Positions 1-43,137 of a DNA stretch of 43,137 nucleotides are shown here, in pieces (positions within the stretch are counted from its first letter, which is position 1; each line of letters begins with the position of its first letter). The position numbers were made by a program, and so were the translations under genes. Location: IMG/VR virus record IMGVR_UViG_3300032117_000058, positions 1 to 43,137 of that record. The stretch is one strand, 5' to 3'. This stretch comes from a virus. Under the pieces are notes generated by a model. That model was not told the DNA's origin and did no database searches. It saw nothing but the letters and a program-made list of their open reading frames with translations.

Positions 1-21
1 TGATAAAGTTACTTTGTCCAT
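1..21 (-). CDS. 5' end of a gene running off the left edge
   Basis: An ATG at position 21 follows a good Shine-Dalgarno sequence (AAAGGA, then TAAAA before the ATG). Seven codons (MDKVTLS) are visible before the window ends. The gene would follow the 28-aa membrane peptide gene in the same minus-strand run. Nothing can be said about its product. Confidence 0.35.
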
Positions 22-23
22 TT

Positions 24-110
24 TTATCCTTTAGAAATTAAAATTCCCATTGCGTAACCAATTATAAAAGCCACCATTGGATGACAAATAAACTTGATTA
101 CTTTTGTCAT
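24..110 (-). CDS. 28-aa putative membrane micropeptide
   Basis: This small reading frame starts with an ATG that overlaps the TGA of the 115-aa gene upstream (ATGA junction). It encodes a short basic start (MTKVIKF) followed by one hydrophobic stretch (roughly residues 12-25) and ends SKG. The architecture is that of a single-pass membrane peptide. The Shine-Dalgarno sequence is weak, so translation would rely on coupling to the upstream gene. Its place next to tail-fibre genes, where lysis or fibre accessory genes often sit, is the only functional hint. Confidence 0.45.
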   Translation of the reverse strand: MTKVIKFICHPMVAFIIGYAMGILISKG

Positions 111-454
111 GCCGTCTGCCAAGGAAGTGGGGGCTGAATCACTACGGGATTGATTTGTGATGCTAAATTTGCATTAATTGCAGTCTCTGTGGCTGTCTGG
201 TTCACACCTGATGCCCAAACCCAATTGTTGACTTCTGCTTGCGTTAAACTTGCAAAAGGTATGAAATTAGGGTCTCCAGCAGGAGGCTCTGTGAACGAGC
301 AAGTTCCATAAATAGAATTGCTATATTCTTTCCCATTGGCTGTTTCAGTACCTGTACACCTCCAACCTGCTGTGACTACAACAGATGTAAATCCATTGAT
401 TGTCTGCGTTGAAGTTGATAGCCAATCTGTTGTCCAAGTTATTGTTGCTGACAT
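107..454 (-). CDS. tail-fibre-associated hypothetical protein (115 aa)
   Basis: The 115-aa product is rich in Thr, Asn and Trp, has no visible membrane segment, and contains the segment FASLTQAEVNNWVW near its middle. Similar small proteins are often encoded directly after long repetitive fibres in aquatic phages, where they may be fibre accessory proteins. The ATG at 454 has a good ribosome binding site (AAAGGAAATATC-ATG). It follows the giant fibre gene by 15 bp and so is probably co-transcribed with it. The function is unknown and the tail association is inferred from position only. Confidence 0.6.
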   Translation of the reverse strand: MSATITWTTDWLSTSTQTINGFTSVVVTAGWRCTGTETANGKEYSNSIYGTCSFTEPPAGDPNFIPFASLTQAEVNNWVWASGVNQTATETAINANLASQINPVVIQPPLPWQTA

Positions 455-469
455 GATATTTCCTTTAGG

Positions 470-3400
470 TTATTTGGCTTCAAGTGCTGCCAAGCGTTTG
501 CGAAGGTCTTGGATTTCCTTGACCAGCATGGGGACGAGTTTGGAATAATCCACCGCCATCATTTCTTCTGGGTCGGCGGGTTGGTGTACAGCCTCTGGAG
601 CCACGGTCACAAGCTCTTGGGCAATGAAACCGTAACGCTGGTGCGAGCCGTCCGATTTCCAGTCATATTGGCGTACTTGCAAAGCATCCACCAAAGACGA
701 AGCCGAGTCAGCGTCAGCGATATTTTCTTTCAAGCGCTGGTCTGATGATGTGTTGTATGAAACGGCAGATGTTGTACCAACTCTTGCAATAGAACCAATT
801 GTTGAACCAGAACCATTTGCAAAAGCAATGTAACCAAAACCACTAGAACCATTGTCTTGAATTGAGATTCCGTTTGTGGTTGAACCATTAGCAACTTGAA
901 CACAAAGTTTACCAGAACTAAATTGACTTGTAGTACCTACTAATAAATTACCACTAGAGTCTATACGGGCATATTCTGCCGCACTGTATGCGCTATTAAA
1001 AATATGAGCGCCAGAGGCTGTAGTGCCAGCCGCATACTTTAAATCGTTTGTGGTGTTAGAGTAAATGTAACCCGCGGGAACCGCCAAAGTTCCGCTTCCA
1101 CCTGACGGGCCAGCCACAATTGTTGACCCAAAAATAGCACCGGGGGATGTATTACCAACACCAAGGTTGCCATTTGTATCGAGGGTTGCCTTAATTGTTC
1201 CAGCAGTACCAAACTGCAACGATACCGCTGAGTTTGTGTATAGCACTGCGGCATAAGCGCTACTGCCAGTAGCAAGTGTCCCTCCAGCAGACGATTCAAT
1301 ACCCCAAATCAAATCAGACCCCGTATTGCTCCAGCGTCCGTAAGTCGCGCCCGTTGTGGCCCCAAGGTTGTTTAAAACTCTAGTAGTAGTAGTCGCTGCA
1401 CTTGCAAGTGATAATTTTGAATCAGGCGAACTTGTCCCAATACCCAGACCTGTGCTGGTTAGGCGCATTTGTTCGAAGCCGTTTGTAACAAACACCAAAG
1501 GAATTGTGGAAATGCCTGCAAGCGTAATAGCTGTTGATTCAGAGCTAATATATCCATATCGTGTTGATCCAGCGTTATTCCAAAACTCCATTTGTCCAAT
1601 AGAGTCAGCAGAACGTCCACGCAAACGCAAATTTAAAGCAGATGAGTTTGCATAAACATCAAGAGGAACTGCACCAGTTCCACCAATACCTAAATTCGTC
1701 CCATCAAACGTCAGCGCAGACCCAGTAGCCAAAGCACTTGTACTAGACGCATACACCACACCATTTGCTGTAAATGATGTTAGTCCTGTGCCACCGTTTG
1801 TGGTTGCTAATGTTCCTGCAAGAGTAACAGCACCACTTGTTGCAGTAGAAGGCGTAAATCCAGTAGTTCCTGCACTAAAACTAGTTACGCCAGAATTGTT
1901 AATGGTGATAGCAGTAGAACCGTTGTAAGTTGTTCCTGAACTAAATGTAATGTTAGTTCCGGCAGTTAAACTAGCTAAATTGCCACCAAGTGAAATTCCT
2001 GAAATTGTTGAATTAGCTAACTGTGCATTGGTAATTGTTCCACTCAATGCAGTAGTAGGAATGGTGTTTGAAGCACTCATTGCTCCAGTACCGTTACCAT
2101 ATACATAACCAGTTAATGTGGTTGCACCAGTACCGCCGGATGCTACACCCAATGTACCAGCAAGAGTAATTGCGCCGGTTGAGCTAGTGTTAGGTGTTAG
2201 ACCAGACAATGAAGTTTGGAAAGATGTAACTCCACCAGTCGATGCGGCCCATGTTGGAACACCACCCGATAAAGTCAATACATAACCATTAGTACCTGCT
2301 GAAAGTTTGCTAAGTGTATTTGTAGCTGATGCGTACAAAATATCACCAGTCACATAAGATGTTTGACCTGTACCGCCATAAGTAGCGCCTACTGCGTTAC
2401 CGTTCCATGTGCCATTGGTATATGATCCCGCCCAACTTAATGTGTTGGTTGACCAACTAACATTTGATGGTGCATCAAAATGATAATCCCATGTACCTGC
2501 TGAAGATCCATTGGTTAAAAGAATGAGAGTTGTAAAACCACCGGAAGGAATAGAAACAACTAAAGTTGACGAGCTGTTATTAACAGTTATTGCACCACTT
2601 GTTTGATTGTTATTAAATGTGTATGTTGCACCAATTGGCAAAGTAGTTGCATTGGGTAACTGATATGTTTGTCCACCCGATCCAGTTACTACCCAGTTGT
2701 AATTTGAGCTTGCTGTTAATGTTGTTGTTGTTCCTGCCGCCGCAACATTGCTAAATGTGTTAAAAAATACATTTGCTGAAGCATTAACATTGGCATCACG
2801 CAAAACAACACTATTAGCTCCTGAACTGGCGGTAACGCCTGTTCCACCCGAAGCTACAGGTAAAGTTCCAGTAGTCAACGCTGATGTTGAAGTTGCGTAA
2901 ACAGCACCACCAGATGTAAACGAAGATAAATTAGTTCCACCATTTGCAGTAGGCAAAATTCCTGATACTTGCGTTGTTAAACTTATAGTACCAAATAACG
3001 CTGAAGTAGGAATTGTTGTACTTGCGGTTACATTTCCAGATCCGTTGGCATACATATAACCAGTCAAACCAGTTACAGCAAGATTTGTAGTAGTTAAATT
3101 GGTAAAAGATTCTGAATTAGAGCCGGGAATTTTCTCCCAAACACCACCACTAAAAATAGCCCAATCGCCTACTGACCAGTCAGCAACACCATTTAAAGAT
3201 GTTGTACCAGCAACAGAAACAACGTAATAATAACCCTGTGTTCCCACACTAGAAGTCAATGTCGGACTATTTGTTGATGCGTTCCAAGTGCCTTGATAAG
3301 AAGGTGCATTGGTTGATGCAGTTGAAATTGAAGTAACTTGACCTTGAGCATTAATTGTAACAACTGGAATTACTGAAGCTGATCCATAAGTACCGGCTGA

Positions 3401-5455
3401 TACACCTGTGTTTGAAATTGCAATCGTAACTGGAGATGCGCCTGTATAGCTTGTGCCACTTAAACCAGTTCCAATAGTTAAGGCATTTGGGGCGGCGGCA
3501 GTAATTGTTCCAGATCCACCTAGCGCAATGTTTGTTCCATTAACAGTTAATGAACTATTGATAAGACCTGCATTTGGCAATCCTGTTGCATTGGTTAAAG
3601 TCAAAGCAGATGGAGTGCCAAGATTAGGTGTTACCAATGTTGCGTTAGTAGACAAAACAACATTACCTGATCCTGTTGTACTGTAGCTAGTTCCCCAAGC
3701 AGAGCCGGTTGATAAAGGTATACCTGCGGATGGATAGACCATTCCACTACCACTAGCATTTAATGTACCGCCAGAAAAAGTTAAATTTGTTCCAATTGTT
3801 ACATTGCTAAAACCGCCTGAGCCGTTTCCATAAAGAATGGAAGTGCCAGAAGTTGCAGGAGCATAATCAGTTCCTGATACTGCGGCAGAAACTCCAGTAC
3901 CATTTCCTTTTAGCAATCCTGTTACGCTTGTGGTAAGAGTAATTGCTGGTGTTGTAGTTGAATTAGCAACTGAACCACCAAATCCATTTGCGGAAACTAC
4001 TGAAACACTTGTAACAGTTCCACCGCCAGAAGCGGAAATAGAAATGCTACCTGCTCCATTGGTAATTGAAATTCCTGATCCTGCAGTTAATGTTGACAGC
4101 GCATAACCAGATCCATTGCCAATTAACAATTGACCATTTGAAGGAGTAGTGGTTATACCAGTACCACCATGATTGCTTGCAATAGTCGTTGCGTTCCATG
4201 TACCAGTTGAAACCGTACCCAAGTTAGATGTGGTTGCAGTTAATGTGGTAAATGTTCCTGCGGCGGCTGTTGTTCCACCAATTGCAGGAGGACTTGCAAG
4301 ATAAGTTGTAAAGCCTGTTCCGCTAACTGTAGAAGATGCAGACAAAGTAGTGAATGCACCTGTGTTGGCGGTTGTATTACCTATAGAAGGAGGTGAAGCT
4401 AAATATGTACTAAATCCAGTACCGCTTACAGTTGACGATGCAGACAAAGTTGTAAACGCACCGGTGCTTGCTGTTGTATTGCCAACAGGCGTATTGTTTA
4501 AACTATCAAGAGTTAATGCAACTCCAGAAATTGAACCGCCTGTAATATTTACATTATTTGCATTTTGCGTTGACATTGTTCCCAATCCAGTAATTGATGT
4601 ATTGGGAATTGTTGTGCTAAATGTAGCGACACCACTACCATTTGCGTACAAATATCCTGTGTAATTACTTAATGTAAATGTTCCACTTGCAGATAATGTA
4701 GTAAATGCACCTGTACTTGCCGTTGTGTTACCAACTGGTGTGTTATTTAAACTATCTAATGTTAAAGATACGCCAGTAATTGTTCCACCAGTAATAGATA
4801 CATTATTGGAATTTTGAGTTGCAATTGTTCCCAATCCACTAACTTGTGAAGTTGTGATTGAAATTAACGTATTGGTAACTGAAGTTACTTGACCTTGAGC
4901 ATTAGTGGTAAATACAGGAACAGTTGAAGCAGTACCATATGTTCCTGCTGTGCCTGTTGGTGTAATGCTAAATTGATACCCAGTTAAAGTTAATCCAGTT
5001 CCTGCGGTATATGTATTGTGAGAATCTGCATAAGCCTTGTTAACAATGTCAGTAGGATTTACAGGAGCAGTTGTAATTTGACCGGTAGGAGCTGTGACGT
5101 TTGTAAATGATCCTGAATACAAGCCATTTTCTAAACCATAGGTTTGAGTAAATGCGGCGGCAGTACCGGCAGTCATAAAGTTAACTACAAAATCACCAAT
5201 GTTCCATTGATTAGCAACTGTTCCTTCTTGACCACGGATAACAGTTAAAACGTCACCGGTAATATTTGTACATTGAACAACTTCAGTAATTAAACTGTTA
5301 GTTGAATTGACCAAAGTCAAGTTAATTGCTTGACCTGATTGAGGAGCTGTGAAATACGATCCTGTACCTGCCGCAACTTGAATAGTTGTTTGGGTGTTAT
5401 TTACAGGTGCGGCTAAAGCTGTTTGAGCTTGGTTATCAAATAAAAGGATCGTCAT
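470..5455 (-). CDS. giant repetitive tail fibre with C-terminal S74 chaperone domain (1661 aa)
   Basis: This is the largest gene in the window. Residues 1-100 form a module shared with the 305-aa fibre gene nearby (both contain VIRGQEGT), probably the baseplate attachment part. The middle (about 120-1560) is a low-complexity beta-rich shaft of Gly, Thr, Ser and Asn with repeated phrases such as NNTPVGNTTASTGAFTTLSA and GGTG-x-T. The last 95 residues are a peptidase S74 intramolecular chaperone: SSDQRLKENI carries the conserved Ser and Lys region, then YGFIAQELV and a terminal coiled coil (LVKEIQDLRKRLAALEAK). In this family the domain drives trimerisation of the fibre and then cuts itself off. 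The fibre is the likely receptor-binding protein. Confidence 0.9.
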   Translation of the reverse strand: MTILLFDNQAQTALAAPVNNTQTTIQVAAGTGSYFTAPQSGQAINLTLVNSTNSLITEVVQCTNITGDVLTVIRGQEGTVANQWNIGDFVVNFMTAGTAAAFTQTYGLENGLYSGSFTNVTAPTGQITTAPVNPTDIVNKAYADSHNTYTAGTGLTLTGYQFSITPTGTAGTYGTASTVPVFTTNAQGQVTSVTNTLISITTSQVSGLGTIATQNSNNVSITGGTITGVSLTLDSLNNTPVGNTTASTGAFTTLSASGTFTLSNYTGYLYANGSGVATFSTTIPNTSITGLGTMSTQNANNVNITGGSISGVALTLDSLNNTPVGNTTASTGAFTTLSASSTVSGTGFSTYLASPPSIGNTTANTGAFTTLSASSTVSGTGFTTYLASPPAIGGTTAAAGTFTTLTATTSNLGTVSTGTWNATTIASNHGGTGITTTPSNGQLLIGNGSGYALSTLTAGSGISITNGAGSISISASGGGTVTSVSVVSANGFGGSVANSTTTPAITLTTSVTGLLKGNGTGVSAAVSGTDYAPATSGTSILYGNGSGGFSNVTIGTNLTFSGGTLNASGSGMVYPSAGIPLSTGSAWGTSYSTTGSGNVVLSTNATLVTPNLGTPSALTLTNATGLPNAGLINSSLTVNGTNIALGGSGTITAAAPNALTIGTGLSGTSYTGASPVTIAISNTGVSAGTYGSASVIPVVTINAQGQVTSISTASTNAPSYQGTWNASTNSPTLTSSVGTQGYYYVVSVAGTTSLNGVADWSVGDWAIFSGGVWEKIPGSNSESFTNLTTTNLAVTGLTGYMYANGSGNVTASTTIPTSALFGTISLTTQVSGILPTANGGTNLSSFTSGGAVYATSTSALTTGTLPVASGGTGVTASSGANSVVLRDANVNASANVFFNTFSNVAAAGTTTTLTASSNYNWVVTGSGGQTYQLPNATTLPIGATYTFNNNQTSGAITVNNSSSTLVVSIPSGGFTTLILLTNGSSAGTWDYHFDAPSNVSWSTNTLSWAGSYTNGTWNGNAVGATYGGTGQTSYVTGDILYASATNTLSKLSAGTNGYVLTLSGGVPTWAASTGGVTSFQTSLSGLTPNTSSTGAITLAGTLGVASGGTGATTLTGYVYGNGTGAMSASNTIPTTALSGTITNAQLANSTISGISLGGNLASLTAGTNITFSSGTTYNGSTAITINNSGVTSFSAGTTGFTPSTATSGAVTLAGTLATTNGGTGLTSFTANGVVYASSTSALATGSALTFDGTNLGIGGTGAVPLDVYANSSALNLRLRGRSADSIGQMEFWNNAGSTRYGYISSESTAITLAGISTIPLVFVTNGFEQMRLTSTGLGIGTSSPDSKLSLASAATTTTRVLNNLGATTGATYGRWSNTGSDLIWGIESSAGGTLATGSSAYAAVLYTNSAVSLQFGTAGTIKATLDTNGNLGVGNTSPGAIFGSTIVAGPSGGSGTLAVPAGYIYSNTTNDLKYAAGTTASGAHIFNSAYSAAEYARIDSSGNLLVGTTSQFSSGKLCVQVANGSTTNGISIQDNGSSGFGYIAFANGSGSTIGSIARVGTTSAVSYNTSSDQRLKENIADADSASSLVDALQVRQYDWKSDGSHQRYGFIAQELVTVAPEAVHQPADPEEMMAVDYSKLVPMLVKEIQDLRKRLAALEAK

Positions 5456-5470
5456 ACATACCCCAAGCGA

Positions 5471-5743
5471 TTAAAGGATTGAATAAGTATCTGCAACAGC
5501 TCCGGTAAACTTTACCGTTGTTACAGGGAAGTTCAAAACATAATAGATTTGACTAGTCTCTGTTCCTGTGGGTGTGACTGCGGCATAATAAGTTGTACCG
5601 CCATCTAATGACAATTGAATTGCCCTACCACCTGCGGCTGAATTTAAAACAAGAGTTGCAGGATAAACAAGATTTGGCAAATTAACTACTGCTGTTGTTG
5701 CAGATAAAGTGCCGGTAATTGGTGAACCATAGTTGTATGACAT
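5471..5743 (-). CDS. small fibre-region protein (90 aa), unknown
   Basis: This 90-aa protein is rich in Thr, Val, Ala and Tyr with alternating hydrophobic residues, which suggests an all-beta fold. It lies between two fibre genes and has a strong ribosome binding site (AAAAAGGAAACATC-ATG). It has no membrane segment and no catalytic motif that I can see. By position it could be a small structural or decoration protein of the distal tail. I do not recognise the family. Confidence 0.6.
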   Translation of the reverse strand: MSYNYGSPITGTLSATTAVVNLPNLVYPATLVLNSAAGGRAIQLSLDGGTTYYAAVTPTGTETSQIYYVLNFPVTTVKFTGAVADTYSIL

Positions 5744-5755
5744 GATGTTTCCTTT

Positions 5756-6673
5756 TTAAAAACCAATAGCAGTCCAATAAACACCATGAACAGTTGATGT
5801 TGTACCCGCTGTGTCTTGTATTTGAATTTGAGTTAATGGACTTCCTGAATATGAACTAATACCCAAAGCTCCTCCAGTAGGAACTCCTCCTGCTCCATAA
5901 GTTGCACTACCAGATAAAAACCCATTAGGCCATGCAACTGGCAAAGTTATGTATGTTTCATTTCCACCGCCGGTAACAGATGCACCACCCCATTGCATAA
6001 TCAAACCATTTGAAAATTTTATATATCCATTGCCTGAAATACTTGAAGGTGTTGAAGGATTATTTAATAACCAAACATTAAGTGCGGAAACATAAGTTAA
6101 ATTTATTGGATAACCAGCAACAGGGATTTCACCTCCAGTTAATGCTTGGTCATTGCCTTTTACAATGCTAACTGCTGTTAATGTAGTTGTCCCAAGAGTT
6201 ACCAATAAAGTACAAGCTCCAGTATTTGCGGCACTTGCATTAACAGTAATATTCATTCCATTAGGAATTGAAGTCAAATTAGATGGCAATGTAATGGTTA
6301 AAGCATTAGCTGTTCCACCGGCTGTTGCTATGTTATATGTGCCACTTTGAAGCTGTTCGGATTGAACCAAATCCGTCATCACGGCGGCAGTATCAAAATG
6401 ACCAACAATATCATTTAAAGCAAAAGGTTGAGCTGTTGTTCCTTCTTGACCACGAATAATAGTCAATGTGTCGGTTGATCTTGCTGTGCAATTACAAATT
6501 TCATAGACGGAAGAAGACGTTGCACTAATTAGGGTGAGTTTAAATTGTTGACCGGAAGTGGGATTTGGAAACAATGCACCTGTTCCGGGCGCAACAGAAA
6601 TAGTCGTTTGAGTGCTAGTAATGGCAGAAGCCAACGTACTTTTTGCATTGTTAGAAAAGACTTGGACTGTCAT
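5756..6673 (-). CDS. short tail fibre / fibre-like protein (305 aa)
   Basis: The first ~100 residues parallel the N-terminus of the 1661-aa fibre: both start with MT, have NxxTLA/TALA then TQTTI-V-GTG, and carry TxIRGQEGT. This suggests a common baseplate-docking domain. The C-terminal half contains NGLIMQWG and ends with a compact beta-rich region (GxYWTAIGF), resembling the tips of phage short fibres that read 'GxIxxWG'. There is no S74 domain. It probably forms a second, shorter fibre or a collar. The start at 6673 is preceded by TAAGGATTTTT. Confidence 0.7.
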   Translation of the reverse strand: MTVQVFSNNAKSTLASAITSTQTTISVAPGTGALFPNPTSGQQFKLTLISATSSSVYEICNCTARSTDTLTIIRGQEGTTAQPFALNDIVGHFDTAAVMTDLVQSEQLQSGTYNIATAGGTANALTITLPSNLTSIPNGMNITVNASAANTGACTLLVTLGTTTLTAVSIVKGNDQALTGGEIPVAGYPINLTYVSALNVWLLNNPSTPSSISGNGYIKFSNGLIMQWGGASVTGGGNETYITLPVAWPNGFLSGSATYGAGGVPTGGALGISSYSGSPLTQIQIQDTAGTTSTVHGVYWTAIGF

Positions 6674-6681
6674 AAAAATCC

Positions 6682-7380
6682 TTAATAAACGACTGTGTAA
6701 GTATACTGGAACGGCAAGAATAAAACAGCAGATTCAATGGCTGATTGCAAAATTGGCGATGCCGGAAGACTTGGAACTGTAATTGTTATAGCCGATCCAG
6801 ATGTGTAGGTAACGCTGATAGTATATGTTTGGTCAATATCTGGACTTATGCCATTGACACCATATAAAAACCGATAAACTCTGCGTTTTAACCAAGCTGT
6901 TGAATATTGAAATCCATCACCTTTATAAAAATTCCAAGTTATGATTCTTTTGTAATAGTCATCATTGACAATATAAATTGTCGATCCCGATGAAAAAGAA
7001 GTTGAGGTATAAGGAGTTGTATCGTAAGCAACAGTATTATAAACACCCAAGGCATTTGCAGTTGTTCCTGCACCAAGACTAGGACGAGGAATTCCATATA
7101 AACTTGCTCCTACCCAGTCCAGCAGAGGTGCGCTTAAAACGGTGTAAACAGGCAAATTGAGATTATTTAAATTGTCTAAATAGCTTTGAGCCGTTGTATT
7201 GTAAGCAGTAAAAAAAGACTGAATGTAAGAAGTTCCCTGAGTTATATAGGGTTGACCCGTAATAGCTTCACCGGCAACACCATAGCCCGCCACACCTGAT
7301 TGAGCAGGGTTTTGAATGACATTTTCAGCAGTAGCTTCGTATTGCTGATAAAGATAAGCGGGTAATATGGTTTCAATCAT
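6682..7380 (-). CDS. baseplate/tail protein following gpJ (gpI-like position, 232 aa)
   Basis: This gene sits directly after the baseplate J-like gene, where P2 gpI and its analogues lie, connecting the baseplate wedge to the fibres. The protein has a helical first half (for example SFFTAYNTTAQSYLDNLNNL), then LLDWVGASLYGIPRP, and a second half containing DDYYKRIITW and WLKRRVYRFLYG. These resemble wedge proteins of Pam3/Mu-like baseplates. The role as a wedge or fibre-connector subunit is inferred mainly from gene order. Sequence similarity to classical gpI is not obvious to me. Confidence 0.6.
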   Translation of the reverse strand: MIETILPAYLYQQYEATAENVIQNPAQSGVAGYGVAGEAITGQPYITQGTSYIQSFFTAYNTTAQSYLDNLNNLNLPVYTVLSAPLLDWVGASLYGIPRPSLGAGTTANALGVYNTVAYDTTPYTSTSFSSGSTIYIVNDDYYKRIITWNFYKGDGFQYSTAWLKRRVYRFLYGVNGISPDIDQTYTISVTYTSGSAITITVPSLPASPILQSAIESAVLFLPFQYTYTVVY

Positions 7381-7382
7381 TT

Positions 7383-8783
7383 TTAACCCTGTGCAATAGT
7401 TATCAATGCTGATGATGTAGAAAAATAACTTTCAGGATCGCCAACATATAAACCGGTTCCTGAAGTTGGAGTAACATCAATTCCATTGATTGCAACAACA
7501 AAAATCATTCTTGATAAGGTTTGAGGTGGAACAATGCTTGCTATGGATTCTTGAAAAACCGTTTGCATTTCAAATAAATTAATAGGTTGACCAACATAAA
7601 TACCATTTATATAAGCGGCTAATGCGGGCTGACCTAATTGTGCAACTGCTATTGGAGATACATAATTTAATGAATTAGTATTCCAAGTTAAGTTAATTGT
7701 CACGGTTTGAACCGGCGGTATTACATAAGTAATGGTATAAGAATCAGGATAATCGTAAACAGTTACGGTTTCATTTCTTAAATTTGGAGTTACGACTCCG
7801 CCGCTTACATAAGAGCCAAAAGATGTGGTGTTTACATTTACATTAAAAGTGGTTTCTGAAACAACTGTAATAGTGTATGAGCCATTAAATGTACTGGGTG
7901 TTACTCCGGCAATTGTTATAACTTGACCTGTTGAGTAGCCATGATTTAGATTTGTAGTTACCAATCCATTGGTAGCATTTGTAAATGCGGTTATTTTTAA
8001 CGTAGACCCGACTAATATAGAAATATCAGGTATTGAGTTAAAAATAGCACCTGCGACTTGATAGGGGTCACCGCCACCACAAATGATTTCCCATTGATTA
8101 GATCCTAAATTTATTACGGCAACTAAATTGGGTTGAACTCCGCTTACATTTTGAAGTTGAGTTTTTACAAAAGTAGGCATTCCAACAGCAGTAGCCAAAC
8201 CTGCTTGTATCACTTGCGCTTGATAAGATTGAACAGTTTGAGCAACAGCTCCGGGCAAACCTGCGGTAGGATTTGTGCAAGTCAATGTATACCCTGTAGG
8301 TACAGATGTAACCAAATGCGTTACTGTACCGGCTGGAACCGCCCAAGAACCTGACGTAGTAGCCAAACAATAAAGACTAAGACTTTGACCTGATGTGCCA
8401 ATAATTCCGCCGTCTTGGACTGTATATTGATATGTTCCATCAGAAACAGTAAAACCAACTGGAATAACAAAACCGGCTAAACCTGTAAATTGAACATAAA
8501 CAGAAGTATTAGAGCCAACCCCTTGCTGAACACCATAAATTGCGCCAAGCTGATAAAGGATAAAAGGATTAGCAGTATATGGACTAATACTATTGACCAA
8601 ATCAACAAAAGTTTGATCTTGTATAACGACAGCTCCGGCGGCTGTGGAGGCCATATCTTCAACCAAAGAGCCGGGTAAATTGGCTGTTAATCCGGGCGCT
8701 AAAGCAGATGCGGCGGCAATCTCTTGTGCTAGTAAATCAGTTGGGCTTGTTGCGACTGCCCCTGCTGTGGTTAATGTTGGCAT
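7383..8783 (-). CDS. baseplate J-like wedge protein with inserted beta domain (466 aa)
   Basis: The N-terminus (LLVEDMASTAAGAV-like segment and NPFILYQLGAIYGVQQ) and the C-terminal LFEMQTVFQESIA match the Baseplate_J / Mu gp47 family, which forms baseplate wedges that trigger sheath contraction. Residues ~262-332 look like an insertion: ITAFTNATNGLVTTNLNHGY, STGQVITIAGV, FNGSYTITVV, FNVNV and YVSGGVV. This pattern is the small FCCH-like beta domain often found embedded in phage structural proteins. A related block occurs in the sheath protein of this phage. The gene is in the canonical order with gp25-like upstream and gpI-position downstream. The ribosome binding site is AAGGAATTCCA-ATG. Confidence 0.88.
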   Translation of the reverse strand: MPTLTTAGAVATSPTDLLAQEIAAASALAPGLTANLPGSLVEDMASTAAGAVVIQDQTFVDLVNSISPYTANPFILYQLGAIYGVQQGVGSNTSVYVQFTGLAGFVIPVGFTVSDGTYQYTVQDGGIIGTSGQSLSLYCLATTSGSWAVPAGTVTHLVTSVPTGYTLTCTNPTAGLPGAVAQTVQSYQAQVIQAGLATAVGMPTFVKTQLQNVSGVQPNLVAVINLGSNQWEIICGGGDPYQVAGAIFNSIPDISILVGSTLKITAFTNATNGLVTTNLNHGYSTGQVITIAGVTPSTFNGSYTITVVSETTFNVNVNTTSFGSYVSGGVVTPNLRNETVTVYDYPDSYTITYVIPPVQTVTINLTWNTNSLNYVSPIAVAQLGQPALAAYINGIYVGQPINLFEMQTVFQESIASIVPPQTLSRMIFVVAINGIDVTPTSGTGLYVGDPESYFSTSSALITIAQG

Positions 8784-8792
8784 TGGAATTCC

Positions 8793-9116
8793 TTATGTTG
8801 CAACTACTGTTTGAATTGTAGTGCCATTTTGAAAAACTGCACTAATTGCGTAGGTGGGTTGAGGCGTATTTGTTTGGCTTGTAATGGTCAAACTTGCAAA
8901 ATATGGAGCGTATTGATTTTGAGTATTGTTAACGGCTAGATTAGGAGCAATTTGATTGATTACAGATTGTTGAGCCGGTATTCCATAATTACCATAGAAA
9001 GGACTTTCCCCTAAATTAAGGCGCAAAGTTTGAGCAACGGTTGCCAAGTAAATATAACTTGGATCTGTAATAGTTGTCCAATTTCCTGTTTTTGGATCAA
9101 TTCCATAACTTCTCAT
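8793..9116 (-). CDS. gp25-like baseplate wedge protein (107 aa)
   Basis: This small protein has the layout of the T4 gp25 / P2 gpW / Mu gp46 family: an N-terminal YGIDPKTGNW, then a helical ATVAQTLRLNLGESPFYGNYGIP. The conserved segment with L-GE-PFxxxYG helps link sheath and baseplate. The length is normal for the family. Its ATG overlaps the stop of the spike gene (ATGA), indicating translational coupling. It is followed by the J-like gene, as in most contractile tails. Confidence 0.85.
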   Translation of the reverse strand: MRSYGIDPKTGNWTTITDPSYIYLATVAQTLRLNLGESPFYGNYGIPAQQSVINQIAPNLAVNNTQNQYAPYFASLTITSQTNTPQPTYAISAVFQNGTTIQTVVAT

Positions 9117-9724
9117 ACAACACCTCCGGTATCACTACCTCCTATTACAACGCCTGAATGCTCATGCGTTAAGAAGTTTCTTCCGTTAATAATAACTGTT
9201 CCAGAAATGGTTACAGTACCACCAGTTAAAGTTATGCTTGCCGTACCTTGAACTAAAGATATTTCTGTTGGTGTGATAGTCACAACCGCACCACTAGCGG
9301 TATCTCTTAAAACAACTCCATTTGGTCCATAAATTGTGACTGCGTTTGCATCAACGCTAGACCAGTTTTTGTTGCCTATAGGTACAAATACTAATCCACC
9401 CAAATTGCTAGGTTCTTCAAGCGGCGCTAAACCTGACCCTAAACCAGACACTCCTCCAAGTACGGTATCTGCTGAAATGCAAAATCCTTTATCTCCAACT
9501 TGAATGGGTAATCTAATATATTCGCTTCCAATGACCGGACAAGTCACTTGAGGAATTGTAAAAACACCACCTGTATCAACATCAAATGAAACAGTCACAA
9601 TTGCACCAGATACGGCAACAACGTGACATGGATATTTTTGTCCTTGCCTTTGTTGGTTATCCGCAATCTTGCCTTCAGCAAAATTGTTAATGGATATTGC
9701 AAATGGTAGTTTTTGTGAAATCAT
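9113..9724 (-). CDS. baseplate central spike protein (gpV / gp138-like, 203 aa)
   Basis: I chose the ATG at 9724, which overlaps the TGA of the hub gene (ATGA), over a TTG seven codons upstream. The N-terminal part (VDVVSFD-like OB region around PCHVVAVSGAIVTVSFDVDT) and IQVGDKGFCIS match the Gp138/gpV spike family. Residues ~120-185 form a beta-helix shaft (TASITLTGGTVTISGTV-type repeats). The apex NGRNFLTHEHSGV carries the H-x-H motif that in P2 gpV and phi92 gp138 coordinates an iron ion at the needle tip. It pierces the outer membrane during contraction. Confidence 0.87.
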   Translation of the reverse strand: MISQKLPFAISINNFAEGKIADNQQRQGQKYPCHVVAVSGAIVTVSFDVDTGGVFTIPQVTCPVIGSEYIRLPIQVGDKGFCISADTVLGGVSGLGSGLAPLEEPSNLGGLVFVPIGNKNWSSVDANAVTIYGPNGVVLRDTASGAVVTITPTEISLVQGTASITLTGGTVTISGTVIINGRNFLTHEHSGVVIGGSDTGGVV

Positions 9725-10707
9725 GGTGTTACCGGTATTGTGCAATCAACAATAGTACACCAACTGTTTGCATCAGCTTGTCTACTATTGCCAACGTGAC
9801 GTATTTTCAATATTTGAAAAATACCTTGGAAAGCAATATTGTTTTTATTTTGACCAAAATTTGCAGGACTATTCGTTATTGGAGATCCTTTTGGAAAAAC
9901 AATTTTATTCATGATATTTAAATCTCCACGCATGACCAATTTAGCTTGAACCGTTGCAATATCAATCCACGTTAAATTACCAATAATGTCCGTAAACGCA
10001 ATATTGATTGTATTTGTTTGAGCTGTTCCGTCTGTCAAAAAAAAGCCTTGATTATTAATACCAATAGATGCGCCCAAGTAATCTACTGTTTTAATAATTT
10101 GTTTGCTTTTTTTATTTATGTATTTTGAAAACGATGTAATATTGTCATACTGCCACGATTGATCTTGGTTGTAAACCAAATTAGAGCTTAACGATCCATA
10201 AACAGGAACACTAGGATAGGCAATATTTAAAGACTGTCGAATAGCATTTTCTAAAGTTGTTCCTGCTTTCCAAGTAAATCCAAAATTAATTTGATCTTGT
10301 GGAGAAACATACGTTAAACCAGTAATTACAAAATTTAAATTAACTTCTGTTCCTTGCCAATTTCCAAAACATTGCAATATTGTTCCATCAATGATTTCTC
10401 CGGCTTGCTGTGGGTTTGCAAAGGGTAATCCCTTAGACATACCAACAGAAATTTGTATGCGAGCGTTGTTGTAGTTGGCTGATTGATTCAAATCTTCAAA
10501 TGAAACGCCATGAATGGTTAGCAATCCATTTTGAGCCGGCTGATGAAATAAGGTTTGAAATATATCTAAATCAACCCTAAGAGCAGAACCATTGTCTATT
10601 CTGTTTTGATAATTTTGACTGTTATTGGATAAAGAAGTAAAAGTAACCGGTACAAATTGAATTGCGCTTTGACTTGATGGACTGATCGTTATGCTGTAGT
10701 AACGCAT
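9721..10707 (-). CDS. baseplate hub protein (328 aa)
   Basis: This gene lies between the plug and the spike, the position of the hub (gp27 / P2 gpD / Mu gp44 analogues). The protein begins RYYSITISP and has alternating beta strands such as LTIHGVSFEDL, FVITGLTYVSPQDQINFGFTWKAGTTLENAI, which is the typical 'T-L-x-x-A-I' segment of hub proteins, and QIIKTVDYLGASIG. It would form the trimer joining the tube to the spike. The start overlaps the previous stop (TAATG). Assignment rests on order plus hub-like segments. Confidence 0.72.
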   Translation of the reverse strand: MRYYSITISPSSQSAIQFVPVTFTSLSNNSQNYQNRIDNGSALRVDLDIFQTLFHQPAQNGLLTIHGVSFEDLNQSANYNNARIQISVGMSKGLPFANPQQAGEIIDGTILQCFGNWQGTEVNLNFVITGLTYVSPQDQINFGFTWKAGTTLENAIRQSLNIAYPSVPVYGSLSSNLVYNQDQSWQYDNITSFSKYINKKSKQIIKTVDYLGASIGINNQGFFLTDGTAQTNTINIAFTDIIGNLTWIDIATVQAKLVMRGDLNIMNKIVFPKGSPITNSPANFGQNKNNIAFQGIFQILKIRHVGNSRQADANSWCTIVDCTIPVTP

Positions 10708-10976
10708 TATGGTGTAATGATAAAACTGCTACTACTGACTCGATAAACCATTGTTGACTTTGTAAAGTATCCAAACAACAAATTAATATCATAATTATCG
10801 GGTGATCCAATGATAGGACGGCTGACAATTAAATTGCCAAAAGTATCATAGATAGAAAAAAAATATCTTGGCCCTGCGGCATTCCATGTGCAAATACAAA
10901 CATAAGTAACCCCATCCAAAGTTGGATTAAATTGAAAATTTGCTAATGGCGATGGATTAAAAAGAATGGTTGTCAT
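10707..10976 (-). CDS. Pam3 gp18-like baseplate plug protein (89 aa)
   Basis: This small beta protein contains LDGVTYVCICTWNAAGPRYF, then IYDTFGNLIVSRPI and GSPDNYDINLLFGYF. It follows the 'F-LDG-Y-xxxxWN-----W-xxIYD--G--L' pattern of the cyanophage Pam3 plug family (formerly DUF6983), which closes the baseplate tube. Both neighbours are consistent: a baseplate/initiator protein before it and the hub after it. It is joined to both by one-base TAATG overlaps. Confidence 0.72.
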   Translation of the reverse strand: MTTILFNPSPLANFQFNPTLDGVTYVCICTWNAAGPRYFFSIYDTFGNLIVSRPIIGSPDNYDINLLFGYFTKSTMVYRVSSSSFIITP

Positions 10977-11611
10977 TATTCATACCATCCTAATTTGTAA
11001 TTTGGTGCGGTACTATTCCAGCTCAATGCTGTTGGTGTAGGTAATCCATTTTGAAATTTATTCATTAAATTACCCAAAACTTGTTGAGCACCTTGTTGCG
11101 TTATCAATGGCTGAGTGAAATCCCATTGATACAAAAATTGAACCTGTTTATCGCTTGATGTACTTACATCACGAATACCTGTTAGTAAGCAATTTGTGTA
11201 AGTGTAAGCAGGTGTTAAAACTGTAAATGTTCCACCTGTCAAAATGTGCGTGTCCAATTGGCTTTTTAAAGCTGTAAAAATTGAATTTTTAGTAACATAA
11301 CCACCATTGTTTTGTGCGGGAGCTATCATTACCAAACTAATTTTTAAAGGCATTTGAATGACCGCATTAGCCGCCATTGTTAGGCTTGCAAAAGGATATT
11401 CAGCAATTTGCCATTCTTCAAGACTACCGCCAGACATAACTCTATATTCGGCAAAGTATTGCCCTGTACTGCTAAACGAATTGCTCAGTTGTTCAGTTAA
11501 ATTGACAATAGGCAAAATATTATTTGGATAATTTGCGGCTATTCCATTATTCAAAATAATGGGAGAAATTTCATAATTGTATGAAAAATTAACTTGAGCT
11601 GAACTTAACAT
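10976..11611 (-). CDS. baseplate / tail-tube-hub connector, hypothetical (211 aa)
   Basis: This gene sits between the tape measure and the plug, where Mu-like and Pam3-like phages encode a tube-initiator or hub-adaptor protein. Recognisable pieces are LEEWQIAEYPFASLTMAANAV (hydrophobic, helical) and TPAYTYTNCLLTGIRDVS, followed by KQVQFLYQWDFTQPLI. The last two recall the 'Y-N--L-G--------------QW---F--PL' pattern of baseplate adaptor proteins in this region. The start has AAAGGGTCGTA-ATG. The function is inferred from order. Confidence 0.6.
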   Translation of the reverse strand: MLSSAQVNFSYNYEISPIILNNGIAANYPNNILPIVNLTEQLSNSFSSTGQYFAEYRVMSGGSLEEWQIAEYPFASLTMAANAVIQMPLKISLVMIAPAQNNGGYVTKNSIFTALKSQLDTHILTGGTFTVLTPAYTYTNCLLTGIRDVSTSSDKQVQFLYQWDFTQPLITQQGAQQVLGNLMNKFQNGLPTPTALSWNSTAPNYKLGWYE

Positions 11612-13155
11612 TACGACCCTTTACTGGCATTGGGTAGACTTGCGGCAGTCGCAACAGCATTTCCACCGGTGTTATTGTTAATCATAACTTTAATTTCATT
11701 GGCTGAATATTTGGATTTTCCGCTTTCAACCTTAGAAATTACCGCCAACAATGAAGACAAAACATTTGGATCTTGTAAATTTAAATGCTCAGTTGCTTTA
11801 CGTCCGGTTTGTTGCTCAACAGCTCTAATGTAGGCTTTGGTGTCGTTTTCATTTTTAGGCGCATAAAGACTAATAATGTCTTGAATGGTATCTAATTTTT
11901 TGTACCCTGCGGCCTTTGATTTTCCAGTTGCATATAAAGTCAACTGTTCCGCCAAGGCTTTAAAACCTTCTCTGTCAGATGCAAATTTTGCAAAACCACC
12001 CTCACCTTGGGTTGCTCCTGCTTGTCCAACATAGCGAAGATTTCCGGGGTTAAAGTTTCTTTCAGCTAAAGATTCACCACCAAAAAACTGTCGAACAGCT
12101 CCTTTGGTACGTTCCCATTTTTGAGTACCTTCTTTTTCTTCTTTTGTTTGCGTTAGACCAAAAAATCCGGTAATGTTTTCAACAATGGTAGCCATGCCTT
12201 TTAGGGCATCTAAAAAATAACTAATATCTTCTTTTAATTCATCGACTTTTAAATTAGTCAAAAAATCCTTGACCATTTCACCAACGGCTGATGAAAATTC
12301 AATTAATTTAGGAATTAATGGCTCTAAATTTTTTATTAACGATGTTTCTAATACTTGACCAACTTTTTTCAATTGAACTAAAAAATCTTGCCATTCACGA
12401 TTAACAGCATCAGTAGTTTCTAATTCTTTTGCATCTTTTTGATTTTTAGCAATTGCTTGATCTAATTCTTCTGCTTTTAAAGACGATAGCCGTCTTAAAT
12501 CTTCAAGGCTAAATATTTGAGTTAACCCTGTGGCTTCAGCATATTGTTGAGTTTGTCCACCGGCTTTAAATTGAGCAACAGCACCTTTAATGATGCTTGG
12601 CAACATATCAATTGGGTTTTGACCTGCTTGGCCACCCAATCTGCCTAAAATTGATTGTCGGCTTAAATCGCTTCTAACATCAGCAATATTTGACAATACT
12701 TGTGTTGGATCAAAATAACGACCAAAGTTTGTTTCTGTAGCTCTTAGTTGACCAGTAGAAACGCCCAAACCCTGCGCTTGCCTTCTGTAATCACTAGCAC
12801 TACCTGCAACTCCTGCCAAGCCAAAACCGCCACCAATAGCGCCCAATGTAGCCCATTTAGCGATGGATACTGCGCCACTAGCAAGATTGCGAGCAATGTT
12901 GGCTGTTGTATAACTTAATTCTTTAAAAACAACTAAATTGTCCTTTGATATTTTTTCAAAGTTTTTTAGTTGAGTGACTAGATCTTTAACGCCCTTGATT
13001 TGAGCGTCTACCTGTTTGGTCATTTTTTGTGACCAAGGCAAAGGGTCTATTTTCTTTAAGCCTTCAACGGACGATCTAAATTTGGCAAAGTCTTTCGCAA
13101 ACGCTTGAAACTTTTCATCTAATACATCTATTTCAATAACTGATTTGGTTGCCAT
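11611..13155 (-). CDS. tape measure protein with C-terminal muralytic domain (514 aa)
   Basis: The N-terminal 100 residues are charged coiled-coil helix (Lys, Gln and Glu rich). A Gly/Ala-rich hydrophobic stretch follows at ~100-120, then more long helices to ~350. Residues ~365-478 form a distinct domain: ERNFNPGNLRY, FASDREGFKALAEQLTLYA, TIQDIISLYAPKNENDT and YIRAVEQQTG. This is the lysozyme-like pattern found in PRD1 P5-type annotations and many virion lysins. E365 is the likely catalytic acid. The protein would set tail length and open peptidoglycan on injection. The gene lies directly after the frameshifted chaperone, as expected. It is short for a tape measure, implying a modest tail. 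Confidence 0.82.
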   Translation of the reverse strand: MATKSVIEIDVLDEKFQAFAKDFAKFRSSVEGLKKIDPLPWSQKMTKQVDAQIKGVKDLVTQLKNFEKISKDNLVVFKELSYTTANIARNLASGAVSIAKWATLGAIGGGFGLAGVAGSASDYRRQAQGLGVSTGQLRATETNFGRYFDPTQVLSNIADVRSDLSRQSILGRLGGQAGQNPIDMLPSIIKGAVAQFKAGGQTQQYAEATGLTQIFSLEDLRRLSSLKAEELDQAIAKNQKDAKELETTDAVNREWQDFLVQLKKVGQVLETSLIKNLEPLIPKLIEFSSAVGEMVKDFLTNLKVDELKEDISYFLDALKGMATIVENITGFFGLTQTKEEKEGTQKWERTKGAVRQFFGGESLAERNFNPGNLRYVGQAGATQGEGGFAKFASDREGFKALAEQLTLYATGKSKAAGYKKLDTIQDIISLYAPKNENDTKAYIRAVEQQTGRKATEHLNLQDPNVLSSLLAVISKVESGKSKYSANEIKVMINNNTGGNAVATAASLPNASKGS

Positions 13156-13164
13156 TATTTACTC

Positions 13165-13871
13165 TTAGAAGATTGATTTTTTTTCAATTGCTTGGATTAA
13201 ATGCCTTTGACGATAATGTTGTGCATCTATCCACTTACCGCCATTTTCTTTTATAAACTCATAAAAACCCTCATTGCTTAAATAGTCTAGGAGATAAGCG
13301 ATGATTCCGTTACTTTCTTTCCAGTAACATCTGTTTTGGTCAATGTCGGCAAACCAGTTTGATACGCCATACAGTCCAAGGATGTAACTACCCAATGCCG
13401 TAAATTCCCCGCCATTTCTAAAAAAGAAACTCTGAAGTCCCTTGGAGCGACCTTGGATATTGCAGTAAAAAAAACGAGAGAACTCATTACCTCCGCTTCT
13501 TCATCTTCGTCAATGATTCCACGTTTAATTGCCAAATCAAATGGCAATGTCTCCCACCCTTTTTCACCACAATAAATGACGTTAGTCAATCTAATGATTT
13601 CATTGATTAAACCAAACTTAACTCCACTTGGGCCGTCCCATGTGCCAGACTGAGTTGCAATTGATTTCAATGAAGGATAAGCAAGCCTTGGTGCGGATAA
13701 GGCAACATGGCTTGGATTATCACTTTCAAAACATTGACTAAAGACTTTTCCAAGCTCTAGATAAAATTGTTCAAAAATCTCACGACTAACAGCGGTTGAG
13801 TGAATGTGTACTGTTCCGTAGTCTGTCGTTTGAATTTGCACCACTAAATTCAAATTTTTGTTAATTTTCAA
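13165..13871 (-). CDS. frameshifted tail-assembly chaperone (gpGT-like fusion, ~235 aa)
   Basis: Translation of the 194-aa frame to the slippery heptamer at 13425-13419, followed by a -1 slip, enters an open frame that runs to the stop at 13165. The product has 151 residues from frame 0 and 84 from frame -1. There is no stop between the slippery site and the -1 frame, whose sequence (SNWFADIDQNRCYWKE, then IIAYLLDYLS) looks like real protein. Position immediately before the tape measure is diagnostic of lambda gpG/gpGT-type chaperones, which hold the tape measure in solution until the tube polymerises. The frameshift itself is inferred. Confidence 0.75.
13287..13871 (-). CDS. tail-assembly chaperone, unshifted form (gpG-like, 194 aa)
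   Basis: The only plausible start is a TTG at 13871, preceded seven bases earlier by a strong AGGAG. The helical, acidic protein (FEQFYLELGKVFSQCFE, VIYCGEKGWETLPFDLAIKRGIIDEDEEAEVMSSL) lies between the tube and tape measure genes, the classical chaperone position. Its C-terminal 43 residues overlap the -1 frame. In known systems the short form is made in large excess over the fusion. Apart from the gene order and slippery site I do not recognise the sequence family. Confidence 0.75.
   Translation of the reverse strand: MKINKNLNLVVQIQTTDYGTVHIHSTAVSREIFEQFYLELGKVFSQCFESDNPSHVALSAPRLAYPSLKSIATQSGTWDGPSGVKFGLINEIIRLTNVIYCGEKGWETLPFDLAIKRGIIDEDEEAEVMSSLVFFTAISKVAPRDFRVSFLEMAGNLRHWVVTSLDCMAYQTGLPTLTKTDVTGKKVTESSLIS
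13419..13425 (-). promoter_or_regulatory. programmed -1 ribosomal frameshift site, T TTT TTA
   Basis: In the frame of the 194-aa chaperone the codons are TCT-TTT-TTA, which gives the canonical X XXY YYZ heptamer T TTT TTA (the same heptamer used by HIV-1 gag-pol). It lies where the downstream -1 frame is open. No strong stem-loop is obvious just after it. Confidence 0.75.
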
Positions 13872-13873
13872 AT

Positions 13874-14320
13874 CTATGCTCCTGCGGCAAATAACTCAGC
13901 ATTAATAGAGTAAACACCACGCAAGCGAACAACTAAACCGGCTTGTGTTCCATCAAAAGCAACTTCTTGAATGCTTTGTAAAACACAATTGTTCAGTTGG
14001 AATGGAGATAAAGTAACTGTATCGGGATAAATCGTAACTGATCCCAATGTAGTGTTTAGCTCAATTTGTTGCTTGTATGCGTTAGCCAATGCTTGTGTTC
14101 TGACCAAATGCATTGTGACTGTTCCATAAATATATGGTTCAGGGCTTGTGACCGCACCAGTTAAGGTGTTAATCAGCAATGCAGTATCGCCATCAAATGC
14201 CAAGCTAATCGCTTCTTTAGAAAGATATGATGCTGTAACATTTAAGTTTTGATAGTCAGCATAAAACACACTAGCAAGTAGTCTGTTTAACGTGCCTTGT
14301 ACAACTTGTGGATTTGCCAT
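13874..14320 (-). CDS. tail tube protein (148 aa)
   Basis: This gene directly follows the sheath, the usual place for the tube. The protein begins ANPQVVQGTLNRLLASV and has beta strands typical of tube proteins: LISLAFDGDTALLINTLTGAV-like turn, YIYGTVTMHLVRTQALANAYKQQIE, and a final VVRLRGVYSINAELF. The segment 'G--T--L-R-QALA--Y---I' is characteristic of DUF3277/Pam3-type tube subunits in my recollection. It would stack as hexameric rings inside the sheath. The ribosome binding site is GGAGTAAAGA-ATG. Confidence 0.8.
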   Translation of the reverse strand: MANPQVVQGTLNRLLASVFYADYQNLNVTASYLSKEAISLAFDGDTALLINTLTGAVTSPEPYIYGTVTMHLVRTQALANAYKQQIELNTTLGSVTIYPDTVTLSPFQLNNCVLQSIQEVAFDGTQAGLVVRLRGVYSINAELFAAGA

Positions 14321-14330
14321 TCTTTACTCC

Positions 14331-15650
14331 TTATGTTGGGATATTACTTGCTGTCAAGTAAATAGTGATTGAGGAGAATCCACGTTGGGGGACAAACGTC
14401 AAACTCAATCCCTTGTAAATACCTGCGGCATAATCGCTAGGATTCTGTGTCACATAAGTATTGAATGGAATTGCACCAACAGACGCAGGACTTAAAATCA
14501 ATCCAAAAGCAATACCATTGTTTGTAGTCGCTTGAGCAACTTTTTGCAATGCATTGATACCGGCTTGATTGTAATAAAGCGGATTAGTGGATGAATTGCT
14601 TCCATTAATGATTGCGGCGGCTAAACTAATTGCCACATTGATTGCAAGCCAATCAACTGCATACCAATAATTGAATGTGTTCAAATCCATGAACGTACCA
14701 CCCTCAATCAAAGTTTGACTGATTTGGCCTTGAGCACCTGTGTAAATGTAATTTACACCTGCGGCAAGCAATGAGGTTTGTTGTGAATTTGTTAATGTGC
14801 TGTATGGAGTAACACCATAAACAAAACTATATTCAAGAGGACTTGCCAAGTTACTTGCGTTGGGATCGTAACTTAATGTAGTCCAGAAAATAGCGGCGGC
14901 ATCAAATTCAGTAACTGGTGCAGTTGGCGTTTGAAGCGTTGCAAAAACTGATTTAAGACCTGCCCATGTTGTATAGGTTGCAAGCGTTGTTGTAACATAG
15001 AAATATGTTTGAGCTGTAGTGCTTGTGTACTGATTAGCCATTGTGACGGCTGTTGGTTCAGTATTCCAAGTTTGAGGCAACAAATAACTATAGAACTTAA
15101 ATGTCGATGTTGTAATAAACGATTCAAGAGCTGTTACACCTGCGGCTGGCGTTCCAACACCTAATTCCAATACATAAACTGGAGTAGTAGCGCCTTGAGC
15201 AAAGAATGTTGTTCCCATTGCCAAAAGTTCTTGAGAGTCTTCCAAAGAAAACAAACTCGTTGAAACAATTGTTGCACTTCCGGGATTGCTTGCAAGAGCG
15301 TAAGTTAAAGTATATGTACCAGTTGAAGTTACGCTAAAAGTTCCGTTGTAAGCATTATTTGTGCTACCTGAAACTAAAACGCCTGAGACAATACCTTCAA
15401 TTACGTTTCCAGTTGGGATTCCGTGAGCTGTAGAGGTGGTAACGGTTACAACAGAGGATGCCCAAGAAACACTACTAATTGCATTACCTGATTTTAAAAT
15501 TGTGGTCAAATCAGATAATTGAGTTAGCAGTTGATATGTACCTGTCGATAAGGTTGTTGCACCTTGAGATACAAAAGCACCTGTTTGTTGCAACTTTGAT
15601 GGCGCACTCGCCACCTGTTGCTTAACGATGACATTTACAATATTAGGCAT
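14331..15650 (-). CDS. contractile tail sheath protein (439 aa)
   Basis: The overall layout fits the DUF3383/Mu-type sheath family. It starts NIVNVIVKQQVASAPSKLQQ, then comes a beta region, a central ALESFI and SYLLPQTW core, and a C-terminal YVTQNPSDYAAGIYKGLSLTFVPQRGFSSI, matching the 'Y----P-DYA-G-Y-G----ytp--GF--i' pattern of these sheaths. Residues ~58-131 (VTVTTSTAHGIPTG, YNGTFSV, YTLTY) look like an inserted FCCH-like beta domain, related in pattern to the one in the J-like protein. The sheath shortens to drive the tube through the envelope. Ribosome binding site AAGGAGGCATC-ATG. Confidence 0.87.
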   Translation of the reverse strand: MPNIVNVIVKQQVASAPSKLQQTGAFVSQGATTLSTGTYQLLTQLSDLTTILKSGNAISSVSWASSVVTVTTSTAHGIPTGNVIEGIVSGVLVSGSTNNAYNGTFSVTSTGTYTLTYALASNPGSATIVSTSLFSLEDSQELLAMGTTFFAQGATTPVYVLELGVGTPAAGVTALESFITTSTFKFYSYLLPQTWNTEPTAVTMANQYTSTTAQTYFYVTTTLATYTTWAGLKSVFATLQTPTAPVTEFDAAAIFWTTLSYDPNASNLASPLEYSFVYGVTPYSTLTNSQQTSLLAAGVNYIYTGAQGQISQTLIEGGTFMDLNTFNYWYAVDWLAINVAISLAAAIINGSNSSTNPLYYNQAGINALQKVAQATTNNGIAFGLILSPASVGAIPFNTYVTQNPSDYAAGIYKGLSLTFVPQRGFSSITIYLTASNIPT

Positions 15651-15659
15651 GATGCCTCC

Positions 15660-15980
15660 TTAAGCGAAACTGATAGACGCAACCATTGAAGTGCCGGGAA
15701 CAAACACAATTCCAGTCAAGCATGGGAAATTGATAAAGTATGTTCCTACTGCTTCGGGAACAACTGCGACTAATTTTGTTGCGCCAATTGTTCCAGATGC
15801 TGATGAATCATAAATTGCGCCATTAGTGCTACCTGCTGTAGTCACGTTAACTTGGCAAACATAACCTCTTGATCCTTTGACCAAAGTGGTTGCTGAAAGA
15901 TTGAGTGCATTTTTGATACCGCCAGTTGTTGTTGATACTTGTGCATTGATAACTGCTGGTTGATTTGCTCCGACTGCCAT
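15660..15980 (-). CDS. small virion protein of unknown role (106 aa)
   Basis: This Ala, Val and Thr-rich all-beta protein contains KGSRGYVCQVNVTTAGSTNG, IYDSSASGTIG and a C-terminal PCLTGIVFVPGTSMVASISF, a pattern seen in small decoration-type proteins. The ATG is preceded by AAGGAG seven bases upstream. It is placed between the neck/terminator genes and the sheath, so it could be a tail-terminator partner or a decoration protein. I do not recognise a specific family with certainty. Confidence 0.6.
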   Translation of the reverse strand: MAVGANQPAVINAQVSTTTGGIKNALNLSATTLVKGSRGYVCQVNVTTAGSTNGAIYDSSASGTIGATKLVAVVPEAVGTYFINFPCLTGIVFVPGTSMVASISFA

Positions 15981-16017
15981 GATAAAGCTCCTTAAAATTC
16001 AAAAAAAGAAAAAAAAA

Positions 16018-17010
16018 TTACACAGGGGTCAACGAAATAAATGCTTCTTCAATTAGCTTTCGGGCAATATTATTAACAGTTGTCTGGTAATAACTTACTT
16101 CAAAAGTAATCATTTTCTTCATTGCAATAATACCAAATTCAGGCTGAGTGACCTTTTCATCTTGAATGATTGGCATATTCATCATACCGATATTATCAGT
16201 ATTCATGCTATATTGGAACACATAATTGACAAAATTTAAAGCGTCATGGTTTCGTAAACCAAAGATGCTGATTTTGACTGTATCTTTGGTTAATTGATAT
16301 GGATTTGATTCGTAATCCAACAATGGAAATTGCTGTAATGCAGTTGTTGATGAAGGAGATATATCGACAGAAGCATAAGGAGGAGCTACGTTTTGTCCAA
16401 CCAAATAACTTGGATACATTGGAAAAAATTGATTCAATGTCAGCCAAATTGGTAAACTATTAGAAACAACAGGTGTAATAGTATCAAAATCAGTCATTGA
16501 GTTGATGAGTTGTGTATTCATAATCGAATACAAAGAGTCACCACGATAATGATAAAGATCTGCTTGCTTGTAATAGTTCTCTCTGCGACTAAATGCAAAT
16601 TTTAATTCTTGATATGAAGCTACATATATTAAATTTGGACTTACGAGGTTGAAATCTTGAATTAGTTGAGGAGAAGTAAAAATAACATGGTTGTAAGCAG
16701 TTGTTCTTTCTTCCAACTGATGCATCACAGTATTAAAGTGAAAACTTCCATTTACTCTTACTTGTTTTGCAGGAATAGGGTTTGCGCCTTTGTTATTAAA
16801 TTCTGAATAGTTATATTGAGCGGCATTGTAAATAGCTGTGTCGTTTAAAAGACTAGCATTGACCCAATATACATAACCATCGATTGGAAGTATTAGTTTT
16901 ACATAAAGAGTAAACGTAACTGTTTCATTGCCTGAAATCGTGTGTAGACCATCAGCTAAACCAGAGCCTAATTGGGTCTTTGCGCCTATTGTTTCTTCTA
17001 CTGATGCCAT
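16018..17010 (-). CDS. structural protein of the neck/tail region, unknown (330 aa)
   Basis: The protein is soluble with no membrane segment and mixes beta strands with Tyr/Asn-rich loops. Its recognisable stretches are VTFTLYVKLILPIDGYVYWVNA near the start and FGIIAMKKMITFEVSYYQTT near the end. Genes of this size at this place, between neck proteins and sheath, are common in Pam3-like myoviruses and are annotated only as structural. Start and upstream stop overlap by one base (TAATG). I infer a connector or tail-completion role from position. Confidence 0.55.
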   Translation of the reverse strand: MASVEETIGAKTQLGSGLADGLHTISGNETVTFTLYVKLILPIDGYVYWVNASLLNDTAIYNAAQYNYSEFNNKGANPIPAKQVRVNGSFHFNTVMHQLEERTTAYNHVIFTSPQLIQDFNLVSPNLIYVASYQELKFAFSRRENYYKQADLYHYRGDSLYSIMNTQLINSMTDFDTITPVVSNSLPIWLTLNQFFPMYPSYLVGQNVAPPYASVDISPSSTTALQQFPLLDYESNPYQLTKDTVKISIFGLRNHDALNFVNYVFQYSMNTDNIGMMNMPIIQDEKVTQPEFGIIAMKKMITFEVSYYQTTVNNIARKLIEEAFISLTPV

Positions 17011-17417
17011 TAGTCAACCCATGACTTAAAAGAGGCTTGCAACACACCAGAATCAATGAATGAAGGTCTTCTTGGCCCTACTTTTCTTTTGAATCTAATA
17101 CTTTTACCCATTAAGGCGGCTTTAGTAGGTACACCTTCAACACCTAATTTAGCCATTTCTTCAATGTCGAGAAAATGTCTAAAGTCTTTATCGATAGCAC
17201 TTTCAGCAGATGCAAAAGGATTTTTAACTTTACCGCCTTGCAATACAGTTTCTAAAGCTCCTGCTACGCTATCAGTCAAATGTGATGAAATGTTTTTAAT
17301 ATTGCTCTCAGCAAATTTTGAAAACAAACCATACTTTTCTTCTAGAATCATTGCCACGCCATAGGTAGTATTACCTTCGGGTTCTGGAACGTCAATGACA
17401 CCCAAATGCAATTTCAT
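17010..17417 (-). CDS. neck / tail-completion protein, HK97 gp10-like (135 aa)
   Basis: I place the start at ATG 17417 because it overlaps the TGA of the upstream gene (ATGA). A TTG four codons earlier is the alternative. The protein has a helical middle (SNIKNISSHLTDSVAGALETVL) and ends RRPSFIDSGVLQASFKSWV, the 'R--FI-tG-l--SF--wv' ending of HK97 gp10-type head-tail joining proteins. It lies between the capsid genes and the sheath, as expected for a neck protein. Confidence 0.65.
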   Translation of the reverse strand: MKLHLGVIDVPEPEGNTTYGVAMILEEKYGLFSKFAESNIKNISSHLTDSVAGALETVLQGGKVKNPFASAESAIDKDFRHFLDIEEMAKLGVEGVPTKAALMGKSIRFKRKVGPRRPSFIDSGVLQASFKSWVD

Positions 17418-17872
17418 GTAAGACCCCAAAGCGTACCAATAGATTGCATAAATCCCAATGCAGTTCTGCCGTATGGGTCTTTTATTCTTTGTAAATCCAT
17501 CATGGATAAGTTTTGCAATCCATGACCAATGGTAAGAGATTCGCTTGTTGAAACATCAGATGCACTATTAATTACACCTGCTGTGAAATTGTTGATGCCG
17601 TAGGCGTTTCGAGCTGTAGCAAAGAAATTTTGACCTGGCTGATCTTGTTGAAATTGCAACAATTGAGAACCTGCCCAGTTATAAACAGTCAACGTATAAA
17701 TGTCAGGTACTGTTGATGCAAAATCTTGCGGTACAACATCTAAGGCAATGTTGAAAGCATAGTTATATCCAACATCAGTTGGCGGTATAACAATTGAAGT
17801 TAACCCCATCACCGCTTGCGCCCAAGCAATGAAACCTGCTAATGTGGGAGGATTAGTAATGGGGTCACTCAT
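17414..17872 (-). CDS. neck/connector hypothetical protein (152 aa)
   Basis: Features are an N-terminal PPTLAGFIAWAQAVMG helix, a middle YAFNIALDVVPQDFASTVPDIYTLTVYNWAGSQLLQF that recurs in phage connector-region proteins, and a C-terminal DLQRIKDPYGRTALGFMQSIGTLWGLT. The last resembles 'L-Rl-DPYGR----' endings of head-tail adaptors. It is the second gene of the neck block and is coupled by ATGA to the next. The precise role (adaptor or stopper) cannot be decided from sequence. Confidence 0.6.
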   Translation of the reverse strand: MSDPITNPPTLAGFIAWAQAVMGLTSIVIPPTDVGYNYAFNIALDVVPQDFASTVPDIYTLTVYNWAGSQLLQFQQDQPGQNFFATARNAYGINNFTAGVINSASDVSTSESLTIGHGLQNLSMMDLQRIKDPYGRTALGFMQSIGTLWGLT

Positions 17873-17884
17873 AATTTCATTCTA

Positions 17885-18397
17885 TCAAGATTTTCTTGGT
17901 CTGCCACGACTTTTCATTGGAGATAAACCTTCTTTGACAACTTCAATAGTTTGTTCAAATTTAGGCTCTGTATCTGCCAAATTTTTCTTTTCTTCAACCA
18001 CTTCAACTTCTAAACCTGATTTGGTTTTTAAACCCAATTCTTGTGCTTTTTCTGAAATGATCTTGTCAGACACCACAGCAGTTATTTTTCTAGCCTCTAA
18101 AGCCTGTTCAATGGCTTCTTGATCCTTTTGTGAAAGACCTTGTTCGATGGCATTGACATTGATTGGCTTGTCAATTCGATAAGTCAAACCACCAAAACCT
18201 TTTTTTATGCTTTCAACAGGTTGCATTCCATAAATGCTATGCTGTTTGACGATTGCATCAACTTCATCTTTGGAATGATTAAGTTCGATTTGAGCGCCTG
18301 AACGAATATGATGAGAAAACGCTTTTACGTTCTCTGGAAGCATATAAGTAAACAGGAACTCTTGTTTTGTACAGTTAGCGACATAAAGTTTCATCAT
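17885..18397 (-). CDS. hypothetical protein of the head-neck region (170 aa)
   Basis: The protein starts KLYVANCTKQEFLFTYMLPE, continues with a segment that mentions HSKDEVDAIVKQH and YGMQPV, and ends in a charged helix (EAIEQALEARKITAVVSDKI) plus a basic tail (SRGRPRKS) that could touch DNA. Two ATG codons are adjacent (18397 and 18394). The AAAGG upstream favours the second by spacing. A potential hairpin precedes it. I do not recognise the family. Position suggests a capsid-associated or neck protein. Confidence 0.6.
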   Translation of the reverse strand: MMKLYVANCTKQEFLFTYMLPENVKAFSHHIRSGAQIELNHSKDEVDAIVKQHSIYGMQPVESIKKGFGGLTYRIDKPINVNAIEQGLSQKDQEAIEQALEARKITAVVSDKIISEKAQELGLKTKSGLEVEVVEEKKNLADTEPKFEQTIEVVKEGLSPMKSRGRPRKS

Positions 18398-18412
18398 TAA
18401 ACCTTTTCGGGA

Positions 18413-18460
18413 TGCAAGGACGGATGATGCGGCTTCCTTTTGAGAAACCCCGCCCTTGCA
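18413..18460 (-). promoter_or_regulatory. inverted repeat in the leader of the 170-aa gene
   Basis: TGCAAGG at 18413-18419 is complementary to CCTTGCA at 18454-18460. After one mismatch the stem continues with CGG/CCG. The loop is about 26 nt. It lies between the terminator at 18466-18493 and the ribosome binding site of the 170-aa gene. It could be an operator or an mRNA leader structure. The function is not established. Confidence 0.35.
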
Positions 18461-18465
18461 AAATC

Positions 18466-18493
18466 AAAAGACTCGGCATCACACGAGTTTTTT
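18466..18493. terminator. bidirectional-type terminator after the 104-aa gene
   Basis: A short stem (ACTCG 18471-18475 with CGAGT 18484-18488, loop GCATCACA) is flanked by A's on one side and T's on the other, so it can act on either strand. On the minus strand it follows the stop of the Ala/Pro-rich 104-aa gene by only a few bases. Confidence 0.6.
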
Positions 18494-18496
18494 TAA

Positions 18497-18811
18497 TTAT
18501 TGTCCTGTTGTTGCTGGGTCAGCGGCAGGTACAGGTGCAGGTGTAGCATCAGGAGTTACAACAGGTGCATCAGGAGTAGTTGTCACTACAGGTGCATCAG
18601 CAGGTGCTGTAATGGTGGCATCTACTACAGGAGCAGGTGTTGCATCAACAGGAGCAGGATCAACAGCAGGAGTTGCTACAGGAGCAGGTTCTGCGGCAGG
18701 AGCTTCATCAGCAACAGTTGTAGAGCCAAAACCGGAAACATTGGACATAAAATCACGCACTTCTTGCATAAATGATTTTAAATCGTCTTCAAGTGTCTTC
18801 AATCCAAACAT
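18497..18811 (-). CDS. Ala/Pro-rich virion-associated protein (104 aa)
   Basis: I chose the ATG at 18811 (MFGLKTLEDD), which has GGAG six bases upstream, rather than the earlier alternative in the terminator hairpin. Residues 1-40 form a helix (FMQEVRDFMSNV). The rest is a disordered low-complexity tail of Ala, Pro, Val, Asp and Thr with repeats such as APVV-TP-APV. Such linkers occur in head fibres and capsid anchors. The gene sits alone between two terminator hairpins right after the major capsid gene, so it probably has its own expression level. Function unknown. Confidence 0.6.
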   Translation of the reverse strand: MFGLKTLEDDLKSFMQEVRDFMSNVSGFGSTTVADEAPAAEPAPVATPAVDPAPVDATPAPVVDATITAPADAPVVTTTPDAPVVTPDATPAPVPAADPATTGQ

Positions 18812-18820
18812 TTTTTTCTC

Positions 18821-18858
18821 CAAAGAAAGAAACCCCAAGCCTTGTGAGCGAGGGGTTT
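18821..18858 (-). terminator. terminator downstream of the major capsid gene
   Basis: A seven-base-pair stem (AAACCCC with GGGGTTT, 18830-18836 and 18852-18858) with a 15-nt loop is followed on the minus strand by CTTTCTTT. It lies 24 bp after the capsid stop and just ahead of the ribosome binding site of the next gene. Likely a partial attenuator. Confidence 0.5.
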
Positions 18859-18881
18859 AAATTGCAAAGAAACTTCTAACC

Positions 18882-19907
18882 TTAATATGCGGCTGACAAA
18901 ATAGTTAGAGCTTCAGGACGAATACCCCAACCAGAAGTAGTACGCATTGTATACAGAGTAGTAATACCGCCATCAGGAATGGGAGTAGGAATCTCTGTAG
19001 GTGCTGATACATCGGTCAACATTAAGCTAGTAGCTGTGATATTGGGTGTCAATGTAGCAAACACGTTGGTATTGATGCGATTGTTGGCTTTAGGAATTTT
19101 AAGTTCAGGAGCAATCAAAAGAATTGCGTCTGTACCACCAGTACCTTGACCGATCAATGTATCATCAGCGGCAAAGCTAACGTCATCACCACCTGCCCAT
19201 TTAGCAACAGTTTCAATCAAACCTGCGGCTGTTTCAACACCAGCACCAATACGTTGGAATTGAGTCAAAGACACAACACCAGAGTAAGAGATTTGGCTAA
19301 TGAAACGCTGAGGTGCAAGAAACACTAAGCGCAAAGGTTGACCAATTTGGAGCGTACGAACTTTCAAAGCGCCAATCAGGTTCAACATATATTGAGCCAA
19401 TTGACCTGAATCCCATGTCGAGTATCCAGTATTACCGTTTGTATCTGCACCTAAGGACACAGCAGTTGCGCCAGATGTATTAATCAAACCTTCGCCATTG
19501 GCAGGGTTAAATCCATACAACAAAGCATTACGCATTTGTTGAGCGATACCTTGTCTAGCGGCTAAACGCATTGCTTCAGGCAACGCATAACCCCAAACGC
19601 CAGTAGCGGCTTCATCAAAATTGTCGTACTGAGCACGAGTTTGCATACGATAAGTAGCTGTGCTAATCATTGAAGGAATAACCGATGCGCTAGGCAGTTG
19701 GTTAAACTGTGATTGATTAGCTTGTACTTGAGAAGTAAGCTGAATTTTCTTAGCATAAACGTACAAGTCTGCTTCACCCAAGCGAGGCATGGGATTTTCA
19801 GTAGCAAGTGTTGTAAATGCTCCAGAAGCCAACGAATACTGCATGATGAGTTCAGGCATCATGAAGTGGGGGTTGACTGTTACAAATGACGGTGCAAATC
19901 CTGACAT
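18882..19907 (-). CDS. major capsid protein (341 aa)
   Basis: The size, position after the cement gene, and Ala/Thr/Gln-rich soluble sequence fit an HK97-fold major capsid protein of the DUF2184 type. Recognisable parts are NPMPRLGEADLYVYAKKIQLTS (N-arm and E-loop region), a spine helix MRLAARQGIAQQMRNALLYG, the P-domain/A-domain portion LRLVFLAPQRFISQI, and the C-terminal GGITTLYTMRTTSGWGIRPEAL. It would form the icosahedral head shell. The start has GGAGAATAAATT-ATG, strong as expected for an abundant product. Confidence 0.85.
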   Translation of the reverse strand: MSGFAPSFVTVNPHFMMPELIMQYSLASGAFTTLATENPMPRLGEADLYVYAKKIQLTSQVQANQSQFNQLPSASVIPSMISTATYRMQTRAQYDNFDEAATGVWGYALPEAMRLAARQGIAQQMRNALLYGFNPANGEGLINTSGATAVSLGADTNGNTGYSTWDSGQLAQYMLNLIGALKVRTLQIGQPLRLVFLAPQRFISQISYSGVVSLTQFQRIGAGVETAAGLIETVAKWAGGDDVSFAADDTLIGQGTGGTDAILLIAPELKIPKANNRINTNVFATLTPNITATSLMLTDVSAPTEIPTPIPDGGITTLYTMRTTSGWGIRPEALTILSAAY

Positions 19908-19924
19908 AATTTATTCTCCTTAGT

Positions 19925-20545
19925 TTAGATTAGGCACAACGCCACGTTTTGCGTATAAATCCAATTAGCAAAACCTGTACCGCTTGAATAGCTAACAGTT
20001 TTATTGCCAGTTGTGCTTACTGCAAGAACTTTAACAGGAAGTGCGGGCTGAGTACCGGGCTGTGTTGTTGTTACCCAATTGTTTGTGTAATCAAAATACA
20101 CAGTTGTACTGACCAATGTTCCTTCAATTGTCAAAGAATTAGGATCAATGATTAAAGGAATTCTTGCGCCAGAACCAAAACGGTAGTAATTGACTGACAT
20201 TCCGGGCGTAAACAACGGAGCAGTTGACTGAGGTGTTGTAATACCTGCGTATGCTTGGTTGTAAACAGAAATACCAGTTGGAGCGGCAGAACCTGTTGCA
20301 AGAGCAATTGTACTACCCAAAGTATTAGTTCCGGGCTGACCAGTAGCGGCAGGACTAAATTCTTGAATAGGCAAACCACCCCACATTGGACTAGTTGCGG
20401 CTGATGAATAAACACCACCTGCCAAGTAAAACTTGACTGCGGGATCGTCTTGTGCGTCACCTTGGGTGTAACCTTGGGAATTGACGTTAAACAAACCTGC
20501 CGCATTGGTAGTCAGCATTGGGCTGATTGATACTGAATTAGACAT
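19925..20545 (-). CDS. head decoration / structural cement protein (206 aa)
   Basis: This protein is beta-rich, without Cys clusters or a membrane segment, and is encoded directly before the major capsid gene, where cement proteins (gp24-like) usually lie. It includes VKFYLAGGVYSSAATSPMWGGLPIQEF and GSTIALATGSAAPTGISVYNQAY, which match the 'pmWgG-aI-E--p----------G--i--At------tg-sVf' pattern I associate with this family. It would stabilise the expanded capsid. Ribosome binding site GAGGTAAAAGATT-ATG. Confidence 0.7.
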   Translation of the reverse strand: MSNSVSISPMLTTNAAGLFNVNSQGYTQGDAQDDPAVKFYLAGGVYSSAATSPMWGGLPIQEFSPAATGQPGTNTLGSTIALATGSAAPTGISVYNQAYAGITTPQSTAPLFTPGMSVNYYRFGSGARIPLIIDPNSLTIEGTLVSTTVYFDYTNNWVTTTQPGTQPALPVKVLAVSTTGNKTVSYSSGTGFANWIYTQNVALCLI

Positions 20546-20558
20546 AATCTTTTACCTC

Positions 20559-22673
20559 TTAGCGTTGATTGTTAGCGGTGTGAAACTGAGTAGCTCTCAT
20601 TGGAGGTACTTTGAAGTCATCAAGCCAAGCACTCATAGAACCACGGTATTTAGTGATTGTACGACCGCTAGAGTCTCTTGATTGAATAGCAATCAACTGA
20701 TCGCCAGAAACATGACTAGATGTTTTTGCGGCAGTCATTGCGTCGTTGATAATTTGTTTTTCAGCTAAGTCAAGCAATTTAGCATCTTTGATTGATGCCA
20801 AATTAATGTCTTTGAAGCTGTCGGAATAGGCTTGAAGACCACGCAACAGACGTTTACGATAAGCCATCAAACTTTCACCTTGTAATGGGCGTGAAGCTGA
20901 TTTACCAAAAGCGGCTAAAACTGAATCACACTTAGCTTGCATATCTGCATACTCAGCGGCTTCTTCGTCTTTTTTCATAGCCATTTCGTCATCATCGTCC
21001 ATTTTGGCATCGTCATCATCAGGTTTTATTTCGCCTGCTGGTCCATGCTCAACAGGATTTGAACCCATGTAATCTTTACGTTTCATGGAATCGTCATTAT
21101 CTTTACGATGTCTTTTCATATCATCGTCGTCATCTTTCATTTCCATTTCATCGTCATCTTTGCGCTTTTTATCAGCTTTTTTCATGACGTGCTTGGGAGA
21201 TTCCATATTTTTTTCTTCCAAGTCTTCATCATCCATGCGCATATCGTCATCGTCTTTGCGCTTTTTGTCAGCGGCAGTAACGAGTGGAGGTGCGGGAAGG
21301 TTTTTTTCCATCTCATCAACTCTCACGCTAATGCTATTGAGAGCCGAAAGAATGGCATCTAGTTTATCGCCTTGAGCATCTGCTTTCGGCTCTACTTTAT
21401 TTTCTGACATATCAGATACCTCATTGTTAGTTAATAAAACGCCTTTGGGTTCGCCACCCTTGTCCCATACTCCTTTAGAACCTCTAGCTTCAGTAACGAT
21501 AGCTATATGATCTAAAAGAAATGGTACACCTTCGATTAAGAGTGGCTCTCCATTCTCAGTCGTAAGTGTAGTGTTGCCTGCCGTTTGGTCAAAAACGACA
21601 GATGGGCTAGTGCTAACTTCTTGCGATAAGATCGTATTGACTGCGTCTTGATCGTAAATTTTAGCAATACCCCAAACCTCATCACCTTTGATATAAGGCA
21701 GAATAATACTTCCAACTGCCCTATCTTTAAATTCTTTAGAGGTTAAAACTGCTGACTCAGGATGATCCATCACAACAATTAAACCGTTACATCTTTTTAA
21801 AAACTCATCGTTTAAGTAAATACTAGAATCACGCCAAACGTGTTCTCCTATACTTGAACGATATGCTAAACCTGTTCCAGTTATTCTAATCGCCAATAAC
21901 ATGACGTTAGCATACATTTGAGGACTTGGCAATAAATCACATTTAACTAATTCAGCATAGTCAAATTCTGTTTTAGCCAAAGCAATTTTAAATGCTATAT
22001 CAAGACCTGGGTGTAATGGCAATGGAGGACGATCAGGACTGCACCAATCGTAGCCAGTAGATTCGTAATTAAGAACAACATTTTCTTTTTTAACGTTTTT
22101 TGCAACATAAGTGCAAAATTGACCATCGTCATGAAGTACTTCTAATGGACCTGTGTAATCAATTCCAGTTTCTTCTTTACATTCACGTCGTGCGGTTTCT
22201 TCAAGTGTTTCTCCATTTGGCAATTGATGTCCGCCCGGAACACACCAAGTATTTGGAAAATCCCCACCACCTGATCCTCTACGAATCAATAATGTTTCGC
22301 CTTCAGGTGTAAGAAACATAATTCCTGAAGCTCTACCAAATGGACCGCCTTGATTGTCTATTGGCATTGCATCAGATTTAACTTCACCAAATCTAGGTAC
22401 TACTTCGTCGGCTTTTAAACCAACAATTGATCTACTTAATTCTGCTAATTTAGCAGACAATCCTTGAAGTTTTTTTTGAACAGAAGCAGTATCCCAATCA
22501 GGTTCACTACTATCAGTTTTTTCAGTAGGTAAAGCTAATAATGAAGGTGCTTCTAATGTATCTTGAGTAAATTCTTTGCCAACAGATTGCGGTATTCCTA
22601 CTTTTTTAGCGAAAGCAGGATTGTGAGCAACAGCTCGCATTAGCTTCTCTTGTTTTTCAGATACTGCTGGCAT
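20559..22673 (-). CDS. head morphogenesis protein with Nudix and DUF2213 protease-like domains (704 aa)
   Basis: Domains in order: residues 1-35 (PAVSEKQEKLMRAVAHNP), a DUF3008-like opening; ~110-230, a Nudix hydrolase with box GGHQLPNGETLEETARRE then CKEETGI (one residue longer than the usual G-x5-E spacing); ~265-405, a DUF2213-type region (IGEHVWRDSSIYL, VVMDHPES, STSPSVVF) which in phages is linked to prohead protease/scaffold function; ~465-575, an Asp/Lys/Met-rich, very charged region that may act as scaffold; ~590-704, a helical C-terminus. It lies between MuF-like and cement genes, where protease/scaffold genes sit. No Shine-Dalgarno is evident, so translation is probably coupled. A Nudix domain in such a protein is unusual. 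Confidence 0.8.
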   Translation of the reverse strand: MPAVSEKQEKLMRAVAHNPAFAKKVGIPQSVGKEFTQDTLEAPSLLALPTEKTDSSEPDWDTASVQKKLQGLSAKLAELSRSIVGLKADEVVPRFGEVKSDAMPIDNQGGPFGRASGIMFLTPEGETLLIRRGSGGGDFPNTWCVPGGHQLPNGETLEETARRECKEETGIDYTGPLEVLHDDGQFCTYVAKNVKKENVVLNYESTGYDWCSPDRPPLPLHPGLDIAFKIALAKTEFDYAELVKCDLLPSPQMYANVMLLAIRITGTGLAYRSSIGEHVWRDSSIYLNDEFLKRCNGLIVVMDHPESAVLTSKEFKDRAVGSIILPYIKGDEVWGIAKIYDQDAVNTILSQEVSTSPSVVFDQTAGNTTLTTENGEPLLIEGVPFLLDHIAIVTEARGSKGVWDKGGEPKGVLLTNNEVSDMSENKVEPKADAQGDKLDAILSALNSISVRVDEMEKNLPAPPLVTAADKKRKDDDDMRMDDEDLEEKNMESPKHVMKKADKKRKDDDEMEMKDDDDDMKRHRKDNDDSMKRKDYMGSNPVEHGPAGEIKPDDDDAKMDDDDEMAMKKDEEAAEYADMQAKCDSVLAAFGKSASRPLQGESLMAYRKRLLRGLQAYSDSFKDINLASIKDAKLLDLAEKQIINDAMTAAKTSSHVSGDQLIAIQSRDSSGRTITKYRGSMSAWLDDFKVPPMRATQFHTANNQR

Positions 22674-22676
22674 AAA

Positions 22677-23480
22677 TTAATTTAAAGTAATTTTGGAAGA
22701 TTGTAATGCCAATTCACCTTTTGGTGTCAACAAATCTTTTATGTTTCTTAAATTATAAATGTATTGGTAATTACAACGACAAAAAACTTCTTCGCCCGGT
22801 TGAGTAATTTGATCTGTATATCCATTGACAGCTTTTACCAAACCTTTTTTATGTGCCCAAGAATCACGAATAATATATGTTTTTTCGTCTCGCTCTTTGT
22901 GATCTTTTCTGTAATGATAGTTTGGTTGTCTCCAATGAGAATGCCATTTAGCGGCTATTGCTCCATTGTCGATAGCAACTATGTCATTTATGTTTGCTAC
23001 GAGTTTATGAGTTTGATCTACTACAACTCTACGTTGGTCAAATCTAATACCTGTCAAAGACTTTTTAATATTTTTTTTAGTTTTGTTTTTGTCTTGAGCT
23101 TTAGTTCCACCAACAGGAATAGATGTAGCCCAACCTTGAAATCTTCTTAATGTATTATTAATAGCTTCTTCACGATTCATTTTTATTAAACTTGCAGAAG
23201 TCATTATTCTTCTATCAAGCTCTGATCGTAATTTTGGTTTTAATCTTTCAATATCATACTTAGATACATTTTTATTTATTAAACCGCCTTTAACAGTTAG
23301 CCGATTAAAAGCATTTGTCATTGATCTAATCATTTCCTGTTCAATAACTGAATCAGGAATCATGTTGTTTATTGCGGCAATCCTAATTGTCTCCATCCAT
23401 TGCTGAACTCGCTTTTCTGAATCAAAGCCATGCTCCATCATATCGTTGATGGCTTCGGTAATAACTTCAAAAAAAGTCAT
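22677..23480 (-). CDS. MuF / SPP1 gp7-like head morphogenesis protein (267 aa)
   Basis: Residues ~140-255 match the Phage_Mu_F domain: SLTGIRFDQRRVVVDQTHKLVANI, WHSHWRQPNYHYRKDHKERD, and a C-terminal CRCNYQYIYNLR. The 'H----------R--H----g-----------G---------CrC' layout is intact. In Mu and SPP1 this protein is a minor head component that binds the portal and is injected or affects DNA exit. The gene follows the portal and a small coiled-coil gene. The start (23480) overlaps the previous stop by 4 bp (ATGA). Confidence 0.82.
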   Translation of the reverse strand: MTFFEVITEAINDMMEHGFDSEKRVQQWMETIRIAAINNMIPDSVIEQEMIRSMTNAFNRLTVKGGLINKNVSKYDIERLKPKLRSELDRRIMTSASLIKMNREEAINNTLRRFQGWATSIPVGGTKAQDKNKTKKNIKKSLTGIRFDQRRVVVDQTHKLVANINDIVAIDNGAIAAKWHSHWRQPNYHYRKDHKERDEKTYIIRDSWAHKKGLVKAVNGYTDQITQPGEEVFCRCNYQYIYNLRNIKDLLTPKGELALQSSKITLN

Positions 23481-23971
23481 TTTATGCTTCTAATTTTTTC
23501 TTCTAATTCTGAAATTTCGTTTTTTAGAGTTCTACTGTAACTAAAAAAACTAACAGCACTAAGATTTGGATTTGATTGAATTTCTTTTAATTGATTTTTA
23601 AAATGTTGTAATTGCTTTTCTAATTTTTGTTTTCTTTGTTTGTCTTCTGATGAAGCATCATTAGTTGTTGCTAATTCAGAATCATTTTTAAATTTAGATA
23701 ACTTTTCTTTAATAATAGAAATATCAGCTTTTAACAATCTAGTTCTCGCAAAAGCAAATGCTTTATCTTTAGGAGGATTTGTTTCTAAACTTTTCAATTC
23801 GCTTTGATATTCTTTTAATTTTTTTTCCAAAAATTCTTTTGAATCTGCATCATCTTTAGGCTCAATATCAGAATCACGAGCAACTCTGTAGTTACGATCT
23901 TTAAGATATTCTTTAGCTAAATCATCATTAGCAAGAATAAGTTCGTTCGTGTCAAGTTTTTTAAATAACAT
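23477..23971 (-). CDS. coiled-coil protein between portal and MuF (164 aa)
   Basis: The ATG at 23971 with AAGGGA seven bases upstream is preferred over a TTG two codons earlier that would give a TTGA overlap with the portal stop. The N-terminal 40 residues are a small compact region. The rest is a Lys/Glu-rich coiled coil with an internal duplication: one copy around residues 50-90 and another around 120-162 share a K-L--------L--------P-----F---R--L-------I-E--- pattern. It is probably a portal-proximal or scaffolding helper. The family is not recognised. Confidence 0.6.
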   Translation of the reverse strand: MLFKKLDTNELILANDDLAKEYLKDRNYRVARDSDIEPKDDADSKEFLEKKLKEYQSELKSLETNPPKDKAFAFARTRLLKADISIIKEKLSKFKNDSELATTNDASSEDKQRKQKLEKQLQHFKNQLKEIQSNPNLSAVSFFSYSRTLKNEISELEEKIRSIK

Positions 23972-23973
23972 AA

Positions 23974-25386
23974 TCAATCCCTTGGTGATGGTTCTTTCAA
24001 TTCTTCCATTGGAGTTGGAGGTTCGTAATCTTTAAGATCATCGATATCCATATCCAAATGACTTTGGAACATATTTGGCATTTCATTTAAATTGTCTTGT
24101 GCCCATTCAATTAACCTAGCTCTGTTCATTGGATCAACAGCAGGTAACATTGTACGAAGCATTTCTGTAATGCCTTTTAATTTAATGTCTTCAACTTTTA
24201 CTTTTTCTGATTCGGGTTCTTCCATCAAACTTTCCCAATTGGCTTCAAATTTATTTTGCCAATGGTAAAAGGCTTCTTCATAGGTTTTATTACCATACGC
24301 TTCAGGATATTTGTTTTTAATTGCTTCGTAAAATTCTTTATTCCAAGCTCTGTGTTGAACAATCTTATCAAAGAATTTATACAAGCTGTGCATTTCTTCT
24401 CTAATGCCATCAATATATTGAACGATGGCTTTTGCATCTTCACTACCTTCACCAAATCCTTGAGTAAACGCTTCGTCTTTCAATAACAATGCCGGAACAT
24501 CACTAGCCGCTGCTACGTTAGCAATGATGTTGTCTCTTGCTGTAGTCATTGCAGTTGAAGTATTATTTAAATCAATCGCTTCAATTTCTTCATCGATGTC
24601 AATTGATAATACATTACCTGTTGCACCTTCTTGGAGGTAAGTACGTTTAATACCTGCCGCAGTTTGCATTAAACGATTGACAATCGATCCTGCTGGTTTT
24701 TGTTTTGCAATTAACAAACCTGCTTTAAATGTAACCAAATCATCTGTAATCATAGATTGAACAAACGACTTTAATGGATACAAAGCTCTTTGGAATACTG
24801 ATCTTCCTGTAAATCCAAATGCAGATTGTTGAAACGATAAGTAAATAGGTGTTCCATTAAACAATACTACTGCACGACTTGGATGGTATGGTTGACCTGC
24901 CGCAGTTGTGTAAGCTAAAGGCTTTTGGAAATCTGGCGCATTTGGGTTTTGATTCGTAACAATAGAACCTGCCAAATTTAAAGGATCAAGCTGATTAAAA
25001 TAAAGATTGAGATCAGGTAGCTTCCAAGGATCGATAGGTTGGTCAGTTGGAATGTTATCTGCACCATATACAATAGCAGAAGCACCATAGACACGTTTTA
25101 AATACATTGTGTCTCTAATGTGTGCAGTTGCTCCTAAGTTTTCCCATTCCTTATTGAATGCGTCCACAAGCATATCTTTTGGTTCAGCATCAACTGTGAT
25201 TACTCTAGGTTTAGATAATGCTAATTTAATTGGCTTTTCAACCAACTTACCACCTAAAGGATGAAATTCCCAAATGAGTTTACAAAGTTGATAACCTACA
25301 TCAGAGCCTGGTACGATTTGTTCCGCTGAAAGCAAATCCATTAACTGAGAACCTATCGCAGTACTTGTGATCGATGTATAACTCAT
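23974..25386 (-). CDS. portal protein (DUF1073 / SPP1-type, 470 aa)
   Basis: Length and position right after the large terminase fit a portal. Recognisable segments are LMDLLSAEQIV, WEFHPLGGKLVEKP, RDTMYLKRVYGASAIVYG (the wing and stem region), a central FQRALYPLKSFVQSM, the stem/clip region SIDIDEEIEAIDLNNTSTAM, and a C-terminal TQGFGEGSEDAKAIVQYIDGIRE then a long helix. This layout is typical of DUF1073 portals. A dodecamer of it would be the DNA entry vertex. Ribosome binding site AAAGGATAAAA-ATG. Confidence 0.85.
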   Translation of the reverse strand: MSYTSITSTAIGSQLMDLLSAEQIVPGSDVGYQLCKLIWEFHPLGGKLVEKPIKLALSKPRVITVDAEPKDMLVDAFNKEWENLGATAHIRDTMYLKRVYGASAIVYGADNIPTDQPIDPWKLPDLNLYFNQLDPLNLAGSIVTNQNPNAPDFQKPLAYTTAAGQPYHPSRAVVLFNGTPIYLSFQQSAFGFTGRSVFQRALYPLKSFVQSMITDDLVTFKAGLLIAKQKPAGSIVNRLMQTAAGIKRTYLQEGATGNVLSIDIDEEIEAIDLNNTSTAMTTARDNIIANVAAASDVPALLLKDEAFTQGFGEGSEDAKAIVQYIDGIREEMHSLYKFFDKIVQHRAWNKEFYEAIKNKYPEAYGNKTYEEAFYHWQNKFEANWESLMEEPESEKVKVEDIKLKGITEMLRTMLPAVDPMNRARLIEWAQDNLNEMPNMFQSHLDMDIDDLKDYEPPTPMEELKEPSPRD

Positions 25387-25395
25387 TTTTATCCT

Positions 25396-26685
25396 TTAGA
25401 AACCATACTTATCACCAACACCAATAGCTATTCCATAAGTAAAGCAGTCTAACAAATCATCAGCTCTTTTGTAAGCATCTTTGTCACCAATTTTAAAATT
25501 AGTTACTTGAACAAGTAAATGATTTCTTGTTGTGTTTTTGAATGTTACTACTTTGTCAAAAGCATATTGACTGATTTTAACCTTTTCCTGATGAAAATGA
25601 CCAGACACACTAATTGCTCTTTCATCTTTTCCAACTGAAGTTAATTTTGAATCAATAGGATGAGTATTCCAACCTCTTGTTCGTCCTTGTTGTAATAGTA
25701 TAGCTCCTGTACTTGCATCTTCAATAAACAATCCAACATCACCATGTCTAGCTTGAGTCAACTTTGCAAGTTCTTCTAACCGCATAAACACATTTGGAAT
25801 ATAGGCTTCAAGTAAAGCACCATCTATTTGTAATACATCGTAATCTAATATTACTAAAGGATGTCCATAATACTTATTAAGACCAAAATAAACTACAGCA
25901 GTACCATCGTGGTCTTGACCACCTTTAATAGCTGTGTCCATAACTGCAAACACCCCTGTAACTTTTTCAGGATAAGGTACTGGCAATCCATTTACCAATA
26001 GTTTATCAATAGAGAAAAATGCTTGGCCTGCCCAATCTACAAATTCAGCTAAATACTCTTGTTTGTAAACTAATGGATGGTTTTCTTTTTCAAGTTTTGC
26101 TAATTCTTCTTGAGGAAGATAAGGGTTTGCATGGGTTGGAGCATGATGGTCAATAAACCCTAATGAAGAATCTTCACCAATACGATAAAAAAAGTTTTCT
26201 TCATCTATTCCATTTGGTGTACTTAAAACCCAACAATCTCCACCGTAATCAAGCAAAGTAGGCTTAATACTTGTATTCCAAATGTGAAGCATATTGGATT
26301 TTGTAAATGCCGCTTCGTCAATGATAACTCTATGATATTTTCTACTTCGACCTGCTCTATCGTTTTCTAACGTCCAAAAGTCTACTCTACCACCACCTTC
26401 AACATTAAAAATGCCATCGATCTTACTAGCTGATGTTTTTACTTCGTGAAGCATATCAGCAATTTCGTTATAGGCTTCAGCAAGAATCTTGTATTGAGGA
26501 ACAAACCAACCTACTCGTTTACCTTCTACAGCATACTCACAAGCAAGCATTTCAGCCATTAATGTTTTGCCGTATCTTCGTCCACAACGTACTCTATTGA
26601 ACCTACCAGCGTTGTTAAATATCCTCCATTGATCTGCATGAGGTATTGGCAAATCAACCATTGTGGATGTTTCTATATCATGCAT
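25396..26685 (-). CDS. terL: terminase large subunit (429 aa)
   Basis: ATPase domain: Walker A CGRRYGKT (about residues 34-41), Walker B HRVIIDEAAF with the catalytic Glu, and coupling motif WVLSTPNG. The C-terminal RNase H-fold nuclease shows its acidic residues in FAVMDTAIKG, GLFIEDAS and RADDLLDCFTYG. The motor packages phage DNA through the portal and cuts it. The ATG at 26685 (MHDIETSTM) lies inside the terS end. An upstream GTG at 26700 is possible. It follows terS directly with an 8-bp overlap. Confidence 0.93.
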   Translation of the reverse strand: MHDIETSTMVDLPIPHADQWRIFNNAGRFNRVRCGRRYGKTLMAEMLACEYAVEGKRVGWFVPQYKILAEAYNEIADMLHEVKTSASKIDGIFNVEGGGRVDFWTLENDRAGRSRKYHRVIIDEAAFTKSNMLHIWNTSIKPTLLDYGGDCWVLSTPNGIDEENFFYRIGEDSSLGFIDHHAPTHANPYLPQEELAKLEKENHPLVYKQEYLAEFVDWAGQAFFSIDKLLVNGLPVPYPEKVTGVFAVMDTAIKGGQDHDGTAVVYFGLNKYYGHPLVILDYDVLQIDGALLEAYIPNVFMRLEELAKLTQARHGDVGLFIEDASTGAILLQQGRTRGWNTHPIDSKLTSVGKDERAISVSGHFHQEKVKISQYAFDKVVTFKNTTRNHLLVQVTNFKIGDKDAYKRADDLLDCFTYGIAIGVGDKYGF

Positions 26686-27034
26686 CTTTGTTAAACCCAC
26701 CTCTGATTACAATTACTTTCTTACCATCTATGTTTGATTCATCATGGTTTTCTCTCCAACGACCTTGAGTCTTTAAAAAGAAAAACATTGAAGCATTGTC
26801 ACCATTTCGAGCTTTGTTGAATAAACTTTGAGCAATCGTAGCAATAGCATCAGCCTTACCCAAGTCTTGTTCTCGTCTGTAATATTCATTAAGAGTAGGC
26901 ACACTTATGTCTAGCTTGTCAGCTATTTGCTTTTGTGTAAGACCTACTCCTGATAATGCTTTGACAAGTTTTCTACTTGCTTCAGATGGTACATGAGCTG
27001 GTCTACCTCGAGTTTCGACTTTTTCTTCTTCCAT
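26678..27034 (-). CDS. terS: terminase small subunit (118 aa)
   Basis: The N-terminal half is a helix-turn-helix with LTQKQIADKLDISVPTLNEY, as in small terminases that recognise the packaging site. The C-terminal helix (SLFNKARNGDNASMFFFLKT) followed by QGRWRE is the oligomerisation part of this family. It overlaps terL by 8 bp. The 31-bp gap to queE contains no terminator, so packaging genes may share the transcript of the modification operon. The ribosome binding site is weak. Confidence 0.85.
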   Translation of the reverse strand: MEEEKVETRGRPAHVPSEASRKLVKALSGVGLTQKQIADKLDISVPTLNEYYRREQDLGKADAIATIAQSLFNKARNGDNASMFFFLKTQGRWRENHDESNIDGKKVIVIRGGFNKDA

Positions 27035-27065
27035 CTTTTATAACTTAAAAATAATACTTATAGAA

Positions 27066-27728
27066 TCATCGAATACTCATGTATTTGTGTGTTTGCAAAG
27101 AAATTTTCCATCCATTTGAAATTGCTTGGTCTATACACAATTTCGTAGCTGATTTACTTTGACTGATTGGTTGTAACCAAATAGTTTGATTAGCAGAAGT
27201 ATTAGGGATTATTTTTAATTTTAGTTTATTAATGTCTGCTAACTTTCCTACTGGGAATTTGATCTCATTCACTCGTTTGAAGTTATCCAAATATACTTCA
27301 GTTCCTCCAGCCATGTCTAGTTTAGGGCTTAATGTAATAAATGAATCTTTGTGTGCTTTGATTTCTTTAATTCCAGCAGTTTCGATTTGTACTGTTCTAT
27401 TAGAATTGATAATTGCAGTAGTAAGTTCAGTTAGATCATAGATAGATGGTTCTCCTCCAGTAATCACAATATGTTTTGCTTTGTAGTTTTTCAACAACAA
27501 CATTATTTCTTCAGCAGACATTTTTGAATACGTATCTTCATCTTCTGTCTTTTTGACCATATTAATGATAGGGATTAATTTATTGGTCATGTGCCAAGTA
27601 TGTTTTGTATCACACCAATGACAACCTACAGGACAACCTTGCAGTCTAATAAATACTGATGGTGTTCCAGTAAAACTTGCTTCACCTTGAATTGTTTCAA
27701 ATATTTCGTTAATTGGATATTCGTTCAT
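27066..27728 (-). CDS. queE: 7-carboxy-7-deazaguanine synthase, radical SAM (220 aa)
   Basis: The N-terminus reads EIFETIQGEASFTGTPSVFI then the radical-SAM cluster motif with C32, C36 and C39 (C-x3-C-x2-C). Later HIVITGGEPSIY carries the GGEP motif that binds SAM. QueE converts CPH4 into CDG, the 7-deazaguanine core. The length is typical. It is the last gene of the operon, overlapping queD by ATGA. In a phage with DpdA it supplies the base for DNA modification rather than tRNA queuosine. Confidence 0.93.
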   Translation of the reverse strand: MNEYPINEIFETIQGEASFTGTPSVFIRLQGCPVGCHWCDTKHTWHMTNKLIPIINMVKKTEDEDTYSKMSAEEIMLLLKNYKAKHIVITGGEPSIYDLTELTTAIINSNRTVQIETAGIKEIKAHKDSFITLSPKLDMAGGTEVYLDNFKRVNEIKFPVGKLADINKLKLKIIPNTSANQTIWLQPISQSKSATKLCIDQAISNGWKISLQTHKYMSIR

Positions 27729-28180
27729 TTAGATGGTCCTGTATAGATAGCTGAATTAGCTCCATGTTCAAATACTTCAACTGAAACCAATCTAACTCTT
27801 GGTTTATAAAAGTTTTCTTTTAACCATTGATTAGTCATGTCATAAGCTATCTCAGCAAACTTTTCACAACCATTGTCAGGAACAATCACCAAATCTAATA
27901 CTCCAAGCTCTTGACCTTGTTTAAAGTAATCTAAATGCGGATCGTCTACTGCTACAACTACTTTATGATCGAACATATTTTCAATTTGAGCTTTTAGAGT
28001 TTTAAGACCTCCAAAGTCAACTACCCAATTACGTTCGTCTAATACATCTGACTCAAATGTTAATTTAAAGCCTAAAGCATATCCATGAATTTTTTGGCAA
28101 TGAGAATGTGCTTTCCATTGTCTAAAGGCGGCAGAGATACCTATATGGTTTCCATAAGTCTTAGTTGATTGATAACTCAT
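27725..28180 (-). CDS. queD: QueD-like 6-carboxytetrahydropterin synthase (151 aa)
   Basis: This has the PTPS/QueD fold. It contains ISAAFRQWKAHSHCQKIHGY with the catalytic-type C28, but the Zn motif HGH reads HGY (H32, Y34). Further motifs are WVVDFGGLKTLK, MFDHKVVVAVDDP, and VEVFEHGANSAIY. This resembles a QueD subfamily with 'FRQW--SHC---HGYAL' that I recall from bacteria and phages, so the altered Zn motif is probably natural. It would convert H2NTP to CPH4. It is coupled to folE and queE by ATGA overlaps. Confidence 0.86.
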   Translation of the reverse strand: MSYQSTKTYGNHIGISAAFRQWKAHSHCQKIHGYALGFKLTFESDVLDERNWVVDFGGLKTLKAQIENMFDHKVVVAVDDPHLDYFKQGQELGVLDLVIVPDNGCEKFAEIAYDMTNQWLKENFYKPRVRLVSVEVFEHGANSAIYTGPSK

Positions 28181-28830
28181 TTGACTAACCTCAAGAATTC
28201 ATTTTTTAAATCTCTATTGTTTTCAAATTGACCTCTCATAACTGATGTAGTCATCTTTGTTTCTGTTTCTTTAACTCCACGCCATGTCATACATTGGTGA
28301 GTAGCTTCCATTAAGATTGCCAATCCTTTAGGTTCAATCATAGATTCAATAATGTCTGCAAGTTGAACAGTTGATTCTTCTTGTATTTGTGGTCTAGCCA
28401 AAACCCATTCAGCTAACCTTACGAATTTACTAATACCAATTACTTTATCGCTTGGCAATATACCAATCCAAAGTTTTCCAGTAATAGGTACAAAGTGATG
28501 ACTACAAGCAGAACGAACAGTTATAGGTCCTAATGTATATATTTCGTTGAGACTTTTAGCATTTGGAAAGTCTGTAATGGTAGGCATTTGTTCATATCTT
28601 CCTTTAAACACTTCACGAACATACATCTTTGCAATACGTTGTGGAGTTTCATAAGTATTATGATCGTTTTCAGAATCAATTACTAATATATCTAATATTT
28701 CTCTAAACTTAACTTCTAATGCTTCTTGAATTGAATCAATATCATTTTTAGACAAGTATTGTGAAATGTTATCGTTGGCGAAGTAAGTTCCACCAGCTTT
28801 AGTAATTTTGTCAATGATTTTAGTAGACAT
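28177..28830 (-). CDS. folE: GTP cyclohydrolase I (217 aa)
   Basis: The ATG at 28830 (MSTKIIDKITKAGG) has AAGGA five bases upstream. An upstream in-frame start would overlap the previous gene far more. FolE motifs are present: ACSHHFVPITGK (C and H Zn ligands), IGISKFVRLAEWVLARPQIQE, and HQCMTWRGV (second Zn Cys). GTP is opened to 7,8-dihydroneopterin triphosphate, the first step of both folate and 7-deazaguanine synthesis. Here the neighbours show the latter. Confidence 0.93.
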   Translation of the reverse strand: MSTKIIDKITKAGGTYFANDNISQYLSKNDIDSIQEALEVKFREILDILVIDSENDHNTYETPQRIAKMYVREVFKGRYEQMPTITDFPNAKSLNEIYTLGPITVRSACSHHFVPITGKLWIGILPSDKVIGISKFVRLAEWVLARPQIQEESTVQLADIIESMIEPKGLAILMEATHQCMTWRGVKETETKMTTSVMRGQFENNRDLKNEFLRLVK

Positions 28831-29161
28831 TGTATTCCTTAGTAATAGTTGCTCCACATTCGTTGTCTTCACTAACACTTGCTGTGAATGTTCTATAATA
28901 CTTAGAAGATAAATCTTCAGAAAGTTTTCGAGCCATCATTTCACAACTCATATTGTTCATTTCGCCATCTTTGAAAAATTGTTTTCCTTCATCAATTAGA
29001 TCATGAAATTCAATTTCTCGATCATCGTGATCTACAGGACAACGAAGCTCAACATAAAAGTTATGACGATGACGATTTTTTAAATAGTCTCTATGTTCGG
29101 TTGCATCTTTCCAATGATGAAATCCTTCAAACGAAAAACGAACAAAAATTTCTGCTTTCAT
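28820..29161 (-). CDS. second PTPS/QueD-like protein (113 aa)
   Basis: This small protein starts with FSFEGFHHWKDATEHRDYL, then NRHRHNFYVELRC with an H-x-H (H31, H33) where QueD has HGH, DREIEFHDL, MSCEMMARKLSEDL, and ends with VSEDNECGATI in place of the Glu-His ending. The general plan is that of a 6-pyruvoyl-tetrahydropterin-synthase fold, but the catalytic Cys preceding the HGH of QueD is not present. It is encoded with dpdA and folE, so a role in deazaguanine processing is likely but unproven. Confidence 0.7.
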   Translation of the reverse strand: MKAEIFVRFSFEGFHHWKDATEHRDYLKNRHRHNFYVELRCPVDHDDREIEFHDLIDEGKQFFKDGEMNNMSCEMMARKLSEDLSSKYYRTFTASVSEDNECGATITKEYNVY

Positions 29162-30054
29162 AATGGCATCCTATGGTCAGTTTCTAATACTTTCTCAACT
29201 TCTAATATCGACTGTCTCCAGTTAATCAAATCTATTTTGCAATTGTTTGCACTGATTTGAATAGTTTTTTTATGACTTTTTTCTGGATCGTTTAGATCAT
29301 AACGGAATACTCTTTCCTCTACAGAATCCCATGCTTTTAAACAAGCTCTTGTTGGCATATCCATCCATCTAACTGTTGAAACCCAACTAGAAGAATCACA
29401 ACTGTTTAATGGAAAAGCATTTGAATGTTCATTAGGCGTCATTCCCAAACAATGTATCCACAAATTAGGATACTTTCTTTTTCTTTCCCACATTGTTGCT
29501 AGTAATCGTTTTCTAGTTTCATTTTGAGCTTGTACAACATTACCTAAACAAATGCGATCATATCGTTCAGCCAAGTAATCAAAGTAGTCCCATCCATCTA
29601 CCAATGGGTGATAAACAGGAATTGGATTAAAGCCTAACTTATGAAGCCGATCTCTAGTCTTGATTTTGTTATCTTTACCACCTTGATCGATTTCAATATA
29701 TCCCCAAGCTCTATCTCCAATTTCTTTTACGATTCGAGTGTATTTGTCAAACAAATTATCAAAGCCATCGATTTCAGTTGGAGACAATGCTAATACTTTG
29801 TCCATTGATATGTTATTAGCTCTTGAATGTTGCATTGTTAAATTAAACACTCCTGAGTCAATAAATACTTTTTTACCTCGACTTACTGCATCAAGAAGAA
29901 ACTGCTCATCGTCAGCATTATGAATTTCATTGACCGCAGTTAATATATAATCGTAGTAATCACATACATCTTGTTTGTTAAAAGCAGATGGAGAACCTGC
30001 TAAAAAATAAACATTTTGTTCTTTGTAATCCCATACGCCACCAGTATTAATCAT
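29158..30054 (-). CDS. dpdA: DpdA-type DNA 7-deazaguanine transglycosylase (298 aa)
   Basis: This is a TGT-like TIM-barrel protein. VFIDSGVF (D66) parallels the substrate-binding DSGAF/SGGFQ, GYIEIDQGG (E121, D123) offers the candidate nucleophile, and then NPIPVYHP, ICLGNVV, HCLGMTP and CDSSSWVST follow in the order seen in phage DpdA proteins. It is short (298 aa), has no tRNA-binding C-terminus, and is adjacent to folE, queD and queE. DpdA swaps guanine in DNA for a 7-deazaguanine base, blocking host restriction. The exact motif residues are my reading, not tested. Confidence 0.85.
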   Translation of the reverse strand: MINTGGVWDYKEQNVYFLAGSPSAFNKQDVCDYYDYILTAVNEIHNADDEQFLLDAVSRGKKVFIDSGVFNLTMQHSRANNISMDKVLALSPTEIDGFDNLFDKYTRIVKEIGDRAWGYIEIDQGGKDNKIKTRDRLHKLGFNPIPVYHPLVDGWDYFDYLAERYDRICLGNVVQAQNETRKRLLATMWERKRKYPNLWIHCLGMTPNEHSNAFPLNSCDSSSWVSTVRWMDMPTRACLKAWDSVEERVFRYDLNDPEKSHKKTIQISANNCKIDLINWRQSILEVEKVLETDHRMPL

Positions 30055-30787
30055 TTGCTTTCCTTACCGAATGTGTACCGTTAATATCTTGGTAACGATC
30101 TATGATAAGTGAAGCAATGTATGTATCTGGCTGAACAATAACCAACTTAAAATCTTTTGCTTTTTTAGCTAAAGCAGAATAAATACCAGCATAAGGCAAT
30201 AACAAACAATCTTCTTGATTTAATTCTTTGATCCACAAAGGCCATTCTCTTAAAACGTCAGCACAAATTAAAACGTGCTTGTCGCCAAGAATCCATTTAT
30301 CATGTTTTTCAATTTGATTTCTTGGTTCGTCAATTGAAACATCTAACTTGTCTAATACACTTTCTTTTTCTACTTGTATTTCACCATCTTCTTCATTCAA
30401 TATATTATTTATTTCTTCTTCAGTAAAGCCTAAGAGGTCAATATCAAAATCTTCGTTTTGTAAATTTATAAGTTCCAATCCTAATAGTTCTATATCCCAA
30501 TCGGCGTTCATAGCTAATTTGTTGTCAGCGATGATATAAGCCCTTCGTTGTGTATCTGTTAAATGTTCTAGTCTAATACATGGAACAGTTTTTAAGTCTA
30601 GCTTTCTCGCCGCCATCAAACGTCCATGTCCAGCAATAACAGATAGTTCTTTGTCTACAAGTATTGGGTTATTAAAACCAAATTCTCTAATACTTGATGC
30701 AATTTGAACTACTTGTTCTTCTGAATGTGTTCTTGCATTGTTGACATATGGAATTAATTTGTTGATGTCGATGTTTTCAACTTGCAT
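30047..30787 (-). CDS. ParB-like protein with a core-deleted methyltransferase domain (246 aa)
   Basis: Residues 1-100 are a ParB/Srx-type domain (IPYVNNARTHSEEQVVQIA, GFNNPILVD, IAGHGRLMAARKLDL). Proteins of this type often continue with a DNA N4/N6-adenine methyltransferase of the beta class. Here residues ~165-246 begin WILGDKHVLICAD, which parallels WxLGxHRLLCGD. The DPPY catalytic motif and the ~150 residues that should follow are absent. Then comes LLLPYAGIYSALAKKAKDF, which parallels LDPFGGSGSTLIAAEKLGR. So the SAM and catalytic residues are lost. It overlaps dpdA by 8 bp. It may be an adaptor for DpdA or a relic. Confidence 0.78.
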   Translation of the reverse strand: MQVENIDINKLIPYVNNARTHSEEQVVQIASSIREFGFNNPILVDKELSVIAGHGRLMAARKLDLKTVPCIRLEHLTDTQRRAYIIADNKLAMNADWDIELLGLELINLQNEDFDIDLLGFTEEEINNILNEEDGEIQVEKESVLDKLDVSIDEPRNQIEKHDKWILGDKHVLICADVLREWPLWIKELNQEDCLLLPYAGIYSALAKKAKDFKLVIVQPDTYIASLIIDRYQDINGTHSVRKAND

Positions 30788-31034
30788 CAGTAACCTCTTT
30801 TTTTAATTTTTCATTGAAATAAGTATATTGATAAACAGTTTTTCTTTTACGAGGTATTTTGTTTGGAATTTTTTCTCTTTTGACATATCTTTGTTTGAAA
30901 AAATAACAAAGAGCCATTGAAATATCATTAGAGTTAAGATCAGGTAACAATTCTTTGATTTCAGCTAATGTCAAAGGACGAGAATTCTCCTCAAAACATT
31001 TTCTGATTCTTGATACCGCACGAATTTCAGCCAT
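30777..31034 (-). CDS. winged-helix protein heading the modification operon (85 aa)
   Basis: The ATG at 31034 (MAEIRAVSRIRKC) is chosen because GGGGG lies seven bases upstream. An upstream GTG at 31052 would fall in the hairpin loop. The sequence has a helix PLTLAEIKELL, a second SNDISMALCYFFKQRYVKRE and a basic wing (NKIPRKRKTVYQY), a typical winged-helix DNA-binding layout. It begins the modification operon and overlaps the ParB-like gene by 11 bp. It is possibly a local regulator or DNA-binding helper. Confidence 0.65.
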   Translation of the reverse strand: MAEIRAVSRIRKCFEENSRPLTLAEIKELLPDLNSNDISMALCYFFKQRYVKREKIPNKIPRKRKTVYQYTYFNEKLKKEVTDAS

Positions 31035-31064
31035 AAAAAAACCCCCATACACATATATGGGGGT
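31035..31064 (-). terminator. intrinsic terminator overlapping the ribosome binding site of the winged-helix gene
   Basis: On the minus strand ACCCCCATA (31064-31056 complement) pairs with TATGGGGGT in a nine-base-pair perfect stem with a six-nt loop and is followed by seven T's at 31041-31035, then the ATG at 31034. The GGGGG of the 3' arm is the only Shine-Dalgarno of the next gene. Confidence 0.85.
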
Positions 31065-31085
31065 CAGTTTAACATATATTGTTTT

Positions 31086-32039
31086 TTATGCAAGCAATAA
31101 TTGTAAAGCTCGATCTTTCATTTTATCACCAGATCCAAACCAGGCACTATCAAGTCTCATATCATCTGACCGGGAAGGATTGTGATGGTCTACATACTCA
31201 GTAACTGCATTCAGCATTGACCACTTAGTGTGACCTACCAATTCAATTCCTTTAGCATCTGAATCGAATAAAGATAATATCTTTTGAAAAGATCTATTTT
31301 TTTCAATTCCTTCTTTTTTAACTTGAATATTAGAACTAATTAATTCTTTTACAAACAAAGATGCTTGTTGTGCACCTAACTGTTGTGATTGAAGAAACTT
31401 AGCTGCTTCAAGAAATGTACCAAAAGATTCGACAGCAGATCCAAGTTTAGCTTTAACTCCAGCATGATCGAATTCTGAAATATGAGAAAACGAAACCATA
31501 TTGGAATTATTTCGGTTTGCCATTGATAACGTATTATTGCAAACAACACGAACAGTAGTAAACCGAGCCGTAGTAGCTAAAGTACGATCACACGATGTAG
31601 AAAGCAGTAAAAACCCGCCTACACCATCGTCTTTACATACTTCTCCAAACTTTCCTGTTTCTGCTAAAGCCCAAAGACGTTTACCACCTCTAAGTGTTCC
31701 AGCAGTATGAATTTTGAAACCATTTTCTTCTACCAAATCTCTAAAAAATTCTAATACTTCTAATGGTTGAACAGGTTTATAACGATCAGAAACAACTGAC
31801 AAAGGCATCTTGTTGTCTGAACGATATAAAACATTTTGTCCTTTGAATGGAACAGGAAAGCCTTCTGGAGCATATAACACAGGAGCTTTGTTGATTGTCC
31901 AATTCATTCCTGCCGCCACCTGCCATTCTTCAATTGTTGATTCTTGATTCAATTGTTGACCAAGACCATGCCAAGGTGTTTGGCCAACAAAAGCCATTTC
32001 TGTAAAACCATCTTCTCTAATTGTTAATTCGTGAGCCAT
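31086..32039 (-). CDS. DUF932 family protein (317 aa)
   Basis: The N-terminus AHELTIREDGFTEMAFVGQTPWHGLGQQL is the hallmark of DUF932 (phage/plasmid-like protein TIGR03299), as is the later VVCNNTLSMANRN and the YVDHHNPSR region. Length is normal. Function is unknown in this family, which is widespread in phages and plasmids. A strong terminator follows. It is the first gene of a run of early minus-strand genes read towards the modification operon. Confidence 0.85.
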   Translation of the reverse strand: MAHELTIREDGFTEMAFVGQTPWHGLGQQLNQESTIEEWQVAAGMNWTINKAPVLYAPEGFPVPFKGQNVLYRSDNKMPLSVVSDRYKPVQPLEVLEFFRDLVEENGFKIHTAGTLRGGKRLWALAETGKFGEVCKDDGVGGFLLLSTSCDRTLATTARFTTVRVVCNNTLSMANRNNSNMVSFSHISEFDHAGVKAKLGSAVESFGTFLEAAKFLQSQQLGAQQASLFVKELISSNIQVKKEGIEKNRSFQKILSLFDSDAKGIELVGHTKWSMLNAVTEYVDHHNPSRSDDMRLDSAWFGSGDKMKDRALQLLLA

Positions 32040-32051
32040 TTTTCTATCTCC

Positions 32052-32306
32052 TTAAAAGTTTAAAATTTGATCAAAGCTAACCAATGGACCATAAGCCCAC
32101 AAAGAATACTCAATTTGCTTCAAAGTAGGTTTCATAAGTAATGAATAATCTATCCCTTGAATACTTTGACGCTCGCCTTCCATCCATTGAATTTCAACAC
32201 GAGTTGAATTTGGAAATATATGAGAAACTGTATAAACTTGACCGTTATCGGCATTAGTTGTAACAACAAGCATTCCTATATATAAATCTTTTAGTTTAAG
32301 TTTCAT
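32052..32306 (-). CDS. small hypothetical protein (84 aa)
   Basis: The ATG at 32306 has AAAGGA six bases upstream, so it is preferred over a TTG five codons earlier. The protein is basic at the start (MKLKLKDLYIGMLVV) and carries an SH3-like or small beta-barrel sequence pattern (YTVSHIFPNSTRVEIQWM). No family was recognised. It is coupled closely with the 62-aa gene upstream. Confidence 0.5.
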   Translation of the reverse strand: MKLKLKDLYIGMLVVTTNADNGQVYTVSHIFPNSTRVEIQWMEGERQSIQGIDYSLLMKPTLKQIEYSLWAYGPLVSFDQILNF

Positions 32307-32317
32307 TTGTAATCCTT

Positions 32318-32506
32318 TCAATTTGTAACTGCTTGAAAATATTCGTTCTCAACATAAAAATCAGTTGTCGGATCGTAATACTTACCTTCTTTTGGATCGT
32401 AATAAAATACAACGCCAGATTCGTAAAAAAATGGACCTTCTAACCCTTCACGAGCTTGAAACATCGATTTTTTTGAATCCTCTACGTAAAATTTTTTGTA
32501 AGCCAT
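32318..32506 (-). CDS. small Tyr/Lys-rich hypothetical protein (62 aa)
   Basis: A 62-aa Tyr/Lys/Glu-rich reading frame (GVVFYYDPKEGKYYDPTTDF) with a good ribosome binding site, AAAAAGGATAATT-ATG. The YYDPxxGKYYDP-type repeat suggests a small beta structure. It belongs to the early minus-strand gene run. I do not recognise its family. Confidence 0.5.
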   Translation of the reverse strand: MAYKKFYVEDSKKSMFQAREGLEGPFFYESGVVFYYDPKEGKYYDPTTDFYVENEYFQAVTN

Positions 32507-32554
32507 AATTATCCTTTTTGAGTTGTGTAAGACCCCTCTCGGGGTTTCGGCTAA

Positions 32555-32926
32555 TCAAGCCTCTTCAGTTACACTTTGTTCTTTTAAAAAATCTTTCAAA
32601 TCGTTTTTAAAAGTCATAATTCTTTTAATTTCTGCAATATATGCATCGTAAAGATTGATTGCTTGTCCTTTGTCACCATTAGCATTATTTGATTCTTTTG
32701 CAAGTGATATAGCACGTTTAAGTTCAAATCTGCTTGCTTTATCAAGATGACACACTTCAGCTTTTAAAACTGATTTACCATTAAATGTGTAAGCTAAAGG
32801 CAAATCGTAAATAGTCACAATAAACTTTGAAAGTTCACTAGCATCTGTGCTTTCCAATGAAGCCAAATGTCTTTGCATTCTTGCGTCTGCGTTGTCAATC
32901 ATTTCTTGAATGTCTTTGTTGCTCAT
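32555..32926 (-). CDS. hypothetical protein (123 aa)
   Basis: I use the ATG at 32926 (MSNKDIQEMI), which is one base from the stop of the 59-aa gene. A TTG five codons upstream is the alternative. The protein is helical (IQEMIDNADARMQRHLASL, then a second half with ELKRAISLAKESN and YIAEIKRIMTFKNDLKDFLK). There is no membrane segment or motif. A short GC-rich hairpin (32532-32545) follows the gene. Confidence 0.55.
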   Translation of the reverse strand: MSNKDIQEMIDNADARMQRHLASLESTDASELSKFIVTIYDLPLAYTFNGKSVLKAEVCHLDKASRFELKRAISLAKESNNANGDKGQAINLYDAYIAEIKRIMTFKNDLKDFLKEQSVTEEA

Positions 32927-32927
32927 G

Positions 32928-33107
32928 TTATTCCCAATCAAAATGTGTTTCGGTTTTGCCTGTTTTCAAATTCACTACAAATACTCCGTTTTCATATTCG
33001 TAATAAACTAAAAAATCTTCTGTTGTTGTACTTTCGATTGATCCGAGATCTTCTGATGCATCTCTAGCCAAATCGTCTGCTTGTTCAATTGTTAATTTGT
33101 TAGCCAT
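32928..33107 (-). CDS. small hypothetical protein (59 aa)
   Basis: This 59-aa frame begins MANKLTIEQADDLARDASED, is acidic, and ends KTETHFDWE. It has a strong ribosome binding site (AAAGGA, then seven bases before ATG). It is the first gene after the terminator at 33284-33310 and the 33.1-33.3 kb gap, so it probably heads a transcript. Its family is not recognised. Confidence 0.6.
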   Translation of the reverse strand: MANKLTIEQADDLARDASEDLGSIESTTTEDFLVYYEYENGVFVVNLKTGKTETHFDWE

Positions 33108-33110
33108 TTT

Positions 33111-33283
33111 TAAATCCTTTCTAATGTATGAACTGCTTTTCTGCTGTCCATATAAGTATTATCGCGATATTTGTAATGTATTAAACGGCTTTTTTAGCTT
33201 TTTTCGCATTTTTAAGGTGTGAAAACCCCCATATAAACTTAAAAAAGTAACTATTTATATGTAATATTGGCTATTTTATGTTC
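33111..33283. other. intergenic region upstream of the early gene block
   Basis: This 170-bp AT-rich gap lies between the terminator at 33284-33310 and the 59-aa gene. It contains the 10-bp palindrome TATCGCGATA (33160-33169) and poly-T runs, a likely spot for a promoter or operator of the leftward genes. No -35/-10 pair with good match is evident to me. No gene was found in it. Confidence 0.4.
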
Positions 33284-33310
33284 AAAAAAAAGAGAGACCG
33301 AAGTCTCTCT
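33284..33310 (-). terminator. strong intrinsic terminator
   Basis: On the minus strand AGAGAGAC, tetraloop TTCG, GTCTCTCT and then seven T's form a textbook rho-independent terminator (8-bp stem with an extra-stable UUCG loop). It lies 18 bp after the HNH gene stop and separates the replication block from the early small-gene block. Confidence 0.92.
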
Positions 33311-33328
33311 AAATGGCTAATCTAATAC

Positions 33329-33589
33329 TTATTCAAACTTTATTTTTTTGATCGTGTCATTCAATACTGACATTTCATCTTTTTTATAAACAGACCAAAT
33401 TCTAGCTTGTCCATGTATACCGTTAAACGATCCTTGGTGGCAATCTTTACAAAGAGGAATACATAAGTAATGTAATCCTTGCTTAATATGGTGAGCATCA
33501 CTTGGACCACTTTGATCGCATACACCACAAGGTAATTGTTTCACATGAAACAAATAATCCTTTTCTGCTTTATTTAATTTTGAATTCAT
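33329..33589 (-). CDS. small HNH-type endonuclease (86 aa)
   Basis: The protein has CGVCDQSGPSDAHHI, then CIPLCKDCHQG. Residues C21 and C24 with C47, C50 and H51 make a CxxC...CxxCH zinc site around the H33-H34 pair, as in compact HNH nucleases related to phage Ref/DUF968 proteins. It has the size of Ref-like domains. It could nick DNA in replication, recombination or packaging. The start overlaps the previous stop (ATGA). Activity is inferred. Confidence 0.75.
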   Translation of the reverse strand: MNSKLNKAEKDYLFHVKQLPCGVCDQSGPSDAHHIKQGLHYLCIPLCKDCHQGSFNGIHGQARIWSVYKKDEMSVLNDTIKKIKFE

Positions 33590-33930
33590 TCAGTCGCACG
33601 ACCTTCCATTCGAGCATTTGCTTGTTCAGTTCGCCATACATCTACTCTCATACTTGCCGCCATCATTTGCCATTTCAAAGTTTCTTCGATCAATATAGCT
33701 TCAGCTATGCCTTTTAAAAGTTCGACATACTCAGGATTACTATATGCTTCTCTTTCCTGCGCATTCACGGCTTCTATACCGTTTAACATAGCATCTTTCA
33801 TCAACAATGCTTTTTTACTTTTCCTGAATTCCTCAGTATAAACTCTATCTGCCTTTGCTTGTGCATATCTTTCAGCATTGTCACGAATAAAGTCTACTGC
33901 TTTGTGATGCGATTTTGTAATGTCGTTCAT
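33586..33930 (-). CDS. helical hypothetical protein (114 aa)
   Basis: An almost fully alpha-helical protein with AVDFIRDNAERYAQAKADRVYTEEFRKSKKALLMKDAM, then EEYAEL-like segments and a C-terminal QMMAASMRVDVWRTEQANARMEGRA. It has no catalytic motif or membrane segment. It is part of a tightly overlapped group (ATGA on both sides) with the HNH, 56-aa and VRR-NUC-like genes, so a DNA-metabolism accessory role is plausible. Confidence 0.55.
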   Translation of the reverse strand: MNDITKSHHKAVDFIRDNAERYAQAKADRVYTEEFRKSKKALLMKDAMLNGIEAVNAQEREAYSNPEYVELLKGIAEAILIEETLKWQMMAASMRVDVWRTEQANARMEGRATE

Positions 33931-34097
33931 TTTTTTTCTTTCATCATTTGTTCCAATAAATCTTTAGCCAATATAAACCTGTAAAGTGGTTTACAAGTTT
34001 CATCAAAACCATGTCTATCTTTTTTTTCGTGATGAAAATTATCACATTCGAGAATAATACTATCCATTGCTTTGTAAATTTCTTCTAAATCAGTCAT
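33927..34097 (-). CDS. small acidic/His hypothetical protein (56 aa)
   Basis: This 56-aa frame has a strong ribosome binding site (AAAGGAG, five bases, ATG) and overlaps by ATGA with both neighbours, which is strong evidence that it is real. It begins MTDLEEIYKAMDSI, contains CDNFHHEKKDRHGF with Cys and three His, and ends LLEQMMKEKK. The function is unknown. Confidence 0.65.
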   Translation of the reverse strand: MTDLEEIYKAMDSIILECDNFHHEKKDRHGFDETCKPLYRFILAKDLLEQMMKEKK

Positions 34098-34372
34098 GGA
34101 ATCTCCTTTAAAAATTTAATTGCTTCATCTACAGAATTAACTACAAAAAACAAACCACCTCTCCAATCGTTCAAAAAATCAATTTGGTTTTGATTTAATC
34201 CTCGTTTACCATAACTATTATTTTTATTTTTAATTTCAATCAATATAGTTTCCCCTTTGTAACCAACTAAAAGATCAACCGGTAAGCCAATCATACAAAC
34301 AGTCGCACCAATAGCTCTTAAAGCCTCTACGATAGCTTGTTCGTTTTCATCTCTCCTTGCGGCTCTTCTCAT
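34094..34372 (-). CDS. VRR-NUC-like nuclease (92 aa)
   Basis: A compact PD-(D/E)XK nuclease pattern: EQAIVEALRAIGATV, PVDLLVGYKGETILIEIKN with D33, E46 and K48, then QIDFLNDWRGGLFFVV. The spacing of D, E-x-K agrees with VRR-NUC domains, which act on structured DNA. Many phages carry such 90-130-aa stand-alone forms next to replication genes. The ATGA overlap with the 56-aa gene confirms an operon. Confidence 0.75.
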   Translation of the reverse strand: MRRAARRDENEQAIVEALRAIGATVCMIGLPVDLLVGYKGETILIEIKNKNNSYGKRGLNQNQIDFLNDWRGGLFFVVNSVDEAIKFLKEIP

Positions 34373-34544
34373 TTTGAATTTCTCTTATTCTTTGTCTTAC
34401 TTCGTTTTCGATACCTTGAAACATTGGATTTGCTTCCATTTGTTTTACTTGATGCCTTACGTAATCAAGCCATCCTTTTTGTAAAGCCAAGTTCGCATAA
34501 TGTTCAACATACCGATCAAAGTTCATCCTTTGCCCACCAAGCAT
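34347..34544 (-). CDS. small helical hypothetical protein (65 aa)
   Basis: The frame begins at ATG 34544, with a second ATG at 34526 six codons later. The latter is preceded by GGTGGG and may be the true start. The product is basic and helical (RYVEHYANLALQKGWLDYVRHQVKQME, then IRNEVRQRIREIQNEKSRKER). It overlaps the VRR-NUC-like gene by 26 bp. Family not recognised. Confidence 0.5.
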   Translation of the reverse strand: MLGGQRMNFDRYVEHYANLALQKGWLDYVRHQVKQMEANPMFQGIENEVRQRIREIQNEKSRKER

Positions 34545-34746
34545 CTTTTGGCACTTCAGAAATTTTCTCAGGTAACAAAGTTATTGGACTTTTGTCTCCC
34601 CATTGGTGAAAAGAACAATAGGGTCTACTGCCTTCCATACGAACTGTCCAAATCTTTGTACATGACGGTTCACTACATAACAAAGGTGTAATGTCTGTCT
34701 CAAGTTCTTCTTTTTGAATCAATTGTTTTTTAAAACTCATTTTCAT
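34516..34746 (-). CDS. small Cys/His zinc-ribbon-like protein (76 aa)
   Basis: This protein includes LLCSEPSCTKIWTVRME and RPYCSFHQWG, a C-x4-C then C-x2-H arrangement that could bind zinc. Start options are ATG 34746 (overlapping the DUF1376 stop by ATGA) and ATG 34740, which lies nearer the optimal distance from AAGGA. It lies directly behind the replication protein gene. A DNA-binding helper is possible, but the function is unknown. Confidence 0.55.
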   Translation of the reverse strand: MKMSFKKQLIQKEELETDITPLLCSEPSCTKIWTVRMEGSRPYCSFHQWGDKSPITLLPEKISEVPKDAWWAKDEL

Positions 34747-35516
34747 TTCCTTCCGTTATCGTATTGACCTTCACACACTTTCAAAAAATTTGTCGGCAAC
34801 ATAAGCCAATCAAAACTTGCTTTCCAAACCCTGCCGTTCTTATTGTTTGTCCTGCCACTCAAAAAATCAGATTTGTTAACTTGCCTAAAAAAATTTCTAA
34901 AAATCTCAAGCCCTTCGTCTTTTGACTGTAAATTGTCTTCAGCATCAACTTCTCGCCATCGAGAGACAAGATGTTTCTTTCGAGTGGTATTCATCATCAT
35001 TACTCGAGCTAAACTTTTACATTCTTCGTGATAAATATCAACGATTTCATTAACTGGACAATTGATTCTCGGGCTTGTCAAGTCAAAATCCGATGAGGAT
35101 TTGACAAGTACCGTAGGTACTGTATTTATAATTGGTTCTTGGTTATTGGTTAATGGTTTATGGTTATTGGTTAGTTGAACGTCCGTTGAACGAGCGTTTA
35201 ACCTCTTTTCAGCAGATGCTTTGCCTGCCTTGGAAGCATTGTCAATCTTTGACTTGTAATTGCTGATTTCTTTCTCAGCTCTATGATGAATCCATCCATC
35301 ACCAATAAGCTCAAAAAACTCATTTAATACTTGTTCGACTTCTTGTTCGTATTCCTTTAAACCTATCTGTCGTGCAACGGTTGTTACATTGCTGTTGAAC
35401 GGACGTTCACTTAAATAATAGTTATCAAGTAATCGCCTGTAAGCAATATCTTCAATAGGGGAAAGATGTCGGGTGTGACTGGCGTAGTCGCCAATGTTGA
35501 ACTGGTAATAGTGCAT
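34743..35516 (-). CDS. DUF1376 (YdaU-like) replication protein (257 aa)
   Basis: The N-terminus HYYQFNIGDYASHTRHLSPIEDIAYRRLLDNYYLSERPF is the DUF1376 signature, associated with phage/prophage replication initiation alongside DnaC-like helicase loaders. A basic AGKASAEKRLNARS linker follows, then a C-terminal region with KKHLVSRWREVDAED. The transcript leader upstream (35532-35607) is structured. It is the first gene of the minus-strand replication block and starts downstream of the minus-strand promoter at 35613-35640. Confidence 0.8.
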   Translation of the reverse strand: MHYYQFNIGDYASHTRHLSPIEDIAYRRLLDNYYLSERPFNSNVTTVARQIGLKEYEQEVEQVLNEFFELIGDGWIHHRAEKEISNYKSKIDNASKAGKASAEKRLNARSTDVQLTNNHKPLTNNQEPIINTVPTVLVKSSSDFDLTSPRINCPVNEIVDIYHEECKSLARVMMMNTTRKKHLVSRWREVDAEDNLQSKDEGLEIFRNFFRQVNKSDFLSGRTNNKNGRVWKASFDWLMLPTNFLKVCEGQYDNGRK

Positions 35517-35531
35517 TCGTACCTACGTTTT

Positions 35532-35612
35532 TGTACATCGTTACAAGAAGAATCGGCGGCAGGACGGTAACGAATCGTCTTTTCGGGAGCTACCCTAGCC
35601 GAGATTCAAAGC
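35532..35612 (-). promoter_or_regulatory. structured 5' leader RNA of the replication operon
   Basis: Between the minus-strand -10 and the DUF1376 start lie several complementary segments. GAATC/GATTC plus GGC/GCC (35550-35557 with 35598-35607, a two-base bulge) close an outer stem. GGGTAGCTCCC makes a small hairpin, and GACG/CGTC (35563-35566 with 35576-35579) another. TCGTTAC and GTAACGA (35538-35544 and 35567-35573) can pair instead, an alternative to the GACG/CGTC hairpin. Such competition is typical of regulatory leaders. No known class is certain. The layout loosely resembles phage c4-type antisense RNAs. Confidence 0.5.
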
Positions 35613-35640
35613 ATTATAAACTGAGAAATAAATTCGACAA
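35613..35640 (-). promoter_or_regulatory. sigma70-like promoter for the leftward replication genes
   Basis: Minus strand: -35 TTGTCG (35640-35635), a 16-bp spacer, and a perfect TATAAT -10 (35618-35613). It is about 97 bp upstream of the DUF1376 start and would transcribe the structured leader. Confidence 0.65.
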
Positions 35641-35673
35641 CTAAATTATTTTCAAATATATTAGAAAAACCTG

Positions 35674-35703
35674 TTGTCTTTAATATATTACGGAATTTAT
35701 AAT
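35674..35703 (+). promoter_or_regulatory. sigma70-like promoter for the rightward recombination operon
   Basis: Plus strand: -35 TTGTCT (35674-35679), an 18-bp spacer, and a perfect TATAAT -10 (35698-35703), 46 bp before the first ATG at 35749. Its -35 mirrors that of the leftward promoter. GACAAC (35636-35641) and GTTGTC (35673-35678) form an inverted repeat overlapping both -35 boxes. Confidence 0.65.
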
Positions 35704-35748
35704 TGCTTCAGCCCTTGAACTTCTCGAGGTCTTAACTAAGGAAAAATC

Positions 35749-35868
35749 ATGCTTTATGACGAAGAAATCCATCCCATCAAACATTCCCTATTTGAAAAAG
35801 TCTCACGTATTGTTTATTTATTAGCAATAGTTGTGATTTGCTTAGATGTATTATATTGGAGACCATAA
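35749..35868 (+). CDS. 39-aa membrane protein at the head of the rightward operon
   Basis: A 39-aa frame with a clear ribosome binding site (AAGGA, six bases, ATG). The first 20 residues are polar (MLYDEEIHPIKHSLFEKVSR), then a single hydrophobic segment IVYLLAIVVICLDVLYW (~21-37) ends RP. It overlaps the next gene by TAATG, a sign of translational coupling. It is the first gene of the rightward early operon, a place where small membrane effectors are common. Function unknown. Confidence 0.65.
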   Translation: MLYDEEIHPIKHSLFEKVSRIVYLLAIVVICLDVLYWRP

Positions 35869-36062
35869 TGAACAAATTTGACATACTTGAAAAGCAATGC
35901 AAAGAAGCAATGGCTAAATATCAATTAGGTGATAGCTATGCTTTTGAAAGTGGATATTACAAAAGCCAATGTGCTTTGTTAATGCAGGAAGTTGAATTCT
36001 TAAAACAAGAACTTGAATCGACTATTGAACAACTTAAAGAAATTACAAAGGAAATGTTATGA
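35868..36062 (+). CDS. small coiled-coil protein (64 aa)
   Basis: The ATG at 35868 has GGAG six bases upstream and overlaps the stop of the 39-aa gene (TAATG), so I reject the longer alternative start. The helical product (KFDILEKQCKEAMAKYQ and LMQEVEFLKQELESTIEQLK) is a coiled coil with its stop overlapping the ERF start (ATGA). It may be a partner of the recombinase. Family not recognised. Confidence 0.6.
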   Translation: MNKFDILEKQCKEAMAKYQLGDSYAFESGYYKSQCALLMQEVEFLKQELESTIEQLKEITKEML

Positions 36063-36661
36063 AAGTTTACAAAGCAATTAATTCCGTTCAAACGGCATTG
36101 TCAAAAATTGGCATTAGTAAAGATAGAACTAATAGTCAAGGATCAGGTTACAAATTTCGAGGTATTGACGATGTTTACAACGCATTGTCACCTTTGCTTG
36201 CTGAACATGGTCTTTGTATTTTGCCAAGAATGTTAAGCCGTGAAATTGTAGAACGTATGTCTAAATCAGGTTCAGCATTGTTTTATGTAACAGTCGAAGC
36301 AGAATTCGATTTTGTATCCGCTGAGGACGGCTCAAAACACACCGTAAAGACGTTTGGCGAAGCAATGGATAGTGGAGATAAGGCAACTAACAAAGCAATG
36401 TCAGCCGCCTATAAATATGCCGCATTTCAAGCCTTTGCTATTCCAACAGAAGGCGACAACGATGCCGATTCACATACTCACGAAGTTTCTATACCTTTAG
36501 ACAATACTATGATTGACCTGTTGTCAGAAATCGGTGCTTGTTCTGATATGGAAACATTGGCTAAAGTTTATGAAGAAGCCAAACTGTATGCTAAACATTA
36601 TCCACAATGGTTGAAATTATTAGTAATTGCTAAAGACACTATGAAAGCGAAACTAAAATGA
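36059..36661 (+). CDS. erf: ERF-family single-strand annealing protein (200 aa)
   Basis: The N-terminal 130 residues match the ERF family: KAINSVQTALSKIGISKDR, GSGYKFRGIDDVYNALSPLL, then DSGDKATNKAMSAAYKYAAFQAFAIPTEG. ERF proteins anneal complementary strands and promote phage recombination and circularisation. The next gene is an exonuclease, so the two form a Red-like pair. The start overlaps the previous stop by ATGA. Confidence 0.9.
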   Translation: MKVYKAINSVQTALSKIGISKDRTNSQGSGYKFRGIDDVYNALSPLLAEHGLCILPRMLSREIVERMSKSGSALFYVTVEAEFDFVSAEDGSKHTVKTFGEAMDSGDKATNKAMSAAYKYAAFQAFAIPTEGDNDADSHTHEVSIPLDNTMIDLLSEIGACSDMETLAKVYEEAKLYAKHYPQWLKLLVIAKDTMKAKLK

Positions 36662-37296
36662 TTCATAATGTATTACAAGGTTCGCCAGAATGGTTTGCAG
36701 TTAAATGTGGAAAGCTATCTGCTTCTCGAATTCCTGACATTATTGCTACGACCAAAAGCGGTTACTCAGCAAGTCGAAAAAATATGTTAGCAACTCTTGT
36801 ATGTGAACGCATGACCAAATCTGTTGCTGAATCGTATTCAAATGCCGCTATGTTAAGAGGTGTTGAAAAAGAACCTTTAGCTAGAGCTGAATACGAAACA
36901 AAACAAAGAGTAATGGTCGATCAAATTGGATTTGTCGATCACCCTGATATTGCTATGTCTGGTGCTAGTCCAGATGGTATTGTTTCTAAATATCTTTTGA
37001 TTGAAATTAAATGCCCTAATACTTCAACACATATTGAAACTTTAACAACTGGAGAAATTGATAAACGATACATTATTCAAATGCAATGGCAAATGGCTTG
37101 CACAGGTGCAACTGCTTGCGATTTTATTAGTTTTGATGATCGTTTGCCTGAAGGATTGCAGTTATTTATTAAACGAGAACATCGTGATGATGAAATGATT
37201 GCAATGTTAGAAAAAGAAGCTAAGAAGTTTCTTGAAGAAGTAAATGAAACCGTAGAAAAACTTGAATCAATTAGGAATAAAAATGTCGAAAATTAA
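36658..37296 (+). CDS. lambda-type exonuclease / YqaJ recombinase (212 aa)
   Basis: Conserved YqaJ pieces are QGSPEWFAVKCGKLSASRI at the start, MLRGVEKEPLARAEYE, then GASPDGIV with D106 and LIEIKCP with E116 and K118 (the PD-(D/E)XK core), and QMQWQMACTGATACDF. It digests 5' strands to give 3' overhangs for the ERF protein. Length is normal. It is joined to ERF by ATGA. Confidence 0.92.
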   Translation: MIHNVLQGSPEWFAVKCGKLSASRIPDIIATTKSGYSASRKNMLATLVCERMTKSVAESYSNAAMLRGVEKEPLARAEYETKQRVMVDQIGFVDHPDIAMSGASPDGIVSKYLLIEIKCPNTSTHIETLTTGEIDKRYIIQMQWQMACTGATACDFISFDDRLPEGLQLFIKREHRDDEMIAMLEKEAKKFLEEVNETVEKLESIRNKNVEN

Positions 37297-37531
37297 AAAA
37301 GAAATCATGGTAGCAGTTGACAAATATACCAATGCTCAAGGCGAAGAAAAAAATCGCTTTAAAAGAATTGGTGTAATTATTGATACTAAATATGGTGAAA
37401 AAATTAAAATTGAAAATTATCCAATCGTTGTAGGTGGCTGGGATGGTTGGGCAAGTTTATTTGATCCAAAACCTGTTGATAGCAAGTTTTTAAATTTGCC
37501 CGAAACAAACAATGATGACATTGATTTTTAA
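37283..37531 (+). CDS. small protein of the recombination cassette (82 aa)
   Basis: Start at ATG 37283, with AGGA six bases upstream, within the end of the exonuclease gene. The seven-codon-longer alternative has a poorer site. The protein reads KIKKEIMVAVDKYTNAQGEEKNRF and later VVGGWDGWASLFDP, ending in an acidic tail (NNDDIDF) similar to the tails of single-strand binding proteins. That and the position suggest an SSB-like role, but the fold is not certain. Confidence 0.55.
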   Translation: MSKIKKEIMVAVDKYTNAQGEEKNRFKRIGVIIDTKYGEKIKIENYPIVVGGWDGWASLFDPKPVDSKFLNLPETNNDDIDF

Positions 37532-37540
37532 GGACTAAAA

Positions 37541-37762
37541 ATGATTGAAAAAATACTTGATTGGAATGATGCACAAATCAAAGTACTTTTTGAATATACC
37601 CCTCCTTATCGGGGGTTCAGAGATGCAATGGGTTTGCCAACTGAACCTCCCGAACCTGCTGAAATAGACATTTGGGCTATATTTTTTAATGGTATAGATG
37701 TAATTGATTTGTTCAGTCACGGTGATTTAATTGAAGTTGAAGACAGACTTTTGGAGGAATAA
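37541..37762 (+). CDS. hypothetical protein (73 aa)
   Basis: An acidic protein with FEYTPPYRGFRDAMGLPTEPP in its first half and DVIDLFSHGDLIEVEDRLLEE at the end. Ribosome binding site AAGGACTAAAA-ATG. It lies between the SSB-like and 66-aa genes. No family recognised. Confidence 0.5.
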   Translation: MIEKILDWNDAQIKVLFEYTPPYRGFRDAMGLPTEPPEPAEIDIWAIFFNGIDVIDLFSHGDLIEVEDRLLEE

Positions 37763-37764
37763 AA

Positions 37765-37965
37765 ATGGAAAATCATAAAACATATTTAAGTTATAGCGAA
37801 AGAGGCTGGATTTTAATTCACATGGGTTCACCGCTTTGTGATTATAAAAAAACAAAAACAGAAATAATGAAAGCAGTTGAATTTTTTAAATGCAAGTTGC
37901 CCGAGGTAACTTGGTTTGGTGAAACTGGCGAATGGATTTTAACAACTTCAATTTTGGAGAAATAA
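37765..37965 (+). CDS. hypothetical protein (66 aa)
   Basis: A short soluble protein (ESYSERGWILIHMG-type start; CDYKKTKTEIMKAVEFFKC; EVTWFGETGEWILTTSI) with a very good ribosome binding site, GGAGGAATAAAA-ATG. No motif recognised. It is part of the rightward run. Confidence 0.5.
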   Translation: MENHKTYLSYSERGWILIHMGSPLCDYKKTKTEIMKAVEFFKCKLPEVTWFGETGEWILTTSILEK

Positions 37966-37967
37966 CC

Positions 37968-38174
37968 ATGAAATCTCAAAACGAAGAAATTTTGAAATAT
38001 TTAAAAAAAGGCAATAAATTAACAGCTCTTGAAGCATTGCATAAGTTTAGTTGTTTTAGATTGGCTAGTCGAATTAGTGATTTAAGAAATGCTGGTGTAA
38101 AAGTTATTTCCAAATCAGTTAAAGTTAAAAATTCACAAGGAAAAGATGTTTATGTATCAGAATATTTCCTTTGA
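37968..38174 (+). CDS. winged-helix / HTH_39-like protein (68 aa)
   Basis: The ATG at 37968 has GGAG at a fair distance and follows the previous stop by 2 bp. The product shows ILKYLKKGNKLTALEALHKF then RLASRISDLRNAGV and a wing with YVSEYF, an arrangement typical of the small phage helix-turn-helix family (HTH_39, PF14090). It could be an early regulator. An in-frame longer start exists but overlaps the neighbour. Confidence 0.7.
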   Translation: MKSQNEEILKYLKKGNKLTALEALHKFSCFRLASRISDLRNAGVKVISKSVKVKNSQGKDVYVSEYFL

Positions 38175-38316
38175 AAAAAAAGAAGATTCAATAATGACTT
38201 TATCTGAAGCTAATTTAATTTTAGATTTGGTCAAACAAGGTATGGAATTTAACACTTATAAAATTAATCAAGCATTGGTTTTAACTGGTGATTTATCAAC
38301 TCAGGAGGCGAAATGA
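38146..38316 (+). CDS. small hypothetical protein overlapping the HTH gene (56 aa)
   Basis: This 56-aa frame starts at ATG 38146 with AAGGA close upstream and overlaps the HTH gene's end by 29 bp. It reads MFMYQNISFEKKEDS and later LSEANLILDLVKQGMEF. It ends with a TGA that overlaps the next ATG (ATGA). A shorter version from ATG 38194 is possible. It is probably real, function unknown. Confidence 0.5.
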   Translation: MFMYQNISFEKKEDSIMTLSEANLILDLVKQGMEFNTYKINQALVLTGDLSTQEAK

Positions 38317-38525
38317 AAAAGAAAGATGAATACGTTTGGACACCAAGCGGTACAAGCATTATGGAGAGATGGAGAGCTTTGGGTTGGGTACCTCCATCTG
38401 AGCTTAAAGAATATCAAGACAAATGGAGATATTATCAAAACTTACCATTGAGAAAACTTGACGATGCAGGTAAAGAGCAATATGAACTAGCTTTAAGAAA
38501 AGCAAAAGTAGCGAGGATAAGATGA
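38313..38525 (+). CDS. hypothetical protein (70 aa)
   Basis: A basic protein with EYVWTPSGTSIMERWRALGW at the start and a Lys/Arg-rich C-terminus (LALRKAKVARIR). Its Shine-Dalgarno AGGAGG lies inside the preceding frame. It resembles a small phage family with 'W-P---S---RW---GW-PPSE', which I have seen only as hypothetical. Coupled by ATGA at both ends. Confidence 0.6.
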   Translation: MKKKDEYVWTPSGTSIMERWRALGWVPPSELKEYQDKWRYYQNLPLRKLDDAGKEQYELALRKAKVARIR

Positions 38526-38671
38526 GTGAAATGATTGTACTTGCATCTTTTTGTGCATGGTTAACTCACGTTATCTATTGCGTTGGTCATGCCGCATGGG
38601 GATTTTTATTGGCAGGAGCTATATTCTTTCCCATCGGTATTGTTCATGGTTTTTATCTTTGGTTTAGCTAG
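38522..38671 (+). CDS. 49-aa membrane protein
   Basis: The start ATG overlaps the previous TGA (ATGA). The sequence MSEMIVLASFCAWLTHVIYC has one hydrophobic stretch and AAWGFLLAGAIFFPIGIVHG a second, with a His between them. Two transmembrane helices are therefore likely. Unrecognised. Such two-helix micropeptides are common in phage early operons. Confidence 0.65.
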   Translation: MSEMIVLASFCAWLTHVIYCVGHAAWGFLLAGAIFFPIGIVHGFYLWFS

Positions 38672-38679
38672 GAGCAAAC

Positions 38680-38802
38680 ATGGATGACTTAATCAACATA
38701 ACATTATGGTTTTTAGCATTATCTTTTTTGACTGTAATAATTAGTGGAATATTTTTTATTTTCTGGCTCACGATTGAGAATTTACAAAATGACAAACAAT
38801 AA
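38680..38802 (+). CDS. 40-aa single-pass membrane protein
   Basis: Starts at ATG 38680 with GGAG five bases upstream. After DDLINITL there is a continuous hydrophobic run WFLALSFLTVIISGIFFIFW, then a polar tail IENLQNDKQ. The protein is probably an N-out/C-in single-pass peptide. The next gene starts inside its last codons (ATGACAAACAATAA). Confidence 0.65.
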   Translation: MDDLINITLWFLALSFLTVIISGIFFIFWLTIENLQNDKQ

Positions 38803-38965
38803 ACTTAAACCATTGACCGATGAAGAATTTGAAAATTTTGCAAATCTCGTTCGTAATCAAGTGTTAGAAGAAGTCGCTCAAGAATTTGACAAAATGCCAT
38901 TTGGCAATACTTCAGCTTCATTTGCGGCTTTTGTTAGAAATATGAAAAATGAAAAAAAGATCTAA
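38789..38965 (+). CDS. small acidic protein (58 aa)
   Basis: Start ATG 38789 lies within the end of the previous gene, a 14-bp overlap. The product begins TNNKLKPLTDEEFENFANLV and is helical with VLEEVAQEFDKMPFG then ASFAAFVRNMKNE. The 'EE-F--FA-LVR--VLEE-A-' pattern recalls the tandem small-protein family found at 39.4-39.9 kb. Confidence 0.6.
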   Translation: MTNNKLKPLTDEEFENFANLVRNQVLEEVAQEFDKMPFGNTSASFAAFVRNMKNEKKI

Positions 38966-39419
38966 ATACCGTCCTAAAGGAATAATTTTAGACACGATTA
39001 GTTATGTTGTTTCTGGTTTTCAACCATTGGCAAAACATAAAGATGTATTGATAAACCTTCAATTGAAAAATCATTTGGCATTAGAAGCATTAAGACTTGG
39101 ACAAGCCACAAAAGAAGATATTGATACTTTAATTAGTGCTTTCAATATTACAGAAGCATTAGCTATTCAAAAAATTGGTGATGATTATGCAAAAGAAATA
39201 AGAAAAGCCCAAGATGCTTTGTACGAATGTGCAAAACGAGGAGCTGGTACTTATAGATTTGTTGCTAAAGGAGTTGAATTAAAAGCAATTAATTTTTTAA
39301 TGGAATTGCATGACGCACAACTAGAAGCATCAACAGTTAAAGATGTTGAATCAGCAATAAATTTAGTAAACAAAACAATCATGCAAAAAAAAGCGAGGCC
39401 AATTGTGGAAAAAATATGA
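38949..39419 (+). CDS. hypothetical protein (156 aa)
   Basis: A basic N-terminus KKRSKYRPKGIILDTISYVVSGFQPL leads into a fully helical protein (LQLKNHLALEALRLGQATKEDIDTL, YAKEIRKAQDALYECAKR, ELKAINFLMELHDAQLEAST). It has no catalytic motif. I recall similar ~150-aa proteins in phages of betaproteobacteria, always hypothetical. The start overlaps the previous gene by 17 bp with no good Shine-Dalgarno, implying coupling. Confidence 0.65.
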   Translation: MKKRSKYRPKGIILDTISYVVSGFQPLAKHKDVLINLQLKNHLALEALRLGQATKEDIDTLISAFNITEALAIQKIGDDYAKEIRKAQDALYECAKRGAGTYRFVAKGVELKAINFLMELHDAQLEASTVKDVESAINLVNKTIMQKKARPIVEKI

Positions 39420-39628
39420 CTAAACAAGAAATCATAGAAATGGGTCATAAAGCAAAGTTACCGTACGACTATGTAACTGGTGAGTTAATGTGGCTAGATA
39501 GTTTAGTACAGTTTGCCAAGCTAGTAACAGAAAAAGAACGTGAGGAATGTGCCACTATGTCTGATTGGATTTTGAAAGAAGGTGGTGGAACATGGGGAGA
39601 CGCTATCCGAGCAAGGGGACAAGAATGA
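39416..39628 (+). CDS. small protein, first of a tandem pair (70 aa)
   Basis: Begins MTKQEIIEMGHKAKLP and continues through SLVQFAKLVTEKEREECA to AIRARGQE. It is the first of two paralogues. Its last codons contain AAGGGG, the ribosome binding site of the next paralogue, which starts at the ATGA of its stop. Family known from small phage proteins, function unknown. Confidence 0.7.
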   Translation: MTKQEIIEMGHKAKLPYDYVTGELMWLDSLVQFAKLVTEKEREECATMSDWILKEGGGTWGDAIRARGQE

Positions 39629-39870
39629 CTAAAGAAGAAATTATAGAGATGGCTAAAGAAGCTGGATTGGCTATTGGCGTTGCTTTGGATGGCTCAAAGT
39701 CCGTTGGAAAGCATGAAGACAAATCGTTTGCTATTGGTCGTTTGCCACTAGAAGACTTTGTGGCTTTTGCCAAACTGGTAGCAGAAAAAGAACGTGAAAA
39801 GTGTGCAGAATTAATACCTCCGCAATATTTTCATTTTCGTGATTGGATACGAGCAAGGGGAAAAGAATGA
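39625..39870 (+). CDS. small protein, second of a tandem pair (81 aa)
   Basis: The ATG at 39625 is chosen because it overlaps the previous TGA and has AAGGGG seven bases upstream. The longer alternative start lies inside the first paralogue. The sequence MTKEEIIEMAKEAGL, FAKLVAEKEREKCA and WIRARGKE closely tracks the 70-aa copy. Again the C-terminal codons contain AAGGGG for the following gene. Confidence 0.72.
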   Translation: MTKEEIIEMAKEAGLAIGVALDGSKSVGKHEDKSFAIGRLPLEDFVAFAKLVAEKEREKCAELIPPQYFHFRDWIRARGKE

Positions 39871-39989
39871 AAACAAAACATCCATCTTATTGTTGCCAAA
39901 AATGTGGTGAATTGATTGGTTGGATTGGTCGGGTTCTGCCGTTTCACAAATGCAAGGAGAAAAAACATGAATCCATTACCAACATATAA
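39867..39989 (+). CDS. 40-aa zinc-ribbon micropeptide
   Basis: Begins at ATG 39867 (ATGA overlap with the previous stop, AAGGGG upstream). The sequence MKTKHPSYCCQKCGELIGW then PFHKCK provides a CxxC and a later H-x-C, a small zinc-ribbon. It ends by overlapping the next gene's beginning. It is likely a nucleic-acid or protein-binding peptide. Confidence 0.6.
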   Translation: MKTKHPSYCCQKCGELIGWIGRVLPFHKCKEKKHESITNI

Positions 39990-40221
39990 AGAAAATGGTG
40001 AGTTAGATACTAGATTAAGGGTAGACCCAATAACAGGTGACGTAGGAATTGGAACGGCTAAAGAAGTTGTTACCTTTTACAAACCTCCTGAACCAGTTGG
40101 TTATTGGTGTTTGTATGGTGGTGGGCCTACAACAACATTTGCAATGTATCAAAAGCCAACTGATGAACAAATTAAAAACACAACTGAGTTGTTGGGATGG
40201 ATTTGGAAGGATGCGAAATGA
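39967..40221 (+). CDS. hypothetical protein (84 aa)
   Basis: ATG 39967 has GGAG seven bases upstream. It begins NPLPTYKENGELDTRLRVDP and includes GYWCLYGGGPTTTFAM and ELLGWIWKDAK. No motif recognised. It overlaps the end of the zinc-ribbon peptide and the start of the next gene. Confidence 0.55.
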   Translation: MNPLPTYKENGELDTRLRVDPITGDVGIGTAKEVVTFYKPPEPVGYWCLYGGGPTTTFAMYQKPTDEQIKNTTELLGWIWKDAK

Positions 40222-40997
40222 CTAAAGATGAAGCATTACAACTTGCCTTGGATTCAATGAAAGAAATCATACATTGGTATGCTGTTCGTGATAGAAATGA
40301 TGTTTTTTTAAATTTTGTTGACCAGAATCCTGAAATACAAAAAATAATGAAATCCATCACCGCCATTAAAGAAACACTAGAAACAAAAGAAGGACTATTA
40401 GACAGAAAATCTTATTTGCTTGGTTTATACGATCAAAAATCTAGGTTAGAACTAGAAACAAAAGATGAGCCTGTGTCGGATAAATTAGAACGTTTGCTAT
40501 GGGAGTTTATTGACTTAAAAGCCATGCATCCAAATCACAATCCTGATCCAAGAACATGGCCTCATGTTTTTGCATATGCTCCAAAGCCAAACCATCTTGT
40601 TGCATGGGGCATGGAAAAGGACGGTGTTATCCTTGATGTAATCTGCCCTGCCGAACATGAGCGTGAAGAAGGTAGTTATACAGTACCTCTTTACACCTCA
40701 CCACAAATAAAAACAAAAGATGAGCCTGTGGCATTGGTAGCAGAAGTTCACATAAGTCGCTATACCATTGAATGGACAAATGGACCACTGCCACAAGGTA
40801 CAAAGCTCTACACCACACCACAACGCACATTTGTAGGATTGACAGATGAAGACATGAATAAGGCTTTAGATTATTGGTCTGACGATTCTCGAAGTGCATA
40901 TGGTGGTGCTCATAGTGCATCAGGTGAATATGTAGACATGATTGAAACATGGCGTTACATCGAAGCCATGCTGAAAGAAAAAAATAATTATGCGTAA
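40218..40997 (+). CDS. modular hypothetical protein (259 aa)
   Basis: The ATG at 40218 has AAGGA six bases upstream and an ATGA overlap. It begins TKDEALQLALDSMKEIIHWY, then has modules separated by TKDEPV (two copies, from a 20-nt exact DNA repeat) and endings VPLYTSPQ and KLYTTPQ. This patchwork is typical of long modular phage 'DEALKLALEAL' proteins with swapped segments. Its C-terminus overlaps the end of the endolysin gene on the other strand by 10 bp. Function unknown. Confidence 0.65.
   Translation: MTKDEALQLALDSMKEIIHWYAVRDRNDVFLNFVDQNPEIQKIMKSITAIKETLETKEGLLDRKSYLLGLYDQKSRLELETKDEPVSDKLERLLWEFIDLKAMHPNHNPDPRTWPHVFAYAPKPNHLVAWGMEKDGVILDVICPAEHEREEGSYTVPLYTSPQIKTKDEPVALVAEVHISRYTIEWTNGPLPQGTKLYTTPQRTFVGLTDEDMNKALDYWSDDSRSAYGGAHSASGEYVDMIETWRYIEAMLKEKNNYA
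40456..40475 (+). repeat. 20-bp exact direct repeat, copy 1 (copy 2 at 40711-40730)
   Basis: A 20-base stretch containing AAAGATGAGCCTGTG is identical at 40456-40475 and 40711-40730, both within the 259-aa gene and in frame, coding for TKDEPV. It marks the borders of duplicated or swapped modules. Confidence 0.7.
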
Positions 40998-41416
40998 GGT
41001 CTTGTGCCTGTCTTATCAATGATAAGAGCTTGTCTTCTAGGTTTACCATTAGGATCATTAGGAACGCTGATATGTGTCCAACGATCAAATTCACGAATTA
41101 CTTGGTCAAATGGTAAATCACTTTTAATGATTGTTTGAACAACTTGATCCGGTGTCATTCCGGGAATTCTTAGGTCAGCCGCACACCCTACACGATGTTG
41201 AGATGTGTCTTTTGAACCAACAGCATCATTCACGGCCTTACTGCGAAATGCAGAATTAACCATTACTGGTTTGTTATCCAACAGTTTTTTAACGTCTTCA
41301 AGAAATGTAGCCAAACGCAAAAGATTGGCTTTTTCTGATTCATTGGGAGTATTGTCAAATTCACGATGTTCTGTGATTGTCAATTCTTCAATTGTAAAGT
41401 GTTCTGTGAGATTCAT
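40988..41416 (-). CDS. M15-type endolysin, D-Ala-D-Ala carboxypeptidase fold (142 aa)
   Basis: The whole protein is a Peptidase_M15_3 domain: FTIEELTITEHREFDNTP, VMVNSAFRSKAVNDAVG, then TSQHRVGCAADL (H74, D81) and DRWTHISV (H115), giving the zinc triad His-Asp-His. It would cut peptidoglycan peptide bridges at the end of infection. It has no signal sequence, so it needs the holin encoded directly upstream. Its 3' end overlaps the convergent plus-strand gene by 10 bp. Confidence 0.92.
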   Translation of the reverse strand: MNLTEHFTIEELTITEHREFDNTPNESEKANLLRLATFLEDVKKLLDNKPVMVNSAFRSKAVNDAVGSKDTSQHRVGCAADLRIPGMTPDQVVQTIIKSDLPFDQVIREFDRWTHISVPNDPNGKPRRQALIIDKTGTRPYA

Positions 41417-41913
41417 TATTTTGCGGGTGTTGATTGGTGAAGAAGAATGTCTTTGTTTTGGCTTGATGCAGAGCTACCAAAATAAAAAGCGATGATACCT
41501 GTCCAAGCTGTTCCAAGAGATCCAAGCATAATCATTAGAGCTTGACTTGATGAATCAACTTTTCCGGTCATAAGACCACCAAGTATTCCAAAAAATCCAA
41601 CTGTGATAAGAATAGCAAGCAAAGGCGGTATAAAACTTTTAGTGTTTGATTGCATATCCCTAGCTGATTTGCGATCTTGTACGGCTAGTTGCTCAAAGTC
41701 TAATCCCAATTCTTGAGCTTTTGCTTTCAATGCAAGTTCAGCAGATTGAATGCCAGCTATTTGGTCGGCGGTGAGCTTTCCAGAGTTAATGGTGTCTTGA
41801 ACAGCACTAGGATCAACGCCTATTGCTTTGGATACGGCTTCTACTGCCATGCCCGCCAATGGGCCTCCTAATGCGCTTGCGATGGTAGGGGCGATTGATT
41901 CGATCCAACTCAT
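41416..41913 (-). CDS. 3TM-type holin-like protein (165 aa)
   Basis: The ATG at 41913 has GGAGG seven bases upstream and an ATGA overlap with the -1 frame of the upstream gene. N-terminal IESIAPTIASALGGPLAGMAVEAVSKAIG is amphipathic. FIPPLLAILITVGFFGILGGLM and LMIMLGSLGTAWTGIIAFYF are membrane helices. This matches the GTA_holin_3TM family. It would permeabilise the inner membrane for the endolysin, whose start it overlaps. Confidence 0.82.
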   Translation of the reverse strand: MSWIESIAPTIASALGGPLAGMAVEAVSKAIGVDPSAVQDTINSGKLTADQIAGIQSAELALKAKAQELGLDFEQLAVQDRKSARDMQSNTKSFIPPLLAILITVGFFGILGGLMTGKVDSSSQALMIMLGSLGTAWTGIIAFYFGSSASSQNKDILLHQSTPAK

Positions 41914-42484
41914 TTTGTATCCTCCAAATGATATTTGCTCTTTTGATAATCTTGATGTACCCAATACATTAAACCGGCTATTTCCAATGTTATCAAAAAC
42001 ACGGCAATAATGACGATTGCTCTAACTTGATACTTTTCAATAATTGCTCTACGTTTCCTAAGAGCTTCTTGTGCGGCTTTTTTGCCTCTCGCTCAGCGGC
42101 CTCCTGCTCCTTTCTGAGCTTTGCCCTTTCTTGTTCAAACTCTGTCCAAATCGCTCCCCAACCGGGCGTTTGGTAGATCAAAAAGTCTTTTAATTCTCTT
42201 TCCGATTCCTGCAATTGACGCAATTTCATAATATTGTCAAATGCACGTTTGTTCAGGCTTTCCCCTCTAGCAGGAGGTTTTTTCTTTGATTCTTCAACAG
42301 CTACAGCCATTGCCTCGCTGTGTTCCATAAAAGCACCAATGTGCCCTGTAACTTCAGCAGTAATTTCAGCTACATCACCGCCAACTTCTTTGGCTTCTTT
42401 GTACAGTTCTACGCATCTTTTGACCCCTGCTATTGCTCCTTGAGCCAACGAAAATGCGGCTGAAATGGAGATAGGATCAAGCAT
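41910..42484 (-). CDS. membrane-anchored form of the lysis protein made by -1 frameshift (~191 aa)
   Basis: If ribosomes slip at 42083-42077 the protein keeps its first 136 residues and continues for 55 more: a basic helix (QEALRKRRAIIEKYQVRA), a transmembrane segment (IVIIAVFLITLEIAGLMYW) and a short tail ending EDTK. The -1 frame has no start codon of its own and begins just after a stop, yet it stops with an ATGA overlapping the holin start. Homologous-looking proteins in other phages have one continuous frame with a C-terminal membrane helix. The alternative is a sequencing error in the A6 run. Confidence 0.65.
41993..42484 (-). CDS. lysis-module protein, unshifted soluble form (163 aa)
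   Basis: Starts MLDPISISAAFSLAQGAIAG, then a charged helical protein with VELYKEAKEVGGDVAEITAEV and a Glu/Arg/Ala-rich coiled coil (TEFEQERAKLRKEQEAAE). Without slippage it ends in LLKSIKLEQSSLLPCF and lacks a membrane helix. It lies between the 61-aa membrane peptide and the holin. The 'DPIs--aAf--aq-avag-k---elyke' opening recalls a widespread family encoded beside holins in aquatic phages. Confidence 0.7.
   Translation of the reverse strand: MLDPISISAAFSLAQGAIAGVKRCVELYKEAKEVGGDVAEITAEVTGHIGAFMEHSEAMAVAVEESKKKPPARGESLNKRAFDNIMKLRQLQESERELKDFLIYQTPGWGAIWTEFEQERAKLRKEQEAAEREAKKPHKKLLGNVEQLLKSIKLEQSSLLPCF
42077..42083 (-). promoter_or_regulatory. canonical -1 frameshift heptamer A AAA AAG
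   Basis: The frame reads GCA-AAA-AAG, which is the X XXY YYZ heptamer A AAA AAG (as in E. coli dnaX). An AGGAGG lies 16 bases upstream, which could act as a stimulatory internal Shine-Dalgarno. A weak GCTCT/AGAGC stem starts 11 bases downstream. Confidence 0.65.
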
Positions 42485-42485
42485 T

Positions 42486-42671
42486 TTATTTTCTCAAAAC
42501 TAACTCTAGCAGAAGTAAAATAATTGCGCCTGTTCCACCAATAAAGATGGTTTCCAAGCGTTTTAATCGAGCATTCACACCACGCATTTGCTGATCTATA
42601 CCCTCATACCGAACAGCACATACATCAACGTGAGAGTCGATTTTCTTATCCACGTCTGCTAGAGTAGTCAT
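42486..42671 (-). CDS. XhlA-like small lysis membrane protein (61 aa)
   Basis: ATG 42671 is selected because it lies next to the stop of the 74-aa gene. The longer frame would overlap that gene. Helical IDSHVDVCAVRYEGIDQQMRG and VNARLKRLETIFIG are followed by a membrane segment GAIILLLLELVL and ending RK. This layout (coiled coil then C-terminal membrane helix) is that of haemolysin XhlA-type holin partners. Confidence 0.65.
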   Translation of the reverse strand: MTTLADVDKKIDSHVDVCAVRYEGIDQQMRGVNARLKRLETIFIGGTGAIILLLLELVLRK

Positions 42672-42672
42672 T

Positions 42673-42897
42673 TTAAGCGGCAGGTGTTGCTTCGGCAGGA
42701 GCTTCAGCAGGTTGAGATGCGTTGGCGGCATCTTCCAAAGCCTTCATTTGTGCGCCTACAGCTTGTTGAAACATAATAACAAGCATAGCAGTCTCTGCCG
42801 ATGGTTTTGAAGCAATATAGCCCCAAACTTGGTTAACCAAACTGGCGGGGATTGTAATGGGTTGATTTTGAAAAATTTGTTCAGGTGTTAGCATCAT
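42673..42897 (-). CDS. hypothetical protein of the lysis region (74 aa)
   Basis: Two adjacent ATG codons lie after AAGGA. The second (42894) is better spaced. It begins LTPEQIFQNQPITIPASLVNQVWGYIASKP, has a helical middle and ends in an Ala/Pro/Glu-rich tail (QPAEAPAEATPAA). It sits between a fibre gene and the lysis cluster. Function unknown. Confidence 0.6.
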   Translation of the reverse strand: MMLTPEQIFQNQPITIPASLVNQVWGYIASKPSAETAMLVIMFQQAVGAQMKALEDAANASQPAEAPAEATPAA

Positions 42898-42934
42898 AGT
42901 TCCTTAAAATGGCGAAATTGCCATAACTATTATA

Positions 42935-43137
42935 TCAAGCAATGTTTGCGGCTTTCAAGCGTGCTCTGAGAGATTTAAGCTCTGCAATGATATTAGCCAT
43001 CATTTCGGGAGTAGACAAATCAACCATTTGATAAACTGGATCACCTTTTGAATCAACTGCATTGGCTTCACCAACTACAGCATTAGAAACTACAGCTTGA
43101 ACTTCATCTGCGATAAATCCTGTATCAGCTTGACCAG
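42935..43137 (-). CDS. 3' part of another tail fibre with S74 chaperone domain
   Basis: A minus-strand frame open from the right edge ends at 42935. Its translation contains GFIADEVQAVV, ANAVDSKGDPVYQMVDLS and a terminal LKSLRARLKAANIA. This is the C-terminal half of a peptidase S74 domain, which closes long phage fibres. The gene's start is outside the window, so this is a second S74 fibre besides the 1661-aa one. Confidence 0.85.
   Translation of the reverse strand, partial: GQADTGFIADEVQAVVSNAVVGEANAVDSKGDPVYQMVDLSTPEMMANIIAELKSLRARLKAANIA

Follow-up and report, generated by a model that had tools for sequence, protein, structure and literature searches.

Antisense RNAs of the CopA/RepA type are encoded on the strand opposite to their targets and are fully complementary to them. 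C4 RNAs are encoded upstream of their target, within the same operon. The C4 RNA of phages P1 and P7 is small, has three stems and uses a loop to pair over the ribosome-binding site of its target, as described in the available parts of two sources (PMC5320573, PMC12197685), the first of which, in that part, also describes C4 as being cut by RNase P from a longer transcript (PMC5320573). In satellite phage P4, the operon that encodes the CI RNA also contains two sites with which this RNA pairs, and the RNA controls replication genes via premature termination, according to the accessible portion of a third source (PMC4825925).

The int-alpA RNA (Rfam family RF02996) is a known family, although an orphan and unexplained one. 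The motif was reportedly named by Weinberg and colleagues in 2017. Its name refers to closeness to integrase and alpA genes, a neighbourhood that is not part of the covariance model defining membership. The Rfam entry is of the type 'Gene; sRNA', with a model that holds no loop-leader pairs. No account of a target of the int-alpA RNA was found in the literature searched, the naming paper of the motif lying outside it; the available part of one genome paper merely lists the RNA, without studying it, in two of five STEC genomes. Here, we describe an int-alpA RNA in a virus record together with its relatives in phages and bacterial genomes, the new part being the two-site pairing with the downstream leader. 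We consider it fairly likely from the sequences that the int-alpA RNA works as a C4-like antisense RNA, in which the loop of hairpin 2 would pair with two leader sites and repress the downstream gene.

The int-alpA RNA of the window and its surroundings

The window, by which we mean the whole stretch of DNA that was analysed, is a 43,137-base IMG/VR virus record. It contains tail-sheath, baseplate and terminase genes, making the phage myovirus-like. Neither a PF00589 integrase nor an HTH_3 repressor over the cut-off was found in this record, which may be incomplete; with none of the lysogeny genes sought being present, lysogenic immunity is not an obvious purpose in this phage. Near DNA matches in phage genomes (megablast) are restricted to a 38-nt match in two Vibrio phages, while a more distant DNA search of phage genomes mostly matched a repetitive stretch within a coding region. 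At positions 27066–28878, radical-SAM QueE-like and GTP-cyclohydrolase genes lie close together, possibly a sign that the DNA of this phage carries 7-deazaguanine modifications.

The initial annotation had placed a structured element at 35532–35612 and proposed a cmscan search as a check. This search identifies a single Rfam family in the window, the int-alpA RNA, at 35538–35605 on the minus strand: the same strand and, within a few bases, the same place. The match scores 39.1 bits against a gathering score of 35.8 and is full length (model positions 1–71 of 71), and alignment to the Rfam consensus shows that the outer stem, the two hairpins, the CGAAAAG linker and the CCTG motif are all present. 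The integrase and alpA neighbourhood is absent here, as the neighbouring genes encode DUF1376, Erf and exonuclease proteins and no PF00589 domain is found; most of the int-alpA relatives that we collected likewise adjoin genes other than integrase or alpA.

The Rfam consensus, together with covariation in the outer stem and in hairpin 2, gives the RNA the fold of a three-way junction (35550–35607, minus strand). Its outer stem pairs 35607–35598 with 35560–35550, with a bulge at 35556–35555, and encloses hairpin 1 (35595–35585), a GAAAA linker and hairpin 2 (35579–35563), the arrangement of an outer stem with two hairpins that had been drawn from this sequence by itself. Hairpin 2 exposes the putative antisense loop, 5′-TCGTTAC-3′ (35567–35573), as judged from tests of loop-leader complementarity. 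The initial annotation had staked its structured leader in part on covariation in relatives, and this is present: in an alignment of 22 related leaders (A3), the outer stem and hairpin 2 show standard pairs in 92.0% of cells and 19 two-sided changes, against 5.5 in shuffles. Hairpin 1 was excluded from these pair counts because of an indel between relatives, and the outermost pair of the outer stem is formed in only 9 of the 22 leaders. Fold energy was rejected as evidence for structure, since the minus-strand value of −18.8 kcal/mol corresponds to a z of −0.43, with 71 of 200 shuffles being equally good; the plus strand folds better than the minus strand (z −1.95). In terms of sequence evidence, it is covariation that supports the outer stem and hairpin 2, and not fold energy.

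Directly 5′ of the RNA, a consensus scan finds a promoter-like site on the minus strand (35613–35640), consisting of TTGTCG (35640–35635), a 16-nt spacer and TATAAT (35618–35613) and matching 10 of the 12 consensus bases, which bears out the minus-strand promoter suggested earlier. As this promoter-like pair ends at 35613, the transcript is predicted to start close to where the outer stem begins, near 35606. On the plus strand, promoter-like sites at 35634–35703 face the Erf/exonuclease operon, back to back with the promoter of the RNA. Downstream of the RNA lies the presumed controlled gene (34743–35516, minus strand), which encodes a 257-aa DUF1376 protein (Pfam PF07120, E 3.4e-24). Its PHROGs matches to primosomal protein and replication initiation O-like protein characterize it as a phage replication initiator or primosomal-type protein.

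Complementarity of the hairpin-2 loop to two leader sites

In the window, the loop of hairpin 2 is complementary to GTAACGA (site 1; 35538–35544, minus strand), located just after the RNA fold, with 7 Watson-Crick pairs and a predicted duplex energy of −8.4 kcal/mol. The initial annotation had read TCGTTAC with GTAACGA as mutually exclusive with the pairing of GACG and CGTC. The complementarity is real, while the exclusivity is wrong: GACG and CGTC form the arms of hairpin 2 and TCGTTAC the loop that they enclose, and both pairings can therefore coexist with the hairpin intact. A second site follows further downstream, and its core in the register common to the relatives is AACG (site 2; 35526–35529, minus strand; A3 columns 82–85), adjoining a Shine-Dalgarno-like AGGT. 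The window also has a site-2 alternative of its own, GGTACGAAT (35515–35523, minus strand), which overlaps part of the AGGT and two bases of the start codon and would pair with ATTCGTTACC of the loop and arm, forming 9 pairs with one bulge at −8.8 kcal/mol, against −0.8 kcal/mol for a control stretch. Two columns of the loop, 38 (G, U or A) and 40 (C or U), covary with both sites among the 22 close relatives, with 10–11 two-sided changes each. This covariation amounts to 0.343 for site 1 (shuffles 0.143, best slid control 0.173) and 0.569 for site 2 (shuffles 0.262, best slid control 0.155).

The idea of loop-matching sites arose from a side-by-side reading of relatives. For the discovery set, we used a pattern that fixes only CTAG, CGAAAAG and CCTGNCG and leaves the loop and the leader unconstrained. 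At least 240 pattern matches were obtained from viral and genome contigs, the window included, of which 137 pass hairpin filters and 116 are non-redundant; 31 near-misses, many of them probably real, were omitted. The row of the window is merged with the identical locus L073 in the locus sets, and stands as a separate row in A3. Leaders swapped between loci in 5000 permutations served as the control. Over 83 distinct loops, the longest Watson-Crick run is 5.64 in the site-1 zone, compared with 3.39 in swapped leaders (z 22.1, 0 of 5000), and 4.98 in the site-2 zone, compared with 3.85 (z 11.9, 0 of 5000). In the same set, zones upstream of the RNA are at chance (z 0.5 and 0.4), the zone past the start codon shows no complementarity (z −1.1), and neither the loop of hairpin 1 (z 0.8 and −1.4) nor the arms of hairpin 2 are complementary to the leader. 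The reversed site-1 zone is raised as well (z 7.8), meaning that composition or near-palindromy explains a small part of the signal.

The validation set consists of loci found over whole genomes by Rfam's model alone, a model that yields matches over its cut-off in 12 of the 12 genomes holding pattern loci. We could parse 135 of the 138 hits examined (L275, L284 and L366 were dropped), and hits without a locus that stood low in the survey tables were fetched in part, as 60 regions. For the 89 distinct loops that are absent from the discovery set, both site 1 (z 15.8) and site 2 (z 9.6) exceed the swapped leaders (0 of 5000 each), with the flanking zones, including those upstream, being at chance. 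When both sets are joined, giving 172 distinct loops, 104 of these reach a threshold of 5 or more Watson-Crick pairs at each of the two sites, against a mean of 13.4 and a maximum of 25 in 5000 swapped trials; at the same threshold, 45 loops match site 1 only, 10 match site 2 only and 13 match neither. The signal persists when each unrelated cluster of downstream genes contributes a single locus (114 loci; z 21.8 for site 1 and 12.6 for site 2).

Site 2 is positioned over the start of the downstream gene. Among the loops with site-2 matches of at least 5 pairs, 98 of 103 overlap positions −15 to −4 of the start codon, an overlap that is partly forced by the short search zone, which does not affect the swap control. 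The start codon itself lies 27–47 nt downstream of the RNA in 217 of the 233 chosen ORFs, the chooser favouring nearby starts. The spacer before site 1 is short, G-poor and pyrimidine-rich, with a narrow range of lengths.

Three copies of a short motif could also be DNA operators for a repressor protein, with the hairpin being incidental. G-U mismatches in the loop-site duplexes are not enriched over A-C mismatches (10 versus 11 at site 1 and 8 versus 16 at site 2, in 6-base windows), which is in keeping with operators, and without a G-U excess the mismatch test cannot separate RNA pairing from a DNA repeat. Speaking against operators, both hairpin 2 and the outer stem show RNA covariation, one copy of the motif sits exactly in a hairpin loop, site 2 tracks the Shine-Dalgarno region, the promoter region lacks complementarity, and more than 170 different motifs would require equally many protein specificities. 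We regard operators as a very improbable explanation of these matches.

Comparison with known antisense systems and probable mode of action

The family, the fold, the locus-specific complementarity to both sites, the position of site 2 and the promoter-like boxes are all read directly from the DNA. Together with what is described for C4 and P4 CI, they bear on how the RNA may act. The initial annotation had considered an attenuator, a riboswitch-like element or a c4-type antisense RNA. The attenuator finds no support, as a scan of the window turned up no intrinsic terminator. For a ligand riboswitch, the scaffold is conserved, but the part that varies is a loop that tracks its target and the downstream genes are unrelated, falling into 122 clusters, which makes this reading unlikely. 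The c4-type antisense RNA is favoured as a way of working, with a loop that matches two sites far above the swapped-leader controls, while membership of the C4 family as Rfam defines it (RF01695) was rejected, neither the window stretch nor six phage loci giving a match at E ≤ 10.

As in C4, the target of the int-alpA loop overlaps the ribosome-binding region of the next gene (98 of 103 site-2 matches). C4 uses two loops (a′ and b′), whereas the antisense part of int-alpA would be hairpin 2 only, the hairpin-1 loop not being complementary. Furthermore, int-alpA has promoter boxes at the 5′ end of the RNA, whereas C4 is processed from a longer transcript, as given in the available part of the source (PMC5320573). 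In the 113 upstream stretches of the discovery set, we count 29 instances of TATAAT, with one mismatch allowed, whose end lies 3, 4, 5 or 7 nt 5′ of the outer stem, over a background of 0.16 per position further upstream. In the validation set (124 stretches), TATAAT is enriched only when two mismatches are allowed, with 9 occurrences at 7 nt and 11 at 6 nt, against 2.5 per position. With the CopA/RepA type, int-alpA would share the control of a replication gene by an antisense RNA through its leader, and some int-alpA RNAs precede Rep3 or RepA_C genes; int-alpA differs in lying on the same strand as its target and in having a short loop match.

The likeness to P4 CI, as described in the accessible portion of its source, would lie in a single antisense RNA for which its own operon contains two complementary sites and which has a replication gene as target (PMC4825925). 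In P4, one site is located upstream (seqA) and one downstream, whereas both int-alpA sites are downstream and upstream zones are at chance (P4 layout from the same portion; PMC4825925). Control in the manner of P4 CI would mean that pairing makes transcription end early within the leader, in a Rho-dependent way, instead of keeping ribosomes off. The pairing of P4 CI with two flanking sites and its premature termination of a replication operon, as that portion of the source has it (PMC4825925), lend some weight to this, since the gene in the window is also a replication gene. The location of site 2 on the Shine-Dalgarno region and the lack of complementarity upstream of the RNA, where P4 has seqA, argue against termination, which we consider improbable. 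In anatomy, int-alpA combines C4 and P4 CI: one loop and two downstream sites, the second of them on the Shine-Dalgarno region. Our best reading of these sequences is that its mechanism would be a variant of C4-like antisense control, carried out by an RNA that is not a C4 RNA by Rfam's models.

The main rival to translational repression by an RNA acting in trans, which we take to be the likeliest action, is pairing within one molecule. Here, the RNA would be a cis-acting leader switch, in which a pseudoknot of the loop with site 1 leaves the gene on and pairing with site 2 turns it off, as set by an unknown signal or by the speed of transcription. Several observations fit such a switch. The RNA lies nearly always directly 5′ of its sites (for 159 of the 172 loops, one or both show 5 or more pairs), the spacer to site 1 is short, G-poor, pyrimidine-rich and narrow in length, and the window lacks a terminator that would release a separate RNA. 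Identical loops are also tolerated within a genome: they occur in 3 of 68 same-genome pairs, compared with 59 of 8977 pairs between genomes, so that an avoidance of the same loop is not seen and a role in immunity is not favoured. Against a switch, two strongly kept sites per antisense RNA are the layout of C4 and P4 CI, as far as the available parts of the sources describe them (PMC5320573, PMC4825925), and no conserved sensor is seen beyond the scaffold. Overall, we find a cis-acting switch unlikely, if less so than P4-like termination.

In the preferred C4-like mechanism, the promoter just 5′ of the RNA would give a transcript starting at the outer stem, which would fold into the junction and present the loop of hairpin 2. 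The loop would then pair with site 1 just after the RNA and with site 2 over the Shine-Dalgarno and start region. Pairing at site 2 would keep ribosomes off and thereby repress the downstream gene, in this phage the DUF1376 replication initiator. We infer that the RNA exists as a separate molecule that acts in trans besides acting on its own transcript, and that repression is timed: since the RNA would accumulate as copy number rises, translation of the gene would be possible upon entry of phage DNA or while this DNA is scarce, and would cease later. For a replication initiator, such accumulation would amount to negative feedback on replication as well.

Distribution and downstream genes

The int-alpA RNA is common. 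Among 200 genomes from the family around G003, 41 have a match and 37 a match over the cut-off; among 398 from the phylum around G002, the corresponding numbers are 52 and 51, each draw including its known-positive centre genome. The 233 downstream ORFs of the listed loci form 122 BLAST clusters. In the viral list, 16 of 73 downstream genes encode DUF1376 proteins, and HNH and GIY-YIG nucleases, primases, Rha and Rep3 proteins also occur. In the bacterial list, 20 families are represented among 137 members, including RepA_C, an integrase and a HigB toxin, alongside many unknowns. Two of these 137 proteins (alignment A2) match the NCBIfam model of the RNA-guided endonuclease IscB (best E 1.3e-14), possibly via the HNH domain only.

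Named phages with an int-alpA RNA include P22-like BIS08P22, Enterobacter phage Tyrion, Edwardsiella phage GF-2, Halomonas phage YPHTV-1 and Acinetobacter phage Ab105-2phi. At the named phage loci, the loop and sites match as judged by eye, and 4 of the 6 phage loci examined exceed Rfam's cut-off. The locus of Ab105-2phi (L244) is a larger variant upstream of a Rha gene that, at 33.5 bits, falls below this cut-off; its loop GACTGTTCATA and leader TATGAGCAGTC match over 11 nt.

The P22-like RNA and leader are matched in 54 of 5426 E. coli genomes. Prophages of E. coli M9 and 13KWH46 (L385 and L386) are identical over ~210 bp up to the ATG, a stretch that includes the int-alpA RNA, and the genes beyond it are unrelated. 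This locus is an exchangeable-gene site between lysis and packaging genes. Comparison of seven loci (two phages and five E. coli prophages) gives six unrelated downstream proteins. One contig (L383; G229, contig 33, 1200–6600) has three copies of the int-alpA RNA in 2.5 kb. The operons that follow them differ: naming the genes by eye from the translations gives an integrase-like gene for one, a HigB-like toxin-antitoxin pair for another and an unknown gene for the third. Two of these three RNAs have the same loop, and the match in their leaders is poor.

We tentatively propose, as a reading with slightly less than even prospects, that int-alpA RNAs are portable, self-contained antisense cassettes, each comprising a promoter, a scaffold whose address loop varies and a leader with two sites that extends to the start codon. 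Such cassettes would stand before unrelated genes (replication initiators, homing-type endonucleases, primases, toxin-antitoxin pairs and integrases) in phages, prophages and islands, with each having its own loop-site code and giving a burst of expression at DNA entry, followed by silence. With the antisense reading, the orphan Rfam family gains a concrete, testable candidate function, and its leaders offer ready pairs for studying how one short loop recognizes two sites. If the proposal is true, the cassettes amount to a library of riboregulator addresses assembled by nature, with more than 170 entries, and C4-like antisense control would be a general device acting on many kinds of mobile genes, beyond P1/P7 and P4.

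Follow-up and report, generated by a model that had tools for sequence, protein, structure and literature searches.

A conserved and very probably programmed -1 frameshift that would supply the membrane anchor of a phage lysis-cassette protein

The frameshift gene and its lysis neighbourhood

The window, by which we mean the whole stretch of 43,137 nucleotides analysed here (IMG/VR record IMGVR_UViG_3300032117_000058), carries on its minus strand a lysis cassette that comprises, in order, a small anchored protein, a gene with a -1 frameshift, a holin-like protein and an M15 endolysin. Its features, with the evidence for each, are as follows.

42929..42958, minus strand: promoter-like TTGAAA-18-TATAAT with extended -10, before the cassette (11 of 12 consensus matches only)
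42486..42674, minus strand (shorter start assumed): upstream neighbour, small protein with one C-terminal membrane helix (weak phrog_38642 match)
42484..41910, minus strand: whole gene with -1 frameshift (zero frame plus -1 tail)
42077..42484, minus strand: shared N-terminal domain, 136 aa through AAA AAG (AlphaFold, dN/dS)
42077..42083, minus strand: shift site A AAA AAG (phase and conservation)
41993..42076, minus strand: zero-frame extension of the soluble form, 27 codons plus stop (protein not conserved)
41910..42077, minus strand: -1-frame tail, 55 codons plus TGA, one membrane helix (dN/dS 0.12-0.18)
42045..42065 (approximate), minus strand: weak hairpin GCTCT..AGAGC, 11 nt 3' of the heptamer (folding)
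41416..41913, minus strand: holin-like protein with two C-terminal hydrophobic stretches (phrog_1544; weak phrog_526 holin match)
40988..41416, minus strand: endolysin, peptidase M15 (PF08291, E 9.6e-18; phrog_894 endolysin)

The zero-frame ORF (42484..41993) starts at an ATG and encodes a soluble protein of 163 amino acids. The heptamer A AAA AAG at 42083-42077 lies in slip phase, being read as GCA AAA AAG and followed by CC. Past the heptamer, the -1 frame reads AAQEALRKRRAIIEKYQVRAIVIIAVFLITLEIAGLMYWVHQDYQKSKYHLEDTK up to its stop codon, giving 55 amino acids with a single hydrophobic stretch, whose Kyte-Doolittle maximum is 2.45 (computed on locus L059, identical to the window). The TGA of this tail overlaps the ATG at 41913 (AAAATGAGT), and the peptide across the shift junction of the -1 product would be EREAKKAAQEALR. 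In L059, a stop codon 9 nt 5' of the heptamer bounds the tail frame, which contains no ATG, GTG or TTG ahead of the heptamer in any member, L059 included; translation of the tail from its own start was rejected on this ground. Tail codons 2-4 are start-like in about two-thirds of the sequences, not in the window. A previous sequence-only reading had described the soluble zero frame, the heptamer and a startless membrane tail that follows directly upon a stop and ends over the next ATG, and reading of the ORFs confirmed all of these elements. AAAAAAG occurs 33 times in the window, compared with 31.5 expected, so a lone heptamer is uninformative.

The downstream neighbour had been called a holin. 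We prefer the term holin-like: the protein belongs to phrog_1544, which carries no functional label, matches the holin phrog_526 weakly, has two hydrophobic stretches near its C terminus and is annotated as holin in MW202701. In relatives, the genes that follow vary within lysis functions and encode other holin-like proteins, phage lysozyme, an M15/VanY-type endolysin or an Rz-like spanin. Small C-terminally anchored proteins of varying sequence regularly precede the gene, as seen in the window and in L192, L220, L245 and L278.

Conservation of the split frame and selection across the site

We chose loci from a viral contig collection by protein similarity, disregarding the heptamer, and counted 105. 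In 103 of them, a single frame encodes the N-terminal domain, and the -1 frame encodes the membrane tail. An in-phase A AAA AAG is present in 90 loci, whereas 13 (L191-L203) have A9G at the same point, likewise leading into the -1 frame, and two (L294 and L295) have a continuous frame. Twelve loci with an additional upstream A run also have the in-phase site. There are near-copies among the 105 loci, and 68 distinct protein pairs are left without them. The retention of site, phase and tail protein across 103 of the 105 loci is what lifts the heptamer above chance. This comparison of the heptamer and both frames in relatives had been proposed as a check on programming, which came through it; continuous relatives, which had been named as contrary evidence, were found only as the two loci above and a sister family, and the other close relatives retain the site. 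The family is large: one scan yielded 185 confirmed matches to contigs. A scan of genome contigs returned no relative and hence no host link. In the group L030-L063, a second upstream frameshift was considered and rejected, as the ORFs there start at GTG or TTG. Apparent upstream local indels in L037 and L102 were judged to be assembly noise of single contigs.

Selection was assessed in 80 distinct DNA sequences that had been filtered on AAAAAAG, so that 103 of 105 remains the unbiased figure for conservation of the split. Our results show that selection switches frame at the shift site. In the last 35 codons before it, the zero frame has a dN/dS of 0.07; after it, the -1 frame has values of 0.18 over its first 26 codons and 0.12 beyond them, compared with 1.1 and 1.3 for the zero frame. 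Up to the site, most substitutions fall at third positions of the zero frame; past it, most fall at those of the -1 frame. The zero-frame extension ranges from 26 to 41 codons in length, and its sequence drifts. The Lys codons of the slip site are always AAA AAG in this filtered set, with invariant synonymous positions, although AAG makes up one-third of the Lys codons elsewhere in these genes; under independence, this corresponds to a log10 P of about -34, a value that is overstated, as the sequences are related and filtered. The locus thus has two hallmarks of a dnaX-type site, namely an in-phase X XXY YYZ between overlapping frames and selection in both of the frames that it joins.

The competing explanation put forward was an indel in the A run, introduced in assembly or sequencing, that would split one continuous gene, and both the homopolymer at the site and the continuous gene of distant relatives are what such an error would predict. 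However, the split is present in 80 distinct sequences drawn from many different IMG metagenomes, the window sequence recurs identically over the gene in another assembly, and the site is frozen while the zero-frame extension drifts freely. These observations exclude an indel for all practical purposes.

Stimulatory elements and the manner of the frame change

The heptamer is followed by CC in 59 of the 80 sequences, by CT in 18 and by CA in 3, and GCC accounts for 38 of 213 Ala codons (18%) elsewhere in the representatives. The review PMC5009743 reports that, of the dinucleotides following A AAA AAG, CC is the most prone to shifting. About 8-40 nt 3' of the site, the RNA of 35 representatives folds into a hairpin more stable than in synonymous-codon controls (-11.8 versus -6.9 kcal/mol; Wilcoxon p 2e-10, for representatives that share ancestry and are not independent). 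The mean z was about -1.4, compared with about 0 in most control regions, including those farther downstream; a second dip in stability lies about 50 nt upstream of the site. We relied on stability against synonymous controls because RNAalifold gave no consensus structure for the 3' region, in which the register drifts and the spacing varies. The hairpin of the window itself is weak (-8.8 versus -6.4 kcal/mol in controls, p 0.2), and most relatives have stronger ones at the same place.

Escherichia coli dnaX uses the same in-phase slip site, has a downstream hairpin and makes two products from one gene. It has a clear upstream Shine-Dalgarno element, whereas the sequence upstream of the phage site shows an invariant GAG with weak pairing energies and no strong element of this kind. 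The outcomes also differ, in that the dnaX shift truncates the protein and the shift in the window would extend it, adding a membrane helix.

In L191-L203, no hairpin signal follows the site (z about 0). A hairpin thus follows A AAA AAG but not A9, a contrast that suggests slippage by the ribosome in the A AAA AAG group and possibly by the polymerase in the A9 clade. The frame change might also arise in transcription, by slippage of RNA polymerase on the A run rather than of the ribosome. The runs of 6-7 A, and of 9 A without a hairpin in L191-L203, are compatible with this view, and Thermus thermophilus dnaX, a different gene that has the run of nine in common with L191-L203, relies on slippage of the polymerase at such a run (PMC5009743). 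In the main group, however, the in-phase A AAA AAG stays constant although the run length is 6 or 7, and slippage by the ribosome agrees with the hairpin in the RNA and with the CC that follows the heptamer, so we consider the polymerase an improbable agent.

Together, conservation, frame-switched selection and the hairpin signal of the group as a whole strongly support the proposal of the sequence-only reading that a programmed -1 shift gives an anchored form. From sequence comparison, we regard a conserved, programmed -1 frameshift yielding a membrane-anchored product as highly probable; slippage in cells, and its ratio, are inferred.

Predicted products and a possible role in lysis

AlphaFold predicted four helices in the N-terminal domain (residues 4-33, 39-66, 77-105 and 109-135; pLDDT 87), the fourth of which reaches the shift site. 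In the model of the continuous protein L295 (pTM 0.46), this fourth helix spans residues 105-185 and runs on through the membrane helix, which places the slip site inside the fourth helix. The predicted fold had no significant match among solved structures, matches in BFVD were uncharacterised proteins from uncultured phages only, and Pfam matches to the frameshift gene were insignificant. Ribosomes that stay in frame would make the soluble protein of 163 amino acids, consisting of the four-helix domain and a non-conserved end. Those that move back by one nucleotide at A AAA AAG would make a protein of 191 amino acids, in which the fourth helix is prolonged to form a stalk and then a single membrane helix near the C terminus. 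The basic residues ahead of the membrane helix would place the helical domain on the cytoplasmic side of the inner membrane.

In a large sister family (L108 and L111-L190), all full-length members encode this domain together with a C-terminal membrane helix as a single continuous frame. phrog_32327, to which no function is assigned, matches both frameshift and continuous proteins at the N-terminal domain, with profile E values of 6.3e-5 for the zero frame of the window, 2.5e-6 for the L046 type and 1.5e-7 for the continuous L108. phrog_32327 and the sister family (for example MW202701.1, 19243-19704) share with the frameshift gene the N-terminal domain, the C-terminal membrane helix and the lysis neighbourhood, and differ from it in having a single continuous frame. 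As the sister proteins encode the membrane tail in one frame, we take the anchored form to be the canonical product. The tree has two frameshift clades with continuous members between them, L294 and L295 being nearest to the clade of the window; its root and several forks are not fixed, so one and several gains or losses of the shift fit it equally.

L294 (2001-2690) and L295 (434-1123) have a C-terminal extension of about 40 residues past the membrane helix, which is missing in the frameshift members. In L087 (603-1055) and L096 (2039-2494), the position before the holin-like gene is taken by a continuous protein that seems to be a different one; it has a hydrophobic stretch at its C-terminal end and is possibly a functional substitute in that place.

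The place and architecture of the gene suggest, tentatively, a lysis-cassette accessory or regulator tuned by its soluble and anchored forms. The anchored form would act next to the holin-like protein at the membrane, and the soluble form would compete with it or dilute it, so that lysis would be tuned; held in a fixed ratio, the two might serve as a timing device, as had been imagined for this locus. A wider proposal, that widespread phages set the soluble/anchored ratio by slippage to regulate lysis and that one lineage swapped A AAA AAG and its hairpin for A9, possibly with polymerase slippage, without giving up either of the two products, is conceivable but somewhat unlikely as a whole.

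The shift could instead serve only to limit a potentially harmful membrane protein, the soluble product being a functionless by-product. The zero-frame extension, with its dN/dS of about 1.1, is without protein constraint, and sister phages produce the anchored form alone, as this explanation would have it. On the other hand, a weaker start site would be a simpler way to lower expression, and survival of the switch through the change from A AAA AAG to A9 suggests a role for the ratio or for both products. Neither objection is decisive, and a mere by-product strikes us as possible, if doubtful. The shift might also bring ribosomes to the next start and so couple expression of the holin-like gene to it, as has been proposed for the lysis gene of RNA phages; in 74 of the 80 sequences, the tail stop lies between -4 and +1 nt from the next ATG, whichever gene follows. 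A stop position alone, however, would not require the conservation of the tail protein, and the holin-like gene in the window has its own GGAGG, so coupling as the purpose of the shift seems distinctly unlikely.

Identity with an inner-membrane spanin subunit of the Rz type is very improbable. A helical protein with one membrane helix in a lysis cassette would suit such a role, but here the membrane helix is C-terminal, the helical domain is predicted to be cytoplasmic, and no match to an Rz profile was obtained. L206 and L211 have a separate Rz-like spanin gene downstream, and the frameshift protein, with its one membrane helix, has a separate holin-like gene alongside. The presence of these separate spanins and holin-like genes indicates that the frameshift gene is probably neither spanin nor holin. 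A tail assembly chaperone of the G/GT kind was also considered and rejected. G/GT is likewise a phage gene with a conserved -1 extension, but it sits before the tape measure and serves tail assembly, whereas the present gene adjoins the holin-like and endolysin genes.

The elements of the proposed arrangement are familiar: -1 frameshifting on A AAA AAG is known, as are pairs of soluble and membrane forms. In E. coli, frameshifting in copA yields a membrane pump and a putative soluble copper chaperone (PMC5009743). By -1 frameshifting, copA gives a soluble and a membrane form from one gene, as the phage gene would; in copA, however, the shift makes the soluble form, whereas here it would make the membrane form, and the proteins are unrelated. 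The phage frameshifts in the passages of PMC5009743 covered here serve tails, coats and similar parts. The openly licensed literature that was searched yielded neither a frameshifted membrane protein of lysis or adjacent to a holin nor a conserved frameshift by which a lysis-cassette protein gains its membrane anchor, an absence that is no proof of novelty. Since the family is large, has continuous relatives that can serve as natural controls and seems to have exchanged its slip site in nature, the reason for two products and the evolution of recoding become directly testable. A gene caller without a frameshift model would annotate the soluble product alone.

Elsewhere in the window, region 13165-13871 has the arrangement of a tail chaperone, with an ORF at 13871..13287 (minus strand), an in-phase T TTT TTA at 13425-13419 within it and an overlapping -1 frame that ends at 13165. 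A tape-measure-like gene (11611-13155) follows directly, and this region is probably the usual G/GT frameshift. The gene at 20559-22673 (minus strand), beside head genes, encodes a protein of 704 amino acids with matches resembling a NUDIX hydrolase and a head maturation protease. A tail sheath gene lies at 14331-15650; therefore, the phage has a contractile tail.
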